Source: Gammaproteobacteria bacterium
Lineage (GTDB): Bacteria; Pseudomonadota; Gammaproteobacteria; Pseudomonadales; Azotimanducaceae
NCBI GenBank assembly: GCA_028821125.1
Contig: JAPPHD010000172.1
Span: 1 to 42,293 of the forward strand
Direction of reading: 5' to 3'
DNA: 42,293 nucleotides
The notes beneath the pieces were generated by a model. That model was not told the DNA's origin, did not search any database, and saw only the letters and a list, made by a program, of their open reading frames with translations. Of this stretch, positions 1 to 42,293 are shown piece by piece. The translations under genes and the position numbers were made by a program. Positions within the stretch are counted from its first letter, which is position 1, and each line of letters begins with the position of its first letter.

Positions 1-198
1 GGAAACCGTTACCAGCCCCAAAAGCTATCCGTCACGGGACGACCGAACGCTTACGGGCCGCAAGTTTGGAAACTTCCATGGAACAAGCGTCGGGGCTTCT
101 TGGAACGAATTGACGCAAAAAGGTGAATGCGCGGACACAGGCTTGAGGTATTCGGAATAAGCCTCGCTCGCTCAATAGGCGCATCGGGGTCTGCCTCC

Positions 199-339
199 TC
201 AGATGGCAAGCTGCGCGTGAGTGCCGATGCGGATCAACTCCAGGACGTCGGTATTCCACTTGCGGTAAACGAGGACGAGATCGGGCCGCAGATGGCAGAG
301 GCGGGCAAACAGCGAACTCGCGAAACCCGGCACGGATTC
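199..339 (-). pseudogene. C-terminal remnant of a YafQ/RelE-like toxin
   Basis: Reading the minus strand from the stop of the PIN gene, an open stretch of 46 codons ends at a TGA at 199-201. Its end reads PDLVLVYRKWN, then LELIRIGTHAQLAI. This matches the usual C-terminal pattern of YafQ-type members of the RelE/ParE superfamily (PDWLLIYR...LxRxGTHSDLF). No start codon or N-terminal half is present; the frame is closed by the PIN gene's own stop. It therefore looks like a truncated toxin left behind when the PIN pair came to lie next to it. The identity rests on a short motif only. Confidence 0.5.
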
Positions 340-774
340 TCAAGGCATCAGCAGTGGAATGACGCGCCTGTTTGCCTGGCGATAGATCCGGAAATCGGAG
401 TCGAGCGTCAGGACCGAGCCGTTTTCGGTGCCGTTCACGAGGGATACCAGGCAGGCATCGGCAAACGACATGGGAACGTTGCGGTAACGGCGCATGAGGC
501 TTCGCATGGATGCGGCATCGTCCCGGGAAGACAATGGGGAAGCGACCTCTATCACGCCCCGTGCCATCAACTCAATCGGGAGGCTCGAATCCAGGCCTGC
601 CCGGTGCAGCAGGAACGAAGCTTCCGAAAGAACGGCGTCGCAGGTGAGCAACGGTGGGGCAAGCGTACCGAACAGTCCGGCGGCCCACTGGTGGTGGGCT
701 TCGTCGCGGTCAAGAAAGGCGACCAGAGGCCCGGTGTCAAGCAGTACCGTCGGGCCTGCCACGAAAACTGTCAC
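340..774 (-). CDS. PIN-domain ribonuclease toxin (VapC-like)
   Basis: This 144-residue protein is a PIN-domain nuclease, probably the toxin of a type II toxin-antitoxin pair that cleaves RNA when freed from its antitoxin. The acidic metal-binding residues of the fold are visible: Asp in LLDTGPLVAF near the N-terminus, Glu in LSEASFLL, Asp in SFADACLVSL and Asp in TLDSDF near the end. The GTG at 774 was chosen because the fold starts directly after it; the longer open frame upstream reads through the antitoxin gene. The start overlaps the end of the upstream antitoxin gene by 38 bp, which suggests translational coupling. The exact RNA target cannot be inferred. Confidence 0.85.
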   Translation of the reverse strand: MTVFVAGPTVLLDTGPLVAFLDRDEAHHQWAAGLFGTLAPPLLTCDAVLSEASFLLHRAGLDSSLPIELMARGVIEVASPLSSRDDAASMRSLMRRYRNVPMSFADACLVSLVNGTENGSVLTLDSDFRIYRQANRRVIPLLMP

Positions 775-1015
775 CCAGCATGGCCTGTTCCAGGAGTTCC
801 TTGTTCGTTGCGAGGTCTGAACGTCCGCTTGCGACGCTCCCTGCGAGATCGCCGGCCAGGTCTGCGCAGGTAGTCGCATCCGCTGTCGGACCTTCGCTGA
901 GCGATCGATTAAGAATCTCACGCACGAGGGTCGACCGGTCGATGTTCCGCCGGCGCGCTTCGTTCGCCAGCCTCAGGAACAGTTCACTCGGCAGCTTGAC
1001 GGACAGTGCGTTCAT
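737..1015 (-). CDS. Ribbon-helix-helix antitoxin (VapB-like)
   Basis: This 92-residue protein starts with a short beta strand and two helices (NALSVKLPSELFLRL, then RSTLVREILNRSL), the pattern of a ribbon-helix-helix DNA-binding domain. The C-terminal part is probably the toxin-neutralising tail. The ATG at 1015 gives the domain its usual start; in-frame codons further upstream carry no domain. It lies first in the pair and overlaps the PIN gene, the usual antitoxin-toxin order. Such antitoxins normally repress their own promoter; about 290 bp up to the next gene is free for this, but I see no clear operator. Confidence 0.8.
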   Translation of the reverse strand: MNALSVKLPSELFLRLANEARRRNIDRSTLVREILNRSLSEGPTADATTCADLAGDLAGSVASGRSDLATNKELLEQAMLGDSFRGRPDGTA

Positions 1016-1301
1016 GCCGGAATCGTATTTCAATCTGGTGCAGATCGCAATACGAAGCTGTTTCAGCACGAATTCCGCCCGCAAGACCGAGGAAGTACCG
1101 GGAGTCCAGGGCATGCACCTGTTCGGCATGACCGGGGACACTAACTGGTGAACTGGCTCTCGGATCCAGACACCGGCCGATCGCGACTCCCACCGATGTG
1201 TAGTCGATGTGCTGGAATTCAGAATAGCGTCGTTTGTTGGTCCGTCACTCTGCTGGCGGTGAGCGGTTTTGTGGATCCTGTGGCTGATCCAGGCCCAAGG
1301 G

Positions 1302-2492
1302 TCAACACCCTGATCTGACCAACTTCAGACGTCTGGCATTGCGGTCTTGATGGTTGCCGCCTGACGCGCCGCCGTCGGCTTCGGCTTCGCGAACCGCAGG
1401 TGGCAGCAGCACACTGTCGGTATATGCGATGTGCGTGGCGCCTGTTGTCCCCACCCGGAAGATATCGGGATTGCTTCCCATGGTGGCCAGCGGTTCATAA
1501 ACGAATTCGGAATGCGGATACGGTGGAGTTCCCAATCCCGCCAGAGCCGGATCGTTGTGCATGACGAGCACCGGAATGCCGATCTCCGTATCCACGAGGC
1601 GTGAATCGAATACCCCGCCGTCCAGATTGACTGCTGCGCGAATCCGGTCGTCCTGGTGCGCGGTGGCCGAGCCAGACGCCCCAAACGACATGCCGAAGGT
1701 GCCGAGGCGACTCATGTCCACCAACGGCAGAAGCTTGCGTGCATTGTCCGGCAGATCGCCGGCCTCAAGCCGATCGATCACGTGCATGAAGTCCTTCTGC
1801 CAGATCTTGAAGTGAGGCGCGAGAGCGAAGCTCTCGTTGTTGCGCAGCGTTTCTTCCAACCGGGAAGAGACATTCGGGCTGATGTAAGCGTCCAGGTATT
1901 TGGAGTCGGGCGCCGAAACCGCGGTATTCATGCCGTCCAGCAGGCTTTGCTGGAATGGAACGACATCGCCGTTTTCATGAATGGTTGCGCTGGAGAGGTG
2001 GGGGTGCGAAATGGACAGCACCAGGTATCCGTGACTGGCGAGGTGTTCCATCAACGAGGTATTGCTGCCCAGGTAGCCGAAACCGCCATGCGAGAAAACC
2101 ACCGTCGGCCGCGGACCCAGATCGACCGGCACGGCCTGCTCATAAGAATGCGTCGGAAGATCCGCGCGCGAAGCGACGACCGCCTCACTCTGGGGGATCA
2201 CGTTGTTGAATCCCCGGATGACGTGTTCGACTTCCTCAGCGGTGGCGAACAGCCGCGGCTCTCCGCTGACTGATGAGGCCGGGTACCAGGCACGCACCGG
2301 AATCCGGCGCGGAGTGCCGGGCGCGAAGGTCTCTTCCCGGGCGTTGTCCGTCAGCTCGAAGTCCACGACGCCAAGGGCGTGCGGACCCGATGGCACGGGG
2401 AGCATGAGCTTGGTCGGATCGGCAAATTCGGCTGGCGGCCCGGTGCAGGCAGCAAGCAGGAGCACAAAGGACAAAAGGATGATGCGTAACAT
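1302..2492 (-). CDS. Lipoprotein alpha/beta hydrolase, PAF-acetylhydrolase/dienelactonase-like
   Basis: A 396-residue secreted lipoprotein hydrolase. The N-terminus is a signal peptide with a lipobox (LLAAC). The alpha/beta-hydrolase features are an oxyanion-region motif (VVFSHGGFGYLG), a nucleophile elbow GMSFGASGS with Ser in G-x-S-x-G, a likely acid near LVMHNDPAL and a histidine in ATHIAYTD. This resembles the platelet-activating-factor acetylhydrolase/chlorophyllase-like group, so an ester substrate is likely but unknown. Oddity: after the VLLPPAVREAE region the last about 30 residues are low-complexity and basic and do not look like the family's helical end. The C-terminus may thus be truncated or frameshifted near position 1380. 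Confidence 0.75.
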   Translation of the reverse strand: MLRIILLSFVLLLAACTGPPAEFADPTKLMLPVPSGPHALGVVDFELTDNAREETFAPGTPRRIPVRAWYPASSVSGEPRLFATAEEVEHVIRGFNNVIPQSEAVVASRADLPTHSYEQAVPVDLGPRPTVVFSHGGFGYLGSNTSLMEHLASHGYLVLSISHPHLSSATIHENGDVVPFQQSLLDGMNTAVSAPDSKYLDAYISPNVSSRLEETLRNNESFALAPHFKIWQKDFMHVIDRLEAGDLPDNARKLLPLVDMSRLGTFGMSFGASGSATAHQDDRIRAAVNLDGGVFDSRLVDTEIGIPVLVMHNDPALAGLGTPPYPHSEFVYEPLATMGSNPDIFRVGTTGATHIAYTDSVLLPPAVREAEADGGASGGNHQDRNARRLKLVRSGC

Positions 2493-2574
2493 GTGGGTGA
2501 TCCCGTCAGCAGGTTTACTTGAGTATGAAACGCATTAGAGCCGCTGCCACCGCAGCCTGACTGCCGCTCAGCCG

Positions 2575-2953
2575 GCCAATTGGAGCCGCGCGGTGTTCGA
2601 CGACATGCGCCGCGGAGGCGTGACGGCCGCGAACTGCACCTTCGACCGTCGACGACTACGTCGAAGCCATCGACTACGTGATCAACGTCGCCGGCGAGGA
2701 CTGCGTCGGCATCGGTACCGACTTCACGCAGGGATACGGGCGGGAGTTCTTCGAGTGGATCACCCACGACAAGGGCTACGCCCGGCAGCTGGCGGAGTTC
2801 GGCGACATCGTCAATCCGCAAGGCGTGCGGACCATCGGCGAGCTTCCGAACCTGACCGCCGCGATGGCCCGCGCGGGCTGGCCGGAGGCCAGGATCCGCA
2901 AGGTCATGGGCGAGAACTGGATGGGACTGCTGGCGCGGGTATGGGGAGAGTAG
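2575..2953 (+). pseudogene. Internally deleted membrane dipeptidase (peptidase M19)
   Basis: Two pieces of a renal/membrane dipeptidase lie in different frames. The first (frame of 2593) reads NWSRAVFDDMRRGGVTAANC, the typical N-terminal segment. The second (frame of 2678) begins near VDDYVEAIDYVINVAGEDCVG and continues through GIGTDFTQGYG, then NLTAAMARAGW and VMGENWMGLL to the stop at 2951-2953; these are the family's C-terminal motifs. M19 enzymes are usually 350-400 residues; here only about 120 remain, so well over half of the gene, including the metal-binding HxD region, is missing at the junction near 2641-2655. No start codon fits. It is a clear gene relic. Confidence 0.8.
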
Positions 2954-3600
2954 GGCGTTCGGATTCCGGACGACCGGGATCCCGCCCGAACCGGTGCCGC
3001 CACTCCGGCCGTCTTCGTATACTAGCGAGGCTGCGCATCAGGCCGATGGCAATATGTGCTCCGCCACACTGTTTCGCTCGAACCCCTGGCGCGCAGTGCC
3101 TGCGGCAGCCTCGTGCCCTTCGTCCACGAAAGCGCTTCGAGAATCCGGCTCGACACACTTCCGTCGATCGTTGCCCTGAGGCCCTGTCCAGCCACGACGA
3201 GATCGGGGTTGCGCTCGCAGCCCGGAAGGACCTGCGCTCGCTCTTCACAAAGTCGCTGCGCGTCATCCAAGGATCATTCGAGAACAACTCTCCTCGGCCG
3301 CCTGACGTCTTGGGCTTTCGCCCGCCGTCGGACTCAACACCTTATTTCTGCTGGCGAGGTGTTCGAAGGATGGGGTCCACTTCGCGGGGATGGTATGTCC
3401 CGCGACGCTGGGTTTGTTGCATTTGATCGAGGTGAAGTTGACGAACAGACCCATCAACGCATCATGGATTTAGTGACGGGGACTAACCACAACCTTGAAG
3501 CGGACAATCTCGCTGCCGAACCAGACCGGATTCTCAAGCTGTTGACAGCCTTGGCGTAGCTGAGGGAGATTTCATTCGTGTAATCACAGAACCCACCCGC
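2954..3600 (+). other. Gene-poor stretch with no recognised feature
   Basis: About 650 bp follow the dipeptidase relic. Open frames exist on both strands, the longest being plus-strand 3056-3559, but their composition (many Arg, Ser and Ala, no domain pattern) is that of chance frames in G+C-rich DNA. A short dyad CGCGGG / CCCGCG lies at 3383-3404. The G+C content drops after about 3410. I see no RNA gene or repeat here. Confidence 0.4.
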
Positions 3601-4470
3601 ATGAAGTTCACTTTTGCAGAGACCTTTTGCGACCCAAGACAATTTGCGACGCTTGCGCCCGCAGCGGAAAACGCGGGGTTCGATTGCTTTGCAGTGCCTG
3701 AGAGCATCGTCTACCCAAAGCATAGCGATGCCAGGTATCCCTACACCGCGAGCGGAGATCGGTCGTTCGTCGATCAGCCAATGATTGATCCCTTTGTACT
3801 TGCAACGCACATGGCGGCACTAACCGGGAAGATCCAGTTTCTGACCTTCGTGGTGAAGCTCGCTGTTCGCAATCCGATTCTGGCGGCCAAATCGGCCGCC
3901 TCGGTCGCGGTGATCTCGGACAATCGCTTTCTGTTCGGGGTAGGCCTCAGCCCCTGGCCGCACGACTTTGCCTTGTGCGGCCAGCCGTTTGAGCAACGCG
4001 GAAAACGCATGAACGAGATGATTGAAATCGTGCGGGGGTTGTGCGGTGGAGGATGGTTCGAGTATCACGGCGAATTCTACGATTTCGGTGAGATCAGCAT
4101 TAACCCGGTGCCGACACAGCCCATGCCCATTCTCCTTGGAGGGCATTCAGATGCCGCGCTGCGTCGCGCCGCATTGCATGGCGATGGTTGGGTGCATGCC
4201 GGTGGTGACAAGGACCAGTTACAACCTTTGTTGGCGCGGCTGCAGGAAATCCGCAAAGCGGAAGGCGTGCGCGACAAACCGTTTGAAATTCACGTCATTT
4301 CCATGGATGCCTTTGGCCTGGACGGCATTCGCCGACTTGAGGATCAGGGTGTCACCGGCGTATTCGTCGGATTTCGCAACCCCTATGATCCCTCAACCGC
4401 AGCCATGCCGGTCGAAGACAAGGTGGCTGCGATGAACACCTACGCGGAGACGGTGATCAGCAAGCTGTAG
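3601..4470 (+). CDS. LLM-class (luciferase-like, F420-type) oxidoreductase
   Basis: A 289-residue flavin or F420-dependent oxidoreductase of the luciferase-like TIM-barrel superfamily. Family segments in order are MKFTFAETFCDP with an early strand, FDCFAVPES, the MAALTGKIQFLT strand, VISDNRFLFGVGLSPWPHDF (the conserved GVGxG-like cofactor region), QRGKRMNEMIEIVRGL, then PMPILLGGHSDAALRRAALHGDGW. The last motif is typical of the Rv2161c-like group of probable F420-dependent enzymes. The substrate is unknown. The ATG at 3601 fits the family's start. The gene stands alone and converges with the CobW-type gene, 29 bp away. Whether the cofactor is FMN or F420 cannot be read from the sequence alone. 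Confidence 0.85.
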   Translation: MKFTFAETFCDPRQFATLAPAAENAGFDCFAVPESIVYPKHSDARYPYTASGDRSFVDQPMIDPFVLATHMAALTGKIQFLTFVVKLAVRNPILAAKSAASVAVISDNRFLFGVGLSPWPHDFALCGQPFEQRGKRMNEMIEIVRGLCGGGWFEYHGEFYDFGEISINPVPTQPMPILLGGHSDAALRRAALHGDGWVHAGGDKDQLQPLLARLQEIRKAEGVRDKPFEIHVISMDAFGLDGIRRLEDQGVTGVFVGFRNPYDPSTAAMPVEDKVAAMNTYAETVISKL

Positions 4471-4499
4471 GCAACGCGCCCTCTACGACGGCCTCCGGT

Positions 4500-5633
4500 T
4501 CAACCGTATCGGATCGAACCTGCGTCCGGAGCGGGACCGCATCCCGTTCGGGTGGATGCCCAGGTGGCTCGTTCGCCTGCAGTTCGGGCTTGTCGGAGGT
4601 TGCGTGCCGGGCGTGGATTCGCCAGCGCATTGAACACCTGCAGGGAGCGCTCGATCTCCTCGCGGTCGAGACCGTTCGAGATGACGACCAGGCGGGATGC
4701 CCGATCATCGTCCGGCCATCGATCCAGATGTGCCGGAGGGTGAACGAGGTGCTGGACGCCGTTCACGAGCACCGGACCGGGAACCCCGGCCACGTTCAGC
4801 AGGCCCTTCAAACGCAGTACGCGATCGCCGTGGCGGTGCAGCAGCATCGACATCCACACTCCGAACGCGGTCCAGTCGAGTACCGCGTCGAAGGTAAAGC
4901 AGGTGGCGGTGATTGCCGCGGGATGCGGGTCGCGGCCCGCATTCGCGCCTGCGGCATCCCCGGCCGCATGCATCCAGCGCGCCACCTCGCGGCTCTTCGA
5001 CTGCCGGTCGTGGATGTCGGTGATCAGGAGGTCGACCGGATCGAGATCGGGCGAATCGGCGGCGAGCAGCGGCGCATCCGGGTTGAGCGCGGCGAGCCGT
5101 TGACTGAGCGCCTGCAGGGCGCCCGGGCCGGCGATGTCCAGCTTGCTTACCACCAGCCGATCCGCCAGCGCCACCTGCCTGACCGGCTCCGGGAACCGGT
5201 CGAGCTGTACCGGCGCATTGATCGCATCAACGACGGTCACGACGTTGCCGAGGCGGTAGTGATGCTGCAGCACCGGCTCGGCCAGCAGGGTGTAGGCGAT
5301 GGGGACCGGGTCGGCGATCCCTGTAGTCTCGACCACGACACGCTCGTAGTGTGGGATTTCACCCTGGTCGCGGCGGGCGTGCAGCTCCTTGAGCGCGCTC
5401 TTCAGGTCGTCGCGCATCGCGCAGCACAGGCACCCGTTCTCCAGCAACAGGGTGCTCTCTGAGGCGTGCTCGACCAGATGGTGGTCGATTCCGACCTCGC
5501 CGAGCTCGTTGACGAGCACCATCGTGCCGGCGAGGCGCGGCGCGCGCAGCAACGCCTTGAGAAGCGTGGTCTTTCCGCTTCCGAGCGCGCCGGTCAGAAC
5601 GTTGACGGGAATGAGGTCGGCGTAGGCGCTCAC
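4500..5633 (-). CDS. CobW/COG0523-family metal chaperone GTPase
   Basis: A 377-residue G3E GTPase of the CobW/COG0523 (ZNG1-like) family. Visible motifs are Walker A GALGSGKTT at about residues 15-23, the metal-binding CxCC motif GCLCC, the switch-like VVVETTGIADP, and VSKLD in place of the NKxD base-recognition motif. A CobW C-terminal domain follows (LKGLLNVAGVPGPVLVNGVQ, then HPPAHLDRWP). Such proteins deliver zinc or another metal to client enzymes using GTP. It starts with GTG at 5633, only 6 bp after the upstream small CxxC gene, and ends the three-gene operon that begins with a deacetylase. The likely client is that metal-dependent deacetylase; this is inference from context. Confidence 0.88.
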   Translation of the reverse strand: MSAYADLIPVNVLTGALGSGKTTLLKALLRAPRLAGTMVLVNELGEVGIDHHLVEHASESTLLLENGCLCCAMRDDLKSALKELHARRDQGEIPHYERVVVETTGIADPVPIAYTLLAEPVLQHHYRLGNVVTVVDAINAPVQLDRFPEPVRQVALADRLVVSKLDIAGPGALQALSQRLAALNPDAPLLAADSPDLDPVDLLITDIHDRQSKSREVARWMHAAGDAAGANAGRDPHPAAITATCFTFDAVLDWTAFGVWMSMLLHRHGDRVLRLKGLLNVAGVPGPVLVNGVQHLVHPPAHLDRWPDDDRASRLVVISNGLDREEIERSLQVFNALANPRPARNLRQARTAGERATWASTRTGCGPAPDAGSIRYG

Positions 5634-5639
5634 GAGCGT

Positions 5640-5990
5640 CTACTCCAGCTCGGCAGGCGGCCGGGAGCCAGGCGGCGTGAGCACTGACAACAACGCAGGA
5701 TCGAGTGGGTCGACGGGACGTCCGGCCAATCGTTCAGCGGCCGGCCACAGCTCGCCGACGTTCTCCACGATCGCGGTGCGCCCGGTCGCGCTCCGAAGCA
5801 CCGACCTGCCGGCCGTCCAGTCGGAGACGGACAGCCCGTAGTGGCCGAGGACGACGTTCAGGATGCGGGTGCGGTGCTGGCGCTCGCGGCCCGCCGTATG
5901 GGCCTCGGCGCGCCCGGCGAAGACCTCCGGACTCGACGCGCTCTCGGTCCAGTGCCCGCGTCCGGCGAGAATTCCGCACAGGCTGCACAT
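5640..5990 (-). CDS. Conserved small protein with N-terminal CxxC, between deacetylase and CobW genes
   Basis: A 116-residue protein beginning MCSLCGILAGRGHWTE, so a CxxC pair sits at the very N-terminus. A basic central helix is followed by NVVLGHYGLSVSDW and a conserved-looking end (VGELWPAAERLAGRPVDPLDPALL). I recall similar small proteins next to CobW-type genes but know no assigned function. Tight spacing (18 bp after the deacetylase gene and 6 bp before the CobW gene) makes co-expression very likely. The N-terminal cysteines could bind a metal handed over by the CobW protein; that is a guess from context. Confidence 0.7.
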   Translation of the reverse strand: MCSLCGILAGRGHWTESASSPEVFAGRAEAHTAGRERQHRTRILNVVLGHYGLSVSDWTAGRSVLRSATGRTAIVENVGELWPAAERLAGRPVDPLDPALLSVLTPPGSRPPAELE

Positions 5991-6008
5991 GCGCCTGTCC
6001 GCGGGGGC

Positions 6009-7037
6009 CTATCGCTCCCCGGCGGAAGACGCAAGCACCTCACCGCCCGATCCGATGCTCGACCCGGGCGGACACCGCCGCCGGAAGTCGTCGGCGATCT
6101 CGTCGAAGGTGCAGAACCGCACCCCCGCGTGGGAGGCGACGTGCTCGTAGAGCCGTTCCAGCATCAGCAGCACCTGGGGCCGCCCGGAGACGTCGGGATG
6201 GATGGTGAAGGTGATGACCGCGTAGTCGTACTCCCGGTATACCCAATCGAACTGGTCGCGCCACAGCTCCTCGATGTCGCGGGGATTGACGAAGCCGAAA
6301 CTGTTGGGCGCCGCCTTGATGAACATCATCGGCGGCAGGTCGTCGAGATACCAGTTGGCGGGAATCTCGATGAGCTCGCTCTCCTTTCCGCGAACGAGCG
6401 GCTTCATCCAATCCTCGGCGTCCCTGCCGTAGTCGATTTTGGTCCACGAGTCCCCCACCCGCACGTAGAAGGGGTGGAAGTCGTTGTTCATCAGGCTGTG
6501 GTCGTACTTGATGCCACGCTCGAGCAGCAGCTCGTTGGTGACGGGGCTGAACTCCCACCAGGGCGCGACGTACCCGGTCGGGCGGCGCCCGCTCAGCCGC
6601 TCGATGAGATCGATGCACTTGTCGAGCACCGCGGTTTCCTGCTCGCGGGTCATGGCGACGGGGTTTTCGTGCGAGTACCCGTGCATCCCGATCTCGTGGC
6701 CGGCATCGGCAACGAGGCGGCACTGGTCGGGGAAGGTCTCCACCGAATGGCCGGGGATGAACCAGGTGGTCGGAATGTCGAAGCGGCGGAACAGCTCCAC
6801 CAGCCTCGGCACCCCCACCTCGCCCGAGAACAGCCCTCGGGAGATGTCGCAGGGCGAGTCCTCGCCGCCGTAGGAGCCGAGCCAGCCCGCTACCGCGTCG
6901 ACGTCAATACCGAAGGCGCAGAGGATCTCCTTGGGTCCGCCTGCGGTGCGTCCGCGGGGGTCGTGTGGCTGCTGTTGTGGTTCCGCGAGCGAATCAACGG
7001 CTGGGGATCGTGGCGGAGTCGGTGTGGATTCGGACAT
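6009..7037 (-). CDS. Polysaccharide deacetylase family protein, HpPgdA-like
   Basis: A 342-residue NodB-fold metal-dependent deacetylase or cyclic-imide-hydrolase-like enzyme. Key segments are [19 protein letters not shown] with the metal-side aspartates, [32 protein letters not shown] with the H-x3-H metal pair, [12 protein letters not shown], and [13 protein letters not shown], which carries the later histidine. These match the group that includes Helicobacter PgdA, whose members act on peptidoglycan or small cyclic amides. The first about 35 residues are a Pro/Ser-rich extension. The start was set at the ATG at 7037 rather than the longer frame to 7202, because the domain begins soon after. 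It leads the operon with the CxxC protein and the CobW GTPase. No signal peptide is visible, so a cytoplasmic amidase role is as likely as a wall role. Confidence 0.85.
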
Positions 7038-7193
7038 CGTTGTCTCCCGGAAGCGCCCGTGAAATTGAAAGACTACTATGTACGATACAAATATGACACG
7101 AATCGCGGACAGGGCGAACAAGTTGTGAATCGGCGTCGAATGTGTTTTGCGGCTAGAGTCAAACCGATTTTTCCTGTTCTCCTTGCGGCCGCG

Positions 7194-7236
7194 CCGTAGC
7201 ATTACCCGTCAATGGCGGCATAATTCGCCGCTACGG
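7194..7236. promoter_or_regulatory. Dyad in the divergent promoter region of the deacetylase and acyl-CoA genes
   Basis: The 230-bp divergent space at 7038-7267 holds a dyad with arms CCGTAGC (7194-7200) and GCTACGG (7230-7236). Between them is a nested pair, GCGGC (7215-7219) and GCCGC (7227-7231). A -10-like CATAAT sits at 7219-7224 inside the dyad, about 45 bp upstream of the ATG at 7268. The arrangement would suit an operator over the acyl-CoA gene promoter. No matching -35 box is clear, and an arm this short could occur by chance. Confidence 0.3.
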
Positions 7237-7267
7237 TTCACCGAATCCAAGCAGGAAACGTTTCACA

Positions 7268-8716
7268 ATGGTCGGAATCACAGGATACAGTGCGTACATT
7301 CCCAGGCTTCGCCTGCAAAGAAGCGCCATTGCCGCGGCCCACGCCTGGTACGACCCTTCCTATGCACGCAAGGGACGCGGCGAACGGTCGATCTGCGGCT
7401 GGGACGAAGACGCCATCACCATGGGCGTGGAAGCGGCGCGAGGCCTGGTCACCAACGGCCGGCCGGATACGCTGATGTTTGCAAGTACGACAGGGCCCTT
7501 CGTGGACCGGCAGCAGGCCGGAATCATCGCCACCGCGCTCTCACTGGAAGGCGAGATTCGAACCCTGGACGTGACTTCCTCACAGCGTGCCGCCCTGGGT
7601 GCCCTGTCCGAGGCCTGCTCTTCGGTGCGGGGTGGCGCTAGAGAGGTGTTGCTCGTCGCTTCCGAGAATCGTCGGGCGATGGCGAGGAGTCCGGGCGAAC
7701 TCGCCTGGGGCGATGGTGCGGCATGTGTAGCCGTTGGCGCCGACAATGAGTTGCTGCAGCTCGTGGGCAGCACCGTCGAGTCGGTGGATTTTCTCGACCA
7801 CTATCGCGGCGCGGGCCAGGAGTTCGACTACGACTGGGAGGAACGCTGGATTCGTGACGAGGGCCTGGCCAAGATCGTGCCGGCAGCCATTGCCCGGCTC
7901 CTTGAGCAGACGGGCGTATCCGCGGATGCCGTCGAGCACTTCGTGCTGCCGGCCACCATTCGTCGCGCGGCCGCGAACGTTGCGCGCCGGTCGGGCCTTG
8001 CGGGCGAATCGGTGGTGGACAATCTCGCCGGGCAGCTTGGCGAGACCGGCACGGCGCATCCGCTGTTGATGGCATTGCATGCGCTGGAAACCCGCATCAA
8101 GCCGGGCGACCATCTGCTGGTGTGCAGCTTTGCAAACGGCTGCGAAGCCCTGCTGTTCAGGGCGACCGAAGCGATTTCGGGCTACTCCGCACCGCAAACC
8201 GTAGCGGCTGCGCTGGCCGCCCGCCAGCCGGAAGACAACTACTTGAAGTATCTGGCGTTCAACGACCTGATTCGCGTCGATGAAGGCAAGCGCGGCGAAG
8301 CGGCCGAGTATCAGACATCGCTTTCCACGGCCTATCGCAATCGGGACATGCTGCTCGGCCTCGTGGGCGGGCGTTGCACCCGATGCGGCACCCTGCAGTT
8401 CCCGCGCACAAGGGTCTGCGTGAATCCCCAATGCCGCGCGACCGACACCCAGGAGCCCTATTCGTTCCGGGACGAACCGGCAAAGGTTGCAAGCTGGTCC
8501 GCGGATTACCTGGCGTTCACTCCCAATCCGCCATCGCACTATGGCATGATTGACTTTGAGAACGGAGGGCGTCTCATGACTGACTTCACCGACGTGGAGG
8601 TCGGGGAAATCGACGTCGGGATGCAGGTGGAAATGCGTTTTCGTATCAAGTCGGTCGATCGGGCGCGCGGTTTACCGAGGTATTTCTGGAAAGCGGTCCC
8701 CCTCCGCTCCGCTTGA
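7268..8716 (+). CDS. HMG-CoA-synthase-like/KAS III-like protein fused to a DUF35 (zinc ribbon + OB-fold) domain
   Basis: A 482-residue fusion. Residues 1 to about 300 have the thiolase-superfamily fold of HMG-CoA synthase and KAS III (VGITGYSAYIPRLRL, FASTTGPFVDRQQAG, SENRRAMARSPGE, WGDGAACVAVG). Residues about 355 to the end form a DUF35 module: zinc ribbon CTRC at residues 370-373 and CVNPQC further on, then an OB-fold (VASWSADYLAFTPNPPSHYGMIDFENGGR). Archaeal HMG-CoA synthase works in a complex with a thiolase and a separate DUF35 scaffold; here two of these are fused and the thiolase gene follows 25 bp later. Oddity: the position expected for the catalytic cysteine reads DVTSSQRAAL, with Ser and no Cys, so this half may be structural or catalyse a different step. 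An AGGAAAC ribosome site precedes the ATG. Confidence 0.85.
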   Translation: MVGITGYSAYIPRLRLQRSAIAAAHAWYDPSYARKGRGERSICGWDEDAITMGVEAARGLVTNGRPDTLMFASTTGPFVDRQQAGIIATALSLEGEIRTLDVTSSQRAALGALSEACSSVRGGAREVLLVASENRRAMARSPGELAWGDGAACVAVGADNELLQLVGSTVESVDFLDHYRGAGQEFDYDWEERWIRDEGLAKIVPAAIARLLEQTGVSADAVEHFVLPATIRRAAANVARRSGLAGESVVDNLAGQLGETGTAHPLLMALHALETRIKPGDHLLVCSFANGCEALLFRATEAISGYSAPQTVAAALAARQPEDNYLKYLAFNDLIRVDEGKRGEAAEYQTSLSTAYRNRDMLLGLVGGRCTRCGTLQFPRTRVCVNPQCRATDTQEPYSFRDEPAKVASWSADYLAFTPNPPSHYGMIDFENGGRLMTDFTDVEVGEIDVGMQVEMRFRIKSVDRARGLPRYFWKAVPLRSA

Positions 8717-8741
8717 ATCAGCATCGAAAAGGACATTTGAA

Positions 8742-9938
8742 ATGGCACAGGGCATCAAGGACAAGGTCGCGATTCTCGGCATGGGTTGCTCGAAATTCGG
8801 CGAGCGCTGGGATGCGGGCGCGGAAGAACTCATTGTCGAGGCCTTCGATGAAGCGCTTGGCGATGCGGGCATAGACCGCAACGAGATCGAGGCGGCATGG
8901 CTTTCAACGGCGATGGACTTTGTCAATGTGGGGCGTAGCGGGCTGCCGCTCAGCGTTTCCCTTCGCCTGCCGAACATTGCCGTTACCCGTGTCGAAAATT
9001 TCTGCGCATCCGGTTCGGAAGCCTTCCGCGGCGCGGTCTACGCGGTAGCCTCCGGTGCAGCGGACATCGCGCTTGCGCTTGGCGTCGAGAAGCTCAAGGA
9101 CACCGGCTACGGCGGGCTTCCGGGCGGCAACTCCGGCACCCTGTCACCTCTCTGGACGGCCACCGGTTCGGCGCCTGGCAGTTTTGCGCAACTGGCCAGT
9201 GCCTACAGGGCGAAGCATGGCGTCGGCAAGGATGACCTGAAGCGCGCCATTGCCCACGTTTCAGTGAAGAGCCACGCCAATGGCACCAAGAACCCCAAGG
9301 CACACCTTCGCCGGGCCATAACCGAAGAAACCGCCATCAATGCGCCCATGATTGCCGAACCGCTTGGCCTGTTCGACTGCTGTGGGGTCAGCGACGGTGC
9401 GGCAGCCGCCATCGTCACCACCCCGGAGATCGCGCGCCGCCTCGGCAAGGAGAACATCGTCACCATCAAGGCCCTGCAGCTCTCGCTCTCCAACGGCTCC
9501 GAAGCCGGCCACAGTTCCTGGGACGGCAGCTATTTCCACACCACCCGCATCGCCGCCACCAAGGCCTATGCGGAAGCCGGCATCCGCAATCCGCGGGAAG
9601 AAGTCAGCATGTTCGAGTGCCACGACTGCTTTTCCATTACGGAATTCGTCACCACGGAAGACCTGCAACTTTCGCCCGAGGGCGGGGCCCTGAAAGACGT
9701 CATGGACGGCTTCTACGATTCGGACGGCGCGATTCCCTGCCAGATCGACGGCGGCCTCAAGTGCTTCGGGCACCCCATCGGCGCCTCCGGCATCCGCATG
9801 CTCTACGAGATGTACCTGCAGCTCCAGGGCCGCGCGGAAGAGCGCCAGCTCCCCAATCCGAGCATCGGCCTGACGCACAATCTCGGCGGAGCCCCGAACC
9901 AGAACGTCGCGGCGGTCTGTATCGTCGGCGCGGCCTGA
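8742..9938 (+). CDS. SCP2-type thiolase (acetyl-CoA acetyltransferase family)
   Basis: A 398-residue thiolase with a complete active site: nucleophilic Cys88 in ENFCASGSEAF, the His in ECHDCFSITEF, and the C-terminal GGLKCFGHPIGASG with its His and Cys. Both halves of the fold are present, and the length is normal for the sterol-carrier-type thiolases. The family makes or breaks a C-C bond between two acyl-CoA units. It lies 25 bp after the HMG-CoA-synthase-like/DUF35 fusion, so the two probably form one complex in which acyl-CoA passes along the DUF35 bridge, as in the archaeal thiolase/HMGCS/DUF35 assembly. The direction and the acyl substrate are not known. Confidence 0.9.
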   Translation: MAQGIKDKVAILGMGCSKFGERWDAGAEELIVEAFDEALGDAGIDRNEIEAAWLSTAMDFVNVGRSGLPLSVSLRLPNIAVTRVENFCASGSEAFRGAVYAVASGAADIALALGVEKLKDTGYGGLPGGNSGTLSPLWTATGSAPGSFAQLASAYRAKHGVGKDDLKRAIAHVSVKSHANGTKNPKAHLRRAITEETAINAPMIAEPLGLFDCCGVSDGAAAAIVTTPEIARRLGKENIVTIKALQLSLSNGSEAGHSSWDGSYFHTTRIAATKAYAEAGIRNPREEVSMFECHDCFSITEFVTTEDLQLSPEGGALKDVMDGFYDSDGAIPCQIDGGLKCFGHPIGASGIRMLYEMYLQLQGRAEERQLPNPSIGLTHNLGGAPNQNVAAVCIVGAA

Positions 9939-9965
9939 TTGCCCCAAAGATGCCGGATTGACCAC

Positions 9966-10116
9966 CCGGGACGAGGACGCGCAAGGAACGACACCGAATC
10001 TCGGGAAAGAGTTCGCATGCGGGGCTTCCCTTTCGGCGCGTTAAGCTCGTCCGAAAGCCTTCCTTTATTGCAGGATGATGTGGCCGTGCGCCGAAAGGGA
10101 AGCCCCGCGTGCGAAC
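9966..10116 (+). repeat. Structured dispersed repeat, copy A (leader plus 29-bp hairpin)
   Basis: The element lies in the thiolase-SulP intergenic space. Leader 9966-9989 (CCGGGACG..GACGCGCAAGG) is shared with copy C. A mini-hairpin CCGA-ATC-TCGG sits at about 9994-10004, then a long hairpin with arms 10011-10039 and 10088-10116. Of 29 positions 28 are Watson-Crick and one is a G/T wobble. The 48-nt loop begins GTTAAGCTCGTC and ends GGCCGT. Flank, arms and loop match copy B at 25330-25456. It follows the thiolase stop closely and could end transcription, but it has no T-tract. Confidence 0.85.
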
Positions 10117-10229
10117 TCGCTGCCTGGCGTCGCGTTTGTTTCATGGAACCAGTGGCTTGAATTAGCGTTTCCTGCGAATCGGCAACCCGGCACCCGTTCC
10201 CCGAATGCGCGGCAGGTACAATCCGCACC

Positions 10230-12062
10230 ATGAACGATCCGGAATCGCCATCAGCCCCGCCCCGACCGGATGCTCACGCGCCGTTCGGCGGCTGGCGCGG
10301 CTATGTCCCCATAATCGGTGTGCTGGCGCGCTATCGCCCCGCCGATCTCAATCACGACCTGGTGGCCGGCCTGGTGGTGGCGGTGATCTCCGTACCCAAG
10401 TCGATGGCCTACGCCTTTCTGGCCGGGTTGCCGCCCCAGGCCGGCCTGTACGCCTGCCTGCTGCCCATGCTGGCCTACACCGTGCTCGGGTCGTCACGCC
10501 ACCTGGTGGTGGGGCCGGTAGCCGTGGCCGCGCTGATGGTGGCGGCCGCCATCGGCCAGCATGCACCCGGTTTCGAAGGCGGCCACATGGCGGTGACCAC
10601 CGTGATCTGCATCGAAGCGGGCGTTTTCCTGCTCGTGCTGCGATTGACCCAGATGGGCGGCATCGTGCACCTCCTGAGCTATCCGGTGATCACCGGCTTC
10701 ATCAACGCCGCGGCGGTGCTCATCATTCTGAGCCAGTTGAACGGTTTTACCGGCATTCACAAGGAAGAGGGCGTCATTCCCATCGCCGCGCTCTGGGGCC
10801 TGATCACCAACATCGGGTCACTCAACCCGGCAACCCTGACGCTTGCCGTGGGCAGCCTGGCGCTGATCTGGGGCGCACGCCGCTACGGCGACCGGCTCGG
10901 CGGACGAATCTGGCCGGCGCTCAGGGGCTCGGCGGCGGTATCCAGGGCCGGGCCCCTGGTCGTGCTGCTGCTCACCACCCTGGTGGTGGCGCTGTTCGAT
11001 CTCGACCTCAATTTCGGCGTGGCCACCGCCGGCCATGTGCCGGGCGGCCTGCCGGAATTCACGCTGCCGCCGCTGGATCCGCTGCTGTGGCTGCAAGTGA
11101 TGCCCTCCGCAGCCATGATCGCGGCCGTGGTGTATGTAGAGAGCTACACCATCGGCTCTTCGCTGGCCGTGCGCGAGCGCACCCGGCTCGATAACCCCCA
11201 GGAACTGCTGGCCCTCGGCGTGGCCAACCTCACCGCCGGATTTTCCGGAGCCACACCCGTGGCCGGGAGCTTCTCGGGCAGCAGCGTCAACTACCAGTCG
11301 GGAGCCAGGACGCCGGTCAGTTCGCTCACCTGCGTTCTGGTGATACTGGCGGTTCTGATGGTGGCCACACCGCTCTTCAAGGACCTGCCACAGGCCACCC
11401 TTGCGGCGATCGTCATCATCTCCGTGGTCGGCCTGATCGACCTCGGTTCGGTGTATCGCCACTGGCGCTTCTACCGGGAAGACGGCGTGACGGAACTGGT
11501 AACGTTCGTGACCGTGCTCGCCTTCGGCGTGGAAGGCGGGCTGATCGCCGGCGTGCTGCTTTCCATCGCGTTTTTCGTGCGCCGCTCCAGCCGCGCCCAG
11601 GTCACGCTGGTGGGGCGGGTCGGTGAATCCGGCAGCTTTCGCGCCGTGCGCCGGCACGATGCCGAGACCCGCGAGCACATCGCCGCCATCCGGGTGGACG
11701 AGAACATCTTTTTCGCCAACGCCAACAACATCGAGACGCGGATGCTGCGGATCATCGGCGGCCGGCCGGCCACCGACCAGGTGGTGCTGGTGTGCAGCGC
11801 CATCAACGTCATCGACGTGAGCGGCGTCGAGATGCTGGCCCGGCTGAACGACACCCTGAACCAGCAGGGCATCCGGCTGCACCTGTCCGACGTCAAGCAC
11901 TCGGTGCTCGATCAACTCGAGCGTTCCAGGCTGATGGCCGAATTGACCGGTCGGCTGTTCTTCAGCACTGCCGAAGCCATGTCCACGCTGGAGGGCGAGG
12001 CGGCTGTCGGGGAAGCGGAGCAGGGCCCTGGGGAGCCGGCACATCCGATCCGACCTGCTTAG
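10230..12062 (+). CDS. SulP-family anion transporter with STAS domain
   Basis: A 610-residue inner-membrane carrier of the SLC26/SulP family, which moves sulfate, bicarbonate or other anions. The family start DLVAGLVVAVISVPKSMAYAFLAGLPPQAGLYA is followed by about a dozen hydrophobic segments. The membrane part is closed by SYTIGSSLAVRERTRLDNPQELLALG and FSGATPVAGSFSGSSVN. A cytoplasmic STAS domain occupies the last about 120 residues (IRVDENIFFANANNIETR, then VLVCSAINVIDVSGVEMLARL). The length and domain order are typical. Its stop lies within the N-terminal region of the following MFS gene, so the two are probably co-transcribed. The transported anion cannot be decided from the sequence. Confidence 0.92.
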   Translation: MNDPESPSAPPRPDAHAPFGGWRGYVPIIGVLARYRPADLNHDLVAGLVVAVISVPKSMAYAFLAGLPPQAGLYACLLPMLAYTVLGSSRHLVVGPVAVAALMVAAAIGQHAPGFEGGHMAVTTVICIEAGVFLLVLRLTQMGGIVHLLSYPVITGFINAAAVLIILSQLNGFTGIHKEEGVIPIAALWGLITNIGSLNPATLTLAVGSLALIWGARRYGDRLGGRIWPALRGSAAVSRAGPLVVLLLTTLVVALFDLDLNFGVATAGHVPGGLPEFTLPPLDPLLWLQVMPSAAMIAAVVYVESYTIGSSLAVRERTRLDNPQELLALGVANLTAGFSGATPVAGSFSGSSVNYQSGARTPVSSLTCVLVILAVLMVATPLFKDLPQATLAAIVIISVVGLIDLGSVYRHWRFYREDGVTELVTFVTVLAFGVEGGLIAGVLLSIAFFVRRSSRAQVTLVGRVGESGSFRAVRRHDAETREHIAAIRVDENIFFANANNIETRMLRIIGGRPATDQVVLVCSAINVIDVSGVEMLARLNDTLNQQGIRLHLSDVKHSVLDQLERSRLMAELTGRLFFSTAEAMSTLEGEAAVGEAEQGPGEPAHPIRPA

Positions 12063-12102
12063 CGCGAACCTGGCCGTACTCACCGCCGCGCAGGCTGTTG
12101 CC

Positions 12103-13215
12103 GTGACGGGCGGCGCAGCCCTGATCACGCTGGGCGGCATCGTCGGTCGCGAGTTTGCCCCGGCACCCGCACTTGCCACGCTGCCGCTGTCGCTACTGGT
12201 GGTGGGTGTCGCCATGGCCGCGGTGTTCGCGGCCTGGACAATGGCGCGCATCGGCCGCGCCCGCGGCTTTGCATGCGGGGCGGCCATCGGCTGCGCCGGG
12301 GCCCTCTGCGCGGTGGTGGCGCTGTACGCCGAGAGCTTCATTCTGTTCTGTGGCGCGGCAGTGCTCATCGGAGCCGCCAATGCCTTTGCGCAGCAATACC
12401 GCTTCGCGGCGGTGGAGAGCGTGAGCGCCGCATCCGCCGGATTGGCGGTGTCGATCACGCTGGCCGGCTCCCTGGTGGGTGCGGTCCTGGGCCCGGAACT
12501 TGCCGCGCGGGGCGAATACTGGCTGGAGGGGGCGCGTTTTTCGGGAACCTTCCTGGCAGTGGCGGGCTGTTACCTGTTTGCGGGCGTACTGTTGCTGAGG
12601 CTGCGCATTCCGTTGACGCCGGAGCCGGCGGCGGCGGCGCAGGGCGCGCGGCCGTTGCGGGAAATCGCGCGCAACCGGGTATTCGTCGTGGCCGTGCTCG
12701 GCGCCGCGGCCGGCTACGGCGTCATGACCTTCGTCATGACGGCCGCGCCGCTGGCCATGCACGTCGTCGACGGCTATTCGCTGGCGCACACGGCGGCGGT
12801 GATTCAGGCTCATGTGCTGGGCATGTTTGCGCCGTCGCTGGTGACCGGGCTCCTGCTCGCCCGGTTTGGCTGCAGGCCGGTCATGCTGGCCGGCGCGGTG
12901 TTCCTGGGCGTGTCGCTGGCGGCGGGCTTTGCGGGCCGTGAGGTGTCGCACTACGGGTTGTCGATGATTGCACTGGGCGTCGGCTGGAATTTCCTGTTCG
13001 TCGGCGGGACTACGCTGCTCGGCGGCACCCACGGGCCGCAGGAACGGTTTCGCGTACAGGCGTTCAATGACTTCACGGTGTTCGGCATCTCCGCCCTGGG
13101 CTCGCTTGGCGCGGGCGCCGTGATGCAACTCCTGGGCTGGAACGCGGTTCTCTGGGCTTCGGTACCGGCGATCGTGCTAGCCATCGGTGTGCTCGCCTGG
13201 GGTCGACGGAAGTAG
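12103..13215 (+). CDS. MFS transporter
   Basis: A major facilitator protein of about 370 residues with about 11-12 hydrophobic segments. Loop signatures include AAWTMARIGRARGF between TM2 and TM3 and a helix-rich second half (VLGMFAPSLVTGLLLARFGCRP). The substrate is unknown. Start problem: GTG 12103 begins inside TM1, because the same frame upstream reads LLSANLAVLTAAQAVAV, which fits a normal TM1 beginning. No ATG, GTG or TTG lies there; the best placed codon is ATC at 12043, 7 nt after a GGGGAG ribosome site. The true start may therefore be a rare non-AUG codon, in which case the gene overlaps the end of the SulP gene by 20 bp. Confidence 0.82.
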   Translation: MTGGAALITLGGIVGREFAPAPALATLPLSLLVVGVAMAAVFAAWTMARIGRARGFACGAAIGCAGALCAVVALYAESFILFCGAAVLIGAANAFAQQYRFAAVESVSAASAGLAVSITLAGSLVGAVLGPELAARGEYWLEGARFSGTFLAVAGCYLFAGVLLLRLRIPLTPEPAAAAQGARPLREIARNRVFVVAVLGAAAGYGVMTFVMTAAPLAMHVVDGYSLAHTAAVIQAHVLGMFAPSLVTGLLLARFGCRPVMLAGAVFLGVSLAAGFAGREVSHYGLSMIALGVGWNFLFVGGTTLLGGTHGPQERFRVQAFNDFTVFGISALGSLGAGAVMQLLGWNAVLWASVPAIVLAIGVLAWGRRK

Positions 13216-13321
13216 CGCACCGTTGATTTTGCCGCCTCGATGCGGTTCCATCCGCCGCTTGGCCCGGAGAGAGGAGGAATCGCCGGTCACTTGCGAAGTT
13301 CACTTGTGGAGTAAGAATGCG

Positions 13322-14581
13322 ATGGGTGACGTACAACTGTTCGACATTGAAACGCTGAAGTCGCCCCACGCGGCCCACAAGCGGCTGCGCGACGAAGCGC
13401 CGGTGTATTTCGCACAGGAACTCGGGTTGCACGTGGTTACCCGCTACGACCTGTTGCGCGAGGCGTTGCGCGACCCGGAAACCTACTCCAACCGGTTTGG
13501 AGACTTCCTGCAGGAACCCCAGCGAAGGCGCTTTGAGGCCGCCTCGCCGGAAACCAGGGAGGCGATACTGGCCATCGCGGACCAGCTCGTCTTCGAGCCG
13601 CCCACCATGCTGACGCTCGATCGCCCGGAGCACACCCACTTCCGCACGCTGGTCAACGAACTCTTCACCGGGTCCCGCATCAAGCGGGCCGAATCGGCCG
13701 TGCAGCAGGTGATCGACGACACCGTAAACGCCTTTGCCGGTGCCACGGCCATCGAGTTCATCGCCCGGTTCGCGATGCCCGTTCCCCTCAAGATCATCGG
13801 CGACAGGCTCGGCGTGCCGGAAGCGGACCGCGAACGCTTCGATCGATGCGCGAGCAACGCCGCCGACAGCCTGCGCCTGAACGTCTACGACGACCGGGAA
13901 ATGGTGCGCCGCATGCAGCTCGAACTGGACCTGCAGCGGTTGATGCTGCGGATCTACGACGAGCGGTGCGAGGCGCCCCGTGACGACATGATTTCCGTGC
14001 TGGCGGGCTCCCGGCTGCAGCCCGAAGGCCGCCCGCTCACCCACGGCGAAGTGTCGAGCATCCTGCGCCAGTTCCTGGTGGCGGGCCACGAAACCACCAG
14101 CAGTGCCTTCGGATGGGGAATGCTCGCGCTCTGCGAGCGGCCCGAACTGCAGGAGGAACTCCGTGCCCGCCCGGAAAAGGTGCGCACCTTCGTGGAAGAG
14201 GCGCTGCGCAGGGAATCACCCGTTCAGGGATTGCCCAGGGTGGTCACCCGCGATACGGAACTGGGCGGCTATTCCCTGAAGCAAGGCGATCTCCTGATGC
14301 TTCGCTACGGGGCCGCCAACCGCGACGAGCGCGCCTTCGACAATCCCGACGAGATCGACCTCGACCGGCGCAAGGCCGGCACCCAGATGGCCTTCGGCTC
14401 GGGCGTGCATCATTGCATCGGCGCGCCGCTGGCGCGACAGGAACTGAACCTCGGGTTCCATACGCTGCTCCGGCGTGCCGGCAATTTCCGACTCGACCCG
14501 GACAAGCCGGCGCCGGAGGCGGAGCCGAGCTTCGTGCTGCGCAATCTTGCGCACCTGCACATCCGGCTCGACTGGTTGTAG
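13322..14581 (+). CDS. Cytochrome P450
   Basis: A 419-residue soluble bacterial-type P450 monooxygenase. Visible landmarks are the I-helix oxygen-activation motif AGHETTSS, the K-helix ExxR in EEALRRESP, and the heme-binding loop FGSGVHHCIGAPLAR with the axial cysteine. The first domain contains LDRPEHTHFRTLVNELFT, the usual C-helix heme-propionate segment. The ATG at 13322 was chosen over the longer frame because it gives the standard N-terminus (DVQLFDIETLKSPHAAHKRL). No ferredoxin or reductase gene is adjacent, so electrons must come from elsewhere. The substrate cannot be inferred. It is separated by about 120 bp from the predicted selenoprotein gene on both sequence and functional grounds. 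Confidence 0.93.
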   Translation: MGDVQLFDIETLKSPHAAHKRLRDEAPVYFAQELGLHVVTRYDLLREALRDPETYSNRFGDFLQEPQRRRFEAASPETREAILAIADQLVFEPPTMLTLDRPEHTHFRTLVNELFTGSRIKRAESAVQQVIDDTVNAFAGATAIEFIARFAMPVPLKIIGDRLGVPEADRERFDRCASNAADSLRLNVYDDREMVRRMQLELDLQRLMLRIYDERCEAPRDDMISVLAGSRLQPEGRPLTHGEVSSILRQFLVAGHETTSSAFGWGMLALCERPELQEELRARPEKVRTFVEEALRRESPVQGLPRVVTRDTELGGYSLKQGDLLMLRYGAANRDERAFDNPDEIDLDRRKAGTQMAFGSGVHHCIGAPLARQELNLGFHTLLRRAGNFRLDPDKPAPEAEPSFVLRNLAHLHIRLDWL

Positions 14582-14701
14582 CGCAACGCTTGTGGAGTTC
14601 GCCTTCCGCGTCGCGGGTCGAACGACGTTGGAGCCTGGCGTTGATGCTCGAAGATGCTCTATGCTGATGGCAACAGAAAAACGACGAGGCACGGAGGTCC
14701 G

Positions 14702-15262
14702 ATGCCGGTGATTGTCAAGAGACTCTGCCTGATCTGGATATTTGCGGCGCTGCCAGGCGCCGCTCTCGCGGGCGACTACGCCCAGTCCTGGGGGCCGCCC
14801 GTCGGCGCCGCCGCGCCCGCCATCCTGGCCGAAGACCAGGACGGCGTGACTCGCGACCTCACCTCGCTTGCCGGGGAAAACGGCCTGCTGCTGGTGCTGA
14901 GCCGCTCCGCGGACTGGTGACCCTTCTGCCAGGCCCAGTTGGTCCAACTGGAAAAGTGGAGACGGGAATTTGAAGAACTTGGCGTCAACATCGCCGCCAT
15001 GACCTATGACAGCGTCGAGAGCCTCAAGGAGTTCCATGACAGCGAGGCACTCGGCTACCCGCTGCTGCGCGATGAGGATGCGCGGCATGTGAACGGATTC
15101 GGGGTTCCCGACGAAGACCTGGGCGAGGGCATTCCGCGCCCCGGCATGTTCTGGCTCGCGCCGGACGGCAGCATCAGCGCGAAGTTCGCGGTGCCGGGCT
15201 ATCGGACGCGGCCGCCGCTTGCGGAGGTGCTGGCTTCCATCCGTGCGGCGGGGGGCTCCTGA
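14702..15262 (+). CDS. Predicted periplasmic selenoprotein, peroxiredoxin/thioredoxin-fold with UxxC motif
   Basis: If the in-frame TGA at 14918-14920 is read as selenocysteine, one frame of 186 residues runs from the ATG at 14702 (GGAGG ribosome site at 14693-14697) to the TGA at 15260-15262. The N-terminus is a signal peptide (about 23 residues, ending GAALA). The AhpC/TSA-like fold follows: VGAAAPAILAEDQDG, LLLVLSRSADW, then Sec73-Pro-Phe-Cys, QLVQLEKWRREFEELGVNIAAMTYD and LLRDEDARHVNGFGV, with PRPGMFWLAPDGSI later. Relatives have Cys where the TGA lies (SADWCPFC), so TGA replaces exactly the redox residue. The frame is intact on both sides and a SECIS-like hairpin follows. A nonsense mutation is the alternative, but the exact placing makes it less likely. 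Probable role: thiol or peroxide redox chemistry in the periplasm. Confidence 0.85.
14935..14951 (+). promoter_or_regulatory. Putative bacterial SECIS hairpin
   Basis: Stem CCAGTTG (14935-14941) pairs perfectly with CAACTGG (14945-14951), leaving the loop GTC. Bacterial SECIS elements lie inside the coding region just after the UGA, with a small apical loop that has G among its first two bases, roughly 16-37 nt from the UGA. Here the loop starts 21 nt after the TGA, and G is the first loop base. SelB carrying Sec-tRNA would bind it. Structure and spacing are seen; function is inferred. Confidence 0.75.
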
Positions 15263-15271
15263 CCGGACATC

Positions 15272-15778
15272 ATGTTCGCGCTGATTGCCGGTTCCTTTGC
15301 CGCCTATGCCGCCGTTCTGATCGCCGTTGGAGTCTACATCGCGGTCCGGGCGAAGAGCGGCCGCGACTACTTTGCCACCAATGGGACGAGACTCGCGGCG
15401 GTGATCGCCTTCGCGCTCCTGAGCGCGATACCGACCGATATCCTCACCATCATGTTGCTGGGGGTGGTGCGCAATTACATCGATGTCACCGCCAATCTCA
15501 ATCTCTTCCTGGTGGCGGTCGCGCCGGTTGTCACGGCTATCGTCGCCATACAGGCGCTGCTGCTGTCACGGGCCTATCGGTCGCGGCCGCTGCTGCACGG
15601 GGGGATCTACCTCGGCGTGTACGCGGCCGCCCACGCCTTCTGGATGAACCTGCTGTTCAATCCACCTGAAGACATCGTCCGCTACGCGGCCACCATCCTG
15701 ATCTTCGGGTTCCTGGTAATGGTGATCATCGGCAGGTTCGTCTGGCTCCGCCCCGTTCCGGTGGCGGGCTCAGCTTAA
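15272..15778 (+). CDS. Small integral membrane protein of unknown function
   Basis: A 168-residue protein with about five hydrophobic segments (ALIAGSFAAYAAVLIAVGVY, LAAVIAFALLSAIPTDILTI, NLFLVAVAPVVTAIVAIQAL, YLGVYAAAHAFWMNLL, YAATILIFGFLVMVIIG). I do not recognise a family. It starts 9 bp after the selenoprotein stop, so the two are very likely translated from one mRNA. A membrane partner for a periplasmic redox protein would be sensible, but no cysteine pair or heme motif is present to support electron transfer. It converges with the pyruvate carboxylase gene. Confidence 0.65.
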   Translation: MFALIAGSFAAYAAVLIAVGVYIAVRAKSGRDYFATNGTRLAAVIAFALLSAIPTDILTIMLLGVVRNYIDVTANLNLFLVAVAPVVTAIVAIQALLLSRAYRSRPLLHGGIYLGVYAAAHAFWMNLLFNPPEDIVRYAATILIFGFLVMVIIGRFVWLRPVPVAGSA

Positions 15779-15843
15779 CCTGCCGACGCAGACCGCCTCC
15801 AGGTCCGGCTGTTGACGCCGGGACGGGAACGTTCGCTGCGCAT

Positions 15844-18800
15844 TCAGCCTTTCGCGTACTCCGCGACCAGTTCCTTTGCTTCCACGTGCTGCCCGGGAGC
15901 GGCGTGGAGCGCGGCGATGGTTCCCTCACGCTCGGCGTGGAGCGCGGTTTCCATTTTCATCGCCTCGATGGTCATCAGCAGGTCGCCGACGGTGACATGG
16001 CGTCCTTCGGCTACCGCCACCGACGCGATCACGCCCGGCATCGGCGCCGCCACATGGCACGGATCCGTCTCGTTCGCCATCGGGCGGCGCTTGACCGTTG
16101 CCGACACGGCAAGGTTCTCGACCTTGATGCTGCGGGGCTGGCCGTTGAGTTCGTAGAAGACACGCACCGCGCCCTCGTCGTCGGTCTCACCGATCGCCAC
16201 GCAGCGGATCACGAGACTCAGGCCGCGCTCCAATTCCACCGTCACTTCCGAACCTGGCGACAGCCCGTAAAAGTAGACATCCGTCGGCAATACGGAGACC
16301 GGCCCGAATTTCATGCGGCGCTCGGCATGGTCGACGAACACCTTGGGGTAGAGCAGGTACGAGTAAAGTTCGGCCTCAGACAGCTTCCAGCCGGTGGCGG
16401 CCTCGGCCCGGGTGCGCTCGGCGGCAAGGTCCGCCGGGGGCAGCGAGGCGCCGGGGCGCCCCTCGATGGGCGTCTTGCCCTTGAGCACCTTCGCCGCCAG
16501 TGCGGGCGGGAACCCGCCGGGCATCTCGCCGAGTTCGCCGCGGAACAGCCCGACGACGGAATCGGGAAAGGCCACCTCCCGGTCCGGGTCTTCCACATCG
16601 GCGCGGGAAAGGCCGCTCGAGACCATCACCAGTGCCAGGTCGCCGACCACCTTCGAGGTGGGCGTGACCTTGACGATGTCGCCGAACATGCGGTTGACCT
16701 CCGAGTAGGTGCCCGCCACCTCGTGCCAGCGTTCCGAGAGGCCAAGCGCCCGGGCCTGCTCGCGCAGATTGGAGAACTGGCCGCCCGGCATCTCGTGCAG
16801 GTAGACCTCCGAGGCGGGGGAGCGGAGATCGGGCTCGAAGGCCGTGTACCGGGCGCGGACCGCCTCCCAGTAATCCGAGATTTCCCGGATCCTGTCCGGG
16901 TCGAGCCCGGTGTCCCGTGGTTGCCGCTGCAGGGCTTCCACCACGGAGCCGAGACAGGGCTGGGAGGTGAATCCCGACATGCTGTCCATGGCGAGGTCGA
17001 TGGCGTCCACGCCTGCATCGACGGCGGTCAGCAGGCTTGCCGCGGCGATGCCCGACGTGTCGTGGGTGTGCAGGTGTATGGGAAGCCCGGTATCGGACTT
17101 CAGCACTTCCACCATCTCGCGGGCGGCCGCGGGCTTGAGCAGGCCCGCCATGTCCTTGATTCCGAGTGCGTGGGTGCCGGCATCGCACAGCGCACCGGCC
17201 ATGTTGCGGTAGTAGTCCAGGTCGTAGCGTCCGCGCCCCGGATCGTGGATGTCGGCGGTGTAGCACATGGCCGTCTCGCAGATTGCCCCGTTGATTCGAA
17301 CCTCATCGATGGCGACGCTCATGTTGTCGACCGAGTTCAGCGGATCGAAGATGCGGAACAGGTCAATCCCGTTCTCCACGGCCTGCGCGACGAATCCCCG
17401 CACCACGTTGTCCGGATAGTTGGTGTATCCCACCGCGTTCGACGAGCGCAGCAGCATCTGCAGCAGGATGTTGGGAATGGCGGCCCTGAGCATGCGCAGC
17501 CGCTCCCAGGGGCATTCGCCCAGGAACCTGAGCGCCACGTCGAAGGTGGCTCCGCCCCAGCATTCCAGCGAAAAGAGCCCCGGCAGGTTGCGCGCATAGG
17601 CCGGGGCCGCGCGCGTCAGGTCGTAGGTTCGCATGCGCGTTGCGAGCAGCGACTGGTGTGCATCGCGCATGGTGGTGTCGGTAACCAGGACGCGTTCCTG
17701 TTCCAGCATCCAGTCGGCCACGGCATCGGGGCCCTTTGCATCCAGTATCGCCTTCGCACCGTCGGCGCGCGCGACGGTGCGTAGTGCCGGCACTCGCGGA
17801 ATCCGGGCGTGCGCCGGCGGGGCGGGGCGGCCGGTCACGTCGCGATGGCCGTTGACGGTGATTTCTGCGAGATAGCGCAGCAGGCGGCTGGCCCGGTCGC
17901 GGGGCCTCGGGAAATCCAGCAATTCGGGATGTTCGTCGATAAACCGGGTGGTGACCGTGCCGTTGCGGAAGGCGTCGTGACCGATCAGCCGGTCGAGAAA
18001 CGCGATGTTGGTGGCGACGCCCCGCACCCGGAATTCTCGCAATGCCCGCTGCATGCGATCGATGGCGGACGACCGGCCTGGCCCCCAGGCCGTAACCTTC
18101 TCCAGCAGGGAGTCGTAGTGGCGGGTGATGACCGCTCCGGAATAGGCCGTGCCGCCGTCCAGGCGAATCCCGAACCCGGTTGGCGCCCGATAGGCGGTTA
18201 GCCGTCCGTAGTCCGGAATGAACCGGTCCAACGGGTCTTCGGTGGTGATGCGGCACTGCAGCGCGTGGCCGCGCACCACGATGTCTTCCTGGGGCGGGCA
18301 GGCGGCGCCCGCATGGGCGCCGATGGTTGCGCCTTCGGCAACGCGGATTTGAGCCTGAACGAGGTCGATGCCCGTCACCTGTTCGGTGACCGTGTGTTCA
18401 ACCTGAATGCGCGGATTCACTTCGATGAAGTGGAATCCGCCGGTGTCGAGGTCCTGGAGGAACTCGACGGTGCCGGCGTTGACATAGCCGGCGTGCCGGC
18501 CGATCTGCAGCGCGAAAGCGGCGAGCTGTGCCTGTTCGCCGGCGTTCAGCCCGGGCGCCGGCGCGCACTCCACGATTTTCTGGTTGCGGCGCTGCACGGA
18601 GCAGTCCCGCTCGAAGAGATGCACCACGTTGCCCTCGGTGTCCCCGAGAATCTGCACCTCCAGATGGCGCGCCCGTCCGATGAAACGCTCGAAAAAGATG
18701 GCGTCCTTGCCGAATGCAACCGCCGCTTCCCGCCGCGCAGCCAGGCAGGCATCGGCAAACGCGTCCGCATGGTCGACCCGCCGCATGCCCCGGCCGCCAC

Positions 18801-19296
18801 CGCCCCAACTGGCCTTGATGATCCCGGGAAAACCGACTTCGGCTGCCAGTTCCAGGGCCGCGTCGATGTCCGCGGGGAGCATGTCGGTGGCGGGAACGGT
18901 CGGTACGCCGGCGCAGGCCGCCGCTTCCCGGGCGGACACCTTGTCGCCGAGCAGCCGCAGCGTATCCGGCCGCGGCCCGATGAAGGCGATGCCCGCCCCG
19001 GCACAGGCTTCGGCGAACTCCGGCGACTCCGACAGGAAGCCGTAGCCGGGATGGATGGCGTCGCTGCCCGTCTCGCGGGCAACGCGGATGATCTCGTCGA
19101 TGGAGAGGTAGGCGGTGACCGGTCCCAGCCCCTGGCCGATGCAGTAGGATTCATCGGCCTTCGAGCGATGCAGCGCGAGCCGGTCTTCTTCCGCGAACAC
19201 GGTGACCGTCGCCTTGTTCATCTCGTTCGCGGCGCGCAGCACCCGGATGGCGATCTCGCCGCGATTGGCGACCAGGATCCTCGAAAATCGGCTCAT
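15844..19296 (-). CDS. pyc: Pyruvate carboxylase, single-chain
   Basis: A 1150-residue biotin enzyme that carboxylates pyruvate to oxaloacetate (anaplerosis). Domains in order: biotin carboxylase (SRILVANRGEIAIRVLRA at the start, ATP-grasp loop GGGGRGMRRVD, FIEVNPRIQVEHTVTE) to about residue 450; carboxyltransferase TIM barrel beginning at DTTMRDAHQSLLATRMRT with LGIKDMAGLLKP and LHTHDTSG; and the C-terminal biotinyl domain with IEAMKMETA, Lys1114 being the biotin site. The length equals that of classical single-chain enzymes. The ATG at 19296 gives the canonical N-terminus; the longer frame upstream has no homology pattern. It is divergent from the nfeD gene across about 230 bp. Confidence 0.95.
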   Translation of the reverse strand: MSRFSRILVANRGEIAIRVLRAANEMNKATVTVFAEEDRLALHRSKADESYCIGQGLGPVTAYLSIDEIIRVARETGSDAIHPGYGFLSESPEFAEACAGAGIAFIGPRPDTLRLLGDKVSAREAAACAGVPTVPATDMLPADIDAALELAAEVGFPGIIKASWGGGGRGMRRVDHADAFADACLAARREAAVAFGKDAIFFERFIGRARHLEVQILGDTEGNVVHLFERDCSVQRRNQKIVECAPAPGLNAGEQAQLAAFALQIGRHAGYVNAGTVEFLQDLDTGGFHFIEVNPRIQVEHTVTEQVTGIDLVQAQIRVAEGATIGAHAGAACPPQEDIVVRGHALQCRITTEDPLDRFIPDYGRLTAYRAPTGFGIRLDGGTAYSGAVITRHYDSLLEKVTAWGPGRSSAIDRMQRALREFRVRGVATNIAFLDRLIGHDAFRNGTVTTRFIDEHPELLDFPRPRDRASRLLRYLAEITVNGHRDVTGRPAPPAHARIPRVPALRTVARADGAKAILDAKGPDAVADWMLEQERVLVTDTTMRDAHQSLLATRMRTYDLTRAAPAYARNLPGLFSLECWGGATFDVALRFLGECPWERLRMLRAAIPNILLQMLLRSSNAVGYTNYPDNVVRGFVAQAVENGIDLFRIFDPLNSVDNMSVAIDEVRINGAICETAMCYTADIHDPGRGRYDLDYYRNMAGALCDAGTHALGIKDMAGLLKPAAAREMVEVLKSDTGLPIHLHTHDTSGIAAASLLTAVDAGVDAIDLAMDSMSGFTSQPCLGSVVEALQRQPRDTGLDPDRIREISDYWEAVRARYTAFEPDLRSPASEVYLHEMPGGQFSNLREQARALGLSERWHEVAGTYSEVNRMFGDIVKVTPTSKVVGDLALVMVSSGLSRADVEDPDREVAFPDSVVGLFRGELGEMPGGFPPALAAKVLKGKTPIEGRPGASLPPADLAAERTRAEAATGWKLSEAELYSYLLYPKVFVDHAERRMKFGPVSVLPTDVYFYGLSPGSEVTVELERGLSLVIRCVAIGETDDEGAVRVFYELNGQPRSIKVENLAVSATVKRRPMANETDPCHVAAPMPGVIASVAVAEGRHVTVGDLLMTIEAMKMETALHAEREGTIAALHAAPGQHVEAKELVAEYAKG

Positions 19297-19523
19297 CAGT
19301 TGCGGTACCCGTTCCCACCCCGGTTTCGCTCCATTGAACCAGATTCCATGGAACTCGGTTAGAACAATAGTGTCTGAGAGGAGGCGAATTGGTGATGGTG
19401 GGGCCGGCATGGCGCGACCCCGGATCGAGGGCGCATTGCAAGCGTTGAAAACACCGGGCCGGGTGCCTGACAATTCGGGGATCGAATCGGGCCTCGGCTC
19501 GATGGTCTGCAAAGGAGTCGGTG

Positions 19524-19979
19524 ATGCCTTGGTGGGGCTGGGTCACGTTGGGAATTCTGTTGCTGGGCGCGGAACTCGTCGGGGTGGACGCGGCGTTCTA
19601 CCTCGTGTTCGTCGGTGCGGCTGCCGTCTGTATCGGCATGCTCGGGCTCGGCGGCATGGACATGCCCATCTGGGGGCAGTACCTGGCCTTCGCGGCCTTG
19701 GCCATCACATCGATGGTGCTGTTCCGGGAAAAGCTGTACGTCAGGCTGCGCGGCAGCGTGCCCGGTTTCCGGGACAGCCGGGCCGGGCGGGTCGTGAAGG
19801 TCACCGAAGACGTAGCTGAGGATGGCCGGACGCGGGTGAGCCTGCGCGGAACCCAGTGGACTGCGGTGAATCGCGGTCCTGGGCCGATCGCCGCGGGGTC
19901 CGCCGCCCGCATCGTGGAGACGGACGGCGTGGAACTGGTCATTGAGGGCCTGCCGCCGGAGCGGCCGGCCGCGAGTTGA
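19524..19979 (+). CDS. NfeD-family membrane protein, short form
   Basis: A 151-residue protein with three N-terminal hydrophobic segments (WWGWVTLGILLLGAELVGVD, then FYLVFVGAAAVCIGMLG and QYLAFAALAITSMVLF) and a C-terminal OB-fold domain (GRVVKVTEDVAEDGRTRVSLRGTQWTAV). This is the layout of short NfeD proteins (YbbK/NfeD1b). They occur next to stomatin/QmcA genes, and the pair forms membrane microdomain assemblies. AAAGGAG at 19511-19517 lies 6 bp before the ATG at 19524, which favours this start over the GTG at 19521. The stomatin-like gene follows 21 bp later. Confidence 0.88.
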   Translation: MPWWGWVTLGILLLGAELVGVDAAFYLVFVGAAAVCIGMLGLGGMDMPIWGQYLAFAALAITSMVLFREKLYVRLRGSVPGFRDSRAGRVVKVTEDVAEDGRTRVSLRGTQWTAVNRGPGPIAAGSAARIVETDGVELVIEGLPPERPAAS

Positions 19980-20000
19980 ATGTCATAGGAGACCAAGACA

Positions 20001-20948
20001 GTGATTGACCTGGATATGGGTTTTGTCGTAGCGGCCTTTGTCGCGATTGTCGCCATCATCGTAATCGTCAAGACGGCCGTGGTGGTACCGCAGCAGAGTG
20101 CCTACATCGTGGAAAATCTGGGCAAGTACTCCAGAACGCTGAATGCGGGATTTCACATTCTCATACCGTTTCTCGAAAACGTCGCCTACCGCCACAATCT
20201 CAAGGAACAGGCCATCGATGTGGAGGAGCAGGTCTGCATCACCTCCGATAACGTCCAGGTTGGGGTGGACGGCGTGCTCTACCTCCAGGTAATGGATGCG
20301 CAGAAGGCTTCCTACGGCATTGCCGACTACCTGTTCGGCATCGCGCAACTCGCCCAGACCACGCTCAGAAGCGAAATCGGCAAGATCGAGCTCGACAAGA
20401 CCTTCGAGGAACGCAGCCAGATCAACCAGCGGGTGGTGGAGGAACTCGACAAGGCATCGAATCCCTGGGGCGTGAAGGTGCTCCGCTACGAGATCCGGAA
20501 CATCAACCCGCCGCGCGACGTGCTCACCGCCATGGAAAAGCAGATGCGCGCCGAACGGGAGAAGCGGGCCGTGATCCTGCAGTCAGAAGGCGAGCGGGAC
20601 GCCAAGATCAACGAGGCGGAGGGCGAGAAGCAGCGGGTCATCAAGGAATCGGAGGCCGTCCGGCAGCAGCAGGTGAACGAGGCCGAGGGCGAGGCGGCGG
20701 CCATTCTGGCGGTGGCCCAGGCGACCGCCGAAGGTTTGAAGAAGGTGGCGGTAGCCCTGGATTCCGAGGGTGGCGACAAGGCCATGCAACTCCGGGTCGC
20801 GGAAGATTACCTGGAACGGTTCGGCAGCCTGGCGAAGGAAGGCAACACACTCATCGTGCCGGCAAACCTGAGCGATGTGTCGTCAATGATCAGCGCTGCG
20901 ACGTCGGTGCTGAAGCACGCAACCGGCAGCGGACGGCAAGCGTCCTGA
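20001..20948 (+). CDS. qmcA: SPFH/band-7 (stomatin-like, QmcA-type) membrane protein
   Basis: A 315-residue SPFH protein. One N-terminal membrane segment (FVVAAFVAIVAIIVIVKTAV) is followed by the band-7 core: VPQQSAYIVENLGKYSRTL, GFHILIPFLENVAYRHNLKEQ, LRSEIGKIELDKTFEERSQIN, WGVKVLRYEIRNINPP. A Glu/Ala-rich coiled coil then forms the ring or cage wall (QMRAEREKRAVILQSEGERD onward). The length suits QmcA. It forms a unit with the NfeD gene before it. Known members form large cage-like oligomers and influence FtsH and membrane protein quality control. It starts with GTG at 20001 after an AGGAGA ribosome site. The symbol is by similarity and gene pairing. Confidence 0.9.
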   Translation: MIDLDMGFVVAAFVAIVAIIVIVKTAVVVPQQSAYIVENLGKYSRTLNAGFHILIPFLENVAYRHNLKEQAIDVEEQVCITSDNVQVGVDGVLYLQVMDAQKASYGIADYLFGIAQLAQTTLRSEIGKIELDKTFEERSQINQRVVEELDKASNPWGVKVLRYEIRNINPPRDVLTAMEKQMRAEREKRAVILQSEGERDAKINEAEGEKQRVIKESEAVRQQQVNEAEGEAAAILAVAQATAEGLKKVAVALDSEGGDKAMQLRVAEDYLERFGSLAKEGNTLIVPANLSDVSSMISAATSVLKHATGSGRQAS

Positions 20949-21207
20949 CGCTTCGGGTTCGGCGGCGCCCTTTCGCCTGCTCGCCTGGCTCGCCCAGGAC
21001 GCCGCGTTCGCCCCTGATTTAATCGTCGTCGAACCTGTCATGTGCGCGGTGTTTCTCTTTGCTCGTCACCGATTGGCTGCTGCAGGTGGGTGATCCGCGC
21101 AAACCGGGTTGCCGAATGGCTGTTCGAGTACACCGCTGGCGTACACGGCCAGGTCGCATACGTTGTCTTTTCTGACGGATGTATCCATTGCGTGACGGGC
21201 GTTGACC

Positions 21208-21316
21208 TATAAGATGCGCGCCCGCGCCAGGCAGTGGCTGCGCGGCTGCTGACGGCGGATACCGTACAGGATCAGAAAACTCATAACGCCCCGGCCCGTC
21301 TGTTGGGGCGTTTCTC
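21208..21316 (+). ncRNA. Candidate short RNA or transcribed leader ending in a terminator
   Basis: TATAAG at 21208-21213 is followed by a very G+C-rich discriminator (ATGCGCGCCCGCG), as in stringently controlled stable-RNA promoters. About 70 bp later comes a terminator hairpin at 21285-21312. This could mean a transcript of about 95 nt, or a leader with an attenuator for the MFS gene that follows. No -35 box with good spacing is clear (TTGCGT at 21188-21193 is only 14 bp away), and I recognise no riboswitch or tRNA core in it. The 20949-21207 stretch before it shows nothing. Confidence 0.3.
21285..21312 (+). terminator. Intrinsic terminator/attenuator hairpin
   Basis: AACGCCCC (21285-21292) pairs perfectly with GGGGCGTT (21305-21312) around a 12-nt loop, followed by a short T-rich run (TTTCTC). 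The stem is strong enough for intrinsic termination. It lies only 20 bp before a ribosome site and leader ORF, so read-through could be regulated. Confidence 0.6.
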
Positions 21317-21332
21317 GTTACAGGGAGCAGAC

Positions 21333-21395
21333 ATGCCGTTCCGAGCCATCGCGCGACAATGTGTTTCGTTGGGATGCCGGCCGTCATGCCGCTGA
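21333..21395 (+). CDS. Possible 20-residue leader peptide overlapping the MFS start
   Basis: An ATG at 21333 follows a good ribosome site (GGGAG at 21323-21327). It opens a 20-codon frame (MPFRAIARQCVSLGCRPSCR) whose TGA at 21393-21395 lies 10 bp inside the MFS gene, which starts at 21386 and has no ribosome site of its own. This is the arrangement of translational coupling through a leader peptide. The peptide has three cysteines and four arginines but no family. Alternatively it marks a frameshifted older start of the MFS gene. Confidence 0.4.
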   Translation: MPFRAIARQCVSLGCRPSCR

Positions 21396-22639
21396 GTCAC
21401 TCGCTACGTTCGGTCTCGTCGCTGCTCCTGGGCACGGCCCTGCTCATGATGGGCGGCGGCGCCCTGTCGACGGTGCTCGCCTTCCGCATGGGCGCGGCGG
21501 AGCAGCCCCCCTGGGCGGTGGGCATGGTGATGTCCATGTACTACGCCGGCATCGTGCTCGGCACGGGTTACGGCCAGAAGCTGATTGCCGGCGTCGGCCA
21601 CATCCGCGCCTTCGTGGCGCTTGGGTCCATGATGTCCGCGGCCACCCTGGCCCACGCCTTCCTGGTCGACCCGTGGCTCTGGGGCGCACTCCGCCTGCTG
21701 GTCGGCATGTGCGCCGTCGGCATGTTCATGTGTACGGAGAGCTGGGTGAACGAGCGCTCGCAGAACAGCACTCGCGGGCAAATCTTCGCTCTCTATCAGG
21801 TTACCGTCTACCTGGCCCAGGGAGTGGGGCAGTTCCTGATCAACGTGCCCGATGAGTCGGGGTTTGCCGTCTATCTGCTGATGTCCATCCTGATGTCGCT
21901 GGCCATCGTGCCGGTTGCGGTCACCAAGTTCCAGGCACCGCCGCTGCGGCCCCAGGTGCGCTTCCAATTCCTCAAGCTGTGGGAAATCTCGCCCACGGGC
22001 ATGACCATCGCCTTCGGCTGCGGGGTGATACTCGGGGCTTTCTACGGGGTGGGCCCGCTATTCGCCCAACTGAGCGGTCTTGATGCCGAGCGAACCGCCC
22101 GATTCATGGGAGCCGTCATCGTCGGCGGACTGCTTTTGCAATGGCCCGTGGGCAAGCTCTCCGACCGGATCGACCGGCGCAAGGTCATCCTGTTCGTTGC
22201 AGCCGGCACCGCGGCCGCCTGTGCGTGGCTCATGGGCCTTGCCGCGAATTCCGGAGCGGCCCTGCTGCTGGTCGGCGCGCTGTTCGGGGGGCTGAGCTTC
22301 ACCCTCTACCCCCTCGCGGTGGCCTATACCTTCGATTACGTACGTCTCGAAGACCTCGTGCCCATGTCGGGAGGCCTGATCATGGCCTACGGTCTCGGCG
22401 CGGCGGCGGGACCGGCGGCGGCGTCGCTGACGGTCTTCTTCGGTGGCGCCGGCGGCCTGTTCGCCTTTTGCGGCTTCATTGCGTTCGCCACGGCGGGTTT
22501 CGTCATCTGGCGCATGACCATTCGCGATGCGCTGCCCATCGACGACCAGAGCGACTTCCTGGCCGTGCCGCGCACCTCCCAGGTCATCTACGAGATCGAC
22601 CCGCGCCTGGACGGGGCGCAGGGTCCCTTGTCCGGGTGA
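21386..22639 (+). CDS. MFS transporter, YcaD-like
   Basis: A major facilitator carrier of about 417 residues with 12 hydrophobic segments. The pattern fits the YcaD-like group: a first helix SLLLGTALLMMGGGALSTVLAF, the GVGHIRAF loop, MFMCTESWVNERSQNSTRGQIFALYQ in the TM5 region, and the GKLSDRIDRRKVILFVAAG loop of the second half. The C-terminus carries a cytoplasmic tail of about 40 residues. The substrate is unknown. Possible starts are ATG at 21359, 21374 and 21386; the last puts a normal short leader before TM1 and overlaps a small leader ORF that has the only good ribosome site. A terminator-like hairpin precedes it. Confidence 0.88.
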   Translation: MPLSHSLRSVSSLLLGTALLMMGGGALSTVLAFRMGAAEQPPWAVGMVMSMYYAGIVLGTGYGQKLIAGVGHIRAFVALGSMMSAATLAHAFLVDPWLWGALRLLVGMCAVGMFMCTESWVNERSQNSTRGQIFALYQVTVYLAQGVGQFLINVPDESGFAVYLLMSILMSLAIVPVAVTKFQAPPLRPQVRFQFLKLWEISPTGMTIAFGCGVILGAFYGVGPLFAQLSGLDAERTARFMGAVIVGGLLLQWPVGKLSDRIDRRKVILFVAAGTAAACAWLMGLAANSGAALLLVGALFGGLSFTLYPLAVAYTFDYVRLEDLVPMSGGLIMAYGLGAAAGPAAASLTVFFGGAGGLFAFCGFIAFATAGFVIWRMTIRDALPIDDQSDFLAVPRTSQVIYEIDPRLDGAQGPLSG

Positions 22640-22719
22640 CGTTGCTTGACAAAAGGCCGTGGAGCAACATGATTGCGAGGTATTCGGGATGACGGGGAAC
22701 CGGAAGGACAGGACATCGG

Positions 22720-23814
22720 ATGCGCTGGCCCGCTGCCCTCATCCCGGTCATCCTGATCGCGGCCGCCGTGCTGGGAGGCTGTGCATCGAACTTTCCGCTG
22801 ACCGCTTTTGTCGAGGAAAGCACACGCTGCTACGACCGCGACCGCCAGCCACAGACCGCGGTGGTGGACGCGCACCTGCATTTCCGCCCCTTCGGTGGGC
22901 CGGCGCTGCCGTTCGAGGAAGTGGTGTCGTACCTGGAGCGCAGTGGTGTGCGATTCGTCACGGCGATGGGGATCGGGCAGACGCTGCCGGCGGACTCCTC
23001 GTGCACCTACTACCTGCGCTGTCCGGGCACACCGGTGCAGCCGACGCTCAGGAACGACATCGCCAATGCCGACGCCTTTGTCTCGAGGTCGCGCCCGGGC
23101 GTTCACATCGTGCTGTCGATGACGTTTCCGGACCTGGCGCGGCCCGAGTCGGTGCTCAGGGGCATGCGGCTCCTGGACCGGGAGTATCCCGGAGCTTTCG
23201 GATGGATGGGTGAGGTGAATCTGGTCAAGCAGGCGCTGTTCGGCAACGGGCACGAACCCGTGGCCGAGTCGACGCTTGCCGGCTGGGGCGCCTTCATGGA
23301 GGTGCTGCGGGCAAGGAACATCCCACTGGCGGTGCACGCTGACCTCGGCAACGACGAGGAACCCACCGCCTACCTGCACTTGATCGAGCAGATGTTGGCC
23401 GCTTATCCCGGCAATGCAATCATCTGGATGCATATGGGCCTGTCGAGGGAACTGGTGAGCATCGACCCGCAGCAGCACATCGAGGTGCTGAAGTCGTTGC
23501 TCGACCGCCACCCGCGGCTGATGATCGATCTTTCCTGGCGGGTGATCGACGAGCACTATTTCGCCGAACCGGACATCCGGGCGCACTATGTGCCGTTCCT
23601 GAACGAGTACTCGGAGCGTGTTCTGCCGGGCACGGACTTCGTCGCTTCGCACCGCCAGACCTACGAGAAGTACCGGGACGACCTGCGGGTCACCAGCCGC
23701 ATCTATGGGTACCTGGACGACACGGCGTTCCGCAACATTGCCCTCGGCCAGAACTATTTCGATCTGCTCGGTCTGGATTACCGGGCGCCGCCCGTGTGTA
23801 ATCGCCGCTCCTGA
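22720..23814 (+). CDS. Lipoprotein of the amidohydrolase (TIM-barrel metal hydrolase) family
   Basis: A 364-residue protein with a lipoprotein signal (about 20 residues, lipobox LGGC, Cys21), so it is probably anchored in a membrane facing the periplasm. The metal-dependent TIM-barrel features are HLHF in VVDAHLHFRPFGG after the first strand, a histidine in AVHADLG, another in IIWMHMGLS and a late Asp in LPGTDFVAS. The group includes amidohydrolase-2-like decarboxylases and hydrolases; the substrate is not known. It starts 80 bp after the MFS gene and ends 15 bp before hisH, so it may share a transcript with hisH and hisF. Confidence 0.82.
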   Translation: MRWPAALIPVILIAAAVLGGCASNFPLTAFVEESTRCYDRDRQPQTAVVDAHLHFRPFGGPALPFEEVVSYLERSGVRFVTAMGIGQTLPADSSCTYYLRCPGTPVQPTLRNDIANADAFVSRSRPGVHIVLSMTFPDLARPESVLRGMRLLDREYPGAFGWMGEVNLVKQALFGNGHEPVAESTLAGWGAFMEVLRARNIPLAVHADLGNDEEPTAYLHLIEQMLAAYPGNAIIWMHMGLSRELVSIDPQQHIEVLKSLLDRHPRLMIDLSWRVIDEHYFAEPDIRAHYVPFLNEYSERVLPGTDFVASHRQTYEKYRDDLRVTSRIYGYLDDTAFRNIALGQNYFDLLGLDYRAPPVCNRRS

Positions 23815-23829
23815 GCGAAGGGCAGCCGG

Positions 23830-24462
23830 GTGACCGATCCCGTTTTCATTGTCGACTACGATGCGGGCAACCTGAAGAGCGTGCAGCGCGCCTGCGCGGA
23901 AGTGGGCATGCGCGCGGTTGTCAGCAGCGACCCGGAGCGGCTGCTCGATGCCGGGCGGGTGATCTTTCCCGGCGTGGGTGCGGCGGGCAGCGCCATGCGC
24001 AGCCTCTCCAGGGCGGGCCTGGACGCCGCCCTGAAATCCGCCATCCGTGGGGGCAAACCGGTACTCGGCATCTGTCTTGGCCTGCAGATCTCGATGGACC
24101 ATTCCGAGGAGCAGGACACCCGGACGCTGGGCATCGTGCCCGGTACCGTGAAGCGGTTCCGGTTCGACCGGCCGGAACTCAAGATCCCGCACATGGGCTG
24201 GAACGAGGTGCGGCCGGTGAGGGCGCACCCGTTGCTGGAAGGCATCGAGCCGGGCGACGAGTTCTATTTCGTGCATGGCTACTACCCGGTGCCGAGGCGC
24301 AACGAAGACGTGTGCGCGCTGACCCACTACGAAACGCGGTTCGCCTCGGCCGTCGGCTGGGGCAGCTATTTCGCCACCCAGTTCCACCCGGAGAAGAGTG
24401 GCCGGGTGGGCCTGCGCCTGCTGGAGAAATTCTCGCGCTGGAGCGGGGCGCCGGCGTCATGA
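23830..24462 (+). CDS. hisH: Imidazole glycerol phosphate synthase, glutaminase subunit
   Basis: A 210-residue class I glutamine amidotransferase. The nucleophile Cys82 lies in [13 protein letters not shown], the oxyanion-side [10 protein letters not shown] follows the first strands, and the catalytic His-x-Glu pair is in [11 protein letters not shown]. The N-terminus [13 protein letters not shown] is the HisH signature. It releases ammonia from glutamine for HisF. It starts with GTG at 23830. It is followed by hisF 85 bp later with no hisA between them, unlike the standard histidine operon. The pair may serve another pathway or be a relocated part of the histidine set. Confidence 0.92.
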
Positions 24463-24547
24463 CACCCATGACCGGGGAGAGGATCGGCCCGGGGCGCGGA
24501 GCCGGAAGGGGCGCCCGATCGCGGCGGCGTTCGCGAGGGAGCGCAGC

Positions 24548-25327
24548 GTGCTGAGCAAGCGCCTGATCGCCTGCCTGGACGTGCGAGACGGCAAGCTCGC
24601 CAAGAGCATCCGATTCGTGAACACGAAGGATATTGGCGACCCGGTGGAAAAGGCCCGGGAATACTATGCCGACGGGCTCGATGAACTGGTTTTCTACGAC
24701 ATCACGGCTTCCAGCGACAACCGGTCGATCATGCTGGACGTGGTTGAAGCGGTTGCCCGGGAAGTGTTCATTCCGCTTTCCGTGGGAGGCGGTGTCCGAA
24801 CGGTCGCGGATGCAACAGACCTGCGGTTGGCCGGTGCCGAGAAGATCAACGTCAACACCGCGGCCGTAAAGCGGCCGGCGCTCATCGCGGAGTGCGCGGA
24901 GGCGATCGGCGATCAGAACGTGGTGCTCTCCATGGACATTCGCCGTGTGGACCGCAGCGATCGTTTCCCGTCGGGATACGAGATCGTCATCAACGGTGGC
25001 CGCACGCCGATGGGCATCGACGGCCTGGCATGGGCGCTTGAGGGCGAGCGGCTCGGAGCCGGCGAGCTGGTGGTCAACTCGATCGACGCCGACGGCACCC
25101 GGGACGGCTACGAACTGCGGCTCACCGCCATGATCGCCGACGCCGTACGCATCCCGGTCATCGCATCGGGCGGCGCCGGTGAACCCCGTCACCTCCGAGA
25201 AGTGCTGACCGAGGGCGGTGCGGATGCCGCCCTGGTGGCATCCATGGTGCACTACGGCGACTATGCGGTAAGCGAACTCAAGAATTACCTGCATGATCAG
25301 GGCGTAAAGATGCGCATGTCTTGGTAG
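24548..25327 (+). CDS. hisF: Imidazole glycerol phosphate synthase cyclase subunit (HisF or paralogue)
   Basis: A 259-residue (beta/alpha)8 cyclase. Both catalytic aspartates are in place: Asp11 in [10 protein letters not shown] and Asp130 in VLSMDIRRV. The phosphate-binding loops are typical ([18 protein letters not shown]). Several otherwise steady positions differ: KSIRFVN where KGVNFVN is usual, SMDIRR for the usual IDAKR, and [12 protein letters not shown] for TSMDRDGTKDGY. With the missing hisA this suggests a paralogue, as known for hisF2-type genes of surface-sugar loci. GTG 24548 gives the family N-terminus; the longer frame is not needed. Repeat copy B begins 3 bp after its stop. 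Confidence 0.88.
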
Positions 25328-25329
25328 CT

Positions 25330-25456
25330 CGACACCGAATCTCGGGAAAGAGTTCGTATGCGGCGCTTCCGTTTCGGCGCGTTAAGCTCGTCGGAAAGCC
25401 TTGCACGAGGCAGGATGGCGGGGCCGTGCGCCGAAATGGAAGCGCCGCATGCGAAC
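25330..25456 (+). repeat. Structured dispersed repeat, copy B
   Basis: It starts directly after the hisF stop with the same flank as copy A (CGACACCGAATCTCGGGAAA). The arms are 25352-25380 and 25428-25456, 29 nt each: 27 Watson-Crick pairs and two G/T wobbles. Compared with A, arm position 13 changes G-C to C-G on both sides, position 20 changes C-G to a G/T wobble, and the two other changed pairs also stay pairable. The 47-nt loop keeps GTTAAGCTCGTC, GAAAGCCTT, GCAGGATG and GGCCGT. Confidence 0.85.
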
Positions 25457-25475
25457 TCGTTGTTGAGATTTCCGA

Positions 25476-25533
25476 TATTATGTCAAATGGATTTTTCTTT
25501 AAAATCAAAAGGTTGAACATTGTTCCATGAAAG
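25476..25533 (+). repeat. Direct repeat unit 1, trailer of copy B (partner at 25720-25777)
   Basis: A 58-bp A+T-rich unit that aligns without gaps to 25720-25777, 44 of 58 positions being identical. The best conserved parts are TATGTCAAAT, AAATCAA, GTTGAA and TGTTCCATG. In the second unit the final ATG is the start codon of the downstream oxidoreductase gene; in this first unit it opens only a chance frame. The partner unit is part of this same description. Confidence 0.8.
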
Positions 25534-25549
25534 TTCCCAACCCGGCCGG

Positions 25550-25696
25550 CCGGGACGCTGACGCGCAAGGAACAGAAACCCGCTGGGAGAGAGTAGGTGT
25601 GCGGTGCGGGTATCCGGCACCTTTAAAGCACCCCTGCGCCCTCGAATTCCACGAAAACGCGTCCGCTTGGTGTGCCGGATACCCGTACCGCATAAC
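25550..25696 (+). repeat. Structured dispersed repeat, copy C (shared leader, different stem)
   Basis: Leader 25550-25573 matches 22 of 24 bases of copy A's leader (9966-9989). A mini-hairpin CCC-GCT-GGG follows, then GAGAGAGT, as in A and B in position and form. The long arms are 25596-25620 and 25672-25696, 25 nt with a single mismatch and two wobbles, but the arm sequence (GCGGGTATCCGGCAC) and the 51-nt loop differ from A and B. A second small hairpin CTCGG-TG-CCGAG lies at 25701-25712, then the trailer 25720-25777 that matches copy B's trailer. Confidence 0.75.
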
Positions 25697-25770
25697 TGCT
25701 CTCGGTGCCGAGTCATCGATAGTATGTCAAATTGAATATCTATTGAAATCAACGAGTTGAAAACTGTTCC

Positions 25771-26736
25771 ATGCAAGCCATCCTAATCGAAGATCGAAAG
25801 TTGGTCTGGCGCGAAGCGCCGGAACCCGAAGTGACCCCCGGTACCGTAAAAATCGCGGTCAAGGCCAGTGCCGTCAACCGCGCCGACCTCATGCAGGCGC
25901 TCGGACAGTACCCGCCGCCGCCGGGAGCGAGCGATGTTCCGGGCCTCGAATGCTCCGGCGAGGTCGTGGCAGTGGGAGAGGGGGTCATGCGCGTCGCGCC
26001 GGGCGATTCCGTCTGCGCCCTGCTTGCCGGTGGCGGCTACGCGGAAACCGTCGTGGCCCCGGCCGGCCAGGTGCTGCGTATTCCGGAGGGACTCGGCCTG
26101 CTGGAGTCGGCGGCCCTGCCCGAAGTGTTCGCCACCGCCTATCTCAATCTCTACGGCGAGGCCGGCCTCGCGACCGGGGAACGGGTGTTGTTGCACGCGG
26201 GTGCAAGCGGCGTGGGCACCGCCGCGATACAGCTTTGCCGCGAGAGCCACAATCCCTGTTACGTCACGGTGGGCAGCCAGGCCAAGCTGGAACGATGTAT
26301 TGCCCTGGGCGCCTCGGGCGGCTCGAACCGCCATGACGGGTCCTTTGCCGACAACGTTGCCGAGTGGACCCACGGCGAGGGTTTCGATGTCGTTCTCGAC
26401 CCGGTGGGCGCGCCTTATCTCGCCGACAACCTGGCAAGCCTGCGCCTGGACGGCCGCCTGATCTCCATCGGGTTGATGGGCGGTGCCCAGTGCGAGCTGA
26501 ATCTGGCGCTACTGCTCATGAAACGATTGCGCATCGTCGGCTCTACCCTGCGCCCGCGCGGCATTGCGGCCAAGTCGGCTGTAATGGACGGCCTGAAGCG
26601 GGATGTCTGGCCGAAAATCGAGAAAGGCAGAATCAAACCCATCATCGAAACCGTTATTTCCATGCCCGAGGCGCAACGCGCCCACGAACTGGTCGCGGGG
26701 AACGAGACCGTCGGAAAGGTATTGCTGGAACTGTAG
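25771..26736 (+). CDS. Zinc-free quinone oxidoreductase-like dehydrogenase (PIG3/QOR group of the MDR family)
   Basis: A 321-residue medium-chain dehydrogenase/reductase. The first domain has the GroES-like fold with VNRADLMQALGQYPPPPGAS and PGLECSGEVVAVGEGV, typical of the PIG3-type NADPH:quinone oxidoreductases. The nucleotide-binding part shows LLHAGASGVGTAAIQLCR. The structural zinc cysteines of alcohol dehydrogenases are absent. It probably reduces quinones or enones with NADPH. The ATG at 25771 sits at the end of a 58-bp unit that is duplicated upstream, so promoter and start region overlap a repeat; no clear ribosome site is visible, and the message may be leaderless or poorly translated. 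Confidence 0.88.
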   Translation: MQAILIEDRKLVWREAPEPEVTPGTVKIAVKASAVNRADLMQALGQYPPPPGASDVPGLECSGEVVAVGEGVMRVAPGDSVCALLAGGGYAETVVAPAGQVLRIPEGLGLLESAALPEVFATAYLNLYGEAGLATGERVLLHAGASGVGTAAIQLCRESHNPCYVTVGSQAKLERCIALGASGGSNRHDGSFADNVAEWTHGEGFDVVLDPVGAPYLADNLASLRLDGRLISIGLMGGAQCELNLALLLMKRLRIVGSTLRPRGIAAKSAVMDGLKRDVWPKIEKGRIKPIIETVISMPEAQRAHELVAGNETVGKVLLEL

Positions 26737-26794
26737 TGATCGGAGCGGTTCCGGGTTCCGTACCGGTATGAACGAAACAGCGACCGGCGCCGCC

Positions 26795-26968
26795 CTACGG
26801 CTTGACGTGGCCCGAGAACCCTTTGAACAGACCTTCCAGTCGCGCCATGCGTTCGCGCAGGTCGACCACGTCACGGCGGAGCATGGCAAGGCTCGGCACG
26901 ATCAGCCCGCCGAGCGCGAGCCCGACGCCCACGATAGTGCACATTATTGCAACCAGATCTGTACTCAT
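26795..26968 (-). CDS. 57-residue single-pass membrane protein with cytosolic or periplasmic coiled coil
   Basis: The frame ATG 26968 to TAG 26795 encodes 57 residues: MSTDLVAIMCTIVGVGLALG, then GLIVPSLAMLRRDVVDLRE and a helix RMARLEGLFKGF. That is one membrane helix and a short amphipathic, coiled-coil-like tail with heptad Leu and Arg-Leu/Met spacing. Small proteins of this build (short TM plus R-x-D-x-x-x-L-R-E-R-M-x-x-L-E-G) are common in proteobacteria and have no known function. A TATAAT box lies about 92 bp upstream on the same strand. It is shorter than the usual gene-finding limit. Confidence 0.65.
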   Translation of the reverse strand: MSTDLVAIMCTIVGVGLALGGLIVPSLAMLRRDVVDLRERMARLEGLFKGFSGHVKP

Positions 26969-27059
26969 TCCCAAGGCTCCTTGTCGTTACTGCTTGCGGA
27001 CGCAGCCTGATTCAGGAAAACACTCTTCTGAGGTTCGAGATAACCACCGTCATCACGGC

Positions 27060-27090
27060 ATTATAGGCCGATCGGGGAGACTGAATGTAA
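27060..27090 (-). promoter_or_regulatory. Sigma70-like promoter for the 57-residue protein
   Basis: On the minus strand TTACAT (27085-27090) and a perfect TATAAT (27060-27065) are 19 bp apart, pointing at the small membrane-protein gene that starts at 26968. The -10 box is exact; the spacer is 2 bp longer than ideal. Confidence 0.45.
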
Positions 27091-27123
27091 GGGATTTGCC
27101 CTGATCGGCGTGCGAGTTCGCCG

Positions 27124-29892
27124 CTAGGCCAGCGAGTCCAGTTGCTGTTTCAGCGTCGTCAGCGCGCTTTGCACATCGGCTGCCTTGTTCCTTTCCTTTT
27201 CGACAATGGCCGGCGGTGCGTTCCGCACGAATTTCTCGTTGCCGAGTTTCCCCCCGATGCGTTGCAGTTCCTTTTGTTTGCGCTCGATTTGCTTGTTGAT
27301 GCGCGCGCGCTCGGCGTCGATATCGATCACTCCCGCGAGGGGCACCATGACCTTGAGTTCGCCCACCAGGGCCAGCGCGTTGGCCGGGGGTCGTTCCCCC
27401 CGGGGCAGCCAGTCGATGGAACTCACCTTTGCCAGCCGTTGCAGCAGGTAGCCGGAGGATGCGGCCAGGTCCCGGTCCCGGGCATCGCCGCCCTGCAGCA
27501 GCACGTCGATTTCCCTGCCGGGCTTGATGCCCGCTTCGCCGCGGATGTTGCGCAAGGCCGTGACCACGCCTTTCAACCAGTCGATGGAGGCTTCCGCCTC
27601 CGGGTCGGCGGCAAGATCGCCGCTTTGCGGGAAGGGTTCCAGCATGATGCTCGGCCCCGCCTTGGCCAGCAGGGGCGCCACGTCGCGCCAGATCGTCTCC
27701 GTGATGAAGGGCAGGATGGGATGGGCGGCCCTGAGCAGCAGTTCGAGCACGGTCACCAGGGTGCGGCGCGCGCCGGTCTGGTGTGCGAGTGGCGCGTTCT
27801 CGTCCCAGAGCAGGGGCTTGGCGAGTTCCAGGTACCAGTCGCAGTATTCGTGCCAGGCGAACTCATAAATTGCGTTCGCGTACAGGTCGAACCGGTAGGT
27901 CTCCAGGGCCAGGTGGCAGTCTTCCACGAGCCGCCTTGCCCGCGACTGTATCCAGCGGCCGGCGAGGCCGGGTTCTGCGGGACCGTCCAGGGGGTGCTCC
28001 CGGGCGTTCATCAGCACGAACCGTGCGGCGTTCCACAGCTTGTTGCAGAAGTTGCGGTAGCCCTCGGTGCGGCTCAGGTCAAAGCGCACGTCGCGGCCGG
28101 TGGAAGCAAGCGCGCAGAACGTGAAGCGCAGGGCATCCGTGCCGAACGACGGGATGCCTTTCGGGAAATCCTTTCGGGTATCTTTCTCGATGCGCGGCGC
28201 CATCCGCGGCTGGGTGAGGTTCTCCGTGCGTTTCCTGACCAAGTCCTCCAGGACGATGCCGTCGATGAGGTCCAGCGGGTCGAGCCCGTTGCCCTTGGTC
28301 TTTGACATCTTGCGGCCTTCGGCATCGCGTACCAGCCCGTGGATGTAGACCTTGCGGAACGGCACCTCCCCCATGAACTTCAGGGTCATCATGATCATGC
28401 GGGTGACCCAGAAGAAGATTATGTCGTGCCCGGTGACCAGCACGTCGGTGGGATGGAACCGTTTCAGTTCGTTCGTCTCGGCGGGCCAGCCGAGGGTGGC
28501 GAAGGTCCACAGCGCGGAGGAAAACCAGGTGTCCAGCACGTCTTCATCCCGGGTAAGCACAACCTCGCCGCTCAAGTTGCCCTTGAGGCGCGCCTCCGCT
28601 TCCGTGCGGCCGACGTGAATGTTGCCGTCGGCGTCGTACCAGGCCGGAATTCGATGCCCCCACCAGAGCTGCCGGCTGATGCACCAGTCCTGAATCTCGC
28701 GCATCCAGGCGAAATAGACGTTGGCGTACTGGTTCGGCACGAACTCGATGTCGCCGTTCTCCACCGCGGCCACGGCGGCTTCGGCGAGGGGCGCGATCTT
28801 CACGAACCACTGATCGGTCAGCCAGGGCTCCACAACCGCCTCCGAGCGGTCCCCCCGGGGCACGGTCAGCCGGTGCGGCTCCACACCGTCCAGCAGGCCG
28901 AGCGCGTCGAGGTCGGCGACGATGCGCTTGCGCGCCTCGAGGCGGTCGAGACCCCGGTAGGCCTCGGGCGCGTTTTCGTTGATCGCCGCCCGGGCGGTGA
29001 ATATGTTCTCCAGCGGCAGGCCATGCCGGGCCCCGACCTGGTTGTCGTTGAAGTCGTGGGCCGGGGTGATCTTGACGCATCCGGTGCCGAATTCCGGGTC
29101 CACGTACTCGTCGGCGACGATGGGCAGCGCCCGGCCGACCAGCGGCAGGGTCGCCACCTTGCCGACCAGGTGCCGGTAGCGTTCGTCGCCGGGATGCACC
29201 GCCACCCCGGTGTCGCCGAGCATGGTTTCAGGCCGAGTGGTGGCGACGACCAGGTAGTCCTTGCCGTCGACGGTTGTGGCGCCGTCTTTCAAGGGGTAGC
29301 GGAAATGCCAGAGATGGCCGTCTTCCTCGCGGTTCTCGATTTCGAGATCGGAAATGGCGGTTGCCAGTTGCGGGTCCCAGTTCACCAGGCGCTTGCCTCG
29401 ATAGATGAGCCCTTCCTCGTACAGGCGCACGAACACGTCCATCACCGCGCCGGCGAATCCGTCGTCCAGCGTGAACCGGTCCCGGGACCAGTCGACCGAC
29501 GAGCCCATGCGCCGCAGTTGCCGCGAGATGTTGCCGCCCGAGCGTTCCTTCCATTCCCAGACCCGCTCGATGAAGGCATCGCGCCCGACCTCCCGGCGTG
29601 TCTTGCCTTCGCCGTTCAGTTGGCGTTCCACCAGCATCTGGGTGGAAATGCCCGCGTGGTCCGTGCCCATCTGCCAGAGCGTGCGGCGGCCGTTCATGCG
29701 GTGGTAGCGGATGAGCGCGTCCATCAGCGTATGCTGAAAGGCGTGCCCCATGTGCAGGCTGCCGGTCACGTTGGGGGGCGGGATGGCGATGCAGTATTCG
29801 CTACCCTCGCCGGACGGCGCGAAGTACCCGGCGGCTTCCCACTCTTCGTAAAGTTCGCGCTCTATGGCATGGGGGTCGAAGCTGCGCTCCAC
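27124..29892 (-). CDS. valS: Valine--tRNA ligase
   Basis: A 922-residue class I aminoacyl-tRNA synthetase. [18 protein letters not shown] carries the HIGH motif (HMGH), [16 protein letters not shown] carries KMSKS, and the CP1 editing domain lies between them ([17 protein letters not shown], then [15 protein letters not shown]). The C-terminus is the family's coiled-coil arm ([20 protein letters not shown]). Length and order are standard. It attaches valine to tRNA-Val and edits Thr. GTG 29892 starts 1 bp after the stop of holC, in the conserved gammaproteobacterial order pepA-holC-valS, so it is surely in that operon. Confidence 0.97.
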
Positions 29893-29893
29893 G

Positions 29894-30340
29894 TCAGCGC
29901 GCTTCCCAGTCGTCCAGTTCGTGGTGGAACAGCGGATAGCCGCGGTCGCGGTAGAACTTGTACCGGGTACGGCCGCTTGCGCGTTTCTCGCCCACGACGA
30001 TTTCCGCGATGCGGTCGAAGCGGCCGGGGCCGTCCGGCACGTCGTCGGCCAGATTGATCAGCAGCCCGTCGGTGGGCAGCCGGTCGGCGGAATCCGTCCG
30101 CTGCCCCACAACCACGGGAGCGTCCTCCGCCTCCGGCGTACCGAGCCGCCCGTGGGGTATCAGCCGGTTCGGGGGGTAGGCCCAGAGCAGGTCGTCGACT
30201 TCCCGGGCCTGGGCATCGGATGCGGTGTGCAGGTACGTGCGCTGGCCGTTGCGCATGGCCTTGGCCGCAAGCCGGCAGGCAAAACGGTGCATGGCTGTCT
30301 GCTCCACATCCTGGAGGATGTAGAAATCCACCCGCGTCAC
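29894..30340 (-). CDS. holC: DNA polymerase III chi subunit
   Basis: A 148-residue chi subunit of the clamp loader, which links SSB to the replicase. The family segments are [20 protein letters not shown], the [16 protein letters not shown] motif and [19 protein letters not shown], with a C-terminal helix. The start GTG 30340 overlaps the pepA stop by 4 bp (GTGA), and valS follows directly. This overlapping order is typical for gammaproteobacteria. Confidence 0.93.
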
Positions 30341-31797
30341 GCGGCGGCGTCCAGAAGATACTTGAACAGAAGCGCCACCGGGCGCCCCGTGGCGCCGCTC
30401 TTGGAGCCGCCCCCGAAAGCGCTGCCCGCCACATCGAGGTGCGCCCAGGAGTAGTTCTCCGCAAATCTCGAAAGAAAGCAGGCGGCGACGATGCTGCCCC
30501 CGCCGGAGCCGCCGACGTTGGCCATGTCGGCGAACCTGCTGTCGAGGGCGGACTGGTATTCCGGCCAGAGCGGCATGCGCCAGGCCCGGTCGCCCGTCCA
30601 CTCGCCGGCGCTCACCAGGGCCTCGGCCAGGGCGTCGTCGTTGGCGTAGACCGCGCTTGCATGATGGCCGAGCGCGGTAATGCAGGCGCCGGTGAGGGTG
30701 GCCACATCGATGACCGTCTTCGGCTTGTAGCGGCCGGCGTAGGACAGCGCATCGCACAATACGAGGCGGCCCTCGGCGTCGGTGTTGAGAATCTCCACGG
30801 TCTTGCCGGAATGGGTCTTTACGATATCGCCGGGGCGGGTCGCGTTGCCGTTGGGCATGTTCTCCGCCGCTGCGAGTATGGTGACGACATTGAGCGGCAG
30901 TTCCGCCTCGATGGCAGCCCGTGTCGCACCCAGCACGGATGCGGCGCCGCACATGTCGAACTTCATCTCGATCATGGCTTTCGGGGTTTTCAGGCTGATG
31001 CCGCCGGTGTCGAACGTGATGCCCTTGCCGATCAGGGCGATTGGCGGTTCCTTGGCCCCGCCGCCGCGATAGTTGACGATGATCATTCGCCCGGGCCTGG
31101 CGCTGCCCGTGGTCACGGCCATGAACGCCCCCATGCCCAGTTCCGTCATGCGGCGTTCGTCGAGCGCGCTGACCGAGACGTTTGCGGCCCGGCCGAACTT
31201 GCGGGCTTCCTTGAGCAGGTAGTTCGGGTCGCAGACGTTGGGCGGCTGGTTGCCCAGGTTGCGGGAGAGCTCCAGGCCCTGCTGCAGTGCCTGCCCCTCA
31301 TTGACGGCCCTCGCCACACTGGCCCGGGTGCGCGCATCGGCATGGACCCGTACGCGCCCAAGGCGGGCACGGCCAGCCTCGGACTTGTGTTCCTCGAACC
31401 GGTAGAGGGCGAGGGACATTTCATGGGTGCCGGTGAACGCCCGCCAGTAGGGGTCGCGATTCTTCACCCGCACGGGAACCAGCGCCCACACGGCATTGCG
31501 CACGCCGGCGGCGGCAAGCCCCGCCAGGTCCCGGGCGGTGCTCCTGGCTATTTTCCTGAATTCGGCGGGCCCCACCTCCCCGTCGGCGCCGCCGGCCACG
31601 AGAATGCGCTTGACCCGGGACGCGCCGGGCAGCCGGACGGCCAGGTTGGCGCCGGCCTTGTTCTCGAAATCCTGCACCGCGGTGTCGAAGAGGGCGCCCG
31701 CACCGAGTTCCTTCGCCGCTTTTACCGCCGCCTTGAGGCCGCAGACAAGGCAATGGGTGGCCGCCGTGAGGCTGCCCGTTTTCGTCGAATACTTCAT
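30337..31797 (-). CDS. pepA: Leucyl aminopeptidase (M17)
   Basis: A 486-residue M17 metallo-aminopeptidase. The two-metal active site is visible: GKGITFDTGGISLKTP with the metal-binding Lys and Asp, MKFDMCGAASVLG, and the signature NTDAEGRLVLCDALSYA. The N-terminal domain is the family's nucleotide-binding-like domain. It removes N-terminal residues from peptides in the cytoplasm and in some bacteria acts as a DNA-binding cofactor. The ATG at 31797 was chosen because the 15 extra codons upstream show no family pattern. It leads the pepA-holC-valS operon and is divergent from lptF. Confidence 0.95.
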   Translation of the reverse strand: MKYSTKTGSLTAATHCLVCGLKAAVKAAKELGAGALFDTAVQDFENKAGANLAVRLPGASRVKRILVAGGADGEVGPAEFRKIARSTARDLAGLAAAGVRNAVWALVPVRVKNRDPYWRAFTGTHEMSLALYRFEEHKSEAGRARLGRVRVHADARTRASVARAVNEGQALQQGLELSRNLGNQPPNVCDPNYLLKEARKFGRAANVSVSALDERRMTELGMGAFMAVTTGSARPGRMIIVNYRGGGAKEPPIALIGKGITFDTGGISLKTPKAMIEMKFDMCGAASVLGATRAAIEAELPLNVVTILAAAENMPNGNATRPGDIVKTHSGKTVEILNTDAEGRLVLCDALSYAGRYKPKTVIDVATLTGACITALGHHASAVYANDDALAEALVSAGEWTGDRAWRMPLWPEYQSALDSRFADMANVGGSGGGSIVAACFLSRFAENYSWAHLDVAGSAFGGGSKSGATGRPVALLFKYLLDAAA

Positions 31798-31939
31798 AAT
31801 CGTGTCGCTGGAGTTAACGGCGATTCTAGTGTCCTGTCCCAAGAGTTTCTATGGTTTCAGCGGGTTGTGGGAGGCCTTTCGCCCGCTGCGCGCGACGCGC
31901 CCGGCGCGGGGCGGCGGTTCGGCCGCGGGCTGCTGAGGC

Positions 31940-33010
31940 ATGGTTGCCGCAAGGTACATCAACAGGGAACTGCTCTCGGTGTTCGCGGTGACGGCCCTGG
32001 TGTTGCTGGTGGTGGCCGTGGGCGGGCGCTTCGTCGGCTACCTGCAGGACGCCGCGGCCGGCAAGTACGCCGCCGAGGGGCTGATCGACGTTCTGCGCCT
32101 GCGCCTGCCCGGATTTCTGCAGCTTCTGCTGCCGTTTGCGTTCTACATCGCGGTGCTGCTCACGTTCTCGCGGCTGCACGCAGACCGGGAAATGGCCGTG
32201 CTTCAGTGCGGAGGTTCCAGCCCCGCAAGGCTCTTGAAGTGGATTGCGGCGCCACTTGCCGGAATGGTTGCCCTCACGGCGTGGCTGTCGTTGCAGGTCA
32301 CGCCGGCCAGCAACGCCGCCCTTGGTGCGTTGCTCACCGAACAGCGTGCCCGCACGGCGTTCGAGGCGGTCAATCCGGGGCTGTTCAACGTTTTCGACCG
32401 GGACAGCCGGGTCGTGTATGCCGAGTCGGTCAGCGAAGACCGGGGAACCCTCTCCGATGTGTTCATCTCCGACTACCGGCCCGGGCAGCCGGTCGCCACC
32501 GTCTGGGCGCGGGAGGGCAGGCAGTATGTCGACGGGAGCACCGGCAGCCGCTTTCTGGTACTGCGGGACGGGCGCCGCTATCTCGGCACCAGCGGTGCGA
32601 GAAACTACCGCGTTACCGCCTTCGATACGCTGAGTCAACGGATTGCGGAAGAGCGCAGGCCGCCGCGGCGGGTCGACGAGGATGCCGTGCCGACGCTTGC
32701 ATTGTGGGCGCGCGGCGACCCCGCCGCCGTGGCGGAACTGCACTGGCGGGTTGGCCTGCCGGTGTTCTGCCTGATCAGTTCCCTGCTGGCGCTGGGAATC
32801 GCCAGGGCCGGGCCCCGGCAGGGCCGGTTCGCCCGGGTGGTGCCCGCGGTACTGGCGCTGCTCGCCTACTACTTCCTGCTGCTCGTCAACCGGAGCGCGC
32901 TGACCGACGGCGCCTTGCCGCTCCCGGTGGGGCTGTGGCCGGTGCATGCGGTCTTCTACGTTGCCGGAGCCGTCCTGTTCGCCCGGGCGGGCCGGCCGGT
33001 TTCGGCGTGA
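31940..33010 (+). CDS. lptF: LPS export ABC transporter permease LptF
   Basis: A 356-residue permease of the LptB2FG complex that pulls lipopolysaccharide from the inner membrane. The N-terminus ARYINRELLSVFAVTALVLLVVAVGG begins the first of six membrane helices; the gating helix region LLPFAFYIAVLLTFSRLHADREM is typical; a beta-jellyroll periplasmic domain lies between helices 3 and 4; and the last helices (AVLALLAYYFLLLVNRSAL) close it. It overlaps lptG by 1 bp (TGATG). Being divergent from pepA is the normal gammaproteobacterial arrangement. Confidence 0.95.
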   Translation: MVAARYINRELLSVFAVTALVLLVVAVGGRFVGYLQDAAAGKYAAEGLIDVLRLRLPGFLQLLLPFAFYIAVLLTFSRLHADREMAVLQCGGSSPARLLKWIAAPLAGMVALTAWLSLQVTPASNAALGALLTEQRARTAFEAVNPGLFNVFDRDSRVVYAESVSEDRGTLSDVFISDYRPGQPVATVWAREGRQYVDGSTGSRFLVLRDGRRYLGTSGARNYRVTAFDTLSQRIAEERRPPRRVDEDAVPTLALWARGDPAAVAELHWRVGLPVFCLISSLLALGIARAGPRQGRFARVVPAVLALLAYYFLLLVNRSALTDGALPLPVGLWPVHAVFYVAGAVLFARAGRPVSA

Positions 33011-34077
33011 TGAAACGCTTCGACCGCTATCTGTGTTCGGCGGTGCTGCTTGCCACCGGAGCGGTGTTCCTGGCGTTTCTGGGCCTGATCACGGTCTTTG
33101 CGCTGCTCGAAGAGGCGGGCGAGAACAAGGCGGGATACACGCTGGGGGAGGCTTTGCTGTACGTCGCGCTGACCTTGCCGAGGCGCAGCTATGAACTCCT
33201 GCCTTACGCCGTGTTTCTGGGCAGCCTGGTGGGCCTGGGGCATCTGGCGAGCCGGTGGGAACTGGTGACGCTGCGCGCGGCGGGCGTATCGGTGTTCCGG
33301 CTTTTTGCGGGCCTCGGCTGGGCCGTCCTGGGCATCGCGCTCGCGGGGGCGGCGCTCGGCGAGTGGGTGGCGCCGGAGGCCGAGGCGCGGGCTGAAGCGC
33401 GCAAGGCGCGGGCCTCCAGGGCGGGCGAAGCCATATCCATTGCCGGCTGGTACCGGGAAGGGCCGCTTTACATGCGGGTGGACGCCCTGTCCCCCGGGGG
33501 CGCCCTGGTCGGAGTGCGGCAGTACCGGCTGGACGGCGAGGGGGCGCTGGAACGGGTCCGGGAAGCGGCGGGCGGATTCTACGTGGCGGGCGACGTGCCG
33601 CACTGGGTATTGCACGATGTGCTGGAGACGCACGTCGGCGAGAACGCCACCGTTGTCGAGCGGTTGCCGGAAGTGCACTGGCTCGGCGAGATCGATCCGC
33701 GGTTGTTGGGCGAGCGCTCGCTGGTGGATCCGAGGCGGCTATCGAGCGGCAACCTCCAGTACCGGATCGGATACCTGGAGCGGGAAGGGTTCGATGCGAG
33801 CGTGTACAGGCTGGCCCTGTGGAGCAAGTGGCTGCAGCCGGCCGCCATCTTCGGCCTCGTTTTGCTGGCGCTCTCTTTCGTGATCGGCCCGTTGCGCGAG
33901 ACCGGTCTGGGGACGCGAGTCAGCGCCGGCATCGTGGTGGGGCTCTGCTTCAAGTACCTGCAGGACCTGCTGGCGCCGATAAGCCAGGTCTATGGTCTGG
34001 ACGCTCCCGTCGCCGTGGCCCTGCCGATCGCCGCGTGCTGGCTGGCGGGGTTCTGGGGCCTGCGCCGGGTGGCGTAG
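33010..34077 (+). CDS. lptG: LPS export ABC transporter permease LptG
   Basis: A 355-residue partner of LptF. It starts MKRFDRYLCSAVLLATGAVF and has the LptG-type coupling region (YELLPYAVFLGSLVGLGHLASRWELVTLRAAGVS), a periplasmic jellyroll domain and final helices (LFKYLQDLLAPISQVYG-like segment CFKYLQDLLAPISQVY). The ATG at 33010 overlaps the lptF stop. A much longer frame exists upstream but runs across pepA and holC on the other strand and is not coding. It converges with the RDD gene 19 bp downstream. Confidence 0.95.
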   Translation: MKRFDRYLCSAVLLATGAVFLAFLGLITVFALLEEAGENKAGYTLGEALLYVALTLPRRSYELLPYAVFLGSLVGLGHLASRWELVTLRAAGVSVFRLFAGLGWAVLGIALAGAALGEWVAPEAEARAEARKARASRAGEAISIAGWYREGPLYMRVDALSPGGALVGVRQYRLDGEGALERVREAAGGFYVAGDVPHWVLHDVLETHVGENATVVERLPEVHWLGEIDPRLLGERSLVDPRRLSSGNLQYRIGYLEREGFDASVYRLALWSKWLQPAAIFGLVLLALSFVIGPLRETGLGTRVSAGIVVGLCFKYLQDLLAPISQVYGLDAPVAVALPIAACWLAGFWGLRRVA

Positions 34078-34096
34078 CCCGCGCGTTGCACGATTC

Positions 34097-34531
34097 TCAG
34101 GGCGCGCGATAGAGGATGCGGCTGCCGCTCCACAGGTCGGGCCAGGTTCTGCGCTCGGTGTCGAACAGCGCCCACCAGTAACCGAGCCCGAGTATGCCGA
34201 TCGAAACCATCGCCGCGAACAAACGCACCGTTGCCTGGTTGAGCGTGATGGCCCCGCCGTCGTTGGAAACGAGGCGCAGCCGCCAGGCGCGCATGCCCGC
34301 CGTCTCACCCGCCCGCAGCCAGAACCAGGCGAAGAACAGGTAAGCTTCCAGGAACAGCACCGACTGAACGAGCGCCCCGTACACCGCATCGCCGCCGTTG
34401 GCGATGACCATGGCTAACAGGGTGATCAGCCAGAGCGCGAGCACGAGCAGGCCGTCGTAGACCATCGCGGCGAGGCGGCGGAGCAGGCCGGCCGGCGTGC
34501 TTTCCGGCTCAGAAACTGGCGGTGTTGCCAT
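34097..34531 (-). CDS. RDD-family membrane protein
   Basis: A 144-residue membrane protein. After a short Pro/Glu-rich N-terminus come LLRRLAAMVYDGLLVLALWL with the R...D signature, a second helix, FFAWFWLRAGETAGMRAWRLRLVSNDGG with the typical loop, and a last helix pair. The function is unclear; RDD proteins have been linked to transport. The start ATG 34531 lies 23 bp inside the end of the upstream thiolase-like gene, a sign of coupling. It converges with lptG. Confidence 0.88.
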   Translation of the reverse strand: MATPPVSEPESTPAGLLRRLAAMVYDGLLVLALWLITLLAMVIANGGDAVYGALVQSVLFLEAYLFFAWFWLRAGETAGMRAWRLRLVSNDGGAITLNQATVRLFAAMVSIGILGLGYWWALFDTERRTWPDLWSGSRILYRAP

Positions 34532-35966
34532 TGACGGTGGCCGTGCGGCCGCAGAACTCCTCGATGTGCATGGCCGTAATGGTGTCGATGTCGGTGCAAT
34601 TGGCCCAGGCCCGTTCGCCGCCGCCAAGGCGCAGCGCGACGTTGGCGACTTCAGGCCCGCTCTTGCCGTGCACGACGCAGTAACCTTCCACCTCCGCGTT
34701 TCCGTCGTGACCGGAGAGCACCTCTCTGGGCGGCGCCGCGGCATCGATCTCCCGCTGGGGATCGGCGTACCGGAATCCTTTGGCAGGCGGCGCAGTGGAG
34801 TAAACCCCGAACGCATGGGTGCTCAGAAAACCGCCGTTCGCGGTAATGAACCCGTGCGTGCCGGGCGATGCGCGCAGCAGTTCCGCCATGCGGGCAATGG
34901 AGTGCATGACGTAGTTGTTGAGCGGGCCGCCCGCAAAGGTCAGGCCGCCGGTAACCGTCAGCGGGCGTGCGGTGTCCAGGCCGAGTTCGGCCGCGGCCAC
35001 CTGCACGGCGACGGGGAAGCAACTGTAGACGTCGACGTGGTCGAGGTCGTCCGGCGTCAGCCCCGCCAGTTCCAGGGCCCGGCTTCCGGCGATGCGGATG
35101 GCCGGGGATCTGTGGAAACTGTCGCGGTTGGAGGCGAGGTAATGGTCCTTGCCGTCGGTGCCGGACCAGGGGTAGACCCACTTGCGCCTGGGAATCCCGA
35201 GCGCGGACGCCCTGGCCTCGGAACAGAGAATGAGCGCGGCGGCCTGGTCGACGTTGTTGTTGGCGTTCATCAGCTTGGGATACGGAAACGTCACGGCCCG
35301 GTTCGCGGGCGACGGGGTGCGGATTTCCTCGGCCGACCTCGCTTCGCGAATCCACGCGTGCGGGTTATCGGCCGCCACCCGGCTGAATCCCGCCCAGAGT
35401 TCCGATATGCGCTCGAGATGCTCCTCGACGCCCTCGCCGAGGTGATGGCGGCGCGCGGTCTCGAAGATGGCGTAGACCTGGGAAGCGCGCCGGATGCCGA
35501 GGCCCAGTTCCGCCGGATGCCCCATCTCGCCGTCCTTGCCGATGTAGAGGTCCGGCGAGCCGTCGATGGTGCGCCACTTCAGCTTGATGCCGGCCCGCCT
35601 TGCCCTGGCCTGGCTGTAGCCGCACTCGGCGCCGGTCATTACGATGACATCATGCCTTCCCGACCGGATATCGAGGGCGGAGCGGTTCACCACCGCCTGC
35701 ACGTAGTTGCCGCCGAAGGGCGTGAGCGCGGTTTCCGCTTTGGTGTTGCCTATGGCCTCGCAGACTGCCCGGGCCGGGTTCTCATAGCGCCAGAAGCCGC
35801 GGATCACCCGCATCGAGCCCGCGTGCTCCAGCAGGGCCGGGCACTCCGCATCCGCGGCGGCCGCGCGCACCGCACCGATCATGAGGTCGATGGGCTCCCG
35901 CGCCGCCTCGGGATCGCGGATTCGCTGTTCGAGCTGGCTGATTCCGACGAGTACCGGTGTATGCAC
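34509..35966 (-). CDS. Thiolase-like protein type 1 (TLP1-like), probably without thiolase activity
   Basis: A 485-residue protein with a thiolase fold (TPVLVGISQLEQRI at the start, VVNRSALDIRSGRHDVIVMTGAE, then LMNANNNVDQAAALILCSEA) and an extra C-terminal beta-rich domain of about 90 residues (AEVEGYCVVHGKSGPEVANV). This build matches mycobacterial thiolase-like protein type 1. The catalytic residues of true thiolases appear changed: no Cys stands at the nucleophile position (NYVQAVVNRSA), and the usual GHPxGASG loop reads AGGPLNNYVMH, without the His. It may bind CoA or lipids instead. The ATG at 35966 gives the usual family start; a Tsx-like gene is divergent, 91 bp away. Confidence 0.85.
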   Translation of the reverse strand: MHTPVLVGISQLEQRIRDPEAAREPIDLMIGAVRAAAADAECPALLEHAGSMRVIRGFWRYENPARAVCEAIGNTKAETALTPFGGNYVQAVVNRSALDIRSGRHDVIVMTGAECGYSQARARRAGIKLKWRTIDGSPDLYIGKDGEMGHPAELGLGIRRASQVYAIFETARRHHLGEGVEEHLERISELWAGFSRVAADNPHAWIREARSAEEIRTPSPANRAVTFPYPKLMNANNNVDQAAALILCSEARASALGIPRRKWVYPWSGTDGKDHYLASNRDSFHRSPAIRIAGSRALELAGLTPDDLDHVDVYSCFPVAVQVAAAELGLDTARPLTVTGGLTFAGGPLNNYVMHSIARMAELLRASPGTHGFITANGGFLSTHAFGVYSTAPPAKGFRYADPQREIDAAAPPREVLSGHDGNAEVEGYCVVHGKSGPEVANVALRLGGGERAWANCTDIDTITAMHIEEFCGRTATVNGNTASF

Positions 35967-36057
35967 TGAACGGATTCCCGACTACGGAGCGCGGCATGAT
36001 AGCGTGTTTCGAAGTAATCTATGCGCGGCTCGAATGCCCTGCCCGCCGAGGACGAAC

Positions 36058-36840
36058 ATGAAGGCTTGCAAACGAATTCGCCGCGCCCTGTTGCTGGCCC
36101 TGCCGGCGCTACTGGCCGCGGAACCGGGCCATGGCTTTCAGTGGAGCGATACGGAACTGCAGTTGCAGGTCGGCAATCTCGACATCCCCGACTTTGCCGG
36201 CGGGGGCGACGACCTCCATCTCATCTATACATTCCAGCACGCCAGCGGCTGGAAGTACGGCGACAACTTCATGTTCGCGGATGTGATCGACGCCCGCCGG
36301 TCGGGTTTTCAGGATTTCGACGTCTACGGCGAGTGGTACTCGAATTTCAGCCTCGGCAAGATCAGCGGCAAACAAATCGGGGGTGGAGTCGTTTCGGATA
36401 TCGGGATCATCACGACGCTCCAGCACGCCTACGACGCCAAGATCTGGAAGTACGGTGCGGGCATACGGCTCGCCCTCGATCTCCCGGGTTTCGCGTTCGC
36501 CAACCTCGATACGCTGGCCCTGATCGATGCCAGCAGGGGCGTGGAATCCGGAGGCGCTCCCAAGGAGGGCGACTCGTTGCTCATCGACTTCAACTTCGGG
36601 CGCCCGTTCCAGATCGGCGGGTCCAGTTTCAGTATCGTAGGCCACATCGAATACCGGACCGGGCCGAAAAACGAGTTCGGGCAGAAAGCCAAGTCCTGGC
36701 TATTCGCCCAGCCGCAGCTTCGCTGGAACCCCAACGACCGAATCGCCGTGGGCATCGAGTATCAGTTCTGGCTGAACAAGCTGGGTGAGGACGCCACCGA
36801 CGAGAGCGCCGTGCAGGCGTTGCTGGTCTGGAAGTTCTGA
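36058..36840 (+). CDS. Tsx/OmpK-like outer-membrane nucleoside-channel family protein
   Basis: A 260-residue outer-membrane beta-barrel protein. A signal peptide (RALLLALPALLAAEPGHG) is followed by alternating strands: LQLQVGNLDIPDF, DDLHLIYTFQHASGWKYGDNFMFADV, GFQDFDVYGEWYSNFSLG and, at the end, QPQLRWNPNDRIAVGIEYQFWLNKLG, with the C-terminal Phe typical of barrels (ALLVWKF). The pattern suits the Tsx/OmpK family of nucleoside channels. The ATG at 36058 has GAGGACG upstream; the longer frame adds no signal. The substrate may be nucleosides by family, not by proof. Confidence 0.85.
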   Translation: MKACKRIRRALLLALPALLAAEPGHGFQWSDTELQLQVGNLDIPDFAGGGDDLHLIYTFQHASGWKYGDNFMFADVIDARRSGFQDFDVYGEWYSNFSLGKISGKQIGGGVVSDIGIITTLQHAYDAKIWKYGAGIRLALDLPGFAFANLDTLALIDASRGVESGGAPKEGDSLLIDFNFGRPFQIGGSSFSIVGHIEYRTGPKNEFGQKAKSWLFAQPQLRWNPNDRIAVGIEYQFWLNKLGEDATDESAVQALLVWKF

Positions 36841-36888
36841 GTTGATCCGAGTTGATTCCGAGTTGATCCCGAGTTGGTTCCGAATTGA
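36839..36888 (+). repeat. Short tandem repeat of about 10-11 bp
   Basis: Units GAGTTGATCC, GAGTTGATTCC, GAGTTGATCCC, GAGTTGGTTCC and a partial GAATTGA run from inside the Tsx-like stop codon to the TTG start of the DUF924 gene. Each complete unit has TTG, and three contain TGA, so unit number can shift stop and start signals between the two genes. Confidence 0.85.
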
Positions 36889-37445
36889 GAAAAGAAACAC
36901 CTCCGTCCCGAATCGAAGATGTCCTGGACTTCTGGTTTGAACAGCTTTCGCCCCAGGACTGGTTCAATGGCGGCGATGCGGTTGATGAACGCATCAGGAA
37001 TCGTTTCGGGGAACTGCACGAAGCGCTGCGGGAACAGGTGCCGGAGAGCTGGCGGGCGAGTGCGCGCGGCATGCTGGCGGCCGTGATTGCCCTCGACCAG
37101 TTTCCACGCAACATCTACCGGGGTACTTCGCGCGCATTCGCGGCGGATGGTTCCGCGCTTGCGCTCGCCAGGGAGGCGATTGCGCGCGGCCTCGACCGGG
37201 AACTGCCCATCGCCGAGCGCAAGTTCCTGTACCTGCCCTTCGAGCACAGCGAGGATCCGGGGGAACAGGTGCGCTCCGTCGAACTCTTCGCCACGCTGCA
37301 GAGCGAACAGGACCTCTCCTACGCGCTGCGGCACAAGGAGATCATCGACCGGTTCGGGCGGTTTCCGCACCGCAACGCGGCGCTGGCGCGCGTTTCCACG
37401 CCGGAAGAAACCGAATTCCTGAAGGAGCCGGGTTCCTCCTTCTGA
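36885..37445 (+). CDS. DUF924 family protein
   Basis: A 186-residue helical protein of the DUF924 family. Its typical parts are EDVLDFWFEQLSPQDWFNG, then RNRFGELHEALRE, IALDQFPRNIYRGT, ARGLDRELPIAERKFLYLPFEHSED, and HKEIIDRFGRFPHRNAAL near the end. The function is unknown; the fold is TPR-like. The start is uncertain: an in-frame TGA at 36864-36866 limits it, and TTG at 36885, inside the tandem repeat, is the best remaining codon; no ATG fits. It may be co-transcribed with the Tsx-like gene, since only 44 bp of repeat separate them. Confidence 0.88.
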   Translation: MRKETPPSRIEDVLDFWFEQLSPQDWFNGGDAVDERIRNRFGELHEALREQVPESWRASARGMLAAVIALDQFPRNIYRGTSRAFAADGSALALAREAIARGLDRELPIAERKFLYLPFEHSEDPGEQVRSVELFATLQSEQDLSYALRHKEIIDRFGRFPHRNAALARVSTPEETEFLKEPGSSF

Positions 37446-37677
37446 TGAATTTGTTCCCGGGGGCGCCTGCACCGGCGTTTCGGGGCGATTTCCTGTCGCC
37501 CGGGAACTTTCTGAACTTGGGAAGTCTGAACAGGTCTTGGATGGAAGTGTATCCGCTAGAAGGAGTATCAGGATGGACGGAATCCGCACTGCGCCAGGAG
37601 CGCAAACCAGCGTCAACGCCAAAAAATCGGGCCTGTTCCCCGCCGGATCGGGTAAACACGCCTGGGAGGGTCGGAAA

Positions 37678-39210
37678 GTGACCGAACTCGCCGCAGCCCA
37701 TGAGCGCCAACAGGTACCCGGGAACCGGAAATGCGCCCGCACCCTGTTGACGCCCAAGCCGCTGCGCAGCAGGTTCGCGATTCCGGTTCAGATGGCCGCG
37801 GGGCTGGCCGCGGGCGCCGGCATCATTGGCACCGTCGGCGACACAACGCCCCGCAACCTGTTTCGTTGCCGCGTCAACGAGCCGCACAACGCGGCGCGGC
37901 TGTCGACAAGCGCCCCCCTTGCCATTGGTGGCGGCACGATCCGTGGAAAAGAAATAGCGATTGCCAGCGCCGAACGGGTGGGCATGTCGACGCAACTGCT
38001 CGAGCGCGTCGCCGGGATGAATCAGCGCTACGTCGACCAGGGCAGAATCGCGGGCGTGCTGACGGCCGTCGTCAGAGACGGAAAACTGGTCCATCAAAGT
38101 GCCGCGGGCACCAGAAGCGTGGCCGATCCGACGCCGCTCTCCAGGGATTCCCTGTTCCGGCTCTACTCGATGACGAAGCCCATTACCGCCGTGGCCGCGA
38201 TGCAACTCTACGAACGGGGCAGGTTCCAGCTCACCGATCCGGTCACCAGGTTCGTCCCCGAGTTGAAGGAGATGACAGTCCTGAAAGACGGCGAGGCCGT
38301 ACCCGTCAAACAACGAATGACCATGCAACATCTGTTGTCCCATACCTCGGGGTTGTCGTACGGCGGCGATCCGAGGGACCCGGTGGACCAGATGTATCTG
38401 GAAGCGGATCTGTGGAAATCCAGGGACCTGGACGAATTCGCGGCAAAAGTGGGCACGATTCCGCTGCAGCATGAACCCGGGGACCGGTGGCATTACTCCG
38501 TAGCCTCTGACATCGTCGGCCTGGTTGTACAGCGGGTCGGCGGCCAGCCTCTGGACGAATACTTCAACCAATACATATTCCGGCCGTTGGACATGGCCGA
38601 TACCTCGTTCGTCGTATCGAAAGAGAACGCCGACAGGCTCGTGCCGAATCACATCCGCGACAAGGACTCCGGCAAACCGTGCCTGATCGACAGCAGCGGC
38701 TCGCTCCCGGTGTCGCCCCCGTCGGCCCTGGAGGTTGCGGCCGCGGCGCACGACTACCACGACGTCACGCTGTTTCTCGGCGGCGGCGGGCTGGTATCGA
38801 CCCTGCGGGACTACGTCCGGTTTGCGGAAGCCATGCGAGCGGGCGGCAGCCTCGAAGGCGAGAGGGTCCTGAGCCCGAAATCGGTGGACTACATGACAGC
38901 CAATCATCTGCCTGGCGCCCTGAAGGGCGGATACACCGGTGCGCCACTGACAGGCGCCGCACAACCGATTCGCGGCGCCGGATTCGGATTGGGCTGTGCC
39001 GTCGTCATCGACCCCACCGCCCACGGCGTGGTCGGCTCCCCCGGTCAATACTATTGGAACGGCCTGGCCGGAACGGCTTTCTTTGTCGATCCCAGGGAAG
39101 ACATCGCTGTCGTCAGCATGATGCAGCTCCTGAATAGCTGGCACTCGTATCCACAGGATCTGCGCGTTGCCACCTATCAGGCCGTGACGGATTCCAGGAT
39201 TCGGAATTGA
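37678..39210 (+). CDS. Serine hydrolase of the beta-lactamase/CubicO (class C-like) family
   Basis: A protein of about 510 residues with a class C beta-lactamase/EstB-type fold. The nucleophile motif SxxK is in LYSMTKPITAVAAMQLYE, the tyrosine motif is at HYSVASDIVGLVVQ, and MTMQHLLSHTSGLSYG and FLGGGGLVSTLRDYVRF are family segments. It is more likely an esterase or peptidase than a resistance enzyme. The GTG at 37678 was chosen for its GGGAGGG ribosome site at 37664-37670; ATGs at 37537 and 37573 are in frame but less favoured. The first about 100 residues form a low-complexity, Arg/Pro-rich extension with a weak hydrophobic segment, not usual for the family. Confidence 0.85.
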   Translation: MTELAAAHERQQVPGNRKCARTLLTPKPLRSRFAIPVQMAAGLAAGAGIIGTVGDTTPRNLFRCRVNEPHNAARLSTSAPLAIGGGTIRGKEIAIASAERVGMSTQLLERVAGMNQRYVDQGRIAGVLTAVVRDGKLVHQSAAGTRSVADPTPLSRDSLFRLYSMTKPITAVAAMQLYERGRFQLTDPVTRFVPELKEMTVLKDGEAVPVKQRMTMQHLLSHTSGLSYGGDPRDPVDQMYLEADLWKSRDLDEFAAKVGTIPLQHEPGDRWHYSVASDIVGLVVQRVGGQPLDEYFNQYIFRPLDMADTSFVVSKENADRLVPNHIRDKDSGKPCLIDSSGSLPVSPPSALEVAAAAHDYHDVTLFLGGGGLVSTLRDYVRFAEAMRAGGSLEGERVLSPKSVDYMTANHLPGALKGGYTGAPLTGAAQPIRGAGFGLGCAVVIDPTAHGVVGSPGQYYWNGLAGTAFFVDPREDIAVVSMMQLLNSWHSYPQDLRVATYQAVTDSRIRN

Positions 39211-40487
39211 CAGGGGGGAGCTTCCTCGCCGTCAAGCATTGGGTATGCGTTTTTTTCCATGAGATAACTGGTGCCTGGGGAGGGCTGCAGATTATATCTG
39301 CAACATATTGAATATAAAGGATATTTTTGTATTTTCGAGGGGGTAAACCCACGCGTGATCCCACAACGTGGCGACGGTGCGGATTGTGTCTCGACAAGGT
39401 GGTGGTCGATGTGTCGAACTGAGGCCTGAAGAGCGTCAGCGAGACCTCAGAAGGCTCGATACTTGCAGTCGCAGGGCGCACGGTGTAAGGACAAAAGGGA
39501 GGGGCGGAGAGGGCGATTGGGGCGAAGAGCCCGGTTATCGGCGATCTGTTCGAGGGGTTGAATGTGGGAAGGTTTCTGCTCGTCGACATGGATTCTAGAT
39601 GGTGGAGCAAGCGGCGAAGGGGCGCGGGAGAGGTAGGAGAATTGAAGTACTCTAAGCAATTGTTTTTATTTCACATTGTCTCAGTTTTGGGTCGATCGTC
39701 CCCAGAATCGTCCCACCAATGAATGTGGGACGCGATGCGACTTCCTGGACGCCATTGTGGCGAATCGTCTGCCGAAGGACAGATCAAGGACGAACGACCC
39801 TCCCGACATAAAGGAGACGCTGCAGATGGTGGTGCGGGACGTCCGGTTCGCGGCGGCCGGGAAAGCTGGGCCGAGCGGCGAGGCGCGCACCATGGGGGGA
39901 CGATAGTCACGCTGGCAGTGTCGGAATGGTGGGCGTAGATGGCTCATTGCGAGCTGTGGGCACACCGCTGCGGGATCGTGCTGTTGTTCCCCGCGTAGTT
40001 TGACCACGGTTTTCCCGCTTTATTCGTGGTGGACCAGTGCGGAATTTCCCGCTTTATCCCACCGCGACAGTTGGTTCGATGGTGGATCAATCCAGGAAAA
40101 AAGCTTGGTTTTCTAACCGGTCAATTTGGGAAACAACAGTCATGCGCCCTTCGCCGAGGTCCTGTATGGACACCGTTTCGTGGGGCTGGTCTTCGGAGAC
40201 GTTCCATTGAGCGGTCTAAGCAATGAGGGGGGACTACCGCCCATGTCGTGCTTCTCGCACAGGGAGGCACTCATGTCTGAAGCAGTTTGTTGATGAATCC
40301 ACCGCACATCTCGGCCGCTAGCTTTGTTCACCGTCCTCAGGCGTTCGTCGGGAGGCTGTCAGCGAGTGGTTGTCGAGTTGGCGGACGTGCGGCGATCCGA
40401 ACAGGCTTGGGGGCTGACTCGTGGTGCGGGACGACTGAATTGGCGATAATCTTGGGATGAACGTCCCGAAACCCCCTCCCCGGTAGA
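39211..40487 (+). other. About 1.3 kb without a recognisable gene
   Basis: After the CubicO gene the base composition becomes uneven: A+T-rich pockets at about 39240-39340 and 39640-39680 lie between G-rich runs. Small frames on both strands (for example plus 39676-39906) have no family pattern that I know. A pair of direct repeats lies at 40011-40057. Otherwise I see no tRNA, hairpin array or promoter that I could defend. It looks like a scar of past insertions. Confidence 0.4.
40011..40057 (+). repeat. Pair of 13-bp direct repeats, transposon-end-like
   Basis: TTTCCCGCTTTAT occurs at 40011-40023 and again at 40045-40057, 34 bp apart. Multiple spaced repeats at the ends are a feature of IS21-family elements, and the right edge of the window carries another such pair with a 33-bp period. 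No transposase frame joins this pair, so the origin is only suggested. Confidence 0.45.
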
Positions 40488-41966
40488 GTGAACCGCGTGG
40501 GCAATCCCGTCGTTCACCTTTTCTGCGACGCGAATCTCCTGTTCCAATGCAAAGCGCTGGAGGAGCTGGACTGGTCGGGATGGGACTCGTTCGACGTACG
40601 GTTGATCGTGAGTAAACCGGTCCTGCGGGAAGTAGATCACCGGAAGAACCAGGGGAACTCGCGCGTGGCGAGGCGCGCGCGTAGGGCGAATGCCATGTTC
40701 CGGAAAATGCGCCCTACGGGTGAGAGAGTGGTGCGCGACGAAAAGCCTCGCGTAACGCTGCATGTCGAGCCGGAGCACCAGCACAGTACCGACCTCGCGG
40801 AGACCCTGAACTTCGAGGAGCGAGACGACCAGCTGGTGGGCACACTGCATCGGTTCGTGAAGGAGAATCCGGACGCGGACGCTCGCCTGCTCACGCACGA
40901 CACCACGCCTCTCTACACGGCGGAGAGCGTTGGGCTCAAAGCGGTAGCGATCCCGGACGAGTGGCTGCTGGACCCGGAGCGCGACGAGCAGGCGAAGAAG
41001 GTCGACGCGCTGCAGCGGGAGGTGGCACAGCTACGGCGTGCCGAGCCTTCTTTCGACATTGGATTCCTAGACACGACCGGGAGGGATGCGGAGACCTTCG
41101 AGATTGACGTGGGTGTATACGATCCGTTGACGGCCGAGGAAGTCGCTGAATTGATGGGGCGGCTTCGGGCGCTATACCCCATGAAAACTCACTTTGGCCC
41201 ACCCAGGGGCGGCGGGGACGCGTTGGACATGCAATGGTCGGGGAGCCCGGGACTGGGCGGCCTGCTGGCTGGCCGGGTTTACGATGAGCCTTCTGAGTCG
41301 AAAGTGGCGAAGTACCGCGATGTCGCGTATCCGGGCTGGTTGTCCGAATGCGAACAGATGCTGTTGCTTCTGCACCACCTGTTGCAGCAGCGGGAGCCCA
41401 ACAACCGGTTCTGCTTCTCCGTGCTGAACGACGGTACGCGGCCCGCCGCCGCTGCGCTGGTCACGATAGAGGCGCGCGGCAACTTCCGAACGATGACAGC
41501 ACGGGCCTCGAACAATCCCGAACCGATCCGTTTGCCAGCGGCACCTGCGCCGCCCCGAGGCAAGTGGCGCAACCCGTTCGACTTTGCCCACGACTTGAGA
41601 ACGATGGCAGACCACGCTTCGCTGTTCCCGCAGAAGAGTCTGGTGGACGCGCTGCGGCCGCTGCCTGCGCATGATCCGAACCGGTTTTACCCCAAGTCCG
41701 ACGGTTTGCTGACCCCGGCGAACTCATTCAGCCTGGAGTGCGAACAGTGGCGCCACGCGGACGGTCGAAAGGACTTCTACGGCGAAGTCTCCGTACCTCC
41801 GGGATCCGCGGACGTAGAAGGAGCGCTTAGGCTGCGAATCCAGGCCGAGAATCTCTCGGAGCCGGCAGTGAGGACGGTCCCTGTACGTATCCGGGCGAGA
41901 AACATCGGTAGCCACGCCTCAGCGGTGAGGCTGTTAGAGTTGGTCGGGGAGCCGGCGGGGAACTGA
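40488..41966 (+). CDS. PIN-domain protein with a large uncharacterised C-terminal region
   Basis: A 492-residue protein. Residues about 1-165 look like a PIN nuclease: VVHLFCDANLLFQCKALEEL with the first Asp, VSKPVLREVDHRK with Glu, NFEERDDQLVGTLHRF with Asp, and ARLLTHDTTPLYTA with the last Asp. A charged helix (DALQREVAQLRR) links it to about 310 residues that I do not recognise. The region from about 215 to 340 includes a helical YPGWLSECEQMLLLLHHLLQ and FCFSVLNDGTRPA; the last about 100 residues are beta-rich (LRLRIQAENLSEP, VRIRARNIGSHA), Ig-like in rhythm. No antitoxin gene is next to it. Both flanks carry transposon-end-like repeats. GTG 40488 or 40497 are both possible starts. It may be a solitary effector, perhaps defensive. 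Confidence 0.75.
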   Translation: MNRVGNPVVHLFCDANLLFQCKALEELDWSGWDSFDVRLIVSKPVLREVDHRKNQGNSRVARRARRANAMFRKMRPTGERVVRDEKPRVTLHVEPEHQHSTDLAETLNFEERDDQLVGTLHRFVKENPDADARLLTHDTTPLYTAESVGLKAVAIPDEWLLDPERDEQAKKVDALQREVAQLRRAEPSFDIGFLDTTGRDAETFEIDVGVYDPLTAEEVAELMGRLRALYPMKTHFGPPRGGGDALDMQWSGSPGLGGLLAGRVYDEPSESKVAKYRDVAYPGWLSECEQMLLLLHHLLQQREPNNRFCFSVLNDGTRPAAAALVTIEARGNFRTMTARASNNPEPIRLPAAPAPPRGKWRNPFDFAHDLRTMADHASLFPQKSLVDALRPLPAHDPNRFYPKSDGLLTPANSFSLECEQWRHADGRKDFYGEVSVPPGSADVEGALRLRIQAENLSEPAVRTVPVRIRARNIGSHASAVRLLELVGEPAGN

Positions 41967-42018
41967 TCCTGCAGGGCGGCGGCCGTGTGCGACAAAGGCA
42001 GCACAACCGCGGGTCGTT

Positions 42019-42093
42019 CTGCTTGGTCGGAATGCCCCGGCCCAGATGATCCCGACGGATCCGCGCAATGGTCTCCACAACCAGCATCTCCAC
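42019..42093 (-). pseudogene. Truncated istA (IS21-family transposase) N-terminus
   Basis: On the minus strand GTG 42093 opens a frame reading MEMLVVETIARIRRDHLGRG and then IPTKQ, which matches the usual start of IstA (MLVVETIARIRRxxF...GxSIKxI). The similarity ends after about 25 codons, before the helix-turn-helix, and the frame continues into unrelated sequence. Just outside lies the repeat-containing IS end at 42142-42201. It is a broken IS21-type end, its interior lost. Confidence 0.7.
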
Positions 42094-42141
42094 TCACCTC
42101 GTCCGTCCTTGCAACGAGGTGAGTTGATGACCTCAGTTCAG

Positions 42142-42201
42142 GGGGGTCAATTTTGGACGCCGATTCCCCCGTCAGGGGGTCAATATTGCACGCCGATTAA
42201 C
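42142..42201 (-). mobile_element. IS21-family terminal end with two internal repeats
   Basis: GGGGGTCAATTTTGGACGCC (42142 on) and GGGGGTCAATATTGCACGCC (42175 on), each followed by GATT, form direct repeats 33 bp apart. Read on the minus strand the outer end is TGTTAATCGGCG at 42201, as in IS21-type termini, with the istA start 49 bp further in. No istB or other end is in the window. The sequence right of 42201 shows nothing to add. Confidence 0.65.
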
Positions 42202-42293
42202 ATCGAAGAAAACGGCAGTTTCACACCGGTGGGATCAGTCCACCCGGTAGTTGCATAAATGGTTTGCCCAAATGCGATGAAACCCTTGTTTCG

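Follow-up and report, generated by a model that had tools for sequence, protein, structure and literature searches.

The window analysed here, a stretch of 42,293 nucleotides, carries on its forward strand a redoxin gene at 14702..15262, which comprises 186 codons and a terminal TGA when a TGA at codon 73 is read through. A Shine-Dalgarno-like GGAGG (14693..14697, +) can be recognized in the sequence 4 bases 5' of the ATG at 14702. The TGA at codon 73 (14918..14920, +) is the predicted selenocysteine (Sec) codon and would provide U73 of a UxxC pair, the second residue of which, Cys76, is encoded by TGC at 14927..14929 (+) and is invariant in an alignment of 37 rows. The only in-frame stops in 14702-15262 are the TGA at codon 73 and a second TGA at codon 187, which terminates the frame. 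When the former is translated as an amino acid, residues 34-159 match PF00578 (AhpC-TSA; E 2.9e-21); PF08534 (Redoxin; E 1.7e-14) is matched less strongly, and both matches span the TGA. Under translation table 11 the same region yields one ORF at 14654-14920 (88 aa, ATG start) and another at 14939-15262 (107 aa, TTG start). The initial annotation had described one frame split by a single TGA, hidden as two ORFs with the second running from 14939, and continuing intact past the TGA; the absence of any other internal in-frame stop, the two table 11 ORFs and the uninterrupted PF00578 match bear this out. Ordinary gene calling thus cuts in two a gene that is very likely intact. Indeed, we put the probability at roughly 0.95 that this is an intact selenoprotein gene, in which Sec would be incorporated at UGA73 to yield the full 186-residue product, as judged from the sequence comparisons below.

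Codon 73 was compared in 58 loci, 30 of which came from a genome search and 28 from the scan of a collection. The genome search covered 58 genomes including the host's own and gave matches in 43, its size being equal to the number of loci by chance. TGA occupies codon 73 in 49 loci (29 from the genome search, 20 from the collection), TGC or TGT in eight and TGG in one (L017 of genome G024). The TGA is therefore placed where relatives have the first Cys, as the initial annotation had it, and its further expectation that all relatives show either Cys or TGA holds for 57 of the 58 loci, the exception being L017, a decayed copy with internal TAA and TAG codons in addition to the TGG. Outside this count stand L010, a TGA-containing paralogue of the host, and the weaker of two matches in L062 (TGC). 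Although the collection was scanned with peptide patterns that specify Cys at the place of codon 73, TGA copies emerged. Coding sequences are identical in four pairs of the TGA loci, each of which probably represents the same genome deposited in two collections; the coding sequences of L014 (G007) and L047 (Candidatus Azophilus lithoversatilis) are identical over 573 bases. Since G007 is of the same genus as the host, the window probably stems from a relative of that organism. The 48 bases starting at the TGA yield 42 distinct sequences among the 49 TGA loci.

Since the same codon is TGA in 49 of the 58 loci, the stop codon is not a chance event, and we reject a sequencing error as its cause. 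The same distribution speaks against a pseudogene, in which the TGA would be disabling and the gene in decay. Such decay does occur among the relatives, as visible in L017, but the gene studied here has no further internal stop and purifying selection acts on both sides of its TGA. In a comparison of the gene with seven relatives, dN/dS amounted to 0.25-0.34 on either side of the TGA for the closest three (L044, L041 and L043) and to 0.13-0.34 for L012, L013 and L014, while synonymous sites were saturated for L015. We regard a decaying gene as highly improbable.

By their titles, seven of the eight Cys records belong to Alphaproteobacteria or groups within it and one to Opitutales; Hyphomicrobiales, Kordiimonadaceae and Novosphingobium, which occur among these records, are taken by us to be Alphaproteobacteria. 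Among the 20 collection records with TGA, 16 bear the title Gammaproteobacteria or Pseudomonadales, and the remaining four are labelled Candidatus Azophilus (Pseudomonadales), K189A clade, OM182 and Proteobacteria. In a quick, midpoint-rooted tree of 53 distinct proteins, the 45 Sec and the eight Cys forms fall on opposite sides of one branch, which has an SH-aLRT value of 93, below the value of 95 starred by the tool. Among the 50 loci compared here from the clade of the TGA copies, there is no Cys copy (49 TGA and the decayed TGG copy). An alignment of 37 of the 58 sequences (29 Sec, 8 Cys) shows complete conservation of G61, R68, S69, W72, U/C73, C76, Q79, G94, L122, D124, G143, R170 and P171. 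Tentatively, these proteins may constitute a distinct subfamily of exported Sec redoxins with the signature RS-x-x-W-U-x-x-C, found in one clade of Gammaproteobacteria; if so, the absence of Cys copies would suggest a reaction in the periplasm that truly needs selenium. In a class-wide draw of 369 genomes, 326 of which lie outside the listing, and with at most eight candidates scored per genome, at least 22 other genomes among those listed have a match at 1e-20; 21 of these matches are free of inner stops and one contains TAA, as counted by inner stops rather than at codon 73. Four others among the genomes listed are of the same order, and none is marked as belonging to the same family.

Behind the TGA lies a SECIS-type hairpin (14935..14951, +), to which the initial annotation had not referred and in which 14935-14940 pair with 14946-14951 and the loop at 14941-14945 holds an invariant G-U. 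Starting at the TGA, 48 bases can be aligned gap-free across 42 distinct Sec genes, which share a stem of six pairs and a five-base loop (N-G-U-N-N), the latter starting 20 bases after the UGA. Pairing is possible in 98.8% of the 252 cells of this alignment, both sides are changed in a compensatory manner in 30 cells, and the covariation score is 0.352 as compared to 0.148 after shuffling. None of 500 shuffles reached the observed pairing, number of compensated cells or covariation score. The other two of five measures of covariation lie within the range of the shuffles: three pairs show a change on both sides, a number equalled or exceeded in 63 of 500 shuffles, and seven further pair types occur, equalled or exceeded in 81 of 500. 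When the hairpin partner was slid along the alignment, at most 47.6% of cells paired, and RNAalifold returned the same six pairs. In the eight Cys homologues, 58.3% of the cells pair at the corresponding place, a value equalled or exceeded in 181 of 500 shuffles.

The pair formed by columns 22 and 30 is U-A in 25 rows and C-G in 17, with zero mismatches. Its first column lies in a codon for Leu (TTG or CTN) in 37 of the 42 rows and for Phe (TTC) in five, and its partner column is the third base of a Gln or Glu codon, so that the combined switch is in large part silent at the protein level; the tree requires three changes of this pair, which is too few for a sign test. Folded alone, the hairpin of the window shows no exceptional stability (z -1.07, equalled or surpassed by 28 of 200 shuffles), and the hairpin signal derives from the comparison of relatives. 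Codon identity is 0.57 over the hairpin versus 0.41 outside (0.46 versus 0.40 in the Cys set), a modest increase which we therefore do not take as proof. An Rfam search of 14880-15000 gave no match to a SECIS family. The bacterial SECIS model outlined in PMC13188914 places the element 16-37 bases behind the UGA, with an upper stem of 4-16 bp, a loop of 3-9 bases and a G in the first two loop positions; the hairpin falls within these ranges of distance, stem and loop size, and has its G at the second loop position.

The genome carrying the redoxin gene (5.28 Mb, 193 contigs, 97.3% complete) encodes a complete Sec system. The tRNA-Sec (C142:92461-92549) scores 75.8 bits, with the next best match at 41.2 bits, and ARAGORN assigns it the anticodon TCA. 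It is preceded on the same contig and in the same direction by selA (L011:3078-4469; 518.7 bits) and selB (L011:4562-6424; 386.7 bits), both of which score above their cut-offs, and follows 37 bases behind selB. For selD, a match of 277 bits was obtained (cut-off 125). The protein, encoded on C33 (L069:1393-3576), is a frame of 727 residues in which a pyridine-nucleotide oxidoreductase domain is fused to SelD, and it carries a CxxC motif (CGGC), presumably at the place where the active site is expected. This agrees with the description of Ndh-SelD fusions in PMC2398784. The initial annotation had named the absence of selA, selB and tRNA-Sec as grounds for rejection and proposed to look for these and selD; as all four are found in the genome, such absence is excluded. 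From the computed genes and hairpin we infer that SelB loaded with Sec-tRNA-Sec would bind the hairpin just behind UGA73, whereupon Sec would be inserted at this codon and the ribosome would complete the 186-residue protein.

An interpretation of the TGA as another residue such as Trp, through code reassignment or plain read-through, would account for the frame as well, since the latter is open under any code that reads TGA. However, TGA ends selA and selB themselves, which identifies it as a stop codon in the host organism, and it also ends 7 of 16 hand-picked long ORFs of the window. Moreover, a tRNA-Trp with anticodon CCA is present in the host genome alongside the full Sec system, and the intact homologues have Cys rather than Trp at codon 73. 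We consider this interpretation even less credible than decay of the gene. As a separate observation, a frame for a phage-type integrase with arm-binding and central domains (L011:6462-7592 on C142) starts approximately 170 bases behind tRNA-Sec, a proximity which suggests that the tRNA gene serves as integration site; however, the part of the contig downstream of tRNA-Sec showed no repeat of the 3' end of this gene.

Of 32 genomes that carry a TGA copy, the host included, 29 have a tRNA-Sec of at least 59 bits, versus 8 of the 26 genomes that lack such a copy (Fisher p 4.2e-6 in a test that ignores kinship, by which the association is confounded). The TGA-copy genomes have matches of E 1e-20 or better; 29 were checked at the codon and three are known solely as containing one inner TGA. 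The line of 59 bits is our own, the cut-off of the family being 47 bits. At 59 bits, tRNA-Sec was not found in the TGA-bearing genomes G026, G030 and G036. G030 possesses selA and selB, the latter near a contig end, G026 has a SelB-like match of 194 bits, which is under the cut-off, and the SelB search of G036 returned nothing over the cut-off. In a second set, which comprised the genomes of all eight Cys loci plus those of seven TGA loci among the 20 from the collection, tRNA-Sec reached 59 bits in 6 of 7 TGA genomes and 1 of 8 Cys genomes, the exceptions being the genome of L058 (TGA, without tRNA-Sec) and that of L062 (Cys, with tRNA-Sec). At 47 bits the figures are 6 of 7 and 5 of 8; the matches of 47-52 bits in four Cys genomes may be candidate tRNA-Sec genes or other long-arm tRNAs. 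G024, the genome of L017 and L077, has a tRNA-Sec and no SelB over the cut-off, and the coincidence of a decayed copy with a lacking selB could reflect either loss of the Sec system or an assembly gap. A tie between selB loss and gene decay in G024 is unsupported, as this genome, 91% complete, retains tRNA-Sec and a further redoxin frame with TGA.

AlphaFold2 modelled the redoxin with a mean pLDDT of 92.1, Cys being written at residue 73. The best Foldseek matches include BcpB, Bcp4, PrxQ, AhpE and ResA-type chains; for the PrxQ/Bcp and AhpE peroxiredoxins, TM-scores normalized by target length reach 0.87. All 11 NCBIfam models listed score below their cut-offs; thiol peroxidase comes first (NF006960; 41.4 bits, cut-off 140) and SelL-related second (NF040769; E 1.5e-10 and 41 bits, cut-off 120, by which the protein is not a member), with ResA likewise among the best (35.5 bits, cut-off 170). 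In profile alignments, U73 and Cys76 coincide with the CxxC pair of ResA (chain 3c71, a CPHC variant), Sec replacing its first Cys; Cys76 also coincides with the Cys of PrxQ-type enzymes, which hold S or T at the place of U73. On the basis of these alignments, attack by Sec73 and resolution by Cys76 appears the likely chemistry, a scheme which we take from the enzymology of thioredoxin folds. In this scheme, a selenenylsulfide between Sec73, the nucleophile, and Cys76, the resolving thiol, would form and subsequently be reduced. The genome contains one match to a DsbD-type protein (64.6 bits), a possible source of the reductant.

The redoxin most likely works as a ResA-type thiol-disulfide oxidoreductase on a peroxiredoxin-like backbone. 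Peroxide reduction is possible, and a selenoprotein serving mainly this purpose, i.e. a true peroxiredoxin, would retain Sec and be a variant of the explanation given above. The closest solved folds, among them BcpB, Bcp4, PrxQ and AhpE, and the PF00578 match are in line with such a function. However, the peroxiredoxin motif PxxxTxxC/U is absent: the sequence reads RSADWUPFC, the T position of TxxC being held by U or C, which gives UxxC. In addition, the Arg near the active site of PrxQ-type enzymes, to which we ascribe a role in that enzyme type, aligns with Pro. We therefore consider a predominant peroxidase function unlikely, also in view of the motif TxxU published for Sec peroxiredoxins (PMC13188914).

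Residues 1-23 (14702..14770, +), ending in LPGAALA and followed by G, resemble a signal peptide according to a simple rule of our own, and pLDDT is low at the N-terminus (57-61 over residues 1-20). The rule is passed by 47 of 52 distinct proteins; a wrong choice of start codon is perhaps partly responsible for the five that fail. The N-terminus would thus likely direct the redoxin to the periplasm. The five failures would agree with a cytoplasmic protein or with one tethered to the membrane by its N-terminus, an arrangement we deem improbable given the 47 that pass and the GGAGG preceding the ATG at 14702. Of the exported selenoprotein proposed by the initial annotation, the selenoprotein part is well supported, while export is likely only. 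A periplasmic location raises the question of the advantage that a selenol offers over a thiol in this compartment.

Redoxin selenoproteins with Sec in place of Cys are already known, as the initial annotation had stated (PMC2398784, PMC13188914). Prx-like UxxC selenoproteins with PF00578 are tabulated in PMC13188914, PMC9312934 and PMC2398784, and 'Prx-like 1' of the GOS survey comprises 225 Sec and 2,740 Cys sequences (PMC2398784). The redoxin gene fits these descriptions by domain and motif, and in both cases Cys homologues exist. Its likely export has no counterpart in these descriptions: the term 'signal peptide' has no occurrence in the main texts of PMC2398784, PMC9312934 and PMC13188914. 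Our literature search found no paper on a periplasmic selenoprotein or on Candidatus Azophilus, and nothing on the family of this gene among the papers listed. The Redoxin family selenoprotein (PF08534, UxxC; PMC13188914) is likewise similar by description, but PF00578 is the stronger match here. The gene would therefore add a probably exported member with a covarying SECIS-type hairpin to the UxxC Prx-like selenoproteins.

Nine bases downstream of the redoxin gene, a hydrophobic protein of 168 residues is encoded (15272..15778, +), which lacks a Pfam or NCBIfam match. It contains no Cys and is therefore unlikely to pass electrons by thiols. When six neighbouring ORFs of the window were compared with the 28 collection loci (flanks of up to 4 kb), only this ORF was matched; it adjoins the redoxin gene in five loci, all of close relatives, and L045 ends too soon to tell. 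Other redoxin frames with TGA were also noticed. At L078:866-2131 (G024, C38), a frame with STVW-U-PPC is followed by a long C-terminal region, and the 60 bases from its TGA fold with -20.1 kcal/mol (a single fold without control). The host itself has another redoxin frame that contains an in-frame TGA, located at L010:1456-1962 (G000, C147; likely ATG at 1489), which reads GHW-U-PFC, matches AhpC-TSA with E 1.2e-15 and possibly represents a further selenoprotein.
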